Assembly: GCA_013335405.1 (NCBI GenBank)
Contig: JAAXVR010000001.1
Span: 62,001 to 126,000, forward strand
Length of the DNA stretch: 64,000 bases
Direction of reading: 5' to 3'
From: Chlorobiaceae bacterium
GTDB lineage: Bacteria; Bacteroidota; Chlorobiia; Chlorobiales; Chlorobiaceae
The position numbers and the translations under genes are program-made. The notes beneath the pieces were generated by a model, which was not told where the DNA came from, searched no databases, and saw nothing but the letters and a program-made list of their open reading frames with translations. Shown piece after piece: positions 1 to 64,000 of the stretch. The number at the start of each line of letters is the position of its first letter. The stretch's first letter is position 1.

Positions 1-2606
1 CCCGGATTTTTGCCCATATATTTAAACAGGATTTCCTCGAGATCGCTTTTCCGGATTGGCTTGGAGATGTAATCATCCATTCCGCAACTGATGCATTTTT
101 CACGATCGCCTTTCATCGCATGCGCAGTCATTGCCACGATAGGAATGTCCGGGGTAATGCTTGCCGTATGGTTGGTCCTGATGAATTTTGTTGTTTCATA
201 TCCGTCCAGTTCAGGCATCTGGCAATCCATGAAAACAAGATCGTAGGGCTTTTTTCCGAGCAACGTCAGGGCTTCTTTACCGCTCGATGCGATATCGGGG
301 GCGTATCCCAGTTTCTGAAGCATGGAAAAAGCGACTTTCTGGTTGACCAGATTGTCTTCGACAAGAAGGATCTTGAAAGTCCCGGGTGAGCTGGGGATCG
401 GTTGTTCCATAGTCTTACTGTGTTTACCGGGTAATTTATGCTTTTTTCCTGATGTATGCATAACATCGGAAATCGAACGGTAGAGTTCCGCTCTCCTGAC
501 AGGTTTCTGCAGGATCCTGAAAACCAGTTCTCCTGCTCGTTTTTTTATTTCACTGTATTTGACGGCAGATACGAGAAGTATTACAGGGCAGACTTTCTTT
601 TCCTGCAATGTGGAAATGAACCTGAAAAGATCATCGCCTGTTGTGCATTCGGCATTCATGTCAAGGATTACGGCATCCCATGTTTCAGAAGGTTCGTGCT
701 GTTCGTCGTTTTCGACAAGAACGGACAGGCATTTTTCAATACCCGGCAACGCGATGCTGCTGCATTGCCATGATTCGAGAAGATCGCTGAGCATTTCCCT
801 TGCATTGGGATTCTTGTTGATGACAAGTATTTTTGCGTGTGCAGCGTCTTTTCCGTTCAGCAAGTGTTCATCAGCCGGCGATTCCTGTTTTTCAAGAGTG
901 ATATCGAAACTGAATACGGATCCTTCACCCGGCTTGCTTTCCACGGTTATGCTGCCGCCCATTTTTTTGACCAGGTAATTTGAAATGGACAATCCGAGAC
1001 CGGTGCCCCCGTATTTTCTTGATGTCGTGCCATCTGCCTGAACGAATGGTTCGAAAATCGAGTTCAGATTTTCCGGCTTGAGGCCGATACCGGTATCGCT
1101 GACGGTAAAATGGATTACAATGTGGCTCGCAGTTACTCTTTCCGGAATGGCGCTGACAACAATGTCTCCACAGTGGGTGAATTTTACGGCATTTCCGATA
1201 AGATTGACAAGGATCTGGCGGATCCTTACCGGGTCTCCCCTGAGCGCTGAAGGGAAATTCCGGCCGATGAATATGGTGAGCTCGATCCCTTTCGCCTGTG
1301 CTTCCAGCCCGAGCATGCCGCATACATCTTCAATAAGAGAGAGCATATCGAAATCGACGATGTCAAGTTCAAGGCAGTTGGCCTCGATCTTGGAAAAATC
1401 GAGAATATCGTTGATGATCTCCAGCAGACTGTGTCCGCTGTTGATAATGGTATCGACATACATTCGCTGTTCAGGGTCGAGACCAGTATCGATCAGCAGG
1501 TCGGACATGCCGATAACACCGACCATCGGTGTTCGGATTTCGTGACTCATATTGGCAAGAAACTGGCTTTTTGCGGCATTTGCCCTTTCCGCCTCACTTG
1601 CCATTTCCTGTGTATGTCGGACCGATTCTTCAAGTTTCCGGTTTGTTTCGATCAGTTCATTGTGAGCGTTGTTTGCATCTTCGATAAGGTTCAAAAGGGC
1701 ATTTCTCTGGTTTTTCGAATAGACAGGTTCGTTGAGCTCATCGTCATCATCGTCGTTCAAATCCATGCTGGCAATTGAAAATCCCTTTTTCACGCTGCTT
1801 TTGACGGGTTTGAAATTGACATCGATTGACGCAAGTTCGGCCAGAAGATCTTCTTCTTCGGAAATGTAGGTGTTATCATTTTCCCTGGTTTTTTTCATCA
1901 GTTCCTTATTCAGCCGGGAAACCTGTCTTTTCAGTTCGATGTTGCGCATTTCACGGCCGACCATGATCCGGTTGAAGCGTTCGAGGTCGTTCAGCATCTT
2001 TTTCAGGTCATTGTCCATTTTTTTTCTATCCGTGATATCGGATAGCAGCATAATGACCGATGTAACTTTTCCGTTGAAAAAAGAAGGGTTGAACCGCGCT
2101 TCGATCTCAATGCTTTTCTGCGTGGAGGCGATAAGTTCGAATTCCATCAAAGAGGGTTTTCCCGAAACGAACACAGCTTCGACAGCCTTGTGAAACTCTT
2201 CGTTTTCAGCAAGAAGGAGATTCTCGCAAAGGTGTTCCCCAGCAGGGATCGCATCATTCTGACCTGGAAGGGGTCGGTTTACATAGATAGTCTTGTGTTC
2301 CCTGTCCACCGAAGCAATGGTGTCGGGGCTGTTTATGAGGATATCGCTGAGCGTGTTCTCGCTCTCCCGCAATGTATTGAGAACCTTTTCCAGTTTCGAC
2401 TGAGAGAGCCCGAGTTCGTAATTCCTGTCTTCAAGCTCACGTTTTACGTCGGAGAGTTCAATCGATTTTTTTATCAGCTTGATATTCTGCTCAAGGATAG
2501 CCTCCTGTTTTTCAAGAAGCTCCTGCTCGATGCGCTTATATCTTTCCGCATCTTTTTCAAGTTCCCTGATCCGTCGCTGCAGAGAATGGAAATCCGTTTC
2601 TGTCAT
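1..2606 (-). CDS. Hybrid sensor histidine kinase, PAS-HisKA-HATPase-REC-REC (3' end cut by window edge)
   Basis: A cytoplasmic-looking hybrid kinase with no membrane segments; 868 codons are visible and the C-terminus runs off the left edge. The start is the ATG at 2606, shortly after the FIST gene's stop, so the two are probably co-transcribed. Order: coiled coil (about 1-75), one PAS domain (about 76-180), a second coiled region rich in acidic residues, HisKA with the H-box SHEIRTP (phospho-acceptor His355), HATPase_c (about 460-575) with DTGIGL and GGTGLGLSI boxes, then two receiver domains. The second receiver looks functional: it has the acidic pair in LLVEDN, phospho-acceptor Asp794 in [13 protein letters not shown] and a terminal KP pair. 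The first receiver keeps an Asp (649) and a KP pair but has VINKN where the acidic pair should be, so it is probably degenerate. The signal is unknown; the upstream FIST protein is a likely partner. Confidence in the family is very high. Confidence 0.95.
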
Positions 2607-2645
2607 AAAGTTGGCACGGAAAAGATTATTGCTGCTGCGGGTCGT

Positions 2646-3857
2646 TCATGCTTTGCCCAGCACCCAGAGAACAACGGTTTCGTTATGGAATTTCGCTGAC
2701 AGCCTCTCTTTTATCGTCTTGTCGACAGGCCCTATTTCACCATAGGTGAAGAACCCTATGACCGGGACATCCGGTCCGAGGCAATCCCTGACAACACCGA
2801 CTTCTTCCTGTACCCTTCTTCCCAGGACAAGTTTTCTTCCGACGCAGCTGAACATTACGATAGCTTCCGGAGTTGCTCCGCCGAGGACTTTCTTTGCCTG
2901 TTCAGCCGCTTCCAGGGCTCCGTTGATGATATCTCCCCTCGAAGCTGTCGTCAGGGTGACTTCGCTGCCTTCGGGAATCGATGCAGCAAGGGTGATCGTG
3001 CCTTTTTCATGATCGACGGAAAGTCCGCATCGCAGCTGAAAAAGACTGGCGCTCCTGCCCGAAGGTTCTTTGTCGATGATGCCGAACGGGTACTCCAGGC
3101 AGATTCCGGGAAGTCTTGAAGCTCTTTCCTCCCCGAGAAAATCCTTGTAGAGCTCAAGAGCGCCGGTATGCTCGAATTCTTTAAGTACATTGCCATCTGA
3201 AGATGTACACACAAGACTGTTGCCTATCGATGTGAATCCGCTGCGGACACCGATGCCTCTCCGGTATTTTTTTTCAGGGTCGGTAATCATCAGGCCGACA
3301 ATGGTGTCTCTGTATACTTTTCCGTTATAGTACTGGAACGTGCTCTCGAATCTCTCATCATCTCCGAGGTAGCCCCCGGTAATTTCGAAGTCCTTTCCGA
3401 GGAGGTGTTGAAGGCCTTCCAGAACCTTCAGCCCGTCGCCTCCCATGCCGTTCGGGAAAACCATGAGCGATGCGTCCGGGTCAAAAGCGGTTTTGCCGAG
3501 AATGTCATTGACCAACTGTACGCTGCATGCGGTTTCGTCGGCACTCATGTCCTGTCCGATACCTGAAACGAACTCAAGGTCATCATGAGCGAAAGCCATG
3601 ATGACAACGGTTCCGGAAGAGACCCCTTCCGGGGAAATTTCGCCCGCTGTCGTCCCTCCGACCATGGTAATGGTGCCTGTAACCGAGGTTATTCCTGCAA
3701 GAAGTTCCCTGTGATTGAAAGACATTGCGGCGAAAACAAGAAGTGCTTTGGTCCTTCCCCCGGTTTTATCGATAGCGGAAAGAGCCGCCTCTTTACCGGC
3801 GGTATAGGAGTCGACCAGAGAGCTGAACCCTACTCCGACATTATGCTTGGCTGTCAT
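2646..3857 (-). CDS. FIST-domain sensory protein (FIST N and FIST C)
   Basis: A 403-residue protein made of the FIST N and FIST C domains. The N-terminal half contains the typical VGGTTAGEISPEG segment and MVFPNGMGGDG. The C-terminal half ends with the family's MFSCVGRKLVLG and GFFTYGEIGPV stretches. FIST proteins are predicted sensors of small ligands, often encoded beside histidine kinases or chemoreceptors. This one has no transmitter of its own, and the hybrid kinase begins 39 bases downstream on the same strand. An inferred role is ligand-binding input to that kinase. The start is supported by a GGAGGATA ribosome-binding site just upstream. No signal peptide or membrane segment is visible, so it probably acts in the cytoplasm. 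Confidence 0.9.
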   Translation of the reverse strand: MTAKHNVGVGFSSLVDSYTAGKEAALSAIDKTGGRTKALLVFAAMSFNHRELLAGITSVTGTITMVGGTTAGEISPEGVSSGTVVIMAFAHDDLEFVSGIGQDMSADETACSVQLVNDILGKTAFDPDASLMVFPNGMGGDGLKVLEGLQHLLGKDFEITGGYLGDDERFESTFQYYNGKVYRDTIVGLMITDPEKKYRRGIGVRSGFTSIGNSLVCTSSDGNVLKEFEHTGALELYKDFLGEERASRLPGICLEYPFGIIDKEPSGRSASLFQLRCGLSVDHEKGTITLAASIPEGSEVTLTTASRGDIINGALEAAEQAKKVLGGATPEAIVMFSCVGRKLVLGRRVQEEVGVVRDCLGPDVPVIGFFTYGEIGPVDKTIKERLSAKFHNETVVLWVLGKA

Positions 3858-4443
3858 TCATTATCCTCCGGATGCGGTTTGGGGCTTATTCATGATTGCC
3901 GCCAGGACGGATCATTCCGGTAACGGGATTTCCTGCCGGCCAATCGTGCAATGAAGATCGGCATCTGCAGGCGGATGAACCTTGCAATGGCCTGTCCATC
4001 CGGGCGGATATCTCGATCAGTATCCAGTCAGTTCGATCTTTTCTGTTTCAAGGTTTCGGGGGTTTGCGATACAATGACCGGAAAATCTTTCGTTGTCCCT
4101 GACTGCATCCGGACAGGTAACGGTCTCTATACGCTGTATGACATTTCATCCTGTACTCACGGACTCATCATGGAATCCGTAAGGTTCTGATCGTTTTCAG
4201 ACGGTGATATCCTGCCGAAAGATACTTTTGGCCGCCTTCTATCGGGGCGAATCCGCATCTCCTTCGCATTTCCGCCTTTTGCAGTCGTTTTCGATCCTTG
4301 ATAAAACACCTATAAAATGCTTCGTCTTCCAAAAGAAGTTACGATCTTAATTTAATTATAAAAAACATGAAGATCTCTTTGATAACAATATTCACCACAG
4401 GATACCCCTGTCATTAGTTCCGAAGCGTGACAACCCGGATTGG

Positions 4444-4467
4444 TCCCGACCGGTCGGGAAAGCTTTC
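4444..4467. repeat. Two abutting perfect palindromes
   Basis: TCCCGACCGGTCGGGA (4444-4459) is a perfect 16-base palindrome. It runs directly into GAAAGCTTTC (4458-4467), a perfect 10-base palindrome. The surrounding bases, with repeated CGGGA and ACTTCGG elements, look like part of an interspersed palindromic element. It could also be a protein-binding site; no function is shown. Confidence 0.5.
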
Positions 4468-4570
4468 GGGACTTCGGCCACCAGGCACTCGGACTTCTGA
4501 AGACAATAAAAAAAGTGTTCTATCGCACGTTTCTTTTGTCGGCAACAGGTGTGGAAACAGGAAAGATGCT

Positions 4571-4615
4571 GGAAAAAATCGAAGCCTCCGTTCTTGCACA
4601 AGGACAGAGGCTTCG
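4571..4615 (-). terminator. Rho-independent terminator of the coiled-coil/HTH regulator gene
   Basis: Read on the minus strand, CGAAGCCTC pairs with GAGGCTTCG (arms 4607-4615 and 4580-4588) around an 18-base loop that can pair further. The hairpin is followed by ATTTTTT. It lies about 25 bases beyond the stop codon of the leftward gene at 4639-5148. Confidence 0.8.
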
Positions 4616-4638
4616 CTGATGAAGGATGAAAGGGCAGA

Positions 4639-5148
4639 TTACTTTACAGGAGCTACAGCAAGTTCGGAAAGGTACGTTTTGATCGACTGATGTTTGCCAA
4701 GTCCGAGTTTCTTGTGCATCCTGTACCTGATACTTTCCATACCTCTTGTCGATATACCTATTGACCGTCCGATTTCCCTGGTATCGTAGTTCAGTTTGAC
4801 AAGGAGACCGATTCTCAGTTCGCGCTGATTGAGGTTCGCATGTTTTTTCTGGAGCTTCGCCAGAAATGCGGAATCAGATTCCGTAAGCTCCATATTCAGA
4901 CGCTTTTCTATGGTTTCGGTTTCAATCAGGCTGAGGCAGGAATCGGTCATCTGTCTTTTAACGCCCGGATCGATTTCAAGTGCGTAAATCTGGTCGAGAA
5001 GGTTGCGCAATGTCGAGGTTTTTTCTGCAATTGCCGTTGAAACCCTTGTTAGCTCGATATCCTGGTTTGCAACACGAGCTTTCAGTGACACTACCTCTTT
5101 TTCAAGTTCAGCAGAGGATTTTTTGCTTGCTTCGATTTGTGTAGTCAT
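4639..5148 (-). CDS. Orphan coiled-coil / LuxR-type helix-turn-helix regulator
   Basis: A 169-residue protein. Residues 10-100 are mostly heptad-like helix (coiled coil). Residues about 105-160 form a GerE/LuxR-type helix-turn-helix, seen in LNQRELRIGLLVKLNYDTRE followed by IGRSIGISTRG and RYRMHKKLGL. There is no receiver or ligand-binding domain, so the coiled coil may serve for dimerisation or for docking to another signalling protein. In Bacteroidetes and Chlorobi this HTH type often ends larger sensor proteins; here it stands alone. An AGAGG site lies nine bases before the ATG, a good terminator follows the stop, and a long AT-rich gap lies upstream, so it appears to be a single-gene unit. 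Target genes are unknown. Confidence 0.8.
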   Translation of the reverse strand: MTTQIEASKKSSAELEKEVVSLKARVANQDIELTRVSTAIAEKTSTLRNLLDQIYALEIDPGVKRQMTDSCLSLIETETIEKRLNMELTESDSAFLAKLQKKHANLNQRELRIGLLVKLNYDTREIGRSIGISTRGMESIRYRMHKKLGLGKHQSIKTYLSELAVAPVK

Positions 5149-5663
5149 TTTAATCTTACCTCTTTGTTAATCAAATCAGTGATCCTGCCTGGGCGGTAAA
5201 TTTCAGAATCTCTTCATTTTATTGAAATAATCCGCTCATAGAGCTATTATCAGTACATGAAACGATAGCTTGTTTCAGTTACAATACTTTTTAAGGAAGT
5301 AACATATCAGTCTTGCTTTTTGTATTTCGCGCCATCTTCGAATCTAATTCCGCGATATTACGTTACTGAGTGCAATAAAACAAGATGCCCTTCTGCATTC
5401 TTCGTTTATTTTTCTGAAATCACCGCGAGCGCTGACGTGTTATCGGGTGTAATATCGTAATTCTTTTAGAAATATCAATAAAATATTTGTTTTTTTGTGA
5501 AATTAATACGGTCGTTATTCATAAAATACTTCAGTGGCGTGTCGTGATTTCTTCATCCGGTGATGAAATTTCTCTCCGGATTGTCAATAGGTACGAGTTG
5601 TCCTGTATTTTTTCCTGTTTTTTGTACTAAACAGCATTCCCGTCCCGTCACGAATCAAGCGAT
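5149..5663. other. AT-rich intergenic region between divergent genes
   Basis: About 515 bases, clearly richer in A and T than its neighbours, especially 5225-5310 and 5455-5530. It separates the leftward HTH regulator from the rightward phosphatase and should hold both promoters. I saw no plausible gene, tRNA or strong hairpin in it. Confidence 0.55.
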
Positions 5664-6173
5664 ATGTCCGAGCCTGTCCGTATTATTTTCATCTGCTACG
5701 AAAACATCTGTCGTTCGCCAATGGCAGAGGGTATTTTTACCGAACTTCTCAGGAGCAGAGGCCTTATCGGTTATTTTTCGGTAAGTTCCGCCGGTACGGT
5801 ATCATACCAGAGCGGTTCTCCTCCCGACAGCAGGGCGGTTGAAGCTCTGTATCCATTTGGTATTGACATCTCATCGAATCGGGCCTGCGGTGTGGAAGAG
5901 ATCGATTTATATGCTTATGACTGGATTTTCGTCATGGATTATGAAAATTACGAGGCTGTCTCACGTCATTTGGCCGTCTCGGAAACATCAAGGATCCATC
6001 GGGTCATGGAATTCGTTGAAGGACGTCATCATGAGGAAATCGAGGATCCCTACTATGGGACAGATGAAGATTTCATGCGTGTCACGAATGACCTTTTCCT
6101 TGCTTCGGAGATGATCCTGAAAAAACTGATCGAAGATTACCCTTTTCTGGAAGAGGGAGAACGTGAACATTGA
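5664..6173 (+). CDS. Low-molecular-weight protein tyrosine phosphatase
   Basis: A 169-residue LMW-PTP. The P-loop C11-YENIC-R17-S gives the CX5R signature near the N-terminus, and the general-acid loop appears as DPYYG in the C-terminal half. The family hydrolyses phosphotyrosine or related phosphoesters through a Cys-phosphate intermediate. It lacks the paired C-terminal cysteines of the arsenate-reductase branch, unlike the arsC-like gene at 37.4 kb. It overlaps the next gene by 11 bases, so the two are translationally linked. The usual partner of a bacterial LMW-PTP is a tyrosine kinase of exopolysaccharide synthesis, and none is seen nearby. The physiological substrate is therefore unknown. 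Confidence 0.9.
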   Translation: MSEPVRIIFICYENICRSPMAEGIFTELLRSRGLIGYFSVSSAGTVSYQSGSPPDSRAVEALYPFGIDISSNRACGVEEIDLYAYDWIFVMDYENYEAVSRHLAVSETSRIHRVMEFVEGRHHEEIEDPYYGTDEDFMRVTNDLFLASEMILKKLIEDYPFLEEGEREH

Positions 6174-7128
6174 AATGATGGAACAGAACAACCGTTATAT
6201 TTTCATTTTCAATCCCGCTGCCGACAAGGGCAGGGCCAGGCTCAAATCGGACTGGCTCGCATCGATGGTAGCCCAAAGGGAAAATTCCGAAATGCAGACG
6301 ACCGCTTATCCCGGACATGCAGGGGAAATCGCGCGTTCGGGCACCTCATCCGATTCCTGCCTCATCGCATGCGGCGGGGACGGTACATTGCATGAGGTCG
6401 TCAATGCCGTTGCAGAAGACCCGGTAACGGTCGGTGTTCTGCCGATTGGATCGGCCAATGATTTCATCAAGACACTGAATCCCGCCTCCGGGACATTGAA
6501 CGGTATCGGCCATTTTTTCGGCTCACAGAGGAAATCTGTCGATCTCGGAATCGTTCACTTCAATGGTGAAGGCCGACGCTATTTTATCAATTCGCTCGGT
6601 GTTGGATTTACCGGAAGGATCGCCAGGACGGTCAAAAAAACAATATGGCTGAAAGGCGAGCTGAGCTACGTTCATGCTCTGCTCAGTGTCCTTGCGGGTT
6701 ATTGTCCGCTTATGATGCATATCAGGATTACGGGGGAAGATTCAATGGTGGAACTCGACGAACCGGTTTTCGCTTTTTCGGTATCCAACGGCAGGGTGGA
6801 GGGCGGAAAATTCATCATTGCTCCTCATGCCGAACTTGCTGACGGTCTTCTGGATGTCTGCATTCTCAGGGCGATTCCCAAATATGAATTTTTCAGGTTT
6901 GTCCTGAAGTATCTCAAAGGTACCCATATCGAGGATCCCAAGGTTGTTTACTGCAAGGCGAAATCAGTCGAGATTACGCTTCCGGAACCCGATGTCATGC
7001 ATATGGACGGGGAAGTATATGAAAACATAAGCGGCAGGATCACCATCTCCGTCGGTCCTGAAATGCTCTCTATCATTTGCGGGACACCGCAAGGAAATCC
7101 TTCTCACCAGACAGTGGTCAAAGAATGA
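6163..7128 (+). CDS. Diacylglycerol/lipid kinase family protein (YegS/BmrU type)
   Basis: A 321-residue protein of the DAGK catalytic superfamily. The nucleotide-binding GGDGT motif is at residues 71-75 and PIGSANDF at about 95-102. The C-terminal half has the beta-rich domain ending in MDGE, as in YegS and BmrU lipid kinases. It probably phosphorylates a lipid hydroxyl (diacylglycerol, sphingoid or similar) at the membrane. The called start is a GTG inside the phosphatase gene with GGGAG just upstream; ATG codons four and five codons later (6175, 6178) are alternatives. Its 3' end overlaps the convergent giant kinase by 11 bases. Confidence 0.88.
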   Translation: MNIEMMEQNNRYIFIFNPAADKGRARLKSDWLASMVAQRENSEMQTTAYPGHAGEIARSGTSSDSCLIACGGDGTLHEVVNAVAEDPVTVGVLPIGSANDFIKTLNPASGTLNGIGHFFGSQRKSVDLGIVHFNGEGRRYFINSLGVGFTGRIARTVKKTIWLKGELSYVHALLSVLAGYCPLMMHIRITGEDSMVELDEPVFAFSVSNGRVEGGKFIIAPHAELADGLLDVCILRAIPKYEFFRFVLKYLKGTHIEDPKVVYCKAKSVEITLPEPDVMHMDGEVYENISGRITISVGPEMLSIICGTPQGNPSHQTVVKE

Positions 7129-10100
7129 GAAGCTCTTTCATCAACTCGAGCAGCTCATGCTTCTTCACCGGTTTCACGATAAATCCGTCGCATCCCGCTT
7201 CCATTGCTTTTTTGCGTTCATCGGTCATCGAAAAGGCTGTCTGGGCGATAACGGCAAGTTCGGGCCTTTTCTGTTTTATCAATCTTGTGGCATCGTAACC
7301 GTTCAATTGGGGCATTTTAATATCCATAAGCACAACATCGATCTCGGGGTGCTTTTCGACCATTTCCACCGCTTCGGTTCCGGTCAGGGCGAAGAGGATT
7401 CTAATATTTTCTCCGGAGAAGATTTTTTTCAGAAGCAGTCTGCTCACTTCATCGTCTTCCGCAATGAGTATTGTCAGGCTGGGAGGGGGTACTGCAGGTT
7501 CCACGACAATGTCCGCTGTTTGCTCACAGGGTGAAGAAGGGCTTTTCGGCGGGTTATACGGAAGTGTAAAAATGAACCTGCTTCCTGGTCCTTCAACCGG
7601 AACTACCCTGATCGTTCCTCCCAGCATTTCCACGTAAGCCCTTGATATGCAGAGTCCCAGACCCGACCCTTCATGATTTCGTGTAAGCGAATTGTCGAGT
7701 TGCCTGAAGCGGTCGAATACCCGGTCCTGCATTTCCGGCGGAATGCCGATTCCGGTGTCCCGGACGAAGAATTCGATCGTCGAGCCGTGTATTGCGTAAC
7801 CGAAATCAATATGCCCCTCAGAAGTGAATTTCAAGGCGTTCTGGATCAGGTTCGTCATGACCTGGTTCAATTTCGTACTGTCGGTTTCGATGATGCAGTC
7901 GCTGTCCCGGAGGCCGGTAATACAATTCAGCTGCAATCCCCTGTTTTCCGCCTGAGGTTTGAAAAAGGCAAACAGTTCATGAAGCAGTCCGTTTATGGGA
8001 GTCTGTGCAATCTGGAGCATCGTTTCCCCGGCTTCGATACGGGAGATGTCGATGAGGTCGTTGATGAGACTGAGCATCCTTTCTCCGCTCAACTGTATCA
8101 GGTCTATGTACTCCTGTTGTTCCTCTCCTGAAAGGTGAGGCTCTTTCAGGAGTTCGGAAAAACCGAGTATGCCGTTCATCGGGGTACGGATTTCATGGCT
8201 GATGTTTGCCAGGAATGCGCTTTTCAGCCGATCGCTTTCCTCCGCCTTTTCTTTGGCTGCGACAAGATCGGACCAGAGTTTTTTCTTTTCGGTGATATCT
8301 TCCTTTACGGCGACGTAATTTGTGATTGCACCCTCTTCATTGCGGATTGCGGAAACGACGGCCTCCTCCCAGTAGAGATCACCGTTTTTCTTTTTGTTAT
8401 GGAACTCGCCATACCAGACATTCCCTGACAGAATTGTCTCCCAGAGGTTTTCATATACTTCCTTTGCCATCATCCCTGACTGGAGCACTCTCGGGTTCTG
8501 GCCTTTCACTTCATCGAGAGTATATCCCGTATGTTTTGTGAATGTGGGGTTGATGTATTCGATATTTCCTTCGGGATCGGTGATGACGACGACGGCAGGG
8601 CTTTGCTGGACGGCGACGCTCAGCCTTTTCAGTTCGTCTTCGGCAAGTTTTCTTTCCGTGATGTTGGAGGAGGTGCCGATGATCCTGTAAATATACCCTG
8701 CGTCATTGCGCAGGGGGGTCAGGTTCGTTTCCCAGATGGTGTCTTTTCCCTTGATCGGCAGATGTTCCAGTGTCTGAACGGGCCTGCCTTTTTCTATACA
8801 GTATTCAAGATGCCGTTTCATCACTGTTGCAGTTTCCGGTTCGAAAAGTTCTTCAGGAGTCTTTCCGGCCACTTCATCATCGCTGAACCCTGTGTTGATT
8901 TCATGGTTCCTGTTAATGCCCCTGAACCGGAAAATTCCCCCTTGCAGGACGTCAATGACAAAAATGGAATAGCTGACGGCGTCGTAGATACTCTGGAGAA
9001 ACTGGCGGCTTTCAAGCAGGATCTGTTCGTACTCCCTGCGTTTGTTTTCATTGTTTCTTCGTTCGGTGACATCCCTGATGAGGCCAATGACGCCAGGCAG
9101 TTTCGAATCCCTGTAGTTGCGGATATGAACTTCGCCGAAAAAATGAGAACCGTTTTTCCGTTTGAGCTGAATTTCAAGGACCCTGTCTGCTGATTCATTT
9201 TCGAGGGTAGTTCTGAAAATTTCCATTGCCCTCGTGATTTCTTGTTCGGCAATGAACTCGGTAAAGGGGAGTCCTGAAACCTCCTCTTTGTTCCTGTATC
9301 CGAACATTTTTTCGACGGCTTCGGAAACGTAGGTCACCATTCCTGCGGAATCGATCACGAATACAACTTCGCTCATCTGTTCGGTAATGGAACGGAATTT
9401 CCTTTCGCTTTCCAGCAATGCCGTTTCAGTTTTTTTCCGTTCGGTGATCACGTCGAACAACGCGACAAAACAGCCCTCTTTATGCCTGTATGCCATGATG
9501 TCCAGCCACATGTCGAGCATCTCGAAATACATTTCGAAGCGGTCGGGAATTCCTGTGGTTACGACCTTTCCCAACTTTTCGAAAAACGCCGGATTTGTTT
9601 CCCGCAAACCGGGTATGACTTCCGATGCTTTCCTTCCTTCCAGATCCGTAAGCCCGGTAAGAAGGGTAAACTGCGAGTTGACCTCTTCATGCACGAAGTC
9701 GACCGGCTCTCCATTCTCGAATATCATCCTGCAGTAAGCGACGCCGTTCAGCGTATTGTTGAACAGTGAACGATGCCTCTCGATGCTTTCAATCAGGTGT
9801 TTTTCGGTCATTTTCCTGTCGGTGACGTCCATGACGATACCGATCATTTTTACCGGTTTTCCCGAGGCGTTGCAGATTGGCCGCCCTCTCGACATTATCC
9901 AGCGTTCGCCGCCCTCATTGTTCCTGACAAGCCACTCGACCTGAAGTTCGGTTCCTTCCCGTGCAGCTTCCTGCACTTTTTGTTCGACCTGGTCGCGGTA
10001 GTCGGGATGGATGGATGAAATCCAGGTTTCGTACAACGGTTCACAACTTCCTTGTTCCAGACCGTACAGAGCCCAAAGCTCCTCGGACCAGACGCTTCTG

Positions 10101-11461
10101 TTTGTCGTGAGGTCCCAGCACCATGAGCCGGATTTGGCAGCATCCTGTGCGAGCCTGCGGTGTTCTTCGCTCTGACGGAGCACCTCTTCCTTCTCAGCCC
10201 GCTCGATGATATCCGCCGTCTGGTTGGCAAGCAGCTCGAGCAGGGTGGAGAGCCTTTCGTCGGCAGTGCAGGTGGTGCGAAAATAGACTGACAGAATACC
10301 GAGAAGTTCACCGTTACGGCTTTTCAGCGGCGTTGACTGGATAGACTTTACGCCTGCGGTGATGTGTTCCTCGATCTCGGTGCGGTTGTCCGCAAGCGGG
10401 TATTTCGTGATATCCTCGATAACAATTCTCTGGTTCCGTTTCAGCGCCATATCGCACAGGCAGCTTCCTACGTCCGAATAATCGCAGACTTCCCTGAGCG
10501 GATGCTCGAATCCTCGCTGCTCGATAATTTTCAGATGGCCTGTTTTCGGATCGACAAGCCGTATGTTGCCCATGTCGGCTCCGGTGATTTCCATCGCGGT
10601 ATCGATCACTTTCTTGAATATTTCCTCGAGGTTGCCTTCGCGGACAAAAAGCATGGAAATATCGTGCAGTTTCAGCATCGCGCGGTAGTCGGCGTCAAGG
10701 TAACGCTGTGTCTTGAGCAACTCTTCGCCGGCCTCTTTGAGGGCTGTGATATCGACGGAATAAACGACAAACTGCCGGACCTCGCCCTCTGCATCGAGTA
10801 CCGGGGAAATATTGTGAACCCTCCATATCCCCTTGTCTTCACTTTCGAACGTGACGCGTTTGCCAGTTCTCACTACCTCTTCGATTTTCAATTCTCGCTC
10901 CCTGGCTTTTTCAGGCGAAAAAAGATCATACACCGAAATCCCGATGCAATCTTCATGGTGCCTGCCGAACCGGGAAGCGAAAGTGTCGTTGGCTTCGAGG
11001 ATAACACCCTGGCGATCGAGGAGGAACAGGGACTCAGGTATTGAATTGAAGAGGGAGCAGAGAAGGCAGGGTGCTGATTTTGGTCGGCTCGTTTCGTGGA
11101 ACATCAAGAGTGAGCCGCCAGGTTTGTCCGCATGCCGGAATGGAATGATCTTCCCTGCGATAGGCAGTGCGGTTCCGTTTCGGGTGAATATTTCACTCTC
11201 AAATTCAGCAATTCCGTTGCTTGTTTTTTCAGCAATGAATCTCGACAAACAATCCCCGGCAACCGGTTTTTTTTTCAGGTGCGGAAGATTGAGGACAACT
11301 TCAAGCATGCGGAATTCAGCGTCACTGATTTGCCAGCCGGTCAGCTTTTCGGCCGCAGCATTCATCATCTCGACAAGGTTCTCCCTGTCGAGCAGAATAA
11401 CGGCTTCGTTCATGTTGTCCAGAATGATGGATGTCATGTGCTTGTTTGAAAGCCGATCCAT
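7118..11461 (-). CDS. Giant hybrid histidine kinase with multiple PAS domains, GAF and one receiver
   Basis: A 1447-residue soluble-looking sensor kinase. Reading through it I count about seven PAS units (roughly 1-125, 130-245, 420-545, 545-665, 665-790, 795-920 and 925-1050), most closing with the DxTERK-type linker, plus one GAF domain near 260-410 between the second and third. They are followed by HisKA with SHEIRTP (His1089), HATPase_c with DTGIGIPP and a GSGLGL box, and a single receiver with the acidic pair in IAEDDE, phospho-acceptor Asp1380 in LMDIKMPQLNGYD and KP near the end. There is no output domain, so the phosphate probably passes to a separate Hpt or regulator. PAS and GAF arrays sense redox, light, gas or small ligands; which of these applies cannot be read from the sequence. 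The start ATG has only a weak AAAGATTG site. No other gene shares the transcription unit. Confidence 0.95.
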   Translation of the reverse strand: MDRLSNKHMTSIILDNMNEAVILLDRENLVEMMNAAAEKLTGWQISDAEFRMLEVVLNLPHLKKKPVAGDCLSRFIAEKTSNGIAEFESEIFTRNGTALPIAGKIIPFRHADKPGGSLLMFHETSRPKSAPCLLCSLFNSIPESLFLLDRQGVILEANDTFASRFGRHHEDCIGISVYDLFSPEKARERELKIEEVVRTGKRVTFESEDKGIWRVHNISPVLDAEGEVRQFVVYSVDITALKEAGEELLKTQRYLDADYRAMLKLHDISMLFVREGNLEEIFKKVIDTAMEITGADMGNIRLVDPKTGHLKIIEQRGFEHPLREVCDYSDVGSCLCDMALKRNQRIVIEDITKYPLADNRTEIEEHITAGVKSIQSTPLKSRNGELLGILSVYFRTTCTADERLSTLLELLANQTADIIERAEKEEVLRQSEEHRRLAQDAAKSGSWCWDLTTNRSVWSEELWALYGLEQGSCEPLYETWISSIHPDYRDQVEQKVQEAAREGTELQVEWLVRNNEGGERWIMSRGRPICNASGKPVKMIGIVMDVTDRKMTEKHLIESIERHRSLFNNTLNGVAYCRMIFENGEPVDFVHEEVNSQFTLLTGLTDLEGRKASEVIPGLRETNPAFFEKLGKVVTTGIPDRFEMYFEMLDMWLDIMAYRHKEGCFVALFDVITERKKTETALLESERKFRSITEQMSEVVFVIDSAGMVTYVSEAVEKMFGYRNKEEVSGLPFTEFIAEQEITRAMEIFRTTLENESADRVLEIQLKRKNGSHFFGEVHIRNYRDSKLPGVIGLIRDVTERRNNENKRREYEQILLESRQFLQSIYDAVSYSIFVIDVLQGGIFRFRGINRNHEINTGFSDDEVAGKTPEELFEPETATVMKRHLEYCIEKGRPVQTLEHLPIKGKDTIWETNLTPLRNDAGYIYRIIGTSSNITERKLAEDELKRLSVAVQQSPAVVVITDPEGNIEYINPTFTKHTGYTLDEVKGQNPRVLQSGMMAKEVYENLWETILSGNVWYGEFHNKKKNGDLYWEEAVVSAIRNEEGAITNYVAVKEDITEKKKLWSDLVAAKEKAEESDRLKSAFLANISHEIRTPMNGILGFSELLKEPHLSGEEQQEYIDLIQLSGERMLSLINDLIDISRIEAGETMLQIAQTPINGLLHELFAFFKPQAENRGLQLNCITGLRDSDCIIETDSTKLNQVMTNLIQNALKFTSEGHIDFGYAIHGSTIEFFVRDTGIGIPPEMQDRVFDRFRQLDNSLTRNHEGSGLGLCISRAYVEMLGGTIRVVPVEGPGSRFIFTLPYNPPKSPSSPCEQTADIVVEPAVPPPSLTILIAEDDEVSRLLLKKIFSGENIRILFALTGTEAVEMVEKHPEIDVVLMDIKMPQLNGYDATRLIKQKRPELAVIAQTAFSMTDERKKAMEAGCDGFIVKPVKKHELLELMKELLIL

Positions 11462-12194
11462 TTCAATCTTTTTTTATGTTGACTCTTGCCGTCGTAAATG
11501 GGGGTACGCGAATGTCGGGATCTTTCTGAAATGGAGAAGGCAGTACTGCTCTCGGGGATATTTCGGCCATCCTTCTCCCGGTAAAAGGTAAACATCTTCT
11601 TTCTATTTTCATGAACGTTTACATCGTTATATCCCTTTTCCTCATTTCCTGCTTTTGTCGTTCCGCCCTGCTCTCACTGCCCGGTATCCGATACCCCGCC
11701 ACTCTTTTTTATCCGCATCGTACAATTTACTGCTGACTTCCCGTGCTCTTCATCCTTTGCCCCTGGCGTATAACCCCCCGTATAGAAGCCCCTGTCATTT
11801 TCTTGCAGTCTGCCGGTTGTTCTGACTCGAAGAGGCCGATACTGCTCATGGTTATGATATCTGTCCCGGTATTTCATTACCCGGAAGCCGTTGCCGCCAA
11901 AGAACCGATTCGCACTATTGCTGTTCGTCAAACGCACTCGTTTGTGCAGGATATCAGCAGAAAAGGTGATGCTGTCGCTGAACGATGCGAAGCGTTATTG
12001 ATAAACGTCATCGGAACCTCAGGCAGCAATAGTGAGAACGGTCAAGCGCTTTGCCTTCTATTGCAGAAGATGGTGGAGCTCTTCCGGGTGGTTTTCATAT
12101 ATTCGTTTGTGAAATGAAGTTCAGGATCGTTAATTATATGAGTGGGGATAGTAACCCGCTTCCGGTCAGACCTGTTTCAACTGACAGAAAACGT
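11462..12194. other. Intergenic region of about 730 bases, no convincing gene
   Basis: Open frames exist here, the longest rightward one at 11743-12117, but their composition is unlike a conserved protein and none has a good ribosome-binding site. The region lies between the divergent giant kinase and the sugar-nucleotidyltransferase-like gene and should contain both promoters. The part nearest 12194 could belong to the coding region if one of the upstream in-frame starts of the next gene is used. Confidence 0.5.
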
Positions 12195-13445
12195 ATGCAG
12201 CTCATTTTATTTGAAGATTCGAAGGTTGGCGCATTGAAGCCTCTTGTCAACCTGAAACCCGTATACAGTCTCACCACAGGGTTCAGAACCCTGCGGGAGA
12301 AGATGGAGCAGGCAATAGGTCGGGATTCTGAACTGACTTTCCATCTGCGCCGGTGTCTTGCACCCTGTTTTTCCGAACAGAACCCTTCATGCATTGTCAA
12401 CACGATCAGGGAATCCGAGGTATTGCTGATCAACGGGCGCATGATCTGTTCCGAAGAGGGATGCCGGATGTTGAGCGAACGTGCATTCGAGCCGGGGAAA
12501 GCCTATCTCCAGGATGGAACCCTGCTTTTCGCGAGAGTTCCGTCGGGAATACTCGCAGATGAAACCGGCGCTCTCCCCGATTTGATTGAATCCTCATACC
12601 TCGCCGGTGTTCTGAAAACACAGGAGCTTACCGGTTTCCGGGTTGTCGAAAACCTGTGGGACCTGATTGCATTTCATACCGACGAACTGCACAAAGATGC
12701 CGGCACGCTGGAACTCGGACGCATCGATGGCCAGATACACCCTTCGGCTGTCCTCGTCAATCCGTCCTGTGTTTATGTCGGACCCGGAGCTGTCGTCCGG
12801 GCCGGCGTTGTCATCGATGCGGATGACGGTTTCGTCGCGATTGGAGCGGGAGCTGTTGCAGAGCCGCAGGCGGTGCTCATGCAGAATGTTTATCTTGCAC
12901 CCCGCTCGAGGGTCAGGCCGGGTGCGAAACTCTACAGCAACGTTTCGATCGGAAGTTTTTCGAAGGCAGGCGGGGAAGTCGAGGATTCCATCATCGAACC
13001 ATTCGTCAACAAGCAGCATGACGGTTTTCTCGGCCATTCCTACATATCGTCATGGTGCAATCTTGGCGCCGGTACCAACACCAGCGACCTGAAAAACAAC
13101 TACACTTCAGTAAGGATCATGGTGAACGGGCGGGAACATGAAACAGGACTGCAGTTCCTCGGTCTTCTGATGGGAGAGCACAGCAAATGCTCCATCAATT
13201 CAATGTTCAATACCGGAACAGTTGTAGGGACCGCTGCAAATATTTTCGGTGGAGGTTTTCCGCCGAAAGAAGTACCTTCTTTTTCATGGGGCGGAAGCTC
13301 GGGACTTGAGTCTTATGACCCCGATAAAGCCGTTGAAACCGCACGCAGGGTCATGGAGCGCCGTCAGGTTTCCATGAGCGGCGCATACGAATCGCTGTTC
13401 AGGCTTATTGCCGGAACGTTTGGCCCGGAGGCAGTTTTCACCTAA
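12195..13445 (+). CDS. Putative sugar nucleotidyltransferase (GlmU-like, left-handed beta-helix)
   Basis: A 416-residue protein from the chosen ATG at 12195. It begins MQLILFED, which matches the way the Bacteroidetes/Chlorobi family starts. In-frame ATGs at 12138 and 12114 and an earlier start at 12051 would add 19 to 48 poorly conserved residues, and none has a better ribosome-binding site. The N-terminal half resembles a divergent nucleotidyltransferase domain. From about residue 185 onward hexapeptide-like turns (IHPSAVLVNPSCVYVGPGAVV and later repeats) form a left-handed beta-helix, with NLGAGTNTSDLKNNY as in GlmU-type acyltransferases. The likely role is activation of a sugar-1-phosphate for cell-envelope synthesis. 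The substrate is unknown. The TrpG/PabA gene follows after 19 bases. Confidence 0.75.
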   Translation: MQLILFEDSKVGALKPLVNLKPVYSLTTGFRTLREKMEQAIGRDSELTFHLRRCLAPCFSEQNPSCIVNTIRESEVLLINGRMICSEEGCRMLSERAFEPGKAYLQDGTLLFARVPSGILADETGALPDLIESSYLAGVLKTQELTGFRVVENLWDLIAFHTDELHKDAGTLELGRIDGQIHPSAVLVNPSCVYVGPGAVVRAGVVIDADDGFVAIGAGAVAEPQAVLMQNVYLAPRSRVRPGAKLYSNVSIGSFSKAGGEVEDSIIEPFVNKQHDGFLGHSYISSWCNLGAGTNTSDLKNNYTSVRIMVNGREHETGLQFLGLLMGEHSKCSINSMFNTGTVVGTAANIFGGGFPPKEVPSFSWGGSSGLESYDPDKAVETARRVMERRQVSMSGAYESLFRLIAGTFGPEAVFT

Positions 13446-13464
13446 TGTTTTCAAGCTGGAACGC

Positions 13465-14028
13465 ATGATTTTTGTTCTCGATAACTATGACTCATTCACC
13501 TATAACCTTGTACAGTACATAGGGGAGTCCGGAAATCAAGTCGAGGTTTGCCGTAACGATGAACTCTCTGCCGAGGATGTTCTCGGTATGGCGCCTGAAA
13601 AGATTGTCATATCACCAGGGCCGGGTACGCCTGAGGATGCCGGTATTTCGATTCCGCTCATCCATGCGGCCAAGGGCCGTATACCTCTTCTCGGCGTTTG
13701 TCTCGGTCATCAGGCTATCGGTGCGGCGCTGGGAGGTAACGTCGTCAGGGCTGCAAGCATCATGCACGGGAAAACATCGCTGATTTTCCATGACGGGAGC
13801 GGTATTTTCAGGGGTGTGGAGAACCCTTTCACAGCTACGAGGTACCATTCGCTCATTGTCGAACGTGCGTCACTGCCAGCGGCACTGACGGTAAGGGCGT
13901 GGACCGGTGACGGTGTCATCATGGGAATGGATTCCGCAGAGCTCGGCCTCTATGGCGTACAATTCCATCCGGAATCGATCATGACCGCTGAAGGGAAGAA
14001 AATAATCAGGAATTTCCTGGAACTGTAG
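13465..14028 (+). CDS. trpG: Anthranilate / aminodeoxychorismate synthase glutamine amidotransferase subunit
   Basis: A 187-residue class I glutamine amidotransferase. It has the opening MIFVLDNYDSFTYNL, the PGPGTP oxyanion strand, the nucleophile Cys79 in GVCLGHQ, and the partners His168 and Glu170 in FHPES. It supplies ammonia from glutamine to the chorismate-binding subunit (TrpE or PabB). No such subunit lies nearby, so one protein may serve both tryptophan and folate synthesis, and pabA is an equally fair name. The start is set by the family's N-terminus; an earlier in-frame start would overlap the previous gene. Confidence 0.9.
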   Translation: MIFVLDNYDSFTYNLVQYIGESGNQVEVCRNDELSAEDVLGMAPEKIVISPGPGTPEDAGISIPLIHAAKGRIPLLGVCLGHQAIGAALGGNVVRAASIMHGKTSLIFHDGSGIFRGVENPFTATRYHSLIVERASLPAALTVRAWTGDGVIMGMDSAELGLYGVQFHPESIMTAEGKKIIRNFLEL

Positions 14029-14050
14029 GGCCTCTTTCCGAGAGGTGAAT

Positions 14051-14788
14051 ATGGATATCTACCGCCAGAAGCCGGAGAACCCGAACAAGGGAACGCAGAA
14101 ACTCCTGCCGCATCCGTCAGGAGCCGGCCGCGAAAGTGATTTCATGGTCGATGGCTGGCGGGTGTTCAAGATCATGGCAGAGTTCGTGAGCGGTTTCGAA
14201 ACGATGTCCGATGCGGAGCCCGCTGTTACGGTTTTCGGTTCGACACGGGTGCATGAAGGAAGTCCGGAATACCTGCTTGCGGAAAAGATCGGGCGCCTGC
14301 TTGCCGAAGCGGGGTTTTCGGTGATAACCGGCGGAGGTCCGGGTGTCATGGAAGCGGCGAACAGGGGGGCGCAGGGGGCGGGCGGGGTTTCGATAGGCTT
14401 CAACATCAAGCTGCCCAACCAGCAGTCCCCAAACAAGTATATCGATCACGACAAGCTGGTGAGCTTCCAGTATTTTTTCGTCCGCAAGGTGATGTTCGTC
14501 AAATATGCACAGGCGTTCATCGCATTGCCCGGCGGTTTCGGCACGCTCGACGAAGTTTCTGAAGCTGTCACGCTCATCCAGACGGGAAAAAGCGAAAGGT
14601 TTCCTGTCATACTGATGGGCAGGAGTTACTGGGAAGGCTTTTACCGCTGGATTCGGGAAACCATGATGAAGCAGAACGGGTACATCAGCGAGGATGATCT
14701 CGGGTTCATCTACCTGGAGGATGACCCGGAAAAAGTGGTGGAGATCATCAGAGGGTTTTATCCTGACGGCTATATTCTGAATTTTTAA
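14051..14788 (+). CDS. LOG family protein (TIGR00730 type nucleotide hydrolase)
   Basis: A 245-residue protein of the LOG/lysine decarboxylase-like family. The Rossmann-type signatures are GGGPGVMEAANRGA in the middle and PGGFGTLDE further on, the latter diagnostic of LOG phosphoribohydrolases. These enzymes split nucleoside monophosphates such as cytokinin-type N6-modified AMP into base and ribose-5-phosphate. The bacterial housekeeping role is often nucleotide salvage and is not certain here. An AGAGG site with good spacing favours the ATG at 14051 over a GTG two codons earlier. The 3' end overlaps the convergent haem-binding gene by about 40 bases. Confidence 0.88.
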   Translation: MDIYRQKPENPNKGTQKLLPHPSGAGRESDFMVDGWRVFKIMAEFVSGFETMSDAEPAVTVFGSTRVHEGSPEYLLAEKIGRLLAEAGFSVITGGGPGVMEAANRGAQGAGGVSIGFNIKLPNQQSPNKYIDHDKLVSFQYFFVRKVMFVKYAQAFIALPGGFGTLDEVSEAVTLIQTGKSERFPVILMGRSYWEGFYRWIRETMMKQNGYISEDDLGFIYLEDDPEKVVEIIRGFYPDGYILNF

Positions 14789-15233
14789 TTCGGGCCTGTT
14801 GTTCTTTCTCGAATCTGCCAAGCCATGCGGATACCGTATCGCTTTCTGCGGCTGACAATTTTGCTGCCGGATTCAACAGATAGTAGTGCGGGTAGTGGTT
14901 GCTGCGTTGTGAAAAAAAAACGGACAACTTCCCGCGACCTTCCAGGTATTTCTCGCCTGAACGTTGGTTCCAGGCCGAAAAATTGATGGTGTTCCTTCCC
15001 GCATTGACGGTGCGGGAAGCCAGCCATGAGAAGGGTGCGATATAGGCGATGCCCTGCCATTTCGTCTCGCAGGAATGGCAGTCGTAACAGGCTTTTTTCA
15101 GTGCCCGTTTCACTGAGGCTTCAGCGGGGATATCCCTGGTTACAGGGGGATTGAACCGGTTCAGGGGAACCAGTTGTATGAGCATGAGCAGAAAAACCGT
15201 CCAGCTTGCGATAGATTTTATTGAATGCTTCAT
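14748..15233 (-). CDS. Membrane-anchored haem-binding domain protein (single CxxCH)
   Basis: A 161-residue protein with an N-terminal membrane anchor or signal segment (about 10-25) followed by the c-type haem site C49-YD-C52-H53. The text after it (IAYIAPFSWLASRTVNAGR, then INFSAWN) matches the Haem_bd family. As I recall, many members carry a Met-Pro-Pro-Trp segment before the C-terminal helix; here it is replaced by NHYPHYYL, so the sixth haem ligand may be His or absent. It is probably exported and haem-loaded in the periplasm and may act in electron transfer or sensing. It is divergent from a small HTH gene, and its 3' end overlaps the LOG gene on the other strand. Confidence 0.82.
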   Translation of the reverse strand: MKHSIKSIASWTVFLLMLIQLVPLNRFNPPVTRDIPAEASVKRALKKACYDCHSCETKWQGIAYIAPFSWLASRTVNAGRNTINFSAWNQRSGEKYLEGRGKLSVFFSQRSNHYPHYYLLNPAAKLSAAESDTVSAWLGRFEKEQQARIKNSEYSRQDKTL

Positions 15234-15282
15234 TCGTTCGACTGTTTCGAAGACCGACGTTAACCTTAAAAAAACCGATATC

Positions 15283-15600
15283 GTGATATTTCCCTGTGAG
15301 AAAGCAGTATGGTACTATCTGCCGCAGATAAGAGCGGACATGGCTATCGAGCTGGTCAAAAGCGGGATGACCCAGTCCCAGGCGGCGAAGAAGCTCGGGG
15401 TGACACCTGCGGCTATCTCCCAGTATATCCATAAAAAACGGGGTATTCTGTCTCCGAAAAGCAGACCGTACCGCCAGGAGATCAAGGAGGCCGTCAAGAC
15501 ACTCTGCGGCGAGGATGCGAAACCCGAAGAACTGCGCAAGCTTGTTTGCAGCTGCTGTCATCTGCTTCAGAAAGAGGCTGACGACCTGGTCTGCGGCTGA
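15283..15600 (+). CDS. Small helix-turn-helix transcriptional regulator (COG2522-like)
   Basis: A 105-residue protein if translation starts at the GTG at 15283 (reading VIFPCEKAVWYYLP), where this family normally begins. ATGs at 15178 and 15184 are in frame, but the extra residues would be antisense to the start of the haem-binding gene. The helix-turn-helix is clear: GMTQSQAAKKLGVTPAAISQ. A C-terminal CSCC cluster resembles the paired cysteines seen in this family and may bind a metal or an iron-sulfur cluster. Divergent position suggests it may control the adjacent haem-binding gene. There is no strong ribosome-binding site, so the start is the least certain part. Confidence 0.7.
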   Translation: MIFPCEKAVWYYLPQIRADMAIELVKSGMTQSQAAKKLGVTPAAISQYIHKKRGILSPKSRPYRQEIKEAVKTLCGEDAKPEELRKLVCSCCHLLQKEADDLVCG

Positions 15601-15610
15601 TCGCCGTCAC

Positions 15611-17302
15611 CTAAAGCTCGACGATGATATGTTCTTCCGTTGAGTGCCCTGCAAGCAAGTTTTTCAGGGTGCCGATAAGCTCCATGCCGTATTTGTTCAG
15701 AAAGTAAAAGATATTGACAAGCCGTTCCTGGGGCAAGCCTTCCGGGAACAGCGCAATTTCGGCCTTCTGTATCTGTTCGAGAAGCTCCTCATGCTTTCTT
15801 CTGCTGGCTTTCCAGACTTTCTGCTCGATTCCTTCGACAATTTTTTCCCCCTGAACCGTCGATGCCTCGAGAAACGGCTCGAGTGTGGGATCGAGTTTGG
15901 AAATCGAAGGGCCGAGGGCCGCCAGCGCACTTCTTATTTTTTCTCTGGTTTCTCTGAAAAGCGCGTCGAGTTCCGAGTTTTCAGCAATACCCACCGCATT
16001 TTTCTTCAGTTGCTGAAGATCATGGAAAACAGCATGATAGATCTGTTTTCGGGAAAATCCCGGTTTTCCGATAACCTTGAGCAGCTTGTCCATGATTCTG
16101 CTTATTTTCGGTTCGACAAGCGTGAAACTTCCCCTCGGGATGATGAACGGCATGGTGAGCCCGAAATGTTCGTAATTTTTGCGATACTGGGCGAGGTAGC
16201 TTATTTCTCCAGGGCCGGCGATGCAGGCGAAGGTGGGAAGGACATAGTCCTGCACGATCGGTCGAAGGATGACGTTGGGGCTGAACCTTTCGGGGTGGTC
16301 CTGGCAGAGTTCAAGCATCTGGTGTTTTGAATATCGATGTTTATCCGGTGTTATCGTGAAAACGTCTTCGGATGGATGCTCGATTTTCTGCCGCTGGCCG
16401 AGGTGGTTGATGTAGAACATGTTGACTGTTCTCGGTTTCGCCTGGGCCGCATAACCGAGGTTTTCCATACGGGAACTCTGTTCGATGACATTGTAGGATG
16501 ATGCCGGAGATGTTTCTATTTCCTTCATGAAAACAGCGGAGGAGAGCTGTTTGAAATCGGGGTCAAGGCTTGAGAGCAGGACAAGTGGCTGGTCATGGAA
16601 GAGTTTCATCATGGTTCGCGCGAAGCTCATCTCGTAGGTACTGCCCATCTGATAGCATCCGGTGAGGATTTCCGTGACCTTATCCTTGTGGATGGTGTCT
16701 GGCAGGAGAGCGAGGTATTCCGAAAGCGTCCTCTCTATTTCAAGGCCGAAGCAGGTCGTTGCGACCATCTGGTCCTGAGCCCGCCGATCGGTTTCAGGGT
16801 TGAAATGCACCAGCCTGTTGTCGGCAAAAACAGCGGTATGTGCGGATTCTTCGATATCATGATCTTCCCCTTCGAGCCAGAAGATCGGCACGAAATCATA
16901 TTCAGGAAACATCTCTTTCTGGCGCTCGGCGAAAATGATGGCGCTGATGGCTTTATAGACGGTATAGAGCGGTCCGGTGAAAAGGCCGAGCTGCTGGCCG
17001 GTGACCACCGCCATGCACTGGGGAGAACTGAGCTTTTCGATCTCCCGGAGATGGATATCCGAGCAGCCGAAACGGGTGTTCTGCCTTTTCAGGATACTCA
17101 CGAGGGTTTCCCTCCGGAATGTCCTCGAACCGAGCAGGCCAAGCTGCCGGTAATAATCCGCTTCGCGCTGGCTGTCGAGATGGAAACATTCCGAAATCAG
17201 TTCCGAGTGCTCATGGCCATCGCCTGTGTAATCCCGGAAAAGTTTCGAAAAACCTTTCCGGGGGGTCAGGATAGTTCTGTAATCGAGAAGAAAGGTGTTC
17301 AC
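15611..17302 (-). CDS. bshC: Bacillithiol biosynthesis cysteine-adding enzyme BshC
   Basis: A 563-residue protein of the BshC family, close to the usual length of about 540. Signature stretches are [20 protein letters not shown] (about residues 99-118) and FWLEGEDHD (about 141-149). A long C-terminal coiled coil (roughly 430-520) is typical of the family. BshC adds cysteine to glucosaminyl-malate in the last step of bacillithiol synthesis. Green sulfur bacteria are reported to make N-methyl-bacillithiol, which fits this gene. It starts three bases after the surE stop on the same strand, so the two form an operon. The other bsh genes are not in this window. Confidence 0.92.
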
Positions 17303-17305
17303 TTG

Positions 17306-18064
17306 TTATTTCTGCAGTTTCCAGTTTTTCAGGGTGCCGATAAAACCGTGATTCGTCAGGTCGCACGAAAGCGGGGTGACTGAAACGTAATTGCCTCTGA
17401 CGGCGAATTCGTCCCTCTCTATTTCATGGTCCAGCAACGTCAGTGTGCCGTTCAGCCAGTAATAGGGGTTGCCGTACATGTCGTTGCGCTCGATGGCGCT
17501 TTCCGCCCAGCGGGAACGCCCCTGTTCGGTGATGACGACTCCTGCGATTCGGGATTCAGGAACATTCGGGATGTTGACCGAAAGCACGGTATCCGGCGGA
17601 AGCCCTTCGACAAGCACTTTTTTTGCGAGCCGGCGTGCGAATTTCCCGGCGAAGGTGAAATCGGCGTTTTCATACGTCGCCAGTGAAAACGCAAGGGATG
17701 CGATTCCCTGCAGAGCCCCTTCGAGTGCAGCAGCAACCGTTCCGGAATACAGCACGTTCGTCGCGGTGTTGCTGCCGTAATTGATGCCCGAGACGATGAG
17801 GTCGGGCTTGCAGGGGAGGATATAGCTCAGGGCCACCTTGATGCAGTCGACCGGAGTGCCGGAGACCGTGTAACCGAAAAAGCGGTTGTTTCTCGAATAT
17901 TTCCTTATTCTCAGGGGAACGCCGAGGGTCATGGCATGGCTCATTCCGCTGTGCGGTTCTGCAGGAGCGACGACAGTCACCCTGCCCAACTTTTTCATGG
18001 CTCCCGCGAGGACATGAAGTCCTTCGCCTTCTATACCGTCATCGTTACAGACAAGGATATTCAT
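17306..18064 (-). CDS. surE: 5'/3'-nucleotidase SurE
   Basis: SurE of 252 residues. It begins [15 protein letters not shown], which carries the metal-binding Asp pair (8-9). The middle holds [11 protein letters not shown] and [19 protein letters not shown], the substrate and metal loops of the family. The enzyme dephosphorylates nucleoside monophosphates and is linked to stationary-phase survival. An in-frame ATG 11 codons earlier is possible, but the shorter start has a GGA site at good spacing and matches the family N-terminus. It is followed directly by bshC. Confidence 0.93.
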
Positions 18065-18332
18065 TTTTTCCGGGCTGTTCACAAGGTAAAGGTTCATGGT
18101 GTTGATCTCAATGACGTTTCCGTCATGACTGGTGTGTCAAAATACAAAAAAGTTGTGCTCAATAATGACTGGGGCAGATGAAATAACCGGACTCTGCTGT
18201 AACGGAGCGGGAAGAAGGGGTGTTCCATCCTTCCGGGAACATTCATTCACGCATTGTTGCGGCTGCTTTTGAGATCTCCTGTGCAGTTCATATCTTGAGC
18301 ATTCGAAAACCTTTTAGTCCTGATAGAGAGAA

Positions 18333-19172
18333 ATGGTCTGGTTCAAGCGGGTAAAGCCTTCCATACGTACCACCGACAAACGGGATATGCCGGAAGGATT
18401 GTGGTCGAAATGCAATGCGTGCGGCGCCATGCTGCACCGCAGGCAGCTTGAAGACCACTGTTATACATGCATGCAGTGCGGCCATCATTTCAGGATATCA
18501 CCGTACCGGTATTTTTCGATTCTTTTCGACGAAGAGCGCTACGATGAGTTCGCCGATAATCTGCGGACAGCGGACCCGCTCTCATTCACCGACACAAAAC
18601 ATTACCCTGACAGGGTTCACGATATCATCGAAAAAAGCGGCAAAACCGAGGCATGCCGGAATGCTTACGGTCAGTGCGGCGCCAGCCCGCTTGTGATTTC
18701 CGCGATGGATTTCGGTTTTATCGGTGGTTCGATGGGTTCGGTCGTCGGCGAAAAGGTGGCAAGGGCGGTAAATAAATCGCTCGAACTCAATGCACCTCTC
18801 CTGGTGATCTCGCAATCAGGAGGGGCCCGTATGATGGAAGGTGCGTTCAGCCTCATGCAGATGGCCAAGACATCAGCCCGGCTTACCCTTCTGGCCGAAC
18901 GCAAGCTGCCGTTCATCTCCCTCCTGACCGATCCAACAATGGGCGGGATCAGCGCATCCTTCGCCATGCTTGGCGATATCAACATCAGCGAACCGAAAGC
19001 GCTCATCGGTTTCGCCGGTCCGAGGGTGATCAGGGATACCATCAAAAGAGACCTGCCGGAAGGTTTTCAGCGCGCTGAATTCCTCATCGAGCACGGTTTC
19101 ATCGACTGCATCGTCGACCGCAAGGAGCTGAAAAAGCAGCTTGTCAGTATTCTCGGAATGCTGAGGGGCTGA
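18333..19172 (+). CDS. accD: Acetyl-CoA carboxylase carboxyltransferase subunit beta
   Basis: A 279-residue AccD. The N-terminal zinc ribbon is complete, with C27-x2-C30 and C46-x2-C49. It is followed by the carboxyltransferase fold with [37 protein letters not shown] and IGFAGPRVI. With AccA it transfers the carboxyl group from biotin carrier protein to acetyl-CoA, the first committed step of fatty acid synthesis. A GAGAGAA site precedes the ATG. It is convergent with thyX, nine bases away, and is not clustered with other acc genes here. Confidence 0.97.
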
Positions 19173-19181
19173 CGCCGGATT

Positions 19182-19832
19182 TTACCCCCAGCCAAGTGCG
19201 GCCGAGGTCACCGGGAACTGCTCCATGAAGACTTTCTGTATTTCGAGAGCGATATCCCTGTGCTCCTTCTGAGTGCTTCTGTCGGTCCTCACTTCGAGGT
19301 AGTGTATCCAGCTTCTCACTGAACCTTTCATATACAGCTTCGTGCGCGTTCCGAGGGGGAGCAGCACTCTGGCGCATTCCTTCGCGATGCCTTTTTCAAG
19401 TGCGGCATTGTACCGTTCCAGGGCAAGCACGGCAACTTCCTTCTGTGCCTTTTCGAACCAGGCTATCGTGACATCGTCGAGGTTTTCGAGCGAGTTCTGC
19501 CTGTTATTGCTGTCCTGTCCCCTTGGTTCGTAATGCTCTATTTCCTGAGCCCTGGCATAGCGCTGCGAAAATTCCTGGAACTGGAAACTTCTGTGGCGCA
19601 GTATCTGCGGGGAAATCGCCCTCGAAGTCACAATTTCGACGGTCATGTCGGCCATCTCGAAAACGCTCCAGTGTTTTTTTGCAATGCAGTAGCCGAGCAG
19701 CTTTTCGTAATCGGGGGTTTCCTGGTGGGGGCTCGATACCCTCGCACAGTAAGCCATGAGGCCTTCGGGAGTGAGTTCCTGACTGTCCACCCGGATGAGC
19801 GGCGCGGTAACCGAAATGAGGCGAACCTGCAT
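19182..19832 (-). CDS. thyX: FAD-dependent thymidylate synthase
   Basis: A 216-residue ThyX. The diagnostic motif is present as [13 protein letters not shown] (residues 79-91), matching RHRxxSxxxxSxR-type sequences except that a Phe-Gln replaces the usual Ser-x. The enzyme methylates dUMP to dTMP with methylene-tetrahydrofolate and reduced flavin. The reading frame stays open 56 codons further upstream, but that extension is not family-like, so I start at MQVRLISV. ThyX often replaces ThyA in anaerobes; no thyA is seen in this window. Confidence 0.93.
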
Positions 19833-20086
19833 GTTCAGGGCTGTTTTTGTTTCAAAACATTCAATATAGTGAAAGACGGAATTTTTTCTTTCCTGCCTCC
19901 TTGCCGGAAACCATCCTTTTTCGCTAATTGAAACCGTTATTCTTGATTTGTTGTTATCACTCTTTATTTTACAAGTTTTCCCGGTAACAGGCGCAAGCAA
20001 GCTGCAGGAGGGAAAAAGCCCCTTGATCGAAGGGAGATGCGTGTATCTCTGGAAAAAGATTTTTCAATCAAAACGACACTACGGTT

Positions 20087-20764
20087 ATGGCAAATATCAA
20101 TTTCGGTTTTGAGCATCATGCAAAAAAACTGTATTCAGGCGCGATAGATCAGGCTATCACCAGCAATCTCGTTCCGATGGTCATAGAAACATCCGGACGG
20201 GGCGAACGGGCGTTCGATATTTTTTCGAGGCTTCTGCGCGAGCGCATCATTTTCCTCGGCAGCGGCATCGACGAACATGTGGCAGGACTTATCATGGCGC
20301 AGCTCATTTTTCTGGAGTCGGAGGATCCCGACCGTGACATCTATATCTATGTAAACTCCCCGGGCGGGAGCGTTTCTGCCGGTCTCGGCATTTACGACAC
20401 CATGCAGTATATCCGTCCCGACGTCTCGACCGTCTGTGTCGGCATGGCCGCCAGCATGGGTGCGTTCCTGCTTGCCAGTGGCACGAAAGGCAAGCGGGCT
20501 TCCCTTCCCCATTCGAGGATCATGATCCACCAGCCTTCCGGCGGCGTGCAGGGACAGGAGACCGATATCGTCATCCAGGCCAGGGAAATCGAAAAAATCA
20601 GGCTGCTCCTCGAGGAACTGCTTGCAGGTCATACGGGCAAAACCGTGCAGCAGGTGCGGGAAGATTCGGAACGGGACCGCTGGATGAACGCAAAAGAGGC
20701 GCTTGATTACGGTATCATCGACCAGGTTTTCCTGAAGCGCCCGATACCTGAAAAGACAGAATGA
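20087..20764 (+). CDS. clpP: ATP-dependent Clp protease proteolytic subunit
   Basis: A 225-residue ClpP. The catalytic serine is Ser123 in [12 protein letters not shown] and the catalytic histidine is His148 in [13 protein letters not shown]; the Asp lies in the C-terminal part near [10 protein letters not shown]. It forms the tetradecameric chamber that degrades unfolded or tagged proteins with ClpX or ClpA. The N-terminal extension is short and looks unprocessed. No clpX follows; valS is next, 56 bases downstream on the same strand. Confidence 0.97.
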
Positions 20765-20820
20765 CCAGTTGCCGTCCTATTTTCAGTCACCAACTCAGCC
20801 GTAAACGATTTTAACCGAAC

Positions 20821-23535
20821 ATGAGCGATCAGCCCCTAGCATTCAATCTTGACAAGACGTACAATCACCAGGACGTAGAAGAGCGTTGGAGAAGCTCACA
20901 CTGGGAAGCGCTCGGGGTCTTCCATGCCGAGAGTTCCCGTTCCATCGCCGAGGGGAAAGCACCTTACACGGTTCTCATGCCCCCGCCCAACGTGACCGGC
21001 AGTCTTACGCTCGGACATGTCCTGAACCATACGCTACAGGATATTTTCATCCGCTACAGCCGCATGAAGGGCTGCGAGGCCCTCTGGCTTCCCGGCACCG
21101 ACCATGCCGGCATAGCCACGCAGACCGTGGTGGAACGGAAGCTCAGGAAAGAAGGGCTGACCCGCCATGACCTCGGACGGAAGGATTTTCTCGAGCAGGT
21201 CTGGCAGTGGAGGGACGAGTATGGCGGCCTCATTCTCAGGCAGCTCAGGCGTCTCGGCATATCGTGTGACTGGAGGCGCAATCTTTTCACGATGGACGAC
21301 AGCGCTTCGAAAGCGGTTATCCACGCGTTCATCACCCTCTACCGTGACGGGCTGATCTACCGCGGCGCACGCATCATCAACTGGTGCCCTGTTTCCCAGA
21401 CCGCATTGTCGGACGAGGAAGTTGTCATGAAATCCCGCAAAGACAAGCTTTATTACCTGCAGTACGCCCTTGCGAACCATCCCGGGCGTTTCATCACGAT
21501 TGCCACAGTCCGTCCGGAAACCATCCTTGCCGATGTCGCGATTGCGGTCAATCCGAACGATCCGCGTTTCAGTGACCTCATCGGTGAGCTTGCCGTGGTC
21601 CCGGTAGCCGGGAGGCATATTCCGATAATCGCCGACGATTATGTCGATATCGAGTTCGGAACCGGTGCCCTTAAAATCACCCCTGCCCATGATGCCAACG
21701 ACTATGAGGTCGCCATGCGGCACAATCTGCCCATTCTTTCCGTGATCGGCAAGGACGGGCGGATGACCGACACCTGCGGTTACGGCGGCATGGACCGTTT
21801 CGATGCCCGTGAAAAGATCATGCAGGACCTCGAGGAGCTTGGTCATGTCGTCAGGATCGAGGAATACGAGCATAATGTCGGTTACTCGGAACGAGCGGAC
21901 GTGGTGATCGAGCCGTATCTTTCGGAACAGTGGTTCGTGAAAATGAAGCCTCTCGCCGAACGCGCCCTCCAGGTGGTCAACGATGGGGATGTCCGATTCC
22001 ATCCGCCTCACTGGATCAATACCTACCGTCACTGGATGGAGAACATCCGGGACTGGTGCATTTCACGCCAGCTCTGGTGGGGCCACCGAATCCCCGCCTG
22101 GTATGATCCCGAAGGCAACGTCTGGGTTGCCTCGAGTTACGAGGAGGCCTGCCACCTTGCAGGCAGCGACAAGCTTGTCCAGGACGAGGACGTGCTCGAC
22201 ACCTGGTTTTCGTCCTGGCTCTGGCCGCTCACGACGCTCCGGTGGACCGGAACGCATAAAGAGAACGAGGATCTGGAGACCTTCTATCCGACCGATACCC
22301 TGGTGACCGGACCGGACATCATTTTCTTCTGGGTTGCAAGGATGATTATGGCAGGCCTGTACTTCAGGGGGGATGTGCCGTTCCGCAACGTTTATTTCAC
22401 CAGCATCATCAGGGACATGAAAGGGCGCAAGCTTTCAAAGTCCCTCGGCAACTCGCCTGATCCCCTCAGGGTCATGGACACCTACGGTACAGACGCCCTG
22501 CGCTTCACCATCATCTACATCGCCCCGCTTGGACAGGACGTGCTGTTCGGCGAGGAGAAATGTGAACTTGGCAGGAATTTTGCAACCAAAATCTGGAATG
22601 CATCCCGGTTCGTTTTCATGCTTCGCGAGAAGCATTTCATCTCTCCGGATGATTTCGAAGCTTTCTACAAAGGATTTTCGCCTTCCTCCGAAGCTTACAC
22701 CTTTGCCGAAGAGTGGGCCGTCACGGCGAAGTACCATGCCATGATCGACAGGTACCATGTTTCATTCGGGCAATTCAGGATCAACGATATCGTCAGGAAC
22801 CTCTATGACTTTTTCTGGGGAGAGTACTGCGACTGGTACCTCGAGTCTCTGAAGGCAAAGGATGCGGAAGGTATGGTTCCTGAACAGGCCCGTCGCGCGG
22901 TCGCTCTGGCGGTATCCATTCTCGAAGGGTTTCTCAAGGCCCTGCATCCTGTCATGCCCTTCATTACCGACGAGATCTGGCATCATATCATGCGGCGACC
23001 CGATACGGAAAGCATCGCGCTTGCGGTAATGCCCGAAGCGGAAGTTTCATGGACAGAGGCTGAGCTGGGCCTGAAATTCCTGCCCAGGCAGATTATTTCC
23101 GAGGTAAGGAGCGTACGATCGCTGTTCGCTGTACCCGCCGGCAGGAAGGCGACCCTGCAGATCAGGTCATCGGGTCCGGCAGTGCTCGAGGAGCTCGATG
23201 CGAATTCCCAGGTCATTTCCGCCATGACCAGTTGTACGGTGGAGTTTCTCATTGACGAACCGAGACCGGCCCATGCCGCCGGGTCGGTTGTCGAGGGCAA
23301 TGAACTTTTCCTGCAGCTTGAGGGTTTAATATCGTTCGAAAAAGAACGCGGGAGGCTGAAAAAGGAAATCGCGAATATTACCGCGTATGCCGATTCCGTG
23401 AGGAGGAAACTTTCCAACAGTGGATTTGCTGACAATGCTCCGGCCGAAGTGGTCGAAAAGGAACGGGAAAAGCTTCGGGAAGCGGAAGGCAACCTTGAAA
23501 AGCTCTGCAATAATCTTGCTGTTCTCGAAGAGTGA
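20821..23535 (+). CDS. valS: Valine-tRNA ligase
   Basis: A 904-residue class I synthetase. The HIGH-type motif is TLGH (63-66) within [17 protein letters not shown], and the KMSKS-type motif is K537-LSKS. The CP1 editing domain lies between them (about 190-330, with the TVRPET and [12 protein letters not shown] stretches). The anticodon-binding domain follows, and a C-terminal coiled coil (about 835-900), which contacts the tRNA in ValRS, closes the protein. It charges tRNA-Val and hydrolyses mis-charged Thr-tRNA. An imperfect inverted repeat after the stop (about 23550-23578) may be a weak terminator. Confidence 0.97.
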
Positions 23536-23694
23536 ATATCCGGCCGGAAGGAACGGGTTTCAGATCAACACTGATCCCTGTTCCTGAAATTTCTGTTTTG
23601 GGAAAAAACTGTATTTAATGATAACTTCCGATTTTTCCGGTCCACGGCTGGCAGAAAGGATACAACCGATGAAGTTCGCAAGGAGACGCTATAC

Positions 23695-24594
23695 ATGAGA
23701 CAGCTGAAAATAAGCAAGCAGATAACAAACCGCGAAAGTCTTTCCCTTGACCGTTACCTGCAGGAGATAGGCAAATACGATCTTCTGACCGCTGAAGACG
23801 AGGTTCGTCTGACAAAGGCAATCAAGGACGGTTTCGACATGCCGGTAGACACGCCGGAATACAAGCGGGCCAAGCGGGCGCTGGACAAACTCATCAAGGG
23901 CAACCTTCGTTTCGTGGTTTCGGTGGCCAAGCAGTACCAGAATCAGGGACTGACACTCGGCGATCTCATCAACGAGGGAAACCTCGGCCTTATCAAGGCG
24001 GCAAAACGTTTTGACGAGACGCGCGGCTTCAAGTTCATCTCTTACGCAGTCTGGTGGATCCGCCAGTCTATCCTCCAGGCACTTGCCGAACAGTCAAGGA
24101 TCGTGCGCCTTCCGCTGAACCGGGTGGGCACGCTCAACAAGATCAGCAAGGCATACAGCCAGCTCGAGCAGGAGTATGAACGCGATCCGAATACACGCGA
24201 GTTAGCAACCCTTCTCGACATGGATTCCCAGGATGTCGCCGACACGCTGAAAATCGCAGGAAGACATGTTTCCGTCGATGCACCGTTCGCGCAGGGTGAT
24301 GACAACAGGTTGCTCGACGTGCTTCAGAACGATGGCCATCTTCCTGACCATGGCCTGAACCGTGATTCACTCACGCTTGAAGTGGAGCGTTCCCTTTCCG
24401 TGCTTGCACCAAGGGAGGCCGACGTGATAAAATCCTATTTCGGGATCGGGATGGACAACCCCCTGACGCTGGAGGAGATCGGCGAAAAATTCAAGCTTAC
24501 CAGAGAGCGGGTCCGGCAGATCAAGGAAAAAGCAATAAGGAGGCTCAGGCAGTCCGCATACAGCAAAATCCTCAAGGAGTATATCGGGAGTTGA
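23695..24594 (+). CDS. rpoD: Primary RNA polymerase sigma-70 factor (short RpoD/SigA type)
   Basis: A 299-residue sigma factor lacking the long region 1.1 and the non-conserved insert of enterobacterial RpoD, as is usual in Bacteroidetes and Chlorobi. Region 1.2 begins at about residue 15 ([17 protein letters not shown]). Region 2.3/2.4 is seen in [15 protein letters not shown] (112-126), which melts and reads the -10 element. Region 4.2 is the C-terminal helix-turn-helix, [20 protein letters not shown], which binds the -35 element. By family knowledge this is the housekeeping sigma factor. The gene stands alone and is convergent with the next gene, six bases away. Confidence 0.95.
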
Positions 24595-24600
24595 AGACCC

Positions 24601-25404
24601 TCACCTTTTTTTCAGCATGACGGGTTCTCCGGGTTTCAATCCAAGGGTTTTCGCCCCGTTTCCGTTTCTCACTGCGATTTCAATCGTGCCGCTGCTTCCC
24701 CGGTAAGCGAGCGGCTTTCCCTCAGCCGTACTGCCGTAGGTCAGCGAAAGAGGCAGCCTGTATGCATTGCCGAATACCACTTCCCATCTTTCAGGTTCAT
24801 CGAGCATTTCCGCTTCGATCGATGTCACGAGGTTTCCGAAATGATCGGCGTAGATGACAACTCCTTCCATGGTGCGACCGTCATCCGAAAGCGTGCATGC
24901 CGGCAGGGAGATCATCGTGCAAGCTCCGGGAGCGATGGCGCAGCCGAGGCCGGAAACGGCAACTCCGGAGGCAAGATGGGCCGCGACCGGCGAAAAGAGA
25001 TCTCTTCCGTGAAAGGTGGTGCTTGACGACGGGAGCATGAAGCGGGTTTCGGTGATCCTTACACAGCTTTTCACGTCTTCCTGCAGAAAGACGGCTGCAA
25101 GGAGCCCGTTATCGGGTGCCACGTAGATGTGTTTTGCCGTTTCAACCGCAATGGCGCAGCGTGATGTTCCGACTCCGGGATCGACAACGGCGACGACAAT
25201 GGAGCCGTCGGGAAAAAATGGAACCGATTTTCCCAGGATGAACGCTCCCTGCGCGATATTCTGAGGTGAAACGGCATGGGTGAGATCAATGATTCTTGCG
25301 TGAGGGGCTATCGAAAGGATGACCCCTTTCATCTGGCCGACAAAGGTGTCATCGAGTCCGAAATCGGTCATGAGCACGATCACGGGTTGTTCGCGCAGTT
25401 CCAT
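24601..25404 (-). CDS. SAM hydroxide adenosyltransferase (DUF62 / SAM hydrolase family)
   Basis: A 267-residue protein of the DUF62 family, related to fluorinases and chlorinases. The N-terminus VIVLMTDFGLDD holds the SAM-binding Asp, followed by IDLTHAVSPQNI, VVDPGVGT and APDNGLL, then a smaller C-terminal beta-barrel with DHFGNLVTSI. These enzymes hydrolyse S-adenosylmethionine to adenosine and methionine; the purpose in cells is unclear. I chose the ATG at 25404 because a GGAG site lies eight bases before it. A GTG at 25413, overlapping the upstream permease stop, is the alternative. It forms an operon with the LptF/LptG-type permease. Confidence 0.88.
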   Translation of the reverse strand: MELREQPVIVLMTDFGLDDTFVGQMKGVILSIAPHARIIDLTHAVSPQNIAQGAFILGKSVPFFPDGSIVVAVVDPGVGTSRCAIAVETAKHIYVAPDNGLLAAVFLQEDVKSCVRITETRFMLPSSSTTFHGRDLFSPVAAHLASGVAVSGLGCAIAPGACTMISLPACTLSDDGRTMEGVVIYADHFGNLVTSIEAEMLDEPERWEVVFGNAYRLPLSLTYGSTAEGKPLAYRGSSGTIEIAVRNGNGAKTLGLKPGEPVMLKKR

Positions 25405-25409
25405 GCAGT

Positions 25410-26486
25410 TCACTCCGAAGCGATCCTGAAAATGCCGTACCCTGCCGCAACAAAGATGATGTCAGGCAGCCATGCGGCAAGCACCGGATTCAAGGCTCCC
25501 TGGTAGCCGGCGATGGCGATGACTTTCTGCATGCCCAGGAAAATGAACCCAATGAAAAGGGTGATGCCGATTTCGGAAGCAAGTCCTCCCCGTTTTTTTC
25601 TGGAGGAGATCGGTACGCCGATGAAAATGATGATAAAGGAGGCGAGAGGCATGGAAAGCTTCGTATGGAATTGGACGATTGACTTTTCCAGCCCCGAGAA
25701 TCCGGCCTGCTGTTTTTCCTTCAGGTAGCGGGAATGACTGGTTATGTTCATTTCGTCAGGCTTCAGGTTCAGTTCATAGAGGGATCGGGGGGAAAAAGAA
25801 AGTTTCACTGGTCTTGATTGCTCACGGGTGAAAACTTCACTTTCGCCGCTGAATGTTCTTGTCGTAACGTTTTTCAAAATCCATTTTCCGCTTTTTCTGT
25901 CGTAGTTCATCGAATCGGCATCAGCGCGGGACCGGAGGGATACATCGCTGAACTCTTCGATGGAGACCTTTTTCGGGGTCTGGCTGTTATTTTCGAGAAT
26001 GCCGATTGAAACAATGCGGTTTCCGGGTTCGAGGATATGGATGTTGATGTTCTGCGAAGAGGAGCGTGAGCTGATGGGGAAACGCTTTTCGAAACCTGCT
26101 GTCCAGCTGTAGGCTGCAGGCGAGAGCCAGCAGGCGTTGAAGAGATTGAATGCGAAAATAAGCGCCCCTCCGGCTGAAAACGGCACAAGGAACTGCTTCA
26201 TGCTGACACCGGCGGAACGGATTGCAGGCAGTTCACTCGAGAAGGAGAGCCTTCCTGCCACGAGGATGGACGACAACAGTGCGCAGACCGGTGAGGTCAC
26301 GATAAGGGTTGACGGAATCATCAGGGCATAGTAATGAGCTATTTCAAACAGGTTCATTTTACTGTCCATCAGTTTTCCGAGATTTTCCATCATCGTGATG
26401 ATGATGAAAAGAAACACGAAAGCGATGGAGGTGAAAAGGAATGTTCTGATGAACTGGTTGAAAATGTAACGGTCGAGAATTTTCAT
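25410..26486 (-). CDS. LptF/LptG family lipopolysaccharide export permease (YjgP/YjgQ)
   Basis: A 358-residue membrane protein of the YjgP/YjgQ family. N-terminal helices (from about 12, 55 and 100) start with the typical MKILDRYIFNQFIRTFLF. A periplasmic beta-jellyroll domain covers about 130-260, and three C-terminal helices (about 278-355) follow. LptF and LptG form the transmembrane part of the Lpt machine that lifts LPS from the inner membrane with LptB ATPase. The sequence alone does not tell LptF from LptG. It is co-transcribed with the SAM hydroxide adenosyltransferase, for which I know of no shared function. Confidence 0.87.
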   Translation of the reverse strand: MKILDRYIFNQFIRTFLFTSIAFVFLFIIITMMENLGKLMDSKMNLFEIAHYYALMIPSTLIVTSPVCALLSSILVAGRLSFSSELPAIRSAGVSMKQFLVPFSAGGALIFAFNLFNACWLSPAAYSWTAGFEKRFPISSRSSSQNINIHILEPGNRIVSIGILENNSQTPKKVSIEEFSDVSLRSRADADSMNYDRKSGKWILKNVTTRTFSGESEVFTREQSRPVKLSFSPRSLYELNLKPDEMNITSHSRYLKEKQQAGFSGLEKSIVQFHTKLSMPLASFIIIFIGVPISSRKKRGGLASEIGITLFIGFIFLGMQKVIAIAGYQGALNPVLAAWLPDIIFVAAGYGIFRIASE

Positions 26487-26564
26487 TGCAGTATCGCTGT
26501 GTTCGCCGTTTTCAGGATATGCAAACCATCCTGTTTTCCGGGTGCTGTGTTATCCGGCTCCTGT

Positions 26565-29426
26565 TCAGTAGCCGAAAATATCTTCGAGGCCGAGCTCCCT
26601 TACCTTGCCGTAACGGGAGAGCATTGTCCTGTCAAGGTTTTCCAGCTTGCCGAGCACGAGGAGTACGTGTTTTCTTCCCCTGAGATGCCTCAGGTGGAAC
26701 TCTTCAATGTCACCGAAGCTCATTCGGGCGGTTTCCCGGTAGATATCCTCACGGTAGTCATGGCTATGCCCGAGCCTCATTGCCTCTTCATAATTGAAAA
26801 GCACCTCGGTTTTCGTCAGTCTTTCGGAAGCGATTTTCTGCAGGATGCCGTTTCGGGCCGAAGCGAACAGTTCCGGGGATTCCGGAAGGTTGTCCAGCAG
26901 TCCGCTGATTCCATCGAGCGCTTCAGGGAGCTTGTCCGCCTGGGTTCCGATATAGCTGAAAATGTAGTTGTGGTCCTGTTTCCTCTTGGGTGTCCTGTAG
27001 ACTGAAAAAACCGAATAGGCCAGGGCTTTCGCCTCGCGGAGCTCCTGGAAGACAACCGAGGACATGCCGCCCCCGTAATATTCATTGAAGAGGGTTATGA
27101 TCGGCAGGCGTGACGGATCGTAGGGTTCATCCCTGGTGAGAAGAATGACTTCAGCCTGCGTCATGTCGTAGTCCGCCAGATAGACCAGGTTTTCTTCCTG
27201 TTCGGCTTCCCTGAAGACGTCCGGATCCGGAGGTGTTATGAAGGAAGCGGGGTAGTGGCGGACAGTGCGGAGAAGCTCAAGGAGCTCTTCGGCAGGAGAA
27301 GGACCATAATAGAGCACTCTGTGCCTGTATTGCAGCAGTTCGCTGATCTCCATGAGAAGCTCCCCTGCAGTGAGTTTTTCGAGTTCGCTGTTGCCGAGGA
27401 CGTTCGTGAAGGGTGAAGATGGGCCGTATTTGCCGTAACTGGCCATTGCTTCGAACAGGATTTTTTTCTTCGAAAGCTTCGCATCCGCCCGTTCCTTCAT
27501 CAGGCCCGCTTTCAGTTTTTCGAGAGCCTCATCGTCGGGCTGTGGGGAAACGAGCAGCGTTTCGAGGAGCTCAAGTGCTTCCCGCGCATGCTTCCGGAGT
27601 CCGGACAGTTTCAGGTAGACATAAGAGTCCGAGGTGAATGCCGTGAAGCTCGCCCCTATCCTGTACATCGCCTGGCTGAATTCCGCCGGGCCGAGCTGCT
27701 CCGTGCCGAGGTAGGAGAGGTAGTCCAGGGCGGGGTCCAGTTTCCTTGAGTGGTTTTTTCCCGCATCGAAAACGTAGTAGAGCGAGAAGAGCTCGTTTTC
27801 CGTGTTCTGCAGGTAGTGCAGCGTAACTGAAGGATTGATGTCGAAAAAGCCGATATCCTTTCTGTAATCGATAAAAGAGGGTTCCGTTGGCCGGGATTGC
27901 TGTGCGAGGATTTTTTCCGCGAATTCGGATGAAGTGTTCCTGTTCACCTTGAGCGGGGTGATGGGCGGCTTCTGGATTTTCATTTCGCTTTCGGCCGTGC
28001 CGTGTTCCTTGAAGACCGCCACGTAGTTGCGGTTGTAGTGGTTTCGTGCGAACGCCACCAGCTCTTCCCTGGTTATCCTGCCGAGGCGCTCTATCTGGCT
28101 GGCATAGTTTTTCCAGGGCATTCCCCAGATGAACGCATCGACGAACGCCTCGACCCGACCCTTGTTGCTTTCGTAAAGTTTGAGCTGCTCGATTTTCAGA
28201 TCGTTGATGATGGCTTCGGGCAGCCACTCGGGGAAATTGCCCTTTTTCAGCTCTTCGAGCTGGTCGAGAAGGAGCTCCTTCACTTCTTCAAGGCTCTGGC
28301 CTTCCCTTGGTTTTGCACTCAGCATGTGGGCAGAATAATCCTTCATCATGACGAGCATCGAACCGGCATCGAGCACTTTCTGCTCCTGGTTCAGGTTCAG
28401 GTCGATGAGTCCAGCCGTCTGGTTGTAGAGTACCTTGTCGATCATGGTGAGGTAATCGGCCTCTTCGCTGTTGATACCGCAGAACCTGAATCCGATGACC
28501 AGCTCTTCGGCTTCGGGACCGCTGACCCTTATTTCCACCGGTTCATCGATGGGCTCCTCGAGAGCGGGAGTGAACGAAGGGATTTCCTTTGGTTCCAGGA
28601 TCGAAAATTTCTCTTCGATAAGCCGGATGGTTTCATCGGGATCGAAATCGCCCGCGATGCAGAGCGCCATGTTGTTCGGAACGTAATATCTCCTGTAATA
28701 GTCGATGACGTTTTTAATGGACGGGTTCTTGAGATGTTCGGCCTTGCCGATCGTTGTCTGGGTGCCGTACGTATGTTTCCTGAAGAGCCCGGCGAAGAGG
28801 TTTTCCCAGATTTTCCTGCTGTCGCTGTCAATGGTCATGTTTTTTTCCTCGTAAACAGTCTCAAGCTCGGTATGGAACAGTCTCATGACGGGATTGCGGA
28901 ACCTCTCGGCTTCGATGGTGAGCCACTGGTCCAGCTTGTTCGAAGGAATGTCGTTGATGTAGACGGTCTGTTCGACCCAGGTATAGGCATTGGTGCCCTG
29001 GGCACCTATGGAGTTGAGGATCTTGTCGTATTCGTTCGGGATGGTATAACTTGCCGCGGCATTCGAGATGCTGTCGATATCGCGGTAGATTGCCGCCCTT
29101 TTCTCGGAATCGGCGGTGGAACGGTACTCTTCGTACAGCTCGGTGATTTTCTCGAGCGCAGTGTGTTCCTTTTCATAGTCGAGCGATCCGATAGCGTCGG
29201 TTCCCTTGAAAAGCATGTGTTCCAGGTAATGCGCAAGGCCGGTCGTCTCGGCAGGGTCGTTCTTGCTCCCCGCCCTGACGGCGATGGATGTGTAGATTCT
29301 GGGTTCGTCGCTGTAGGGGCTCATATAGACCGTAAGGCCGTTCGGCAGGGTATAGATCCTTGTATGGAGGGAGTCGCCTTCAACGGTCGTGTATGTGGAG
29401 GTATTTGTCTGGTTCATCATGTGCAT
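26565..29426 (-). CDS. M16 family zinc metallopeptidase (pitrilysin/PqqL-like, single long chain)
   Basis: A protein of about 953 residues from the ATG at 29426; ATGs at 29420 and 29417 are equally possible, and the open frame extends to 29573 without family-like sequence. The inverted zinc site H66-YLE-H70 (HxxEH) is intact, and the third ligand Glu is expected in ETVYEEKNM downstream. The chain holds the four homologous M16 lobes, so both the active and inactive halves are in one polypeptide. The family degrades peptides within a closing chamber. I see no clear signal peptide at the chosen start, so its location is uncertain. It is divergent from uvrB. Confidence 0.88.
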
Positions 29427-29689
29427 AGAGACGGATTGTCTGAAAAAATCACTCCGGGATTCCGCTTCGGGGAACGTGTTCCCGCGGGTATCAGCCGAAG
29501 ATGCCGGTTTTCGGGAAAAAGATATTAATAATGAAATATTAACCGCATAATTGCAACCGATATTATCCTGCATCTGGAGCGCAGATGTTTCGGGTATTCA
29601 TGATAGAACTAACAGAAGGCATTAACAGTTTTTTTAGCGTCCGGATACATCCGGCGCGAGAGAAAAAACAACAGAAAGGAGATTGAACT

Positions 29690-31756
29690 TTGTCCATTCG
29701 TCCAGGTGCCGGCAGGTCTTTCAGGCTCGTCAGCCCATACCGTCCCACAGGGGACCAGCCGAAAGCAATCCGTGCGCTCACGGCGGGAGTTCTGGAGGGC
29801 ACCCCTTACCAGACACTTCTCGGTGTGACCGGATCCGGCAAGACCTTTACCATTTCGAACGTCATTGCGGAGGTGAACAAGCCGGTTCTCGTGATGAGCC
29901 ACAACAAGACGCTCGCCGCGCAGCTTTACGGTGAGTTCAAGCAGTTTTTTCCGGATAACGCCGTCGAATATTTCATCAGTTACTACGATTTCTACCAGCC
30001 AGAAGCCTACCTGCCCACCCTTGACAAATACATCGCCAAGGACATGCGCATCAACAGCGAGATAGAGCGGTTGCGCCTCAAGGCAACCAGTTCGCTTCTC
30101 AGCGGCCGCAAGGATGTCATCGTTGTCAGTTCGGTAAGCAGCATATATGGACTCGGCTCTCCGGAAGACTGGAAAGCCCAGATCATCGAGCTTCGGCCGG
30201 GCATGGAAAAAGACCGCGATCTTTTTCTCAGGGAACTCGTTGCGTTGCACTATCTGCGGGACGATGTCCAGCCCGGGCCGGGCAAGTTCAGGGTACGGGG
30301 AGATATCATCGATCTTGTGCCCGCACACGAGGAACTTGCTGTCAGGATAGAGTTTTTCGGCAGCGAAATCGAAAGCCTGCATACCTTCGACATCAACACG
30401 GGCGAAATTTTCGGTGTCGAGGAGTATGCGTTTGTCTATCCGGCCAGGCAGTTTGTCGCGGAAGACGAGAAAATGAAAACGGCGATGCTGGCGATCGAAA
30501 ACGAGCTTGCCGGGAGGCTTAATCTTCTCCGGGCGGACAACAGGATGCTCGAGGCCCGAAGACTCGAGGAAAGGACTCGCTACGATCTCGAAATGATTAA
30601 AGAGCTCGGCTACTGTTCCGGCATCGAGAATTATTCCCGTCATATTTCAGGCCGGAATCCGGGGGAACGTCCCTATTGCCTTCTCGATTACTTTCCGAAG
30701 GACTATCTCGTCGTCATCGACGAGTCGCACGTTACCCTTCCGCAGATACGGGGTATGTACGGGGGTGACCGTTCACGTAAAACTATTCTGGTCGACTACG
30801 GTTTCAGGCTTCCTTCTGCGCTCGACAATCGTCCGCTGCGTTTCGACGAGTTCGAGGAAATCGTGCCCCAGACTGTCTGCATAAGCGCCACACCGGGTGA
30901 TTACGAGCTCTTGAGGTCAGGAGGGGTCGTTGTCGAGCAGCTTGTACGGCCAACGGGTCTTCTCGACCCCGTCGTTGAGATGCGGCCTGTCAGGGGGCAG
31001 ATCGACAACCTGCTCGGGGAGATCCGCAGGCATTGCTCCAGAGGGCACAAGGCGCTTGTGATGACCATGACAAAACGAATGGCCGAAGACCTGCACGATT
31101 TCTTCAGAAAGGCGGGCATCCGTTCCCGTTACCTGCATTCCGAGATCAAGAGCCTCGAGCGCATGCAGATCCTCAGGGAACTCAGGGTAGGGGAGATCGA
31201 CGTGCTTGTGGGCGTGAACCTCCTGCGCGAAGGCCTCGATCTGCCGGAAGTATCGCTCGTGGCAATCCTTGATGCGGACAAGGAAGGATTCCTGCGCAAT
31301 ACCCGCTCCCTCATGCAGATCGCAGGCAGGGCGGCCCGCAACGTCGAAGGGTTCGTCCTGCTCTACGCCGACAAGGTGACCCGCTCGATCAGGGAAGTAC
31401 TCGACGAAACCGAAAGGAGGCGCAGAATCCAGCAGCAGTATAACGAAGAGCACGGCATCGTTCCGCGTTCCATCATCAAATCGGTAGACCAGGTTCTCGA
31501 TACCACGAGCGTTGCCGATGCGGAAGAGCGTTTCCGCAGGAAGCGTTTCGGCCTCGAACCGAAATCCGAAAGGCTCCTTGCCGGTGTGCTCGATTCGATT
31601 ACACCCGAGGAGGGGCATGTCATGGCTGAAGAGATGAGGGTGGAAATGTACGAGGCGGCCCTGCAGATGGAGTATGAAAAAGCGGCATACCTGCGCGACG
31701 AGATCACGAAGCTCGAGCAGGCGCTGCAGAAAATGCCGTCAGGGGAACAGTCATGA
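29690..31756 (+). CDS. uvrB: Excinuclease ABC subunit B
   Basis: A 688-residue UvrB. The Walker A motif GVTGSGKT covers 45-52, and the beta-hairpin region appears as [10 protein letters not shown]. Helicase motifs follow, including [17 protein letters not shown] and QIAGRAARN. The C-terminal UVR domain (about 640-680) binds UvrC. It verifies DNA damage delivered by UvrA in nucleotide excision repair. The start codon is TTG: a clear AAAGGAG site lies eight bases before it and there is no ATG nearby, so the rare start is well supported. It is divergent from the M16 protease gene. Confidence 0.97.
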
Positions 31757-31856
31757 ATTTGCCGGTCAATTTGTTTTTTTGAGGATAAATAACATTATAA
31801 TTCCTGTAAACACGAGCGGCTCCGGCCATTTACCATTTTCAAGGACTTTTTGAGCG

Positions 31857-34064
31857 ATGTTAGCCCAGATAGAGAAAGAGCATTACGGCAAGCTTCACGA
31901 GATACTGCAGCTTTCCCGGCGGAACCTTAAGAACTATGACGAATCGCTGATCCAGCGGGCGTTTTTCATGTGCTATCGCGCTCACGAAGGTGAAAAGCGG
32001 GCTTCGGGGGAGCCGTTTTTCTACCACCCGGTCGAAGTCGCCACCATCCTGCTCACCGAACTTCCTCTCGACGGCGTTTCGGTGGCGGCAGCCCTGCTCC
32101 ATGACGTTATCGAGGACAGCGGCTATACATATGAGGACCTCGCAGCAGAACTCGGTGCCGAAGTGGCCGATATTGTCGAGGGACTCACGAAAATCTCCGG
32201 AATTACGATCAACCGTGAAACCACGCAGGCGGAAGGGTTCCGCAAAATGCTGCTTTCGATGGTCAGGGATATCAGGGTCATCCTCATCAAGTTCTGCGAC
32301 CGCCTGCACAATATGAGGACTCTGGATTCCCTGCCCGAGCACCGCCGCCTGAGGATTGCCCTCGAAACGAGGGATATCTACGCACCGCTCGCTCACCGGT
32401 TCGGTCTCGGTAAAATGAAAGTCGAATTCGAAAACCTCGCGCTGAAATATATCGATCCGGAAATGTTCGAGTTTCTTTCGCAGAAGGTTCGACTGAGCAG
32501 GGCGGACAGGGTCAGTTACCTGAACAAGATGATTCAGCCGATCAAGGCCGATCTCGAAAAACAGGGTTTCAAGGTCGAAGTGCAGGGAAGGGCGAAGCAC
32601 CTGTTTTCGATCTACAACAAGATGCGGACCAAGAACAAGACCTTCGAGGATATTCATGATCTCTACGGCATCAGGGTGATCGTCGATACGGAGCGTATTG
32701 CCGACTGTTTTGCAGTTTACGGTTTCATCACCCAGAAGTATCCTCCCATACCTCAACATTTCAAGGACTATATCTCCATACCCAAGCATAACGGCTACCA
32801 GTCGCTGCATTCTGCGATCATCGGGCCGAAGGGACACCTGGTGGAATTGCAGATACGCACCAAGCGCATGCATGAGTTCGCCGAACTCGGTGTGGCCGCC
32901 CACTGGCGCTACAAGGAAAAAATTTCGAAAGACGATGCGAACATCGATTCGTTCCTGAAGTGGGCGAGGGAGCTCATCAAGGATGCCGATTCGGCAGCCG
33001 CCTTCATGGAGGGTTTCAAACTCAACCTTTACCATGACGAGATTTACGTTTTCACACCGAAAGGCGATATGAAGACACTTCCGGCCGGAGCGACCCCCAT
33101 CGATTTCGCCTATGCCATCCATACGGAAATCGGCCACGGCTGTATCGGCGCGAAGGTCAACGGCAAGATCGTACGTCTCAATGCCCAGCTGAAATCAGGC
33201 GACAGGGTGGAGATCATCACGTCGAAAAACCAGAAGCCGAAACCCGACTGGCTGAAGATCGTCGTGACCCAGCGCGCGAAGCTGAAAATCCGTTCGGCCA
33301 TCAACGAGGAGCGCCGCATCCAGATCGAGAAAGGCCGCAGCATGTGGGAGAAGATGGTTTCGAGCACGAAACGACTTTTCTCGGACAACGACATCATCAG
33401 GCAGGTCAAGCGTTACGGTATAAAGACACCAGCGGATTTCTTCAGCGCCCTTGCAACCGAGCAGATCAACGGTGAAGAGGTTATCGAGCGGGTAACCCAT
33501 TCCCGCAAGGAAGGGGAGAGTGCGCCGAAATCTTTCGTCGAGGAATCCCGCCAGGTCGAGGATTACCTGCATGCGGCACGTCACGAGCAAGAAGGGGACG
33601 GCGCCCAGTCAAAGAAAAGGGAAGACGTTGTCATTGCCGGTATGAGCAATATCGCATACTCCTATGCCAAATGCTGCCAGCCGGTTCCCGGCGACGACGT
33701 GATCGGTTTCGTCACGGCGGAAGGCGTCGTGAAGATCCATCGGAAAAACTGCGCTAACGTCAGCAATGAAAACCTTCTGAAAAGCGAACGGATCGTTTCG
33801 GTCTCGTGGAACCGCAAGGTGGAGACCGATTTTCTTGCGGGCATCAGGATTGTCGGTGAGGACAGGCTCGGGATCACCAACCAGCTCACCACGGTCATTT
33901 CGAAATTCGACACCAATATCAGGAGCATTTCGCTGCACGCAAGGGACGGCATGTTTGTCGGTACGCTGATGATCTATGTCCGTAACGCCGAAAAGCTCGG
34001 CACCCTTATGGACAAGCTGAAAAAGGTGCCGGGCGTTTTTACCGTAGAACGGCTTATAAGCTGA
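31857..34064 (+). CDS. Bifunctional (p)ppGpp synthetase/hydrolase (Rel/SpoT type)
   Basis: A 735-residue Rel protein with the full domain set: HD hydrolase with H57, the H82-D83..E86-D87 motif and CDRLHNMRT; synthetase with HNGYQSLH and LQIRTKRMHEFAELG; TGS domain (about 395-460, starting IYVFTPKGD); a helical zinc-finger-like region; and a C-terminal ACT domain (about 660-735). Both hydrolase and synthetase motifs look intact, so it should make and degrade the stringent alarmone. This suits the single long Rel of many non-proteobacteria. It starts 100 bases after uvrB with only a modest AAGGA site. Confidence 0.95.
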   Translation: MLAQIEKEHYGKLHEILQLSRRNLKNYDESLIQRAFFMCYRAHEGEKRASGEPFFYHPVEVATILLTELPLDGVSVAAALLHDVIEDSGYTYEDLAAELGAEVADIVEGLTKISGITINRETTQAEGFRKMLLSMVRDIRVILIKFCDRLHNMRTLDSLPEHRRLRIALETRDIYAPLAHRFGLGKMKVEFENLALKYIDPEMFEFLSQKVRLSRADRVSYLNKMIQPIKADLEKQGFKVEVQGRAKHLFSIYNKMRTKNKTFEDIHDLYGIRVIVDTERIADCFAVYGFITQKYPPIPQHFKDYISIPKHNGYQSLHSAIIGPKGHLVELQIRTKRMHEFAELGVAAHWRYKEKISKDDANIDSFLKWARELIKDADSAAAFMEGFKLNLYHDEIYVFTPKGDMKTLPAGATPIDFAYAIHTEIGHGCIGAKVNGKIVRLNAQLKSGDRVEIITSKNQKPKPDWLKIVVTQRAKLKIRSAINEERRIQIEKGRSMWEKMVSSTKRLFSDNDIIRQVKRYGIKTPADFFSALATEQINGEEVIERVTHSRKEGESAPKSFVEESRQVEDYLHAARHEQEGDGAQSKKREDVVIAGMSNIAYSYAKCCQPVPGDDVIGFVTAEGVVKIHRKNCANVSNENLLKSERIVSVSWNRKVETDFLAGIRIVGEDRLGITNQLTTVISKFDTNIRSISLHARDGMFVGTLMIYVRNAEKLGTLMDKLKKVPGVFTVERLIS

Positions 34065-34116
34065 ATCAGAGATACCATGATTACTAAACTATAACATCAA
34101 ACGAGAGGAGCAATCC

Positions 34117-34704
34117 ATGAAGACGACACTTGCAAGGGTGCTTGCATTTTTCTTTCTGTTCACTTCACTGTACGGCTGCGGATACAACACCATGCAGCAG
34201 AACGAAGAGGCCGTGAACCGTTCCTGGGGTGATCTCGAGTCACAGCTGCAGAGACGTGCCGACCTTGTACCGAACCTCGTGGCCACCGTGAAAGGGGCGG
34301 CGAATTTCGAAAAAGAGACGCTGACCGCCGTAGTCGAGGCGAGGGCCAAAGCCACATCCGTACAGCTTACCCCCGAGATGCTCAGCAATCCTGAAGCCAT
34401 GAACAAGTTCCGCAGCGCCCAGGGCGAGCTTTCCTCGAGTCTTTCTCGTCTGCTCGTGGCGGTGGAACGCTATCCCGAGCTGAAGGCCAACCAGAATTTC
34501 AGGGACCTTCAGAACCAGCTCGAGGGTACGGAAAACCGTATCAGCGTCGCACGTCAGCGGTACAATTCGGCAGTCGAAACCTTCAACTATTCGCTGAGGA
34601 TGTTCCCGAACTCCGTTACCAACAGCGTGGCTCTCAAACTGAAGCCAAAGGAGTACTTCAAGGCAGATGAAGCGGCAAAAGCTCTTCCTCAGGTGAAATT
34701 CTGA
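34117..34704 (+). CDS. lemA: LemA family lipoprotein
   Basis: A 195-residue LemA protein. A signal peptide ends in the lipobox SLYGC, with the modified cysteine at about residue 21. It is followed by the all-helical LemA domain with [16 protein letters not shown] and [10 protein letters not shown]. The family is membrane-associated and of unclear function. It is often encoded next to TPM-domain proteins, as here: the TPM gene begins on the last base of this stop codon (TGATG). Confidence 0.92.
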
Positions 34705-35480
34705 TGGCCCCATCCGGAAAAACAGCATCGAAGGGCTGCTCTGTCGCCGCAGCCCTCGTCTTTCTTGTCGCTCTGCTGCAACTGGGGCCCTGGGCATCCC
34801 TTTTGGCCCTTCCGGTACCGGCACTTTCAGCGAGGGTGAATGATTATGCCTCCATGCTGTCGCCGCAGGCGAAGTCAGCATTAGAGGCGAAACTCCGGCA
34901 GTTTGAAGAGCAGGAATCGACCCAGATCGTCATCCTCACCATTCCTTCGCTTGAAGGCGACCCTGTAGAGGATTTTTCGATCCGTGTTGCCGAGAGCTGG
35001 AAAATCGGCCGGAAAGGCACGGATAACGGGGTCCTGCTCATCGTATCGAGGGATGAACGCAAGGTACGCATCGAGGTCGGTTACGGGCTCGAGGGCCGAT
35101 TGACCGATCTTCTTGCCGGCAGGATCGTCCAGAACGAGATCGTGCCCGCATTCAGGGCCGGAAAGATCGACGAGGGGTTCATGAAAGGGGTCACGTCCAT
35201 CATCGAGGCGGTGCACGGCGAGTACAAGGGCACTCCTGCAGCGGAAAAGAACGGTGACGCACCGTCAATTCCCCTGCTTCTCCTTATTCTGCTCATCTTC
35301 TTCTTCTACTGGATGAGCCAGGTCAGGAGAGGGCACGGCGGCGGCGGTTTCATGGGTCCCGGAGCGCCGGGAGGATGGTATCCAGGCGGTTTCGGAGGCG
35401 GCGGCGGAGGCTTCGACAGCGGCGGCTTCAGTGGCGGCGGAGGCGGTTTCGGCGGAGGCGGCGCGTCGGGCGACTGGTAA
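34704..35480 (+). CDS. TPM-domain (YgcG/Psb32-like) membrane protein
   Basis: A 258-residue protein. Residues about 13-40 form a hydrophobic signal or anchor segment. The TPM domain covers about 43-175 and contains VNDYASMLSP and the GTDNGVLLIVSRDERKVRIE core. A second membrane helix lies near 188-204. The tail is a glycine-rich run with a repeated GGGGGF pattern ending in ASGDW. TPM domains have been assigned weak phosphatase activity, and Psb32 is linked to photosystem II repair; neither role is proven here. It overlaps the lemA stop by one base and is surely co-expressed with it. Confidence 0.87.
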   Translation: MAPSGKTASKGCSVAAALVFLVALLQLGPWASLLALPVPALSARVNDYASMLSPQAKSALEAKLRQFEEQESTQIVILTIPSLEGDPVEDFSIRVAESWKIGRKGTDNGVLLIVSRDERKVRIEVGYGLEGRLTDLLAGRIVQNEIVPAFRAGKIDEGFMKGVTSIIEAVHGEYKGTPAAEKNGDAPSIPLLLLILLIFFFYWMSQVRRGHGGGGFMGPGAPGGWYPGGFGGGGGGFDSGGFSGGGGGFGGGGASGDW

Positions 35481-35490
35481 CCGGGAATTC

Positions 35491-35532
35491 AGGACTGAGG
35501 GCTGAGGACTGAGGACTGAGGACTGAGGGAAG
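35491..35532. repeat. Tandem heptamer repeat (AGGACTG)n
   Basis: Five consecutive 7-base units starting at 35491, 35498, 35505, 35512 and 35519, reading AGGACTG with one AGGGCTG variant, followed by a broken sixth unit. It begins ten bases after the TPM gene's stop codon. Such short tandem arrays expand and contract by slippage. Confidence 0.85.
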
Positions 35533-35544
35533 ATTTTTACCCAG

Positions 35545-35628
35545 GCCCCAAACCCCGGATCCCACTTTCCAGATCCCAAACCCCAGACCCCACTTTCCAA
35601 GCCCCAAACCCCGGATCCCGGATTTTGG
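35545..35628. repeat. Three 28-base tandem repeats rich in CCCC
   Basis: Three imperfect copies with a period of exactly 28 bases, anchored on an AAA flanked by C runs at 35550, 35578 and 35606. Each copy has the plan CCCCAAACCCC-GATCCC-ACTTTCCA with a few changes; the third is truncated. The array lies between the two TPM-domain genes, upstream of the second gene's ribosome-binding site. Confidence 0.75.
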
Positions 35629-35659
35629 AGACCTTATAGAACATTCACGGAGGTTGCTT

Positions 35660-36307
35660 ATGCTCAATATGGCGGAACAATTCCTCGGCGAGGCTGAAAA
35701 ACAAATGGTTGAAGCACGGATCGCGAATGCGGAAAAGCGCACTTCGGGCGAAATCGTCGTCATGGTTGCACCATCGAGCTACCATTATCCCTATGCTGGC
35801 CTGCTCGGCAGCACGCTTCTTTCCGTTCTCGGCGGCATCGCGGTTTCGCTCTTCTTCGGCAGAGAGAGCATGTGGTTTTTTCTTTCGCTGTTTGTACTCT
35901 TATTCATCGTGCTGAACGAGCTTTCAAGACGTTTCCTGCAGCTCAGGCGCCCCTTCATCAGCCGCAGGGACATGGTGGACGAGGTCGAGGAGGCGGCAAT
36001 CAGGGCGTTTTACCGGAGCGGTATAAACCGTACGGCAGGTCATACCGGCATTCTCATCTACCTCTCCCTTTTCGAGCACAAGGTACGCGTCATCGCCGAC
36101 AAGGCCATAAACGATAAGGTCGGGCAGGCAGAGTGGCAGGAAATCGTCGATATCATAACCGGCGGGTTCCATGACAGGGAACCCGGCAAAGCGCTCGCAA
36201 AGGCTGTCGACCGCTGCGGCGACATCCTTGCCGCCCATTTCCCCTGCGAAGCAGGTGACATCAACGAGCTCCCGGACACTATCCGCATCGTCGGCGAAGG
36301 TCGCTGA
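35660..36307 (+). CDS. Second TPM-domain membrane protein
   Basis: A 215-residue protein from the ATG at 35660, which has a GGAGG site seven bases upstream; a TTG two codons earlier is the alternative. It opens with LGEAEKQMVEARIANAEKRT and SGEIVVMV, the first strand of a TPM domain. Two membrane helices (about 45-67 and 71-90) interrupt it, and the rest of the domain follows (GHTGILIYLSLFEHKVRVIAD). This split-TPM arrangement recurs in lemA-TPM-TPM clusters. It probably works with the upstream LemA and TPM proteins at the membrane; the function is unknown. Confidence 0.85.
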   Translation: MLNMAEQFLGEAEKQMVEARIANAEKRTSGEIVVMVAPSSYHYPYAGLLGSTLLSVLGGIAVSLFFGRESMWFFLSLFVLLFIVLNELSRRFLQLRRPFISRRDMVDEVEEAAIRAFYRSGINRTAGHTGILIYLSLFEHKVRVIADKAINDKVGQAEWQEIVDIITGGFHDREPGKALAKAVDRCGDILAAHFPCEAGDINELPDTIRIVGEGR

Positions 36308-36674
36308 ACGACAGCCGGCCGTTCCTTGCGCGATGTGTTTCTTTTCCGGAACATCTCCTCATGAGGATGTTCCAGTGGTCATCCGGCCCCGGCATTTCCG
36401 CACAGCTTCCGCCAGCTCACTGACCAGCTTTCGAGGCGTTGCATTCCTCTCTGGCACCGTTTTTCACCTGCCCTGTACGATTTAACACTCCTGTAATAAT
36501 TCCTTGGCAATCCAGTCGATATCTTTAATGACATATGCGATTGTTATAGCGCGCCTTGTGCGTTCTCAGGCCACTGCTGTCCGGGAAGGGGCATGAGGAG
36601 GTGGGAATATCGCATCACCGGGCGTTTCGGCTGACGCAGTCGGCAGGAGCCTTTTTTTACAACATAATTTTATC
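36308..36674. other. Intergenic region with a strong hairpin
   Basis: No gene is supported here. At 36348-36373 GGAACATC pairs with GATGTTCC around a loop containing the palindrome CTCATGAG. It has no T-run on either side, so it may be a transcript-end or processing hairpin for the lemA/TPM genes rather than a classical terminator. The right part should contain the phoU promoter. Confidence 0.55.
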
Positions 36675-37370
36675 ATGGAAACAATGTCCGAACGTCCAGT
36701 GCATGATCGTATCAGGGAGCTTTCCGATACCCTTGTAGAGCTGGCCGCGAATGCACGCGGGAACCTGCTCGAAGCGCTTGAAGCCCTGAAAACCCTGGAC
36801 AGCCGCAAAGCCCGAAGGGTGAAAACCTTCGGGTACGACATCGGGGAAGCCGAAACCCGGCTTGAATCGCAGTGCCTTTCGTTCCTTGCGCTCCAGCAGC
36901 CGGTCGCAAAAGATTTCAGGACCATTGTAGCCATCATGAAAATCAACGAAGATATCGAACGTATCGGCGATCTTTCGGTGCATATCGTCGAACGGGTTCC
37001 CGACATCGGCAGGGAAATGCTGCAGGCGTACGATCTTGAAATGGTCGGTGAGAAAGTTGCGGATATGCTGCAGGATGCCATCGACGCCTTTGCTGAAAGG
37101 GATGCCCTGAAGGCGGGCAGGGTGAACGTCATCGAGGAAGAGATCGATTCCATGCACAGTACTATCGTCAGGAATGTCATCGATGCCATGAAAGCCTCTT
37201 CGCGCGATGTCGAACAGCTGGTTGCGGTATTGAGCATTTCCCGCTCTCTCGAACGTATCGCCGATCATGCGACGAGAATATCCCGCGAAGTTGTCTATCT
37301 GGTTACCGGTGAAACACCCCGGCAGATGGACAGTGCCTACGAATTTCTTCTGAAGTCGCTGCGGAATTGA
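36675..37370 (+). CDS. phoU: PhoU family phosphate signalling protein
   Basis: A 231-residue PhoU with two copies of the three-helix repeat. The metal-binding signatures are INEDIERIGDLSVHI in the first repeat and ISRSLERIADHATRI in the second. In known systems PhoU links the PstSCAB phosphate transporter to the PhoR kinase and represses the Pho regulon when phosphate is ample. No pst or phoBR gene is present in this window, so it is either an orphan or acts with a distant partner. It has no clear ribosome-binding site; ATGs at 36675 and 36684 are both possible. An arsenate-reductase-like gene follows. Confidence 0.92.
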   Translation: METMSERPVHDRIRELSDTLVELAANARGNLLEALEALKTLDSRKARRVKTFGYDIGEAETRLESQCLSFLALQQPVAKDFRTIVAIMKINEDIERIGDLSVHIVERVPDIGREMLQAYDLEMVGEKVADMLQDAIDAFAERDALKAGRVNVIEEEIDSMHSTIVRNVIDAMKASSRDVEQLVAVLSISRSLERIADHATRISREVVYLVTGETPRQMDSAYEFLLKSLRN

Positions 37371-37425
37371 AAAACGCTGCAACCGAAAGGACCCTTTTCA
37401 TCAACCGTTAAAATATTCCCTGTCT

Positions 37426-37866
37426 ATGGAAAAGAAAAAAAACGTGCTTTTTCTCTGTACCGGCAATTCTGCACGCAGCCAGATAGCTGAAGGACTGCTC
37501 CGCGAAATGGCAGGCGACCGTTTCGAGGCCATGAGCGCAGGACTCGAGCCCAGGGAAGCTGTTCATCCGGTGGCCGTTGAGGTCATGCGGGAAATCGGCA
37601 TCGATATCGGTTTTCAGAAGCCGAAAGCGGTCGATGTCTTCCTCGGAAGGGTTCCCGTGCACTCCCTGATCGTGGTGTGCAACAAGGCGCAGGCCACCTG
37701 CCCGCGGATTTGGCCGGGCCTGGCGGAAGGCAACCGCCATTACTGGCCGGTCGATGATCCCGCAGCGGCAACCGGCGGCCCGGATGCCGAGCTTGCGGCA
37801 TTCCGTTCAGTCAGGGACGAACTGCGGCAGAAACTGCGCGAGTGGATTGACGGGATTGCCCGGTAA
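37426..37866 (+). CDS. arsC: Thioredoxin-linked arsenate reductase (LMW-PTP fold)
   Basis: A 146-residue protein with the P-loop C11-TGNSA-R17. It has the extra cysteines Cys85 and Cys92, spaced seven residues apart as in the Bacillus subtilis/Staphylococcus ArsC redox relay. The acid Asp lies in WPVDDP. These three cysteines distinguish it from tyrosine phosphatases and point to reduction of arsenate to arsenite with thioredoxin. No arsB/acr3 efflux gene or arsR is adjacent. Its position 55 bases after phoU suggests expression linked to phosphate status, which would suit a phosphate analogue. A plain phosphatase role cannot be excluded. Confidence 0.82.
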   Translation: MEKKKNVLFLCTGNSARSQIAEGLLREMAGDRFEAMSAGLEPREAVHPVAVEVMREIGIDIGFQKPKAVDVFLGRVPVHSLIVVCNKAQATCPRIWPGLAEGNRHYWPVDDPAAATGGPDAELAAFRSVRDELRQKLREWIDGIAR

Positions 37867-38180
37867 AGTACGCCGTGTAAGCATCCGGAGCTTGCACCGG
37901 GCGCTCCATGCCATTCATTGCGGCGTCCTGTTTCTTCCGGGAGGAGGGTGATTTTCTCGTGCCTTCCGGTCCCTTTCCTGAGTGCGGTTGGGGAACTGAG
38001 CTTTTTTCCTCCGGATTCCCTCCTCCGCGGACTCACATTCCCCCGAAATTTGTTATTTTACATAGCAGTTACCTTTCTGGAGGTTTTTTCGGGCTGTCCA
38101 GTGCTTTGGAGGAAATCTGCAGGAAGGGGAGCAGGTGAAATAACTCAAGGGCCGGAAAGGCCGGTAACAAACAGCTTGCC
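37867..38180. other. Intergenic region upstream of gcvT
   Basis: About 310 bases. I looked for a glycine or cobalamin riboswitch before gcvT and did not find recognisable core elements. A purine-rich stretch (38104-38135) and a GGCCGG/CCGG snap-back at about 38149-38163 lie just before the start codon. Open frames in the region do not resemble genes. Confidence 0.45.
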
Positions 38181-39278
38181 ATGAAAAAAACAGCGCTCTA
38201 CTCCTGGCACGAGAAGGCCGGGGCGAAGATCATCGATTTCGGCGGATTCCTCATGCCGGTGCAGTATGCAGGCATCATTGCCGAACACATGGCGGTGCGT
38301 AACGCCGCAGGGCTTTTCGATGTTTCCCACATGGGAAACTTCTACGTGAGAGGACCGAGGGCGCTCGAATTTCTGCAGGGAGTCACCACCAACGACCTCT
38401 CCAGGGCCCCGTCCGGCACAGCACAGTACAACCTGATGCTCTATCCGAACGGCGGAATCGTCGACGACCTTATCATCTATATTGTTGACAGCGAAACCTT
38501 TTTTCTCATCGTCAACGCCAGCAACACCGAAAAGGATTTCAGCTGGCTGAAGGAACATATCGCTTCATGCAACGGGGCCGAGCTCGAAGACCATACGGAA
38601 AAACTCTCTCTGATTGCCCTTCAGGGACCTGCGGCCATGAAAATCCTGGGAGGGGTCTTTCCTTCTCTGGACTTCGCCTCGCTCGGCTCGTTCCAGTTCT
38701 GCAAGACATTCTACAAGGGTGAGGAAATTATGATCGCGCGTACAGGATACACTGGCGAAGCCGGTGTTGAAATCTGCCTGCCGAACCCTTCAGCCCTTCC
38801 CCTGTGGGAAGAACTCATGGAAACCGGGCGCGACTGCGGCATCCAGCCGGTCGGCCTCGGCGCTCGCGATACCCTGAGACTTGAAATGGGGTACTCCCTG
38901 TACGGTCACGAGATCGACCAGGACACAAACCCTCTCGAAGCGAGACTGAAGTGGGTCGTCAAGATGGAGAAAGGCCATTTCATCGGCAGGGAAGCCTGCC
39001 TGCAGGTTGAAATGAACCCGAAGATGGGAGTGGCAGGGTTCAGCCTCGAAGGCAGGGTCCTGCCCCGGCAGCATTTCAGGGTTTACAATACCGACCGCCA
39101 GGAGATCGGCACGGTATGCAGCGGTACGCTTTCCCCGACCCTTCAGGAACCTGTCGGAACCTGCAGCATTTTCCGTGAATACCTCCAGCCTGGAACCCCA
39201 ATCCTTGTAGAGGTCCGGGGCACCTATCACAACGGCGTGATCAGGAACCTGCCCTTCGTGAAACCTTCCCAGGGATGA
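38181..39278 (+). CDS. gcvT: Glycine cleavage system aminomethyltransferase (T protein)
   Basis: A 365-residue GcvT. It has the folate-binding fold with FDVSHMGNFYVRG, the TTNDLS segment, ARTGYTGEAGVEI and GARDTLRLEMGYSLYGHEID, ending in the small beta-barrel domain (about 285-360). It releases ammonia from the aminomethyl-lipoyl H protein and passes the one-carbon unit to tetrahydrofolate. The P and H proteins are not in this window. ftsK follows 19 bases later. Confidence 0.95.
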   Translation: MKKTALYSWHEKAGAKIIDFGGFLMPVQYAGIIAEHMAVRNAAGLFDVSHMGNFYVRGPRALEFLQGVTTNDLSRAPSGTAQYNLMLYPNGGIVDDLIIYIVDSETFFLIVNASNTEKDFSWLKEHIASCNGAELEDHTEKLSLIALQGPAAMKILGGVFPSLDFASLGSFQFCKTFYKGEEIMIARTGYTGEAGVEICLPNPSALPLWEELMETGRDCGIQPVGLGARDTLRLEMGYSLYGHEIDQDTNPLEARLKWVVKMEKGHFIGREACLQVEMNPKMGVAGFSLEGRVLPRQHFRVYNTDRQEIGTVCSGTLSPTLQEPVGTCSIFREYLQPGTPILVEVRGTYHNGVIRNLPFVKPSQG

Positions 39279-39297
39279 AAGCATAACGCATCCTGAA

Positions 39298-41733
39298 GTG
39301 GCAAAAAAAACAAAAATCGCCAGAGAGAACGGTAAAACAGGCAAAACGCCAATCGACAGGGATATCCTGACGAAAGAGCTGACAGGTATCCTGCTCATGC
39401 TGCTTTCGCTTTTCCTCATCTGCGCCATCCTGAGTTTCCATCCGGAAGACGAAACCGCGTTCGGTACCCTCGCCTGGCATGATATCTTCAGCAAGGCCGC
39501 AGGTGAAGCCGCACGCGAAATCCGAAATCCCTTCGGCCTTATCGGAGCTCGGCTTTCCTCCTTTTTCATCCGGTCCTTCCTGGGCTATCCCTTCATTCTC
39601 ACCATTCTTTCGGTGCTCTACTGCGGATGGTCGGTGATTCGTTCGAACAGCCTCAAGCCGGCCCTTTTCTTTTTTCTTTACAGCGCGTTTATTACCGTCG
39701 ATGCCGCCCTCATGTTCGGGTTGACCTCGGAGCCTTACAGCGACGTGATGTCAGGAGCAATCGGGCGGATGCTCGCCTCCCTCCTCTCGCGTGCTATCGG
39801 TATGACGGGAGCATGGGTTTTTGCCGGAGTTGTCGCCCTTCTGCTTACGTTCTACATGGGGCGAAATGTCCTGACGGCACTTTCGGAAGGAGCTTCGACA
39901 CTGAACGCGGGTATTTCCGGTTCGCTTTCCGGCCTCGGCGCATGGCTGGCTGAAAGACGTAAAAAAAAAGATGAAAACCGGAGAGTGAAGGAAGCAGAAA
40001 GGCGGGAGAAGCAGGAGCACCGGCTTGGAGAAAAGGCTGAAAAGAAAAAAAAACCGCAGAGTGATTCCCCCCTTTCACACGCCACCGTCATCGACGGTTC
40101 AATTCCGGAGGACCTCTCTTTTCAGGCGCCTCCTCCTGCAACTCCCCCTGAAGAAACTCCTCTTCCGCAGCTTCCCGGCGAGCCCGAAATGGTTATTCGT
40201 CAGGGCGTACGAGAAAAGGAAGCCGATCTTGACGAACGGCAGATGAAGGTGAAAACCAGGGACAGGGAGCCCTACCGGTTCCCTTCCGTCGACCTGCTTG
40301 AAAAAAGTACCGACGACGGCGACCGGATCGACGAACACCAGCTCGCCGAAAGCAAGAGGAAGCTGCTCGAGAAGCTCAATATCTACAAAATCGAGGTGGT
40401 GAGGATTTCCACCACGGTTGGACCGCGCGTCACGCTGTTCGAAATGGAACTGGCGCCGGATGTGAAGGTCAGCCGGGTAAAGGCTCTGGAGAACGACCTC
40501 GCCATGGCTCTCGCCGCCAGGGGTATCAGGATCATCGCGCCGATTCCGGGCAAAAATGCGGTAGGGGTCGAAATCCCGAACGGCAAGCCCAAAAACGTTC
40601 TGCTTCGCTCGGTGCTGCAGGTCGAAAAGTTCAAGAACAGCAAGCTGACACTGCCCGTCGTCCTGGGAAAAACCATCGCGAACGAGGTCTACATCGACGA
40701 CCTCACGGCCATGCCCCACCTCCTCATCGCCGGTGCCACCGGAGCCGGAAAGTCGGTCTGCATCAATGTCATCATCTCCAGCCTCCTCTATTCCTGCAGC
40801 CCTGACAAGGTGCAGTTCGTGCTGATCGATCCGAAAAGGGTGGAACTCTTCCATTACCAATATCTGAAAAATCATTTTCTTGTCCGTTTTCCCGGCCTCG
40901 ATGAACAGATCATCACGGACCCGCAGAAAGCGGTCTATGCACTCAAGTGCGTCGAAAAGGAGATGGAGCACCGGTATGAAACTCTCGAGAAAGCGGGTGT
41001 CCGCAATATCGGCGACTACAACCGCCGCAAACCTGCCGAGGCAATGTTCTATCTCGTGGTCGTGATCGACGAACTGGCTGACCTCATGATAACCGCAGGA
41101 AGGGATGTCGAGGAACCCATCACGAGGCTCGCTCAGCTTTCGAGGGCTGTCGGCATTCACCTCATCGTGGCTACCCAGCGTCCCTCGGTGGATGTCATCA
41201 CCGGTATCATCAAGGCCAATTTCCCTTCGAGGATAGCATTCCAGGTGGCAAGCAAGGTGGATTCCCGCACGATACTCGACGGCTCCGGGGCTGAGCAGCT
41301 GCTCGGCAACGGCGACATGCTCTACCAGCCTGCAAGCCAGCCAAAGTCCATGAGGCTGCAGAGTCCGTATGTCTCTTCAGGTGAAGTGGAAGCGATCACC
41401 ACGTTCATCGGGAACCAGCATGCATTGAAGAACATCTACATGCTCCCTGCGGGGGAGATGCAGAAAGGGAACCAGAACTCGCAGGGCTACCAGGAAAAGG
41501 AAGGAAGGGACAGCATGTTCGAGGATGCTGCGCGGCTTGTGGTCATGCATCAGCAGGCAAGCGTTTCGCTGCTTCAGCGGAGGCTCAGGCTTGGTTTCAG
41601 TCGTGCGGCAAGGGTCATGGACCAGCTCGAATACAACGGGATCGTCAGCCAGGCTGACGGAAGCAGGCCAAGGGAAGTCCTCGTCAGCAATGAAGACTCC
41701 CTCGAACTGTTATTGAGAAACCTCGACGATTGA
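39298..41733 (+). CDS. ftsK: DNA translocase FtsK/SpoIIIE
   Basis: An 811-residue FtsK. Membrane helices fill about 25-190. They are followed by a charged linker rich in Lys, Arg and Pro (about 215-320), then the alpha/beta motor with Walker A GATGAGKS (479-486) and Walker B VVVIDELADL. The winged-helix gamma domain (about 745-811) recognises polar KOPS-type sites. The protein pumps the chromosome terminus through the closing septum and activates XerCD. The start codon is GTG; no ATG lies nearby before the first membrane helix. It is convergent with the nifU-like gene, seven bases away. Confidence 0.95.
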   Translation: MAKKTKIARENGKTGKTPIDRDILTKELTGILLMLLSLFLICAILSFHPEDETAFGTLAWHDIFSKAAGEAAREIRNPFGLIGARLSSFFIRSFLGYPFILTILSVLYCGWSVIRSNSLKPALFFFLYSAFITVDAALMFGLTSEPYSDVMSGAIGRMLASLLSRAIGMTGAWVFAGVVALLLTFYMGRNVLTALSEGASTLNAGISGSLSGLGAWLAERRKKKDENRRVKEAERREKQEHRLGEKAEKKKKPQSDSPLSHATVIDGSIPEDLSFQAPPPATPPEETPLPQLPGEPEMVIRQGVREKEADLDERQMKVKTRDREPYRFPSVDLLEKSTDDGDRIDEHQLAESKRKLLEKLNIYKIEVVRISTTVGPRVTLFEMELAPDVKVSRVKALENDLAMALAARGIRIIAPIPGKNAVGVEIPNGKPKNVLLRSVLQVEKFKNSKLTLPVVLGKTIANEVYIDDLTAMPHLLIAGATGAGKSVCINVIISSLLYSCSPDKVQFVLIDPKRVELFHYQYLKNHFLVRFPGLDEQIITDPQKAVYALKCVEKEMEHRYETLEKAGVRNIGDYNRRKPAEAMFYLVVVIDELADLMITAGRDVEEPITRLAQLSRAVGIHLIVATQRPSVDVITGIIKANFPSRIAFQVASKVDSRTILDGSGAEQLLGNGDMLYQPASQPKSMRLQSPYVSSGEVEAITTFIGNQHALKNIYMLPAGEMQKGNQNSQGYQEKEGRDSMFEDAARLVVMHQQASVSLLQRRLRLGFSRAARVMDQLEYNGIVSQADGSRPREVLVSNEDSLELLLRNLDD

Positions 41734-41740
41734 AATCAGC

Positions 41741-42001
41741 TTAAACCGATTCTACGCGGGCAATTTCCGGAATAGCCTTCTTGATTGCCTGTTCGACACC
41801 TGCGCGGAGCGTCAGGGTGCTCATCGGGCATGAACCGCATGCGCCAAGGAGCTTGACATCAACAACCATATCTTTCGTGATGCCGACAAGCTGGCAGTCG
41901 CCGCCGTCCACCTGAAGATAGGGGCGTACGGTTTCAAGGGCGGCGATGACCCTGTTGTAGAGGGCATCGTTGTTTGGCAGGTATTCTTTGGTGGTACTCA
42001 T
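41741..42001 (-). CDS. NifU C-terminal domain (Nfu-type) iron-sulfur scaffold
   Basis: An 86-residue stand-alone NifU_C domain. It contains YLQVDGGDCQLVGI and the cluster-binding CxxC in LLGACGSCPMS. Such Nfu proteins receive or deliver [4Fe-4S] clusters to apo-enzymes. It lies about 110 bases downstream of mrp on the same strand, giving a two-gene Fe-S delivery unit. Green sulfur bacteria need many clusters for their type I reaction centre, ferredoxins and nitrogenase. Confidence 0.93.
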   Translation of the reverse strand: MSTTKEYLPNNDALYNRVIAALETVRPYLQVDGGDCQLVGITKDMVVDVKLLGACGSCPMSTLTLRAGVEQAIKKAIPEIARVESV

Positions 42002-42113
42002 GATGGTTTCCGTTTTACGATTGTTGTGTGTTTTCTTGCGGCATGGACTGTTTCAGCTTTGATAGAGCTAATATCAAACCTGGCATGCAAAAAAACAACA
42101 AGGGCACCGCTAT

Positions 42114-43193
42114 TTATTTTCTGCAGGAACGTTCCGCGTTCGTTATTGACATCCTGCGTGCAACTTCCATGGAAGCCTCGCTGATGGCCTTCGCCGCCGC
42201 CGATTCCGGCCTGCCGATGACGTAAGGGAGCCCGGCATCGCCGCCTTCACGAACTCCCCTGTCGATCGGGATGGCACCGAGGAATGCTATCCCCTGGGTT
42301 TTCGCGAAGATTTCCCCGCCGTGGTGACCGAAAATGTAATCTTTCGTTCCGTCCGGAAGTTCGTAGTAGCTCATGTTCTCCAGAAGCCCAAGGATCGGGA
42401 CATGCACCTTTCGGAACATACTGACGGCTTTCGCAACGTCTGCCAGAGCGACATCCTGGGGAGTGGTGACAATGACGACACCGCTGAGCGGCAGGGTCTG
42501 TGAAAGGGTGATCTGGATGTCGCCGGTGCCAGGGGGCAGGTCGAAAATCAGGTAGTCGAGATCCTGCCAGTCCACGTCGCTGATGAACTGCTTGATGGCG
42601 CTCGATGCCATGGGTCCGCGCCAGATGATGGCGGTTTCGCTGTCGACGAGGAAGCCTATGGACATGAGCCTGACTCCGAACTTTTCGAGAGGGATGATCC
42701 GCTTGTCGGCCACCTCCGGCTTCGTATTCTGCAGGCCGAACATGGTGGGAATACTGGGGCCGTAGAGGTCAGCATCGATAAGACCGACTTTTGCTCCTGT
42801 CGCGGCGAGGCTGACGGCAAGGTTTGCCGCGAAAGTTGATTTGCCTACGCCGCCCTTGCCCGATGCGACGGCAATGATGTTCTTCACGTTTTTCAGCGGG
42901 CGCTCATGCTCGCAATGGTGGCCGCCGCCGGATGAGGTGACCCTCGATTTCAGATTCACCGTAACGTCTGCCGCATCGGGGACGAACTTCCTTACGGCAT
43001 CGATGCAGGCATTTTTTATCTGCTCTTTCATCGGGCATGCCGGAGTGGTGAGGACGACGCTGAACGAAACATTTTCATGTTCGTCGATCTCGATATCCTC
43101 GATCATGGCGAGCGTGACAAGGTCTTTTTTGAGGTCGGGTTCCATGACGGAGCTGAGCGCCTCGTAAATATGTGATTCCTGTACTCTGGACAT
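42114..43193 (-). CDS. mrp: Mrp/ApbC/NBP35 family P-loop ATPase with N-terminal DUF59
   Basis: A 359-residue protein. Residues about 5-85 form the DUF59/MIP18 domain. The deviant Walker A SGKGGVGKST is at 111-120, followed by GLIDADLYGPS and FDLPPGTGDI. The family carries or transfers [4Fe-4S] clusters. The CxxC pair that many Mrp proteins have in the C-terminal third is missing: the segment reads ENMSYYELPDGTKDYIFG, a variant also known from Bacteroidetes. The adjacent NifU_C protein supplies a CxxC. der lies 47 bases upstream in the same direction. Confidence 0.93.
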   Translation of the reverse strand: MSRVQESHIYEALSSVMEPDLKKDLVTLAMIEDIEIDEHENVSFSVVLTTPACPMKEQIKNACIDAVRKFVPDAADVTVNLKSRVTSSGGGHHCEHERPLKNVKNIIAVASGKGGVGKSTFAANLAVSLAATGAKVGLIDADLYGPSIPTMFGLQNTKPEVADKRIIPLEKFGVRLMSIGFLVDSETAIIWRGPMASSAIKQFISDVDWQDLDYLIFDLPPGTGDIQITLSQTLPLSGVVIVTTPQDVALADVAKAVSMFRKVHVPILGLLENMSYYELPDGTKDYIFGHHGGEIFAKTQGIAFLGAIPIDRGVREGGDAGLPYVIGRPESAAAKAISEASMEVARRMSITNAERSCRK

Positions 43194-43240
43194 TCGTTAT
43201 TGCTGGTTGGCTGTTTTTGAAAATGATAGCTGAAATAGTC

Positions 43241-44557
43241 CTATTTGCGCTGGAAGCGCAGGGAAACGGGGACTCCTTCGAGCGGGAAGCTTTCGCGCAG
43301 CTTCTTTTCGAGGAATTTCCGGAAATTGTCCTGCACAAGTTCGGGATCGTTACAGAAAAAAGCGAATACCGGCCATGGCGCATCGATCTGTGTCATGTAT
43401 TTGATTTTCAGTTCCCTGCCCGATTTCGTCGAAGGGTGCTTCTGGCAGAGCGCTTCCTCGAGGAACTTGTTGAGGCGGCTTGTGCTTGTTTTCCTTTTCA
43501 GGGTCAGACTGATCTCCCTTGCCGCATCGATTGCCCTGTAGAGGTTCTTTTTCGTCAGGGCGGAAATGAACATCACGGGAATGAACGAAAGGTTGCCCAT
43601 GAGTGAACGGAGATTGTCTTCGTAAAGCTTGCTGGTCTTCGAGTCTTTTTCGATGAGGTCCCATTTGTTCACCAGCAGCAGAACGCCTTTATGGCGCTCG
43701 AGGGCCATGTGGATGATCTTCATGTCCTGTTTTTCCAGCCCGGCATCCGCGTCGAGCAGCACAAGGACGACGTTGCATCGCTCGATTGCCTTTTCTGTCC
43801 TGAGCGAGCTGTAGTATTCGATGCCGGCATCGATTTTCGTGCGTTTGCGCAAGCCAGCCGTATCGATGAGCACGAATTCATTGCGGTTCCGGATGAAACG
43901 GCTGTCGATGGCGTCTCGGGTCGTGCCGGGAATGCTGGTTACGATCTGGCGGTTCGAACCGAGCAGGGCATTCACGAAGCTCGATTTGCCGACATTGGGC
44001 CTTCCCACCACGGCAATCCTGATTGCACCGTCTTCCTCTTCTCCTTCGATTTCCAGGGAGGGGAGCGCTTCAAGCACGTCGTCAAGCAGATCGGCCACCC
44101 CGCTGCCGTCCTTCGCGGAAATCTGGTAAGGCCTGGTGAAACCGGTGCTGATGAAGGATTCCGCATCGATGGAAAGCGATGGACTTTCAACCTTGTTGAC
44201 CACCAGGAATACCGGTTTGTCAGTGTAATTTCTTATGAGCAGCTTCGCGAGTTCGAGGTCGTCGTAGGTAAGACCGGAACGGACATCGGTGACGAAAATC
44301 ACGGTGTCGGCATCGCTGATGGCGGTGAGAGTCTGTTCGAGCATGGCCGTGCCGATAAGGTCGCTCTGGGCGGTATTGTAGCCGCCGGTATCCATCAGGA
44401 GGAACTGTTTTCCCTGCCACTCGCCTTCTGCGATGTGCCGGTCCCTCGTTACACCCGGCGTGCTGTCGACGATGGCGCTCCGCTGGCGGAGAATCCTGTT
44501 GAAAAGGGTCGATTTGCCGACGTTGGGTCGGCCGACAAGGGCGATCAAAGGCTTCAT
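43241..44557 (-). CDS. der: Ribosome-assembly GTPase Der (EngA)
   Basis: A 438-residue protein with two tandem GTPase domains and a KH-like C-terminal domain. The first G1 box is [12 protein letters not shown] (8-19) and the second is [12 protein letters not shown] (about 187-198). Each is followed by a DxxG box (MDTGG, IDTAGL) and an NKxD-type box (VNKVE in the first, VNKWD in the second). Der is needed for maturation of the 50S subunit. It is divergent from rplM with a 161-base AT-rich gap. Confidence 0.96.
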
Positions 44558-44606
44558 AGGAACTGGAATGCGGACTTGATGAAAAGGTTCCCGGTCATCC
44601 TGTAAC

Positions 44607-44645
44607 GGGGACTAAGTATACAATACAAATACAAGGTATAATTTG
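44607..44645 (+). promoter_or_regulatory. Possible promoter of the rplM-rpsI operon
   Basis: An AT-rich stretch between the divergent der and rplM genes contains TATAAT (44636-44641) followed by TTG, which fits a sigma-70 -10 element. No clear TTGACA lies at the right distance, so this is a guess from composition and position. Confidence 0.3.
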
Positions 44646-44718
44646 TAGAATTATGTGGAATATTTTACATTGCTAAACTTTATTTTTCGGAAAAGACCAG
44701 TTAATCTATCGCAAGCGT

Positions 44719-45168
44719 ATGAGCAAGACGTTAAGTTTCAAAACATATTCGGCAAAACCGGGTGAAGTCGAACGGAAGTGGTATGTCGTTGATGCCGATG
44801 GACAGGTGTTGGGCAGAATGGCCACCGAGATTGCCAGAGTCCTCAGGGGCAAGCATAAGCCGCAGTTCACACCGCATGTCGACACGGGTGATTTCATCAT
44901 TGTGACCAATGCGCAGAAAGTGATGCTCAGCGGCAGGAAAACCGAGCTGAAAACCTACTTTTCGCACTCCCAATATCCCGGCGGCGCCAAAATCGACCAT
45001 GTCAAGGACCTGCTGAAGAAAAAACCCGAAAGGGTCATCGAGGAAGCCGTCTGGGGCATGCTCCCTCACAACAACCTCGGTCGTCAGCTCTTCAGGAAGC
45101 TCAAGGTCTATGCCGGTACCGACCATCCGCATGCGGCGCAGTCACCGGTCGAAATGAAAGTCAACTAA
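44719..45168 (+). CDS. rplM: 50S ribosomal protein L13
   Basis: A 149-residue L13 with [19 protein letters not shown] near the start and the family's [11 protein letters not shown] towards the end. It is an early assembly protein of the large subunit. It precedes rpsI by 19 bases, the conserved bacterial order. The ribosome-binding site is weak. Confidence 0.98.
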
Positions 45169-45187
45169 ATCTAATAAAGAACAGGGA

Positions 45188-45577
45188 ATGAAAGAGGTTA
45201 TCGATACAGTCGGACGCCGTAAAACCTCGGTGGCCAGAGTGATTCTGTCTCCGGGAAAAGGTCGGGTGATCATCAACAAGCTGCCGGTCGAAGAGTATTT
45301 CAAGGATGAGTTCAAACGCCAGCAGGCGTTGAGACCGCTTGCCCTTACCGATAAAATGGACGAATTCGATATCAGGGTCAACGTGCAGGGCGGCGGCGTA
45401 AGCGGTCAGTCCGGTGCGGTCAGCCTCGCAATTGCAAGGGCACTTACCGAGCTCGACGAAACTTCGAGGGCCGTGCTGAAGACCGAGAAGCTTCTTACCA
45501 GGGATCCGCGTATGGTCGAGCGCAAGAAGTTCGGTCGCAAGAAAGCTCGCAAACGTTTCCAGTTCTCGAAACGTTGA
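45188..45577 (+). CDS. rpsI: 30S ribosomal protein S9
   Basis: A 129-residue S9 with [12 protein letters not shown] at the start, [20 protein letters not shown] in the middle and the basic tail ending [18 protein letters not shown]. The last residues reach the P-site tRNA in the ribosome. It is the second gene of the rplM operon. The 154-base gap before rpsB is unusually long for this cluster and is structured. Confidence 0.98.
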
Positions 45578-45599
45578 TCTTTTTTGCCGTTTTTTAATA

Positions 45600-45731
45600 T
45601 TTCAGTAAAAAACAACGCATACCATGCCGCTCCGTCAAGGCGGAAAGAGCTCCCGGTAGTGTTCCGCGCCCAGCGCTGAATCCCGGGGAAAGCGGGTGTG
45701 GTAGAGGAATAACTAAAAAAAGGAACAACTC
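45600..45731 (+). promoter_or_regulatory. Candidate structured mRNA leader of rpsB-tsf
   Basis: The gap before rpsB is GC-rich and foldable. CCGC..GCGG forms a small hairpin near 45628-45643. CCCGG (about 45652-45656) can pair with CCGGG (about 45682-45686), enclosing a second hairpin GCGC-CCA-GCGC. The purine-rich GTGTGGTAGAGGAATAA stretch follows, then the AAGGA ribosome-binding site. Ribosomal operons are often controlled by their product binding such leaders; S2 autoregulation is known in gamma-proteobacteria. Assignment here is inference from structure and position. Confidence 0.4.
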
Positions 45732-46487
45732 ATGTCCTATTTTCAGCTTGATGACCTGCTCCGCGCCGGTGTCCACTTCGGTCACCTCGCACGACGCTGG
45801 AGCCCGAAGATGAAGCCGTATATCTTCATGGAGAAGAACGGCGTACACATCATCGATTTGCAGAAAACCCTCGTCATGGCCGATGATGCCCTGAAAGCCC
45901 TCGAAGCGATCGCTTCCACAGGAAGGGAGATCATGCTTGTCGGTACGAAGAAACAGGCTAAAATGATCATCTCCGAAGAAGCGGTCCGCGCAGGCATGCC
46001 TTACGTCTGCGAGCGCTGGCTCGGCGGCATGCTCACCAATTTTTCGACCATCCGCCAGAGCATCCGTCGCATGAACTCGATCGAGCGCATGGCTACGGAC
46101 GGTACGTTCGATATGATCACCAAGAAAGAGCGTCTCATGCTTGCACGTGAAAAGGACAAGCTCATGAGGGTGCTCGGAGGTATCGCCAACATGAACAGGC
46201 TGCCTGCCGCGCTCTTCGTTGTCGATATCAAGAAAGAGCATATCGCGGTGAAGGAAGCCCGCACGCTCGGCATACCCATTTTTGCGATGGTCGATACGAA
46301 CTGCGATCCGGAGCTTATCGACTATGTGATCCCGGCCAACGACGACGCTATCCGTTCCATCCAGCTCATGGTCAGGGCCATTGCCGACACGATTCTGAAC
46401 GCGAGGCAGCAGAAGGTCGAACAGGAAGTCATCGCCGAGATGGACGAGGAAGTCCCCGATGAAGAAAAAGAAGAGATCAGCGAGTAA
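45732..46487 (+). CDS. rpsB: 30S ribosomal protein S2
   Basis: A 251-residue S2 with [19 protein letters not shown] at the start, [19 protein letters not shown] in the middle, and [14 protein letters not shown] then [13 protein letters not shown] in the C-terminal half. An acidic tail of about 20 residues rich in Glu ends the protein. It is followed by tsf after 36 bases, the universal bacterial order. Confidence 0.98.
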
Positions 46488-46523
46488 CGGAATACAACAC
46501 TTCAAGACGTAAGAGAGCGTGCA

Positions 46524-47390
46524 ATGAGCCAGATTTCAGCATCAGATGTAAAGAATCTTCGTGATATCACAGGCGTCGGTATGATGGACTGCAAGAAAGC
46601 CCTCGAAGAGAGCGCCGGAGATATGCAGAAAGCCATCGAATACCTTCGCAAGAAAGGGGCCGCCCTTGCCGCGAAACGTGAAGGCAAGGAAACGGGCGAG
46701 GGCATGATCTGCATCAGGATCGCCCCGGACCGTAAAAGCGGTATTATCCTCGAACTCAACTGCGAGACCGATTTCGTCGCCAGGGGCGATGACTTCACCG
46801 GGTTTGCCGGAGCTCTTGCAGAGACAGCTCTTTCCGGTCGTATCGCTTCAACGGAAACGCTGATGTCGCAGAACCTCGGCGACACGTACGGAGGCGAAAC
46901 CGTCGAAAATGCAATCATGACCCTCACAGGCAAGCTCGGCGAAAAGATCCATCTGAGGCACCTTGTCTTCTGCGATGCATCGGACGGACTTGTCGAAGGG
47001 TATACCCATCCGGGAGCGCAGCTCGGTGCTATCGTTCGTCTGGTAACCGACAAGCCGGAACTCGTCGGCGATCTGGCGAAAGATCTCGCAATGCAGGTAG
47101 CCGCGGCAGCTCCGGTGGTGACAAGCCGAGCCGATGTTCCAGCGGACTATATCGCCAGTGAATCGGATATCTATCGCCAGCAGGCGCTCGGACAGGGAAA
47201 GAAAGAGGAGTTTGTCGACAAGATCGTTATCGGCAGGCTCGAGAAGTACTACCAGGAAGTGGTACTGACCGAACAGTCATTTATCAAGGACAGCAATATG
47301 AAAGTGTCCGATGTCCTGGCCGACTTCCGAAAGAAACAGCAGGCGAAGGTAGAAGTATCGTCTTTTGTTCGCTACCAGCTGGGAGAGTAA
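46524..47390 (+). CDS. tsf: Elongation factor Ts
   Basis: A 288-residue EF-Ts with the N-terminal UBA-like domain ([20 protein letters not shown]) and the core [17 protein letters not shown] that displaces nucleotide from EF-Tu. It recharges EF-Tu with GTP. A strong terminator directly follows the stop codon, closing the rpsB-tsf unit and separating it from pyrH. Confidence 0.98.
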
Positions 47391-47393
47391 ATG

Positions 47394-47425
47394 AAAAAAG
47401 CCTCGTTGATCGAGGCTTTTTTTTT
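47394..47425 (+). terminator. Rho-independent terminator after tsf
   Basis: GCCTCG (47400-47405), loop TTGAT, then CGAGGC (47411-47416) followed by nine T residues. An A-rich run before the stem pairs with the T-run to extend it. It begins four bases after the tsf stop codon. Confidence 0.93.
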
Positions 47426-47478
47426 GTTCGCAGCCGCCAAGCGGCGTTTTATAAAACCTTGCTCAGGAGGAGACGTCT

Positions 47479-48198
47479 ATGTTGCAGTATAAGCGCATCT
47501 TGCTGAAATTGAGCGGCGAAGCTCTTGCCGGAAAAGAAGGTTACGGAATCGATGCCGAAATGCTTCACCGGTATGCCGAGGAAATAAGGGAAGCAATAGA
47601 GATGGGCGCCCAGATTGCGCTCGTCATCGGCGGCGGAAACATTTTCCGTGGCATGTCGGAAGCTGCCGCCAACATGGACAGGGTCCAGGCTGACTACATG
47701 GGCATGCTTGCAACGGTCATCAACTCACTGGCATTCCAGGATGCGCTCGAAAGCCGCGGCATCTTCACCAGGCTGCAGACGGCCATCAAGATGGAGCAGA
47801 TCGCCGAACCGTTCATAAAACGCAGGGCTATCCGCCACCTCGAAAAGGGCCGGGTGGTGATATTCGGCGCAGGTACCGGAAACCCCTACTTCACAACCGA
47901 TACGGCAGCTTCGCTCAGGGCCATCGAAATCGAGGCGGATGTCATCGTTAAAGGCACGAGGGTGAACGGCGTGTATGATTCCGATCCTGAAAAAAACCCG
48001 AATGCCGAATTTTTCCCGAGGATAACATACCTTGACGTTATCCGCAAGAACCTCCGTGTGATGGACATGACAGCCATTACGCTCTGCAGGGAGAACGTTC
48101 TGCCGATTATTGTCATGAACATGAATGAAAAAGGGAATTTCACCCGACTGCTCCGGGGCGAAGAGATCGGGACGCTTGTCAAGGGGGATACGAACTAA
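47479..48198 (+). CDS. pyrH: Uridylate kinase
   Basis: A 239-residue UMP kinase of the amino-acid-kinase fold: [11 protein letters not shown] at the start, [26 protein letters not shown] and the [17 protein letters not shown] loop. It makes UDP from UMP for pyrimidine nucleotide synthesis. A GGAGGAG site precedes the ATG. It usually follows rpsB-tsf, as here. The frr gene that often comes next is absent; the last four bases overlap convergent recX. Confidence 0.97.
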
Positions 48199-48686
48199 CA
48201 GGAATCCTCCCGATTCCCTATGCCAGGAAAGTACCGTTCAAGCGTTTCGCGTATCTCCTGCCATGCAAAGCCGCGGTTCCGGAGAAAAGACTCGAGCTTT
48301 TTTTTCCGGCTTGCTTCTGACGGCCCGTGAAGCAGGGCAAATTTCCTTTCAGCGGCCTGCATGCAAAGCGCACCGGTGTCGACTTCCCTGAGCAATTCAA
48401 CGATCATCGACTCAGGAACCCCTTTCCGTCGCAGTTCGGCACCGAGTTTCATTTTGCCGGAAGGTTTCCTTTTCGTGCGGCTTCCGATCATCTGCTCACC
48501 GAAATCACGGTCATCGAGAAGACCCTTCATGCAGAGCTGCTCGATAACCTGGCCGGTACATTCCTCCTCGAACCCTTTCTTCCGGAGTTTCCTCCGGAGT
48601 TCTTCCATGCTGTGGCTGCGCATTCCGAGCAGCTTCAGGGCAAAGACCATGGGGGAATCAGGACTATTTTCCGGATGTGATTTCAT
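48195..48686 (-). CDS. recX: Regulatory protein RecX
   Basis: A 163-residue RecX with the helical repeats typical of the family: [33 protein letters not shown] and [18 protein letters not shown]. RecX inhibits RecA filaments. It is normally found near recA, but here it is the last gene of the branched-chain amino acid transporter operon, 33 bases after livF and in the same direction. Functional linkage is unlikely; shared transcription is. Confidence 0.9.
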
Positions 48687-48719
48687 ATGCGTTACCTGTA
48701 CCTGAAACTGCTGAAGCGC

Positions 48720-49436
48720 TTATCCGAGGTATGCTTCGATGACGGAGGGATCTCTTGCCAGTTCGGAGCTTGGCCCTTCGAGCACTACCGTTCCATTTTC
48801 GAGGATATATGCCCTGTCAGACACGGCGAGGGCATTTTTTGCGAACTGTTCGGAAAGAAGAATGGTCGTTCCTGCCCTGCGTAAACCCACGATTGCCTCG
48901 AATACTTCTTTCAGAACGATGGGAGCGAGCCCCAGTGACGGCTCGTCGAGTATCACCATGCGCGGTTTGGCCATGAGCACCCGTCCGATAGCGAGCATCT
49001 GCTGTTCGCCGCCCGAAAGGCTTCCGGCCTGCTGCGACTTCCTGTCCATCAATATCGGGAACATCCCGTAGATTTTCTCGAGATCTCCCGATGCTTTTTT
49101 TCGGAACGGACCTATGGACGGGAGCCGGGGGAATGCTCCAAGGAGCAGGTTTTCCTCGACGGAAAGCGGGGCGAAGACTCGTCGGCCTTCCGGGCAGAGG
49201 CAAAGGCCTTTTCTCGATATGCTGCTGGCACATAGCCCGGTAATATCCCGCCCGTTGAAAACAATACGTCCTTTCTCAGGGATGAGAAGCCCGCAAAGTG
49301 TTTTTGCGAGTGTGCTTTTACCAGCCCCGTTTGCGCCGACAAGTGCAACGCAGCTTCCTTCGGGCACTTCTATGGTAATCCCCTTGAGAACGTTGGACCC
49401 TCCATATCCGGCGAATATGTTTTCAGCTTTCAGCAT
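48720..49436 (-). CDS. livF: Branched-chain amino acid ABC transporter ATPase, LivF type
   Basis: A 238-residue ABC ATPase with Walker A GANGAGKST (34-42), signature LSGGEQQMLAIGRVLM and Walker B MVILDEPSLGLAP, the last being typical of LivF. It powers the importer together with the LivG domain encoded just upstream. Its start overlaps the livMG stop by seven bases, so the two are translationally coupled. Confidence 0.92.
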   Translation of the reverse strand: MLKAENIFAGYGGSNVLKGITIEVPEGSCVALVGANGAGKSTLAKTLCGLLIPEKGRIVFNGRDITGLCASSISRKGLCLCPEGRRVFAPLSVEENLLLGAFPRLPSIGPFRKKASGDLEKIYGMFPILMDRKSQQAGSLSGGEQQMLAIGRVLMAKPRMVILDEPSLGLAPIVLKEVFEAIVGLRRAGTTILLSEQFAKNALAVSDRAYILENGTVVLEGPSSELARDPSVIEAYLG

Positions 49437-51343
49437 GACAGTATTGCATGATTATCCCCGGAAGACGGGACGGTCTCTTCGCCTCCGAGGTAAGCCTCGA
49501 CAACCAGCGGGTCTCTCCTGATTTCCTCCGGTGTTCCCAGAGCGATCAATCTTCCGCCGTTCATCACAGCCACGCGGTTGCAGACCTCGGTGATGACATC
49601 CTGATGGTGCTCGATGATCAGTATGGTGATACCGTAATCCCTGATGGATGAAATAAGCTCAATGAGTCGGGCGATATCGGGTTTGGCCATTCCCGCGGCA
49701 GGTTCGTCAAGCAGGAGCAGGGAGGGTTGCGTTGCGAGCGCTCTGCCGATTTCAAGGAATCTCAAATCTCCGAACGAAAGTTCGGAACAACGGAGGCGGG
49801 CTTTGCTTTCCAGGCCGACAATTTGCAGAAGCGCCATGGCAGCCGGTTTATCGATTTTTCTCTGACAGACCGTAATCGATTCGAGTGCGGTCAGGCTGGA
49901 AAATGGCTGCAGGTTCTGGAAGGTCCGGGAAGCCCCTGCCGCAGATGCTGCCATAAGACTGCCCTGCCGGATCCGCCTGCCGGAAATTTCCACGGAGCCT
50001 TCATCGGGAGCGTAGAGGCCGGTTACGAGGTTGATAAGCGTTGTTTTTCCTGATCCGTTCGGGCCGATAAGACCAAGGATTTCGCCCTGTTCTGTTGCTA
50101 TCGATATATCCCGGACTGCAATGACGCCTCCGAAAGACTTGGAGATATTTCTGGTACGGAGAGGTGCAGTGTCGGAAGGAGCAGGTTCGGATATTCCGCC
50201 GGTTGCCGCCGGAAGAGGTTCAGGCGAAAACCGCAACAGGTTCCGGATTTCAGACACAAGTGCGCCGGTGATGCCTTCGGGAAGACCGACCACGGCAGAA
50301 AAGAGGAAGAGCGCGAAAATTCCTTTACGCCACAGTTCGAGGTTCGGGACGAAAAGGGCGAGGGCGAAGCACAGGGCCATGCCAGCGGCTGGTGCGCTTT
50401 CGCTGAATGCAGGACGTCTGCGGGCAAGAAGAGCCTTGAGTGGGGCAGTAAATGCGACCAGGCAGCCGAGGGTTACGAAAACAGAAAACATCATCCTGTT
50501 CGAAAGCAGGTTCGGAAGCATGGTAACGGCGGCCGCTCCTGTAAAAGCTCCCCATTGGTTGCGTCTGCCGCCGAATACAACGCCGAGCAGAAGGATCACC
50601 ATGAGGTCATAGCCGAACGCCGAAGGCTGAAGATAGCCGAAATTCATCACATGCAGCCCCCCGGCAAAGCCTGCAAGCGAGCTTCCCCAGGCAAAGGCAA
50701 CTGCTTTGTGTTTCAATGATCCAATGCCGAGGGCGTCCGTAGCCGTCGGCGAATCCCTCAAGGCTTCGATTGCCAGTCCGATACGTGATTTGAAGAGCAG
50801 TCCGGATGCCCACCAGACTGCGGAGAGGACGATGAGGCAGAACCAGTAGAATCTCCGTGCATCGAGTTCCATTGAAAAAAAGAGAGGCCGCGGCACAGAA
50901 ATGCCGAGCGCCCCGTTCGTGATGGATTCGCTCTCGTTGAGAACAATGACAGCGAGTGATGCGAACGAGAGCGTGGAGAGCGCAAATTGCGGTCCATCGA
51001 GCCGTAATGAAGGCAGGGCGAGAGCGGCCCCGGGAAGGAGCGCTGCCATGACGCCTGCCAGCAATGCCAGCGAAAAAGGGAGTCCGCTCTGTATTGCAAG
51101 CGCGGTGCCGTAAGCACCGAGCCCGAAGAGAGCTGCCTGGGCGAGGTTTACCTGCCCGAGGTAGCCGACCGTGGCGTCAAGTCCGATAAGCAGGATGCCG
51201 TAAACAGCCATGAGCGTCAGGAGGCCGAGGGCGTACTGGCTCTGCCAGATCATAGGCAGGAAAGCGAGGAAGCAGAAAAGCGCCAGCCGCGCCAGATGTT
51301 CCGCAGTTTTTTCCTTTATTCCCAGGTTGATACCGCCGGACAT
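49430..51343 (-). CDS. livMG: Fused LivM permease and LivG ATPase of a branched-chain amino acid ABC transporter
   Basis: A 637-residue fusion. The first half is the LivM permease, with about eight to ten membrane helices and the family signature GYLGQVNLAQAALFGLGAYGTA. A linker of about 50 polar residues follows (near 335-395). Then comes a complete LivG ATPase: SFGGVIAVRDIS, Walker A GPNGSGKTT (G427 to T435), signature ELSFGDLRFLEIGRALA and LLLDEPAAGMA. In most bacteria these are two genes. I begin at MSGGINLG; the frame is open 116 codons further upstream, but that part overlaps livH and is arginine-rich nonsense. Confidence 0.9.
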   Translation of the reverse strand: MSGGINLGIKEKTAEHLARLALFCFLAFLPMIWQSQYALGLLTLMAVYGILLIGLDATVGYLGQVNLAQAALFGLGAYGTALAIQSGLPFSLALLAGVMAALLPGAALALPSLRLDGPQFALSTLSFASLAVIVLNESESITNGALGISVPRPLFFSMELDARRFYWFCLIVLSAVWWASGLLFKSRIGLAIEALRDSPTATDALGIGSLKHKAVAFAWGSSLAGFAGGLHVMNFGYLQPSAFGYDLMVILLLGVVFGGRRNQWGAFTGAAAVTMLPNLLSNRMMFSVFVTLGCLVAFTAPLKALLARRRPAFSESAPAAGMALCFALALFVPNLELWRKGIFALFLFSAVVGLPEGITGALVSEIRNLLRFSPEPLPAATGGISEPAPSDTAPLRTRNISKSFGGVIAVRDISIATEQGEILGLIGPNGSGKTTLINLVTGLYAPDEGSVEISGRRIRQGSLMAASAAGASRTFQNLQPFSSLTALESITVCQRKIDKPAAMALLQIVGLESKARLRCSELSFGDLRFLEIGRALATQPSLLLLDEPAAGMAKPDIARLIELISSIRDYGITILIIEHHQDVITEVCNRVAVMNGGRLIALGTPEEIRRDPLVVEAYLGGEETVPSSGDNHAILSC

Positions 51344-51354
51344 AGACTTGTTTT

Positions 51355-52239
51355 TTAAACTTTTCGGATTATGGTTTTCCCGAAGATTCCCTGGGGACGG
51401 AGGGCGAGGGCCAGCATCAGAAGAACGAGTCCGGGTGTTTCGCGCCAGCCGCTTCCGAGCATGAACCCGGCGAGGTTTTCCGCGGAACCGAGGAAGATTC
51501 CGGTCAGCACGAGACCGATTGCGCTGTCGAGCCCGGCTACTACCGCGACAGAGAACGCCTTCAGTGTCAGTGCGGCAGCCATGGTGGGGCCGACGGTCGT
51601 AACCGGGGCGATGATCGTGCCGGCAAAAGCCGCCGCCGCTCCCGAAACCGCCCATGAGAGCGAGGTGGCGGCGTCTGAACGGATCCCGCAAAGTTCCGCC
51701 GCGTCCGGATCCGCACTTACCGCCTGGACTGCAATGCCTGTCATCGTGTACCGTTTTGCGATTTCGACGAGGAGCATGACACCAAGGGCTCCTCCGGCGA
51801 CAGCCAGTTCCGGCCAGGTTACGGATATGCCGAAGATGTCGATGGAGCCATCATCCCAGGGTGCAGGGTAGGGCAGGTCTTCCCGACCCCAGATATTCTC
51901 GGCGGCCGAAACGGCGAAAAGACCGAGGATGATCGTGAGCAGTATCCATCCTTCGTTATGCTGTTTCAAGGCAAGCCGGACGGCGGATTTTTCGACGAAC
52001 CATCCGAGCGCCGCGCCTGCGGCTACAGCGCCGGAGATCGATGCCCAGTAAGGCAGACCGGTGCCTGTCAGGGTAAGGCCGATGAATGCGCCGAGCATGA
52101 CCAGTTCTCCCTGGCCGAAGTTTACGGCTTTGCCTGCGGCAAAGGTAAGCTGGAAGCCATAAGCGACCAGAGCGTATGCCATGCCCATGAGGCCGCCGCT
52201 GACAGCCATCTGGGCATACGCGAGCAATTCCGGGTTCAT
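51355..52239 (-). CDS. livH: Branched-chain amino acid ABC transporter permease, LivH type
   Basis: A 294-residue membrane protein with eight or so helices and the LivH signatures GLMGMAYALVAYGFQLTFAA, VNFGQGELVMLGAFIGLTL and AAALTLKAFSVAVVAGLDSA. It pairs with the LivM half of the fusion to form the channel. It ends 11 bases before the fusion start, in the middle of the operon. Confidence 0.92.
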   Translation of the reverse strand: MNPELLAYAQMAVSGGLMGMAYALVAYGFQLTFAAGKAVNFGQGELVMLGAFIGLTLTGTGLPYWASISGAVAAGAALGWFVEKSAVRLALKQHNEGWILLTIILGLFAVSAAENIWGREDLPYPAPWDDGSIDIFGISVTWPELAVAGGALGVMLLVEIAKRYTMTGIAVQAVSADPDAAELCGIRSDAATSLSWAVSGAAAAFAGTIIAPVTTVGPTMAAALTLKAFSVAVVAGLDSAIGLVLTGIFLGSAENLAGFMLGSGWRETPGLVLLMLALALRPQGIFGKTIIRKV

Positions 52240-52268
52240 AAGCTGTTCAGGGGTTCCTGATGATTCAT

Positions 52269-53498
52269 TTATTTGCCCGGACCTCTTTCAAGCACAGCCC
52301 TGTCTGCGGGATCGGCCAGGACGACCCTGCCGTTCTGTACTTTGCCCATGACGGTGAACGCCCTTCTGAAAGCTTCATGGGATTCCTCGTTTGCCGGACT
52401 CCATTTTGACCAGGGTTTTTTCCAGTCGGCGATAGCCCCCTTCACGACACCGGTGAGATTTTCCAGTGCCGCCTTGATTTTCGAGGGCTGCGTCGATCCG
52501 GCTTCATGGATGGCTTCGGCCAGGAGCAGGGTGGCATCGTAACCCTGTGCTGCAGATACAGGCGACGGAATCCTTGCTACCCGGTATGCCTGACGGTAAG
52601 CCATGATGAAGGGTTTAGCCCTTGCGACCGACAGGTCTTCGATGAACGTCTGCGGCATGAGCGCTCCGTTCCCGGCAGGTCCCGCCGTATCGATGAAGTT
52701 GCTCATCGAGAGTGTCCATCCGCCGATGAGGGGAACGTTGTAGCCAAGTTTTTTCTTGCCGGAAGCCACTGCAGCAAGTTCAGGTCCTATACCCCAGATC
52801 AGGATAGCCTGGGCGCCTGCCATTCTCGCCTTGATAAGCTGTCCGGTCATGTCCTTGTTGCCGACCGCAAATTTTTCGATGTCGACGACACTCAGTCTTC
52901 CCGCCTGATTCCGGACCTGGAAGAGAAGGTCATCCCGTCCCGAAACACCGTAATTGGTATCATCGTGGAAAATAGCGACTTTTCTGATGCCGAGTTTAAC
53001 AGCCTGTTCCACAACCATCCGGGACTGGATACCGTCATGCGCTGCAAAGCGGAAAATCGGCAGATCAGCTGCACCTGCCCTGCTCCACTGTGTCATCGAA
53101 GCGCTTCCAGCAGCGGGGGTTATGATCTTGACGATGCCTTTCTGTACATAATATTTGTCGCCCATTACCGCTACACCGGTGTTCACGGTTCCGATGACTG
53201 CCGAGACGTCGTTCATCGATGATATCTCCTGTGCGATGAGCGCCCCCCGATCGTTTTTTCCTTCGTCGTCCCTTTCAATAACCTCTATCTGCATTTTTTT
53301 TCCGCCTACAAGAATACCACCTCTCCGGTTGATCTGTGAAACGGCAAGTTTTGCCCCATCCCTCATCGAAATACCCATAGGGGCCGAGCCTCCGGAGAAC
53401 GGTCCGGTGACGGCGATTTTTACGACGTCGGCGGCCCTGACGTCAGAAGGGAGTGATAAGGCGACCAGAAACGCAAGAATGGAACGAAATGCTTTCAT
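52269..53498 (-). CDS. livK: Periplasmic substrate-binding protein of the branched-chain amino acid type (LivK/Peripl_BP_6)
   Basis: A 409-residue binding protein. The signal peptide ends near Ala22 (DVRA-ADVV). The two-lobe type I fold contains VKIAVTGPFSGGSAPMG, GAKLAVSQINRRGGILVGGK, VIGTVNTGVAVM and AQGYDATLLLAEAI. It delivers the ligand to LivH/LivM in the inner membrane. The family also binds amides, urea and aromatic acids, so leucine, isoleucine or valine is a default and not a proven ligand. It is the first gene of the operon. Confidence 0.87.
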   Translation of the reverse strand: MKAFRSILAFLVALSLPSDVRAADVVKIAVTGPFSGGSAPMGISMRDGAKLAVSQINRRGGILVGGKKMQIEVIERDDEGKNDRGALIAQEISSMNDVSAVIGTVNTGVAVMGDKYYVQKGIVKIITPAAGSASMTQWSRAGAADLPIFRFAAHDGIQSRMVVEQAVKLGIRKVAIFHDDTNYGVSGRDDLLFQVRNQAGRLSVVDIEKFAVGNKDMTGQLIKARMAGAQAILIWGIGPELAAVASGKKKLGYNVPLIGGWTLSMSNFIDTAGPAGNGALMPQTFIEDLSVARAKPFIMAYRQAYRVARIPSPVSAAQGYDATLLLAEAIHEAGSTQPSKIKAALENLTGVVKGAIADWKKPWSKWSPANEESHEAFRRAFTVMGKVQNGRVVLADPADRAVLERGPGK

Positions 53499-53884
53499 GG
53501 CTTTATTTAGCTGGAATTGATGGATAACAAGGTTTTCGAAGAACAGCCCGATAGGAAAAGCGTCATTGGTAAGTCCCAGACAGATCAGTGCTTGTGCGTA
53601 TTTCGGCGCTCCCTTGAAGATACATTTTTTTTATCGTGTCAAGCAACACTCGTCTCTCTCCTGGCCGCCATAGTCAGTTTTTATATCAAGGCAGTAGGGG
53701 AGAGCGCACTCACATGCCCGAATATCTGCCTTTCGACCGCATCCAGCGGTATTCCTCCTGTCCGGAGGTTTTTCTCTCTCTTCTATTTTGCTATATTTCA
53801 GGACTCATGGTCTGGCTCCGGAACGTTTTATTGCGATCGGCCGTCCACCTTTGCCAGGCTTTTACCATCACCGAGGAGAAGAAG
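53499..53884. other. Divergent promoter region between livK and the bacteriochlorophyll/RuBisCO-like cluster
   Basis: About 385 bases. Frames that are open here are extensions or shadows of the genes on either side. A T-rich run at 53623-53634 and a TATATT element near 53791 are possible promoter parts. GAGGAG just before 53885 is the ribosome-binding site of the next gene. Confidence 0.5.
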
Positions 53885-54358
53885 ATGCCCCGCTATACAC
53901 CGGAACAGCTCGCGAAAAGGAACGCTTCCGTCTGGACCGATATACAGATAATTCTCGCTCCGGTCCAGTTCATTTTTTTCGTTATCGGGGTTGTCGTCAC
54001 CACGCTCTATGCCAACGGCATCATTGTGAACGGTTTTTACTGGGTAAGCATCGCGATCCTGTTCAAGACACTTTTTTTCGGCCTGCTGTTTACCACAGGC
54101 ATGTTTTTCGAAAAGGAGATATTCAATCAGTGGGTGTATTCGAAGGAGTTTCTCTGGGAGGATATCGGCAGTACGATAGCCGCTTTTTTCCATCTCCTCT
54201 ATTTCTATCTCGCCTTTTTCAACTATCCCGTCGAAGTGCTTATCTGGGATGCCTATCTCGCGTATTTCACCTATGTAGTCAATGCCATGCAATACCTTCT
54301 GAGAATCATACTCGAGAAACGAAACGAAAGAAGGCTCAGGATGGAAGGCCATATCTGA
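53885..54358 (+). CDS. bchV: Bacteriochlorophyllide C-3 vinyl hydratase (BchV/BchF family)
   Basis: A 157-residue membrane protein matching the BchF/BchV family from end to end: start [13 protein letters not shown], then [15 protein letters not shown], a central IKT/LFKTLFF-type helix, [20 protein letters not shown] and a C-terminal [10 protein letters not shown]. About four membrane helices are visible. The enzyme adds water to the 3-vinyl group on the way to bacteriochlorophyll a, c, d or e. Green sulfur bacteria have two paralogues. I prefer bchV because the RuBisCO-like protein gene lies a few genes away, as I remember for C. tepidum, while bchF sits with bchC and bchX. A strong GAGGAG site fixes the start. 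Confidence 0.82.
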
Positions 54359-54394
54359 CAGGGGGAGAATTGACAACCAGATGGATGTGAACTC

Positions 54395-54610
54395 ATGAAA
54401 TACAGTTTTAAAAAGCTATGGAATACCATGTTTCTTTTCATCGGTTCCGGCTGGTATATCCTTGTCTGGATGATCTGGTCATCCGGCCAGCTCCAGACGG
54501 TCGATGAAAAGCTGATTTTTCTCGGTGTTGTTGTACCCGGTTTTCTCCTGATTTATTTTGCAGGCTTCTGGATCGAAGGCTGGCACAAAAAGAAGCATGG
54601 CGCCGGCTGA
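54395..54610 (+). CDS. Small two-helix membrane protein
   Basis: A 71-residue protein with two membrane helices (about 11-29 and 41-60) and a basic C-terminus (HKKKHGAG). It lies 36 bases after bchV on the same strand and before the aldolase-dehydrogenase. I do not recognise a family. Its position suggests it is co-expressed with the vinyl hydratase; a stabilising or assembly role is only a guess. No strong ribosome-binding site is visible, but the hydropathy pattern and tight spacing argue that it is a real gene. Confidence 0.6.
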   Translation: MKYSFKKLWNTMFLFIGSGWYILVWMIWSSGQLQTVDEKLIFLGVVVPGFLLIYFAGFWIEGWHKKKHGAG

Positions 54611-54683
54611 AAAGTTTTCCGGAATTGTTTAGTCAGAATCATCAATCATACATGCCCTCAAGGCGTGAGAAGTACCTTATCCT

Positions 54684-56801
54684 ATGCAGAACAGCTGGAA
54701 TGATGCTGATCTTCAAAGCTCCATACAGGAGTTTTCGGGAACCCCCGAACTTGCGGCCGAACTTGCCGAACTTGTTTACGTTTCGAGGCTTCTCGGCAGC
54801 GAGAACTCTCTCGTCATGCATGGCGGGGGCAACACATCGGTGAAATGCGAGCTTGTCGACATGGTTGGAAACCGTGTCGACGTGCTTCTCATCAAGGCAA
54901 GCGGTGTCGACCTGAGCCGCGTCACCGGCCACGATTATACCCCGGTAAAGCTTGCCCCCCTGCGCAACCTCGGGCATCTTTTCAAGGAGAACGATCGTAT
55001 CAGCGATGAGGAACTGCAGCGTTTTTCAACGAAAGAATTCAAGCACATCCTCCTCCTGAACCTTTTCAGCCTCACGGACCATATAGCCGAGAAGCGGCTG
55101 ACTCCGTCAATCGAAACGCTTCTGCACGCATTCCTCCCTCACCGGTACATCCTGCATACCCACTCGCTCGCGCTTTTGACGCTCAGTAACCAGCCGGACG
55201 GTGAAACGATCTGCAGGGAAGTTCTCGGCACCGGTTTCGGATCGGTGCCCTATATCAAGCCCGGCCTTCATCTTGCTCTTTCCGCACTGGATGCTTATGA
55301 AAAGCACCGGGAGATCGAAGGTCTCGTGCTTCAGAAACACGGACTTGCAACATTCGGGAACACGGCAAGGGAAGCCTATGACCGCATGATTGAAGCAGTC
55401 ACCAGAATAGAGAAGCGGATTGACGCTGCCGGAAGGAAGCATTTCGCAAAGTCACCTCTTCCCCTGGCGATAGCTCCGCTCGAAGATGTCGCCCCGATTA
55501 TCAGGGGAGCCTGTGTCGAGGAGAAAATTCCGGGCATGCGGGACTACGACGAATTTATCCTCGATTTCAGGACATCGCCTGAAATCCTGGACTATGTCAA
55601 CAGTGCCGATCTGGTCAAAATGAGCCGGAAAGGGGCGATGACACCAGATTTCATCATCCGGACGAAGAACAGGCCGCTCGTCGTTCCGGCCCCTGACGCG
55701 GAGGATCCTGCAGGATTCCGCAACTCCGTCCATGAAGCGGTCGAACGTTACCGCGAGGAATACACGACGTATTTCGATACCCAGAAAGAGGCGTCGGGTA
55801 TTGATGTACGCATGCTCGACCCGCTGCCGAGGGTGGTGCTCGTTCCCGGCCTTGGGCTGTTCGGTCTTGGCAGGACCTTCGATGCCGCATCGGTTAACGC
55901 CGATATTGCGGAAAGTACGGCGTCGGCGATACTCGATGCGGAAACGCTCGGCTGTTTCGAGTCCATCAACGACCGCCAGGTGTTTGAAATAGAATACTGG
56001 GATATGGAGCAGGCCAAGATGAACAAGGTTCACAACGATGTGCTTGCCGGCAAGGTGGTCATGGTTTCAGGCGCTGCCAGCGGCATCGGCCTCGCTACCG
56101 CGAAAGCATTCCGCAGCAAGGGCGCAGAGCTTGTCATTCTCGATCTCTCCCGTGAGGCGCTCGACAGTGCAGCCGCAGAGATCGGAGGCAATGCGCTCGC
56201 GATAACCTGTGACGTCACCTCCCGGGAGGATGTTCGTGCCGCATTTCTGGGCGCTTGCCGGAAATTCGGGGGTATAGACATTGTGGTATCGAACGTTGGT
56301 GCCGCTTTCCAGGGTCGCATCGGTGATGTATCCGATGCGGTGCTTCGCAAGAGCTTCGAACTGAATTTTTTCTCGCACCAGTATATATCCCAGGAAGCGG
56401 TCAGAATCATGAGGCTTCAGGGTACGGGCGGCGTTCTGCTTTACAATGTCTCCAAGCAGGCGGTGAACCCCGGTCCGGATTTCGGCCCGTACGGTCTTCC
56501 GAAAGCGGCGACAATGTTCCTCGTTCGCCAATACGCTCTCGATCACGGCCGTGACGGTATCCGTGCCAACGGTATCAATGCCGACCGTATCCGGACAGGC
56601 CTTCTTACCGCAGAAATGATCAAGTCGCGCTCGAATGCAAGGGGCCTGAGTGAACGGGAATATATGGCGGGCAACCTCCTTCAGCTCGAAGTGACCGCCG
56701 AAGATGTTGCACAGGCGTTCGTGCATCTTGCGCTCGAAACGAAAACCACGGGCTCCATCATCACGGTGGATGGCGGCAATATCGCTGCAGCGTTGCGCTG
56801 A
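54684..56801 (+). CDS. Bifunctional class II aldolase / short-chain dehydrogenase (rhamnulose-phosphate aldolase-lactaldehyde dehydrogenase type)
   Basis: A 705-residue fusion. The first 430 residues form a class II aldolase: GGGNTSVK (48-54), catalytic Glu144 in PSIETLLHA, zinc ligands His158 and His160 in HTH, and a third histidine in LQKHGLATFG. From about residue 450 there is a complete SDR: GAASGIG dinucleotide motif, NVGA strand, and catalytic Tyr603-GLP-Lys607. This fusion is known from rhamnose breakdown, where it splits rhamnulose-1-phosphate to DHAP and lactaldehyde and then acts on the aldehyde. No rhamnose isomerase or kinase is here, and obligate phototrophs do not use rhamnose, so another deoxyketose phosphate is likelier. 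It is the first enzyme of the aldolase/RuBisCO-like cluster. Confidence 0.85.
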   Translation: MQNSWNDADLQSSIQEFSGTPELAAELAELVYVSRLLGSENSLVMHGGGNTSVKCELVDMVGNRVDVLLIKASGVDLSRVTGHDYTPVKLAPLRNLGHLFKENDRISDEELQRFSTKEFKHILLLNLFSLTDHIAEKRLTPSIETLLHAFLPHRYILHTHSLALLTLSNQPDGETICREVLGTGFGSVPYIKPGLHLALSALDAYEKHREIEGLVLQKHGLATFGNTAREAYDRMIEAVTRIEKRIDAAGRKHFAKSPLPLAIAPLEDVAPIIRGACVEEKIPGMRDYDEFILDFRTSPEILDYVNSADLVKMSRKGAMTPDFIIRTKNRPLVVPAPDAEDPAGFRNSVHEAVERYREEYTTYFDTQKEASGIDVRMLDPLPRVVLVPGLGLFGLGRTFDAASVNADIAESTASAILDAETLGCFESINDRQVFEIEYWDMEQAKMNKVHNDVLAGKVVMVSGAASGIGLATAKAFRSKGAELVILDLSREALDSAAAEIGGNALAITCDVTSREDVRAAFLGACRKFGGIDIVVSNVGAAFQGRIGDVSDAVLRKSFELNFFSHQYISQEAVRIMRLQGTGGVLLYNVSKQAVNPGPDFGPYGLPKAATMFLVRQYALDHGRDGIRANGINADRIRTGLLTAEMIKSRSNARGLSEREYMAGNLLQLEVTAEDVAQAFVHLALETKTTGSIITVDGGNIAAALR

Positions 56802-56856
56802 GCAGGGAAAAGGAATTCTACAGACAATCTAAACACTGAAACAGGAGACCAGCATC

Positions 56857-57738
56857 ATGGCGGAATACGACAAGGACAAGCAGGCGAAAGAGTACTACAC
56901 CGAAATTCCTGTGAATAACTACGGATTTTTCCTTAAGGGCGCGCATTCGCTCGACTGGGGTATGAAAAATCGTCTTTCGAGGATTTTCCGTCCGGATACG
57001 GGAAAAACCGTGATGTTCGCAATCGACCATGGATATTTCCAGGGTCCGACGACCGGCCTTGAGCGCCCTGACGTCAACATCGTGCCGCTCATGCCCTATG
57101 CCGATGCCATCATGCTGACCCGCGGGATCCTGCGCACAACGGTCCCTCCGAGCCTCACCAAGGCAGTCGTCATGCGTTGCAGCGGTGGTCCGAGTATCCT
57201 CAAGGAACTTTCCGACGAACAACTTGCCGTCGACATCGAAGATGCCATCCGAATGAACGTGGCGGCGATTACGCTCCAGGTTTTCATCGGCGGCGAGTTC
57301 GAAACCCGTTCCATACGCAATATGACCAGGCTTGTCGACATGGGCCTGCGCTACGGTATTCCGACGATGGCTGTCACGGCTGTCGGCAAGGACATGGTTC
57401 GCGACGCCAAGTATTTCAGGCTTGCCTGCCGCATATCCGCAGAGCTTGGCGCCCAGATCGTCAAGACCTATTACGTTCCCGAAGATTTCGAGACAGTGGT
57501 CGCTTCCTGCCCGGTTCCGATCGTGATGGCCGGCGGCAAGAAGCTTCCCGAGATCGATGCGCTCACCATGTCCTGGCGTGCAATCGAGGAAGGTGCAGCT
57601 GGCGTGGACATGGGCCGCAACATTTTCCAGAGCGATGCGCCTCTCGCCATGATGAAGGCCGTCAACAAGGTTGTCCATGAAAAACTCAAGCCGGCCGAAG
57701 CGTTCGATTATTTCAACAGCATTAAGGCCGAAGGGTAG
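56857..57738 (+). CDS. LsrF-type class I aldolase/thiolase (DhnA/FbaB family)
   Basis: A 293-residue TIM-barrel protein very close to E. coli Lsr[54 protein letters not shown] and [11 protein letters not shown]. Lys203 in IVKTYYV matches the Schiff-base lysine of LsrF, at the same numbering. LsrF transfers an acetyl group from 3-hydroxy-5-phosphonooxypentane-2,4-dione (spent AI-2) to CoA, leaving DHAP. None of the lsr uptake or kinase genes is present in this window, so the enzyme probably handles a related phosphorylated diketone made by its neighbours. A hairpin with a T-run follows the gene, before the RuBisCO-like protein. Confidence 0.85.
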
Positions 57739-57749
57739 CACTCTTTGGC

Positions 57750-57804
57750 GCCGGAAGGCCGCAGGATCTGCATCACGGCGCCTTCCGGCACCGACCGTTT
57801 TTTT
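57750..57804 (+). terminator. Hairpin with T-run between the LsrF-like gene and the RuBisCO-like gene
   Basis: GCCGGAAGGC (57750-57759) and GCCTTCCGGC (57780-57789) are perfect ten-base arms. Eight bases later there is a run of seven T residues. It could be a terminator or an attenuator inside the cluster; the next gene starts about 60 bases later. Confidence 0.65.
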
Positions 57805-57862
57805 CAACAGGCCTCCATTCGGGACTCCTTGGCAACCTGGAGGGCGGCATGACGTGTTTTAA

Positions 57863-59164
57863 ATGAACAAAGAGGATATACAGGGTTTTTTTACGACAAG
57901 GGAACAGCTTCAGATGGCTGATTACCTGACGCTTGATTATTACCTTGAATGTGTGGGCGACATCGAAACCGCCCTTGCACATTTCTGCAGCGAGCAGTCG
58001 ACTGCCCAGTGGAAGCGCGTCGATTATGACGAGGACTTCAGGCCGAGATATGCCGCAAAGGTGATCAGTCTTACCGTCGAGGGCGAACTTCAGGCCCTGA
58101 GTTATCCCGTCAGCCATTTCGAAACCGGTCCCATTCATGCATGTCGGGTCACGATTGCACATCCTCACCGCAATTTCGGTCCCAAGCTTCCGAATCTCCT
58201 CTCAGCGGTCTGCGGGGAAGGGGTTTTCTTCACCCCCGGCGTACCTGTCGTCAAACTTCTCGATATCGGTTTTCCTGAGCCCTACCTGAATGAGTTCGAA
58301 GGTCCCAAATTCGGTATCGACGGAATCCGCGATCTCCTGAAAGCGTATAACAGGCCGATATTCTTCGGTGTCGTGAAACCGAACATTGGTCTCAGCCCCG
58401 AGCATTTTGCCGAAATTGCCACCGAGAGCTGGCTTGGCGGGCTCGATATCGCTAAAGATGACGAGATGCTTGCCGATGTTGCCTGGTCGACACTCGATGA
58501 GCGCTCGAGAGTGCTCGGTGAAGCGAGGCGCAGGGCAGAAAAGGATACGGGCGAACCGAAAGTCTACCTTGCGAATGTGACAGACGAGGTCGACCGACTT
58601 GTCGAACAGCATGACATCGCAATCAGGAACGGTGCGAACGCTCTTCTCGTCAACGCCCTTCCTGTCGGTCTCAGCGCGGTGAGGATGCTTGCAAAACATA
58701 CGAAAGTCCCTCTGATCGGGCATTTCCCGTTTATCGCCTCTTTCAGCCGCATGGAAAAATTCGGTGTGCATTCCAGAGTCATGACCAAGCTTCAGCGGCT
58801 TGCCGGCCTCGATTCGATCATCATGCCAGGGTTCGGCAGCAGGATGATGACTCCTGAAGAGGAGGTCAGGGAGAATATCAGGGAGTGCCTGCAGGATTTC
58901 GGGCATATCAGACGTTCACTGCCCGTCCCGGGCGGGAGCGATTCCGCCCTGACGCTCGAAACCGTTTATCGGAAGGTCGGCAGTGTGGATTTCGGTTTTG
59001 TGCCCGGCAGGGGAATATTCGGTCATCCCATGGGTCCAAGGGCAGGGGCGACCAGTATTCGCCAGGCCTGGGAAGCAATCGAAAAAGGCGTTTCGCTTGA
59101 AAGGTACTCCGAAGGGCGAAAAGAGCTGAAAGCGATGATAGACGCCGCTTACGAAAAAAAGTAG
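57863..59164 (+). CDS. RuBisCO-like protein, form IV (photo type)
   Basis: A 433-residue RuBisCO large-subunit homologue that cannot be a carboxylase. Matching the RuBisCO active site by eye: Lys172 (position 175) is kept, Lys177 is replaced by Asn174, the carbamate lysine (Lys198) with Asp200 and Glu201 in IAKDDE is kept, and His287 (position 294) is kept. Loop 6 reads GFGSRM, so Lys334 is Arg326, and His327 is lost. The start [10 protein letters not shown] and the early stretch [13 protein letters not shown] agree with the green sulfur bacterial type. In related species the knockout affects sulfur oxidation and oxidative stress; the true reaction is not established to my knowledge. Form IV enzymes typically enolise or isomerise sulfur- or deoxy-pentulose phosphates. 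Confidence 0.95.
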
Positions 59165-59189
59165 ACAGTTTCAGCAAAAGAGGATTGTT

Positions 59190-60014
59190 ATGGGGAAGCT
59201 CGACCGGAAAGTAGCCGTAATCACAGGATCCACGAAAGGCATCGGGAGAGCCATTGCGCATGAATTCGTGCGCGAAGGTGCAAAAGTCGTGATAACCTCG
59301 TCATCCGAAGCCAACATCAGGAAAACGGTTGCCGAATTTCCCGAAGGCAGCGTTTACGGATGCCAGTGCGACGTCAGTTCTTTCGGGGATCTGGAGCGAC
59401 TTGTCGTATCGGCTTCCGAACATTTCGGCAGAATCGACTGCTTTGTCAACAATGCCGGTATATCGGGTTCGTTCATGTCGATTACTCAGAGCGACCCGGT
59501 CGAATGGGGAAAGGTGATAGATACCAACCTCAAAGGGACCTATTACGGTTGCAGAGCGGCATTGAATTATTTTCTCAGGGAAAACATTCCCGGGAAAATC
59601 ATCAACATGGCGGGTTCCGGCACGGACCGGAAATCGAATACTCCATGGATGAGCGCGTACGGTTCCACCAAGGCCGCAATTGCGAGGTTTACCTATGCAA
59701 TTGCCGAGGAGTACCGCAGTACCGGTATTTCGATCATGCTGCTCCATCCCGGGCTTGTGAGGACCGAGATGGTGAATTCCTGCAATCTTACTCCGGAGCT
59801 TCTCCGGCAGATGGAGACTTTCAACACCATTCTCGACATTTTTTCCCAGCCACCATCCCTTGCCGCCGGTCTTGCAGTGAAAATGGCTTCGGACTGGAGC
59901 GATTCTAAAACAGGCATCTACCTCTCCGCCCTGAACGCGAGAAGAAAAAAGTGGTTGCTCATGACCTATCCCTTCCGTAAAATAACAAACAGGGTAGACA
60001 GAAAAACCTATTAA
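59190..60014 (+). CDS. Short-chain dehydrogenase/reductase
   Basis: A 274-residue classical SDR. The dinucleotide motif TGSTKGIG covers 12-19, NNAG is at about 87-90, a catalytic Ser lies near 143, and the pair Tyr157-x3-Lys161 (YGSTK) is complete. The C-terminal 40 residues are basic and longer than usual. It probably reduces or oxidises a carbonyl of the sugar-like intermediates handled by its neighbours, using NAD(P). It starts 25 bases after the RuBisCO-like gene with a GAGGA site. The substrate is unknown. Confidence 0.87.
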   Translation: MGKLDRKVAVITGSTKGIGRAIAHEFVREGAKVVITSSSEANIRKTVAEFPEGSVYGCQCDVSSFGDLERLVVSASEHFGRIDCFVNNAGISGSFMSITQSDPVEWGKVIDTNLKGTYYGCRAALNYFLRENIPGKIINMAGSGTDRKSNTPWMSAYGSTKAAIARFTYAIAEEYRSTGISIMLLHPGLVRTEMVNSCNLTPELLRQMETFNTILDIFSQPPSLAAGLAVKMASDWSDSKTGIYLSALNARRKKWLLMTYPFRKITNRVDRKTY

Positions 60015-60027
60015 CAAGGGCTCCGGT

Positions 60028-60540
60028 ATGCAGAAAACAAAGACAGCGATTGCTTTTCCGTTACTCATCCTTGTTCTCTGCGTTTTTCAGGGTTGCTACA
60101 GCTTTTCGGGTTCTTCGATTCCCGCCTACCTGAAAACCATCGCTGTTCCGGTATTCGAGGACCGTTCCGGAGCCGGGATCGCGCAATACAGGGGTGAATT
60201 GACGGGGGGGATAGCCAGAAAAATAGAATCCGGGAGCCTTCTTCGCACAACGCCGTCAATGGCTTCCGCTGATGCCCTGCTTGATGGTGTGATAATTTCG
60301 TATACGGATCTGCCCAGTCAGCTTTCCAGCAAGACAGAGAGGGCCGTAACGAATCGTATTACCATCGTCGTTGAGGTTTCCATGGAAGACAGAGTGAAAA
60401 ATGAAAAGGTGTTTTTTCAGACATTTATCGGATTTGCCGATTATCCAGTCGGAAACTATGCCGCCCAGCAGCAGGCCATCCGCCTCTCCATCAACCAGAT
60501 TATCGACGATATATTCGACCGGATCGTTTCGGGCTGGTAA
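60028..60540 (+). CDS. lptE: LptE-like outer-membrane lipoprotein
   Basis: A 170-residue lipoprotein. Its signal peptide ends in the lipobox VFQGC (Cys at about residue 23), followed by YSFSGSSIPAYLKTIAVPVF, the LptE family opening, and a Sec-exported mixed alpha/beta domain. LptE plugs the LptD barrel that inserts lipopolysaccharide into the outer membrane. It ends the tight gene string of the cluster, 13 bases after the SDR. A functional tie to the enzymes upstream is not evident. Confidence 0.78.
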   Translation: MQKTKTAIAFPLLILVLCVFQGCYSFSGSSIPAYLKTIAVPVFEDRSGAGIAQYRGELTGGIARKIESGSLLRTTPSMASADALLDGVIISYTDLPSQLSSKTERAVTNRITIVVEVSMEDRVKNEKVFFQTFIGFADYPVGNYAAQQQAIRLSINQIIDDIFDRIVSGW

Positions 60541-60607
60541 GGATCAGGAATGGTGGTTCTTTCATTCAAAAAGACAATATCTGCGTTCCGCAGGGAAAGG
60601 AGGACAT

Positions 60608-61036
60608 ATGGGGATACAGAACGATGTTGCATACCGGCTCGAACTTGCGCGGGGTTTTCTGAACGAAGCCGAGCAGAATTTCGCCGCGCGGCACTGGAGG
60701 TCATGCGTGTCGGTTTCGATACTTGTCGTTGAAAATACCGGTCTCGCCGTTCTCATGCTTTTCGGGGTTTCTCCGCTGACTCACAAGCCGGGCAGGCATC
60801 TTTCTCAGCTCGTTACGGAAGGCACGGTATCGGAAGAAGTTGCTTTACTGGTAAGGGAGCTTCTTCCGGAACTCGAAAAACATGACTCGCATGAAAAAAT
60901 GCTTGCCAAATATGGTGATGAAGCTGACTATCGTCTGCCATGGGAGATTTTCAGCGAACAGGAAGCATCCGTTGCCATAGAGGCGGCAAGGAAATGCATG
61001 AGGGTTTGCTCGCAGCTTGTCGACCTGCTGAAGTAG
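60608..61036 (+). CDS. HEPN-domain-like small helical protein
   Basis: A 142-residue all-helical protein. The start is fixed by an AAAGGAGG site five bases before the ATG. It has the look of a HEPN domain: an N-terminal helix with LARGFLNEAEQNFAARHWRS, a hydrophobic middle helix and a C-terminal amphipathic helix. The R-x4-6-H catalytic pair of the ribonuclease HEPN toxins is not obvious, so it may be a non-catalytic member. No nucleotidyltransferase (MNT) partner is adjacent. The family call is moderate. Confidence 0.6.
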   Translation: MGIQNDVAYRLELARGFLNEAEQNFAARHWRSCVSVSILVVENTGLAVLMLFGVSPLTHKPGRHLSQLVTEGTVSEEVALLVRELLPELEKHDSHEKMLAKYGDEADYRLPWEIFSEQEASVAIEAARKCMRVCSQLVDLLK

Positions 61037-61704
61037 GATTCCGGATTCCAGACCAGCTCTTTTGATTTTTTGTTGCAGGATGCGGTTGAACGGTTCCTTT
61101 TTTCAGGATCTGTTCCTTCGATGGTGAGTATTTCGGCAATCAGATGAGTCAGGCCGGTTTGCGCCTGTTTTCTTTCCGAAGCAGGCACCGTCGGGCGAAG
61201 AGTTCACAGGTGGTTCTGCTGCTGCGACAAATTCACTTTGCTTCATTCAGGATGACAGTTTCCGGATTGCGTTCGTTGTTGAAGGAGCAACGATCCCCAA
61301 GACGGCATTGTTCTCCTTCAGCTTGTCAAATAATCCTGAAGTTCTTATCCCCTGGGGGTGCGGAGGGATCTTCAAATTCTGTTGAATGTAGGAAAGGTGC
61401 CCTGAAGAACGCTGCATATGCCGTTGATGCATACGTAACTGTTAGGTAACATTTCCCGCATGGAGCATTCCGGGAAATATTTATACTTTCAGGCTCCATT
61501 GCTGCAACCTTCATTCCGGCCCTGGTGTTCCTTGTTGAAACGTTTTACCATGCAGGACCCTGAAACACGATGTGTTGCGATATCGACGGACTGACTCCCC
61601 CGGGATGAACCCTGATAACGTCAGGAATCCGGGTGCAGCATGGTTGACAGAATATATTTGTGTATCCCTATCCCTGCGAAAAGCCGTCAGCAAACTCCCA
61701 GCGA
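61037..61704. other. Non-coding region of about 670 bases, possible degenerate interspersed repeat
   Basis: No gene is supported. The stretch 61220-61265 (CACTTTGCTTCATTCAGGATGACAG-like) resembles the short non-coding repeats that litter many bacterial genomes. A perfect hairpin, ATTTCCCG with CGGGAAAT, lies at 61451-61478. An alternative start for the cytochrome at 61660 falls inside this region. Confidence 0.5.
61451..61478. repeat. Perfect inverted repeat (hairpin)
   Basis: ATTTCCCG (61451-61458) and CGGGAAAT (61471-61478) are perfect arms around a 12-base loop. AT-rich sequence follows but no T-run of terminator length. It may mark a transcript end or a binding site. Confidence 0.5.
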
Positions 61705-62088
61705 ATGAAGTCATGCATTTTTTTTCTTGGCAGCTCCCTTTTTTTTTCTTGGCAACTCTCTGCCGCGGAAAATGTTCCGAACGGCGAAGCCCTCTATGGC
61801 AAGTACTGCAGCGTGTGCCATTCCATCTCCCCTCCTGCGTTGAATGCTCCTGCCATGAGGTCAATTGCGGCACTGTATCATCGAAAATACCAGCAGAGGA
61901 GCGAAGGTGTCGCTCGTATCGCCGCGTTCATAAAACTGCCCAGCGTTAAAAACGCACTCGATCAGGTTGCGATTTCAAGGTACGGGCTCATGGCCCGCGT
62001 TCCGGCTACGAGCAAGGAAACGCAGGCTGTTTCGGAGTGGCTCTGGGATCAGGCCGGCGGTATACTGCCCCCTGTGAAGGGACGGTGA
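61705..62088 (+). CDS. Small periplasmic c-type cytochrome
   Basis: A 127-residue protein from the ATG at 61705, with a signal peptide ending near QLSA-AENVP. The mature part of about 100 residues has one haem site, C-SV-C-H in YGKYCSVCHS. A possible methionine ligand lies in RYGLMARVP, about 80 residues later, as in class I cytochromes. It probably carries electrons in the periplasm, for example in sulfur oxidation or to the reaction centre; the partner is not shown. An in-frame GTG at 61660 would add 15 residues. The signal peptide is coded by two T-tract repeats, see the findings. Confidence 0.8.
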   Translation: MKSCIFFLGSSLFFSWQLSAAENVPNGEALYGKYCSVCHSISPPALNAPAMRSIAALYHRKYQQRSEGVARIAAFIKLPSVKNALDQVAISRYGLMARVPATSKETQAVSEWLWDQAGGILPPVKGR

Positions 62089-62313
62089 CAGGCGAATTGA
62101 TGCAGGCAGTAAAAAACTTCTCTGACGACTATGCTTGTATATTGTGCTTTCGTTTCGTAGACTGACGTAATATATCATTACCCTCTCCTTCCCCGGTTTT
62201 CTTATTGGACAATGACGGTTCTGCGATGCCCGGAGGGCAGCATCAGAAGAGGTCGGGGAACAGTGGATCGGCAATGGTGCTTGTGCTGCTTTTTCATAAT
62301 ACACTACAGGTTT

Positions 62314-63192
62314 ATGAAGGGAATCATACTTGCAGGAGGTTCCGGTTCGAGGCTTTATCCGGTGACGAGGGGCATATCGAAACAGCTCCTGCCCGTCTAC
62401 GACAAGCCTATGATTTACTATCCGCTCACCACGCTGATGCTCTCAGGTATCAGGGATGTCCTTATCATAACGACCCCCGAAGACCAGCCCATGTTCATGA
62501 AGCTGCTCGGAGACGGAAGCGACTGGGGCATTTCGCTTTCCTACACCGTACAGCCATCTCCCGACGGGCTTGCGCAGGCCTTTATCCTCGGTGATGCTTT
62601 CATCGGGCAGGATGATGTCGCTCTCATCCTCGGAGACAATATATTTTTTGGCTACGCTTTCAGCATGATGCTCGAAGAGGCAGTCCGCACGGTCAGGGAG
62701 GAGCGGAAGGCCAATATTTTCGGTTATTACGTGCGGGATCCAGAGCGGTACGGAGTCGCCGAGTTCGATGCCGAAGGCAATGTCCTTTCCATAGAGGAGA
62801 AACCGGCGAAGCCGAAATCAAACTTTGCTGTCGTGGGCCTTTATTTTTACACAAATGATGTGGTGGGTGTCGCCCGGGAGGTAAAGCCTTCTGCTCGCGG
62901 GGAGCTTGAAATCACCTCGGTGAACGAAGCGTTTCTGCGACTCGGAAAACTCAAATGTTCGATGATGGGAAGGGGTTTCGCCTGGCTGGATACAGGCACA
63001 CACGAATCCTTCCAGGAGGCGGGCAATTTTATACAGACTGTCGAGAAGCGGCAGGGCCTCAAGATAGCCTGCCCGGAAGAAATCGCATGGCGTCAGGACT
63101 GGATAGGTGACGCGGAGCTTGAAAAGCTTGCGAAGCCGCTCATGAAAAGCCATTACGGTGAGTATCTCATGCAACTTCTTGAGCAGCGCTGA
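62314..63192 (+). CDS. rfbA: Glucose-1-phosphate thymidylyltransferase
   Basis: A 292-residue RmlA. It has the signature [18 protein letters not shown] with [21 protein letters not shown], a conserved [12 protein letters not shown] and [10 protein letters not shown]. It makes dTDP-glucose from glucose-1-phosphate and dTTP, the first step of dTDP-rhamnose synthesis for cell-surface polysaccharide. The open frame extends 34 codons upstream, but the family N-terminus fixes the start. rfbC follows after about 207 bases. Confidence 0.96.
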
Positions 63193-63399
63193 GAAGCTGC
63201 AATCTCCGCCCGGTCCCCCAGTCACAACCGGGCAGCCAGTTTTCTGATTGTTTCAGGGAGGAGAATGGCGTTTTCTTTCATGTGTGAAAATGAAAACAAC
63301 GCACTCTCTTTTTCTGCATGTTTTCCGGGTCCGGGGGCATTGTTCCCGCATGGTCTCCAGCCGCTCTTTGCGGCCAAAACAACAAAGGTCAACTCTGCA

Positions 63400-63996
63400 A
63401 TGCAGGTTATTCCAACGGCTATTCCCGAAGTTCTTGTTTTTGAACCGGCAGTTTTCGGTGATGACAGGGGATATTTTTTCGAATCCTATCGCCAGGATGT
63501 ATTGGACCGGTATATCGGACAGGTCGCGTTCGTTCAGGACAACGAGTCGAAGTCGGGCCGCGGCGTGCTTCGTGGACTTCATTTCCAGAAACCGCCTTTT
63601 ACCCAGTCGAAGCTCGTGCGAGCCGTTTACGGGACCGTGCTCGACGTGGCGGTCGATATCCGCTCCGGATCCCCGTGGTACGGCAGGCATGTTTCCTGCC
63701 TACTCGATTCGGTCCGCAAGAATATGCTCTGGGTGCCAAAAGGATTTGCCCACGGTTTCGTGGTGCTTTCAGAGGAGGCGGTATTCGCCTACAAATGCGA
63801 TAATTATTATGCTCCTTCGTATGACGCGGGGATACTGTGGAGCGATCCATCGCTTGCGATCGACTGGCAGATACCTCGTGAAGAGATCAGGGTCTCGGCG
63901 AAAGACGCATCTCAACCCGGTTTTGGTGAATCCATTCATTTCCGGTATGAAGATTACCGGCAGGAAAAACTCTATCCGGGAATCGTCAAGCCATGA
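63400..63996 (+). CDS. rfbC: dTDP-4-dehydrorhamnose 3,5-epimerase
   Basis: A 198-residue RmlC. It has IPEVLVFEPAVFGDDRGYFF with ESYR, then VLRGLHFQKPPFTQSKLVRA with the catalytic His, VDIRSGSP and VPKGFAHGFVVLSE. It epimerises C3 and C5 of dTDP-4-keto-6-deoxyglucose in the rhamnose pathway. The start MQVIPTAI matches the family; the frame is open 45 codons further upstream without likeness. Its stop codon TGA overlaps the ATG of the next gene (ATGA), which shows a coupled operon. Confidence 0.95.
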   Translation: MQVIPTAIPEVLVFEPAVFGDDRGYFFESYRQDVLDRYIGQVAFVQDNESKSGRGVLRGLHFQKPPFTQSKLVRAVYGTVLDVAVDIRSGSPWYGRHVSCLLDSVRKNMLWVPKGFAHGFVVLSEEAVFAYKCDNYYAPSYDAGILWSDPSLAIDWQIPREEIRVSAKDASQPGFGESIHFRYEDYRQEKLYPGIVKP

Positions 63997-64000
63997 AAAA
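63993..64000 (+). CDS. Start of a further gene, cut by the window edge
   Basis: An ATG overlaps the rfbC stop in the arrangement ATGA and continues AAA AA to the edge. The next gene in such operons is usually rfbD or rfbB, but the visible bases do not identify it. Confidence 0.45.

Follow-up and report, generated by a model that had tools for sequence, protein, structure and literature searches.

A small two-helix membrane protein encoded beside BchV-type vinyl hydratases in the Chlorobiaceae, a candidate accessory subunit

Background

The closest described enzymes are the BchV/BchF C-3(1) vinyl hydratases (PF07284, TIGR02020). According to the accessible sections of a 2020 review (PMC7242693), BchF gives mainly the R epimer and is common to bacteriochlorophyll (BChl) a synthesis, BchV favours multiply methylated substrates and gives mainly the S product, and both recombinant enzymes are active in vitro. 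The same sections describe the function of a third vinyl hydratase as unknown and find it unclear why these green sulfur bacteria have two or three of these enzymes; the bchV phenotype given there is a reduced amount of BChl c that is mostly R, with few 8-isobutyl homologues (PMC7242693). The third C-3 vinyl hydratase of brown strains is called bchF2 in the available parts of PMC3613366 and bchF3 in those of PMC6639628; in the portions of text available, the gene-map figure of PMC3613366 aside, published accounts name bciD, cruB and the hydratase and no small gene. The parts of the literature covered by our search mention no second protein for the BchV/BchF hydratases.

CydX and similar proteins are small one- or two-helix accessory subunits of membrane enzymes. 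The protein described here is likewise tiny, hydrophobic, conserved and encoded beside a large subunit. It differs from the CydX-like subunits in its partner, which is a pigment-modifying hydratase, and neither profile comparison (best E 0.14) nor fold comparison relates it to any solved structure. The small gene is undescribed in the accessible parts of the literature searched, a scope that lies outside the primary BchV papers (PMC6639628, PMC3613366, PMC7242693, PMC8302410; likewise PMC8232776, PMC9066304, PMC10158934 and PMC8163819).

The gene pair and its neighbours

The window is the whole stretch of DNA that was analysed, 64,000 nucleotides from a Chlorobiaceae bacterium (contig JAAXVR010000001.1, positions 62,001 to 126,000). 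The gene pair and two neighbours outside the unit are as follows.

53885..54358, + strand: bchV-branch C-3 vinyl hydratase (BCHF family), membrane protein, 157 aa (Pfam BCHF, TIGR02020, tree side)
54359..54394, + strand: intergenic gap between hydratase and small gene, 36 bases
54395..54610, + strand: 71-aa two-helix membrane protein, proposed accessory subunit of BchV-type hydratases (conservation, purifying selection, hairpin model, linkage)
54684..56801, + strand: neighbour outside the unit, bifunctional aldolase/short-chain dehydrogenase (SDR), head of the RuBisCO-like protein (RLP) cluster (NF006193, 1335 bits, cut-off 1213)
57863..59164, + strand: neighbour outside the unit, RLP (RuBisCO_large, E 9.7e-51)

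The hydratase is a clear member of its family, on the bchV branch, with scores well above the cut-offs of both Pfam BCHF (PF07284; E 4.8e-53, 179.4 bits, cut-off 25) and NCBIfam TIGR02020 BchF (196 bits, cut-off 101.35); a sequence search of the PDB returned 0 matches up to E 1. The small gene (54395-54610, +) opens with an ATG 36 bases after the bchV stop, and its 71-residue product, MKYSFKKLWNTMFLFIGSGWYILVWMIWSSGQLQTVDEKLIFLGVVVPGFLLIYFAGFWIEGWHKKKHGAG, matches no hydratase model. In relatives the spacing of the two genes varies: in 10 of 92 distinct pairs they overlap by 4 bases (ATGA), and at the other extreme they lie about 120 bases apart. An earlier note on this DNA had described a vinyl hydratase gene (bchV/bchF) followed by a 71-residue, two-helix protein of no recognised family, which Pfam, NCBIfam and AlphaFold2 confirmed. 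It had also placed the pair at the start of a RuBisCO-like cluster, and the pair indeed heads the RLP cluster, followed on the same strand by the aldolase/SDR gene, a DeoC-type aldolase, the RLP gene and an SDR gene.

Upstream of bchV, on the opposite strand (49430-53498, -), lies a transporter set of the branched-chain amino acid type, with a binding protein, a permease and a 753-aa frame resembling a fused permease and ATPase; the labels, except that of the binding protein, were assigned by eye. The set occupies the same spot in some relatives (e.g. L096, L097 and L114) and is missing from others.

Properties of the small protein

Family searches placed the small protein in no curated family. 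Pfam gave nothing above cut-off, NCBIfam no match up to E 1, and PHROGs a weak match only (E 0.31). The best match of its profile among PDB sequences was a photosystem I subunit at E 0.14, and a Foldseek search of the PDB with its model gave 0 matches. The best Pfam match, Spirocyclase AveC-like (PF17198; AveC_like), was rejected at E 0.021 and 14.7 bits against a curated cut-off of 26.6; it was matched by 1 of 65 members. Membership of DUF6404 (PF19942) was rejected as well, all bit scores observed being 13.2-19.9 (19.9 for the best of the small-protein members scanned singly) and thus below the curated cut-off of 27.6. A weak likeness to this family was seen in 29 of 65 members (best E 1.5e-4), and the sole two matches at E <= 0.01 in 41 genomes were class II small genes (classes are defined below). 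The DUF6404 model exceeded its cut-off in an E. coli control and in 0 of the 41 genomes; as the bit scores fall below the curated cut-off, we treat DUF6404 as a lead only.

AlphaFold2 (65 rows) predicts a hairpin of two helices, residues 5-29 and 36-69, with a mean pLDDT of 91. Positive residues occur at both termini which, by the positive-inside rule, suggests that both ends are cytoplasmic. Nine residues are invariant in 92 distinct copies (F5, L8, W9, N10, W20, W28, S30, Y54 and G57), and M1 is invariant in 30 aligned rows. From alignment A3, 12 of 76 locus sequences were omitted by hand, mostly close duplicates and one with an unset start. Around each of the two helices the conserved residues are unevenly spread, with 17 and 25 of 2000 shuffles as strong. 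One conserved face per helix would suit protein contact, with lipid or pigment contact also possible.

The small gene is a real gene under strong purifying selection on its protein. Compared with its counterpart in L094, whose protein is 86% identical, it differs at 6, 0 and 32 sites in codon positions 1, 2 and 3. The median dN/dS was 0.14 (172 of 231 class I pairs, those with pS below 0.70), a rough figure because many pairs are near saturation.

Linkage to one hydratase branch

In the extracted loci, 92 distinct full-length hydratases were paired with the small gene and 39 were unpaired (5 of 136 hydratases, being fragments, were omitted), and none of the 143 small-gene matches, overlapping loci included, was unpaired. 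Each copy there follows a bchV-branch hydratase gene closely and on the same strand, and none adjoins bchF. Pairs were classed by context, with 3 of the 92 having too little flank for a class. Class I, the 67 distinct pairs with bchV at the RLP cluster, was defined by an aldolase/SDR gene within 2.5 kb. Class II comprises 12 pairs with no marker genes nearby, class III 7 pairs upstream of bciD, and class IIIb 3 pairs beside an SDR gene, 2 of them also beside a BchQ-like gene.

A first, unrooted tree of 113 of the 118 BCHF rows was split by a branch with support of 100/99 (5 hydratase fragments under 120 residues were omitted, and the midpoint root served for drawing only). The small gene lies directly downstream in 78 of the 79 rows on the bchV side; in the lone exception, L085, the contig edge falls 1 base after the hydratase. 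On the other side, made up of 21 bchF and 13 order-level hydratases, it follows 0 of 34, including L075 with just 248 bases of downstream sequence. An open reading frame of 321-337 residues follows 11 of the 13 order-level hydratases and resembles, by eye, the presumed bchC beside bchF in L188, which marks these hydratases as bchF-type.

The same division was recovered in a second tree, built from 86 of the 131 full-length rows (22 of the 67 class I rows and all others). All rows with the small gene, together with L085, fall on one side (48 rows, support 100/98), which holds the bchV of the window, the L185 gene, the 7 bciD-linked hydratases of class III, the 3 of class IIIb and the class II rows; the opposite side holds 25 bchF and 13 order-level rows. 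The class II rows cluster together among those of bchV (support 100/98), and classes III and IIIb branch outside the bchV rows. The L185 hydratase adjoins a BchQ-like gene and stands apart from the bchF of the bchFCX arrangement; its genome, G060, we take to be that of Chlorobaculum tepidum, and the names bchV, bchQ, bchC and bchX in G060 and the bchF loci are likewise our assignments. As the hydratase of the window (L001) and the L185 gene share a side (support 100/98), the former groups with the BchV branch.

The linkage does not depend on recognising the small gene by homology. Open reading frames of 45-120 residues were scanned at three thresholds for two hydrophobic segments; at two thresholds such a frame immediately followed all 92 paired hydratases and none of the 38 testable unpaired ones, and at the strictest threshold 90 of 92 and 0 of 38. 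Distances between hydratases and between small proteins are correlated (r 0.86 over the 92 pairs and 0.78 in class I alone), as expected for any two linked genes. For both proteins, nearest neighbours belong to the same context class in 89 of 89 rows, the 3 rows with too little flank being omitted. Three hydratase positions (55, 65 and 102) passed the thresholds for branch-specific residues, too few to define an interface. The strict co-occurrence and co-mobility with the enzyme gene looked for in an accessory subunit were both found.

Distribution among genomes

A first search found the small gene in 25 of 25 genomes of the genus (own genome included) and in none of 16 more distant genomes. 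Across the family it occurs in 79 of 86 genomes, and in 64 of the 65 that are of good quality. Absence from related genomes, which the earlier note had named as the outcome that would count against its idea, was looked for, and the result did not refute the idea. The gene does not extend to all Chlorobi: it is conserved beside bchV across the family, but a profile search did not find it in 12 other genomes of the order, each with a BCHF match. Because many of the rows represent close relatives and the two genome collections share members (identical sequences were merged), these counts are not independent events and the trees and neighbourhood groups are better measures.

By plain counts, small copies equalled BCHF matches minus one in 77 of 86 genomes, some of which (G093) also rest on hydratase fragments. 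The nine exceptions comprised four genomes with neither a small gene nor a BCHF match (G043, G048, G058 and G063), three drafts 81-88% complete with one of each gene (G014, G019 and G095), and two in which hydratases are cut by contig ends (G008, 5 and 3; G092, 2 and 0). In G053, bchF is present and the small gene absent; RLP survives there only as a fragment at a contig start, so this lack is probably an assembly gap and was not counted as a natural loss. The missing small copies in G053 and G082 may both be assembly gaps.

Each of 103 small copies found by profile has a hydratase or hydratase fragment directly upstream, among the matches listed, as judged by comparing positions by hand with those of BCHF matches, partly via the extracted loci. 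At least two small copies occur in 23 of 86 genomes. No bciD match was found in 15 of these 23, so additional BchV-type hydratases also occur outside the bciD genomes. The genome of the window is one example: it holds a bchF without the small gene on contig 59 and a second hydratase-small gene pair (L081, G000:C9; small gene 10569-10790, +) whose small protein is 53% identical. No pigment gene was recognised among the flanking proteins scanned at this second pair, and the genome has no bciD match.

Neighbourhoods of the pair

When grouped at the nucleotide level by blastn, 28 pairs (6 of class I) fell into 10 downstream groups and 27 upstream stretches into 10 groups; ten neighbourhoods is an upper figure, as such grouping can split diverged relatives. 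Comparison of the contexts shows that the hydratase and the small gene have, to judge from gene arrangement, been duplicated and moved together.

The gene bciD was found in 9 of 86 genomes, its label resting on an exact 20-base match in L172 to a published primer for Chlorobaculum limnaeum bciD (PMC3613366). In all 8 genomes that could be tested, bciD is preceded by the small gene on the same strand, within about 310 bases; seven of these loci were classed in the extracted loci, and the eighth, G094, was assessed from coordinates and L181. These bciD-linked hydratases share a tree side with the window hydratase, and their small gene, directly upstream of bciD, is what distinguishes the loci from the available portions of the published accounts of the third hydratase.

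Two side observations concern the same loci. L192 (G043:C13), from the ninth bciD genome, has just 28 bases of contig upstream of bciD, the expected place of the pair; the G043 draft is rated 99% complete and has bciD, and no BCHF gene was detected in it. In L175 and L178 bciD is followed by an aldolase/SDR gene with about 70% identity to that of the RLP cluster, and these loci thereby join the two neighbourhoods, RLP-cluster and bciD, that hold the hydratase-small gene pair.

Proposed role and alternative explanations

The small protein family is, on the genome evidence, bound to the chlorosome-specific vinyl hydratases. The linkage makes it very likely that the protein is functionally coupled to the hydratase. 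In our reading it is probably an accessory subunit dedicated to the BchV-type vinyl hydratases, which are the isoenzymes reserved for the chlorosome pigments BChl c, d and e. That the coupling takes the form of direct physical contact, as a subunit of the enzyme, is what we infer and on balance favour. The suggestion in the earlier note of an overlooked factor in chlorosome bacteriochlorophyll synthesis is well motivated by the linkage to bchV-branch hydratases; assistance of the enzyme is the part that goes beyond it.

A subunit of this kind could act as follows. The hairpin, with both ends in the cytoplasm, would sit against the multi-pass hydratase and touch it through one conserved face per helix (F5, L8-W9-N10, W20 and W28; Y54 and G57). 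It would stabilise the hydratase or shape its pocket, allowing bulky, multiply methylated 3-vinyl bacteriochlorophyllides to undergo hydration, with the S epimer as the main product, and to be handed on within the membrane. The recombinant BchV preparations presumably held BchV alone; if so, the small protein would not be needed for basic catalysis. As recombinant BchV is active, the expected effect is on stability, substrate range, stereochemistry or membrane placement, not on the chemistry itself. Tentatively, the protein might affect stereochemistry or substrate range rather than mere stability. A bolder and rather doubtful version is that the chlorosome-specific vinyl hydratases are two-component enzymes in which the hairpin sets the preference for multiply methylated substrates and the S configuration at C-3(1), unlike BchF. 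If that were true, the two or three hydratases would be explained as one-component (BchF) and two-component (BchV and the third hydratase) enzymes.

The new result is the linkage of the small gene to one hydratase branch. As the small protein distinguishes the BchV-type isoenzymes from BchF, it offers a genetic handle on why there are several hydratases, and work on BchV alone may miss a component.

The strongest competitor is a functional partner that forms no complex: the small protein would handle the substrate or product of the BchV step, for example in delivering bacteriochlorophyllide to BchK or the nascent chlorosome, and would merely be co-expressed. The same linkage facts (78/79 against 0/34 hydratases; 143 matches, 0 unpaired) speak for it, as does the fact that both recognised pigment neighbourhoods, one with a BchQ-like gene and one with bciD, relate to pigments of the chlorosome. 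A general carrier, however, would be expected once per genome and would serve bchF products too, whereas the small gene is duplicated with bchV-branch hydratases and both proteins keep to the same context classes (89/89 rows), which makes a general pigment carrier less likely. We consider a partner outside any complex unlikely overall.

Passive hitchhiking, in which a gene selected for an unrelated role is kept beside bchV by synteny, would account for the conservation of the whole neighbourhood within class I, but class II and III pairs stay together across several neighbourhoods. Among the 143 matches in extracted loci no small copy lacks a hydratase, and no stand-alone small-gene copies were found in the genomes searched. 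We judge this explanation very improbable.

Still less probable is a role in an RLP sulfur or stress pathway, with bchV adjoining by chance. The aldolase/SDR gene of the RLP cluster does lie within 2.5 kb in 67 of 92 distinct pairs, which is the definition of class I, but neither an RLP nor an aldolase/SDR match lies that close to any of the 12 class II pairs. Among nine genomes chosen from the 86 for this check, an RLP match was absent from G001 (99% complete) and G004 (85%), both of which keep the hydratase-small gene pair, and in G022, G062 and G067 RLP lies apart from the pairs, on another contig or, in G062, about 87 kb away. As the pair persists without RLP, the small gene goes with the hydratase, and an RLP-pathway role is largely refuted. 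The tie to the RuBisCO-like protein drawn in the earlier note thus found no support. Hanson and Tabita are said to have observed in 2001 that loss of RLP lowers BChl c; such an effect was not found in the accessible parts of the literature searched.

The least probable alternative is a translational or regulatory element, in which the frame matters for coupling or mRNA folding and the peptide does little; the short gap and the ATGA overlap in 10 of 92 distinct pairs would suit it, but the frame lies downstream of the hydratase and not upstream, amino acids and not bases are conserved (6/0/32 against L094; median dN/dS 0.14), and nine residues are invariant in 92 copies.

BchQ-like genes

The idea that the small gene simply tracks BchQ methylation was rejected. 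A BchQ-like match (55-59% identity) occurs in all 12 order-level relatives and none has the small gene, so methylation capacity does not predict it. G001 keeps the pair, and a search at E 1e-60 gave no BchQ-like match above 32% in that genome. Its class II hydratase (G001:C7; L154 and L090) breaks off after residue 117 and continues in another frame, and the adjoining small gene is open. The genome of the window carries two BchQ-like radical SAM genes close together (G000:C43:36256-37620 and 39479-40843); their identities to the BchQ-like gene of G060 are 68 and 70%, with one TGA inside each match.
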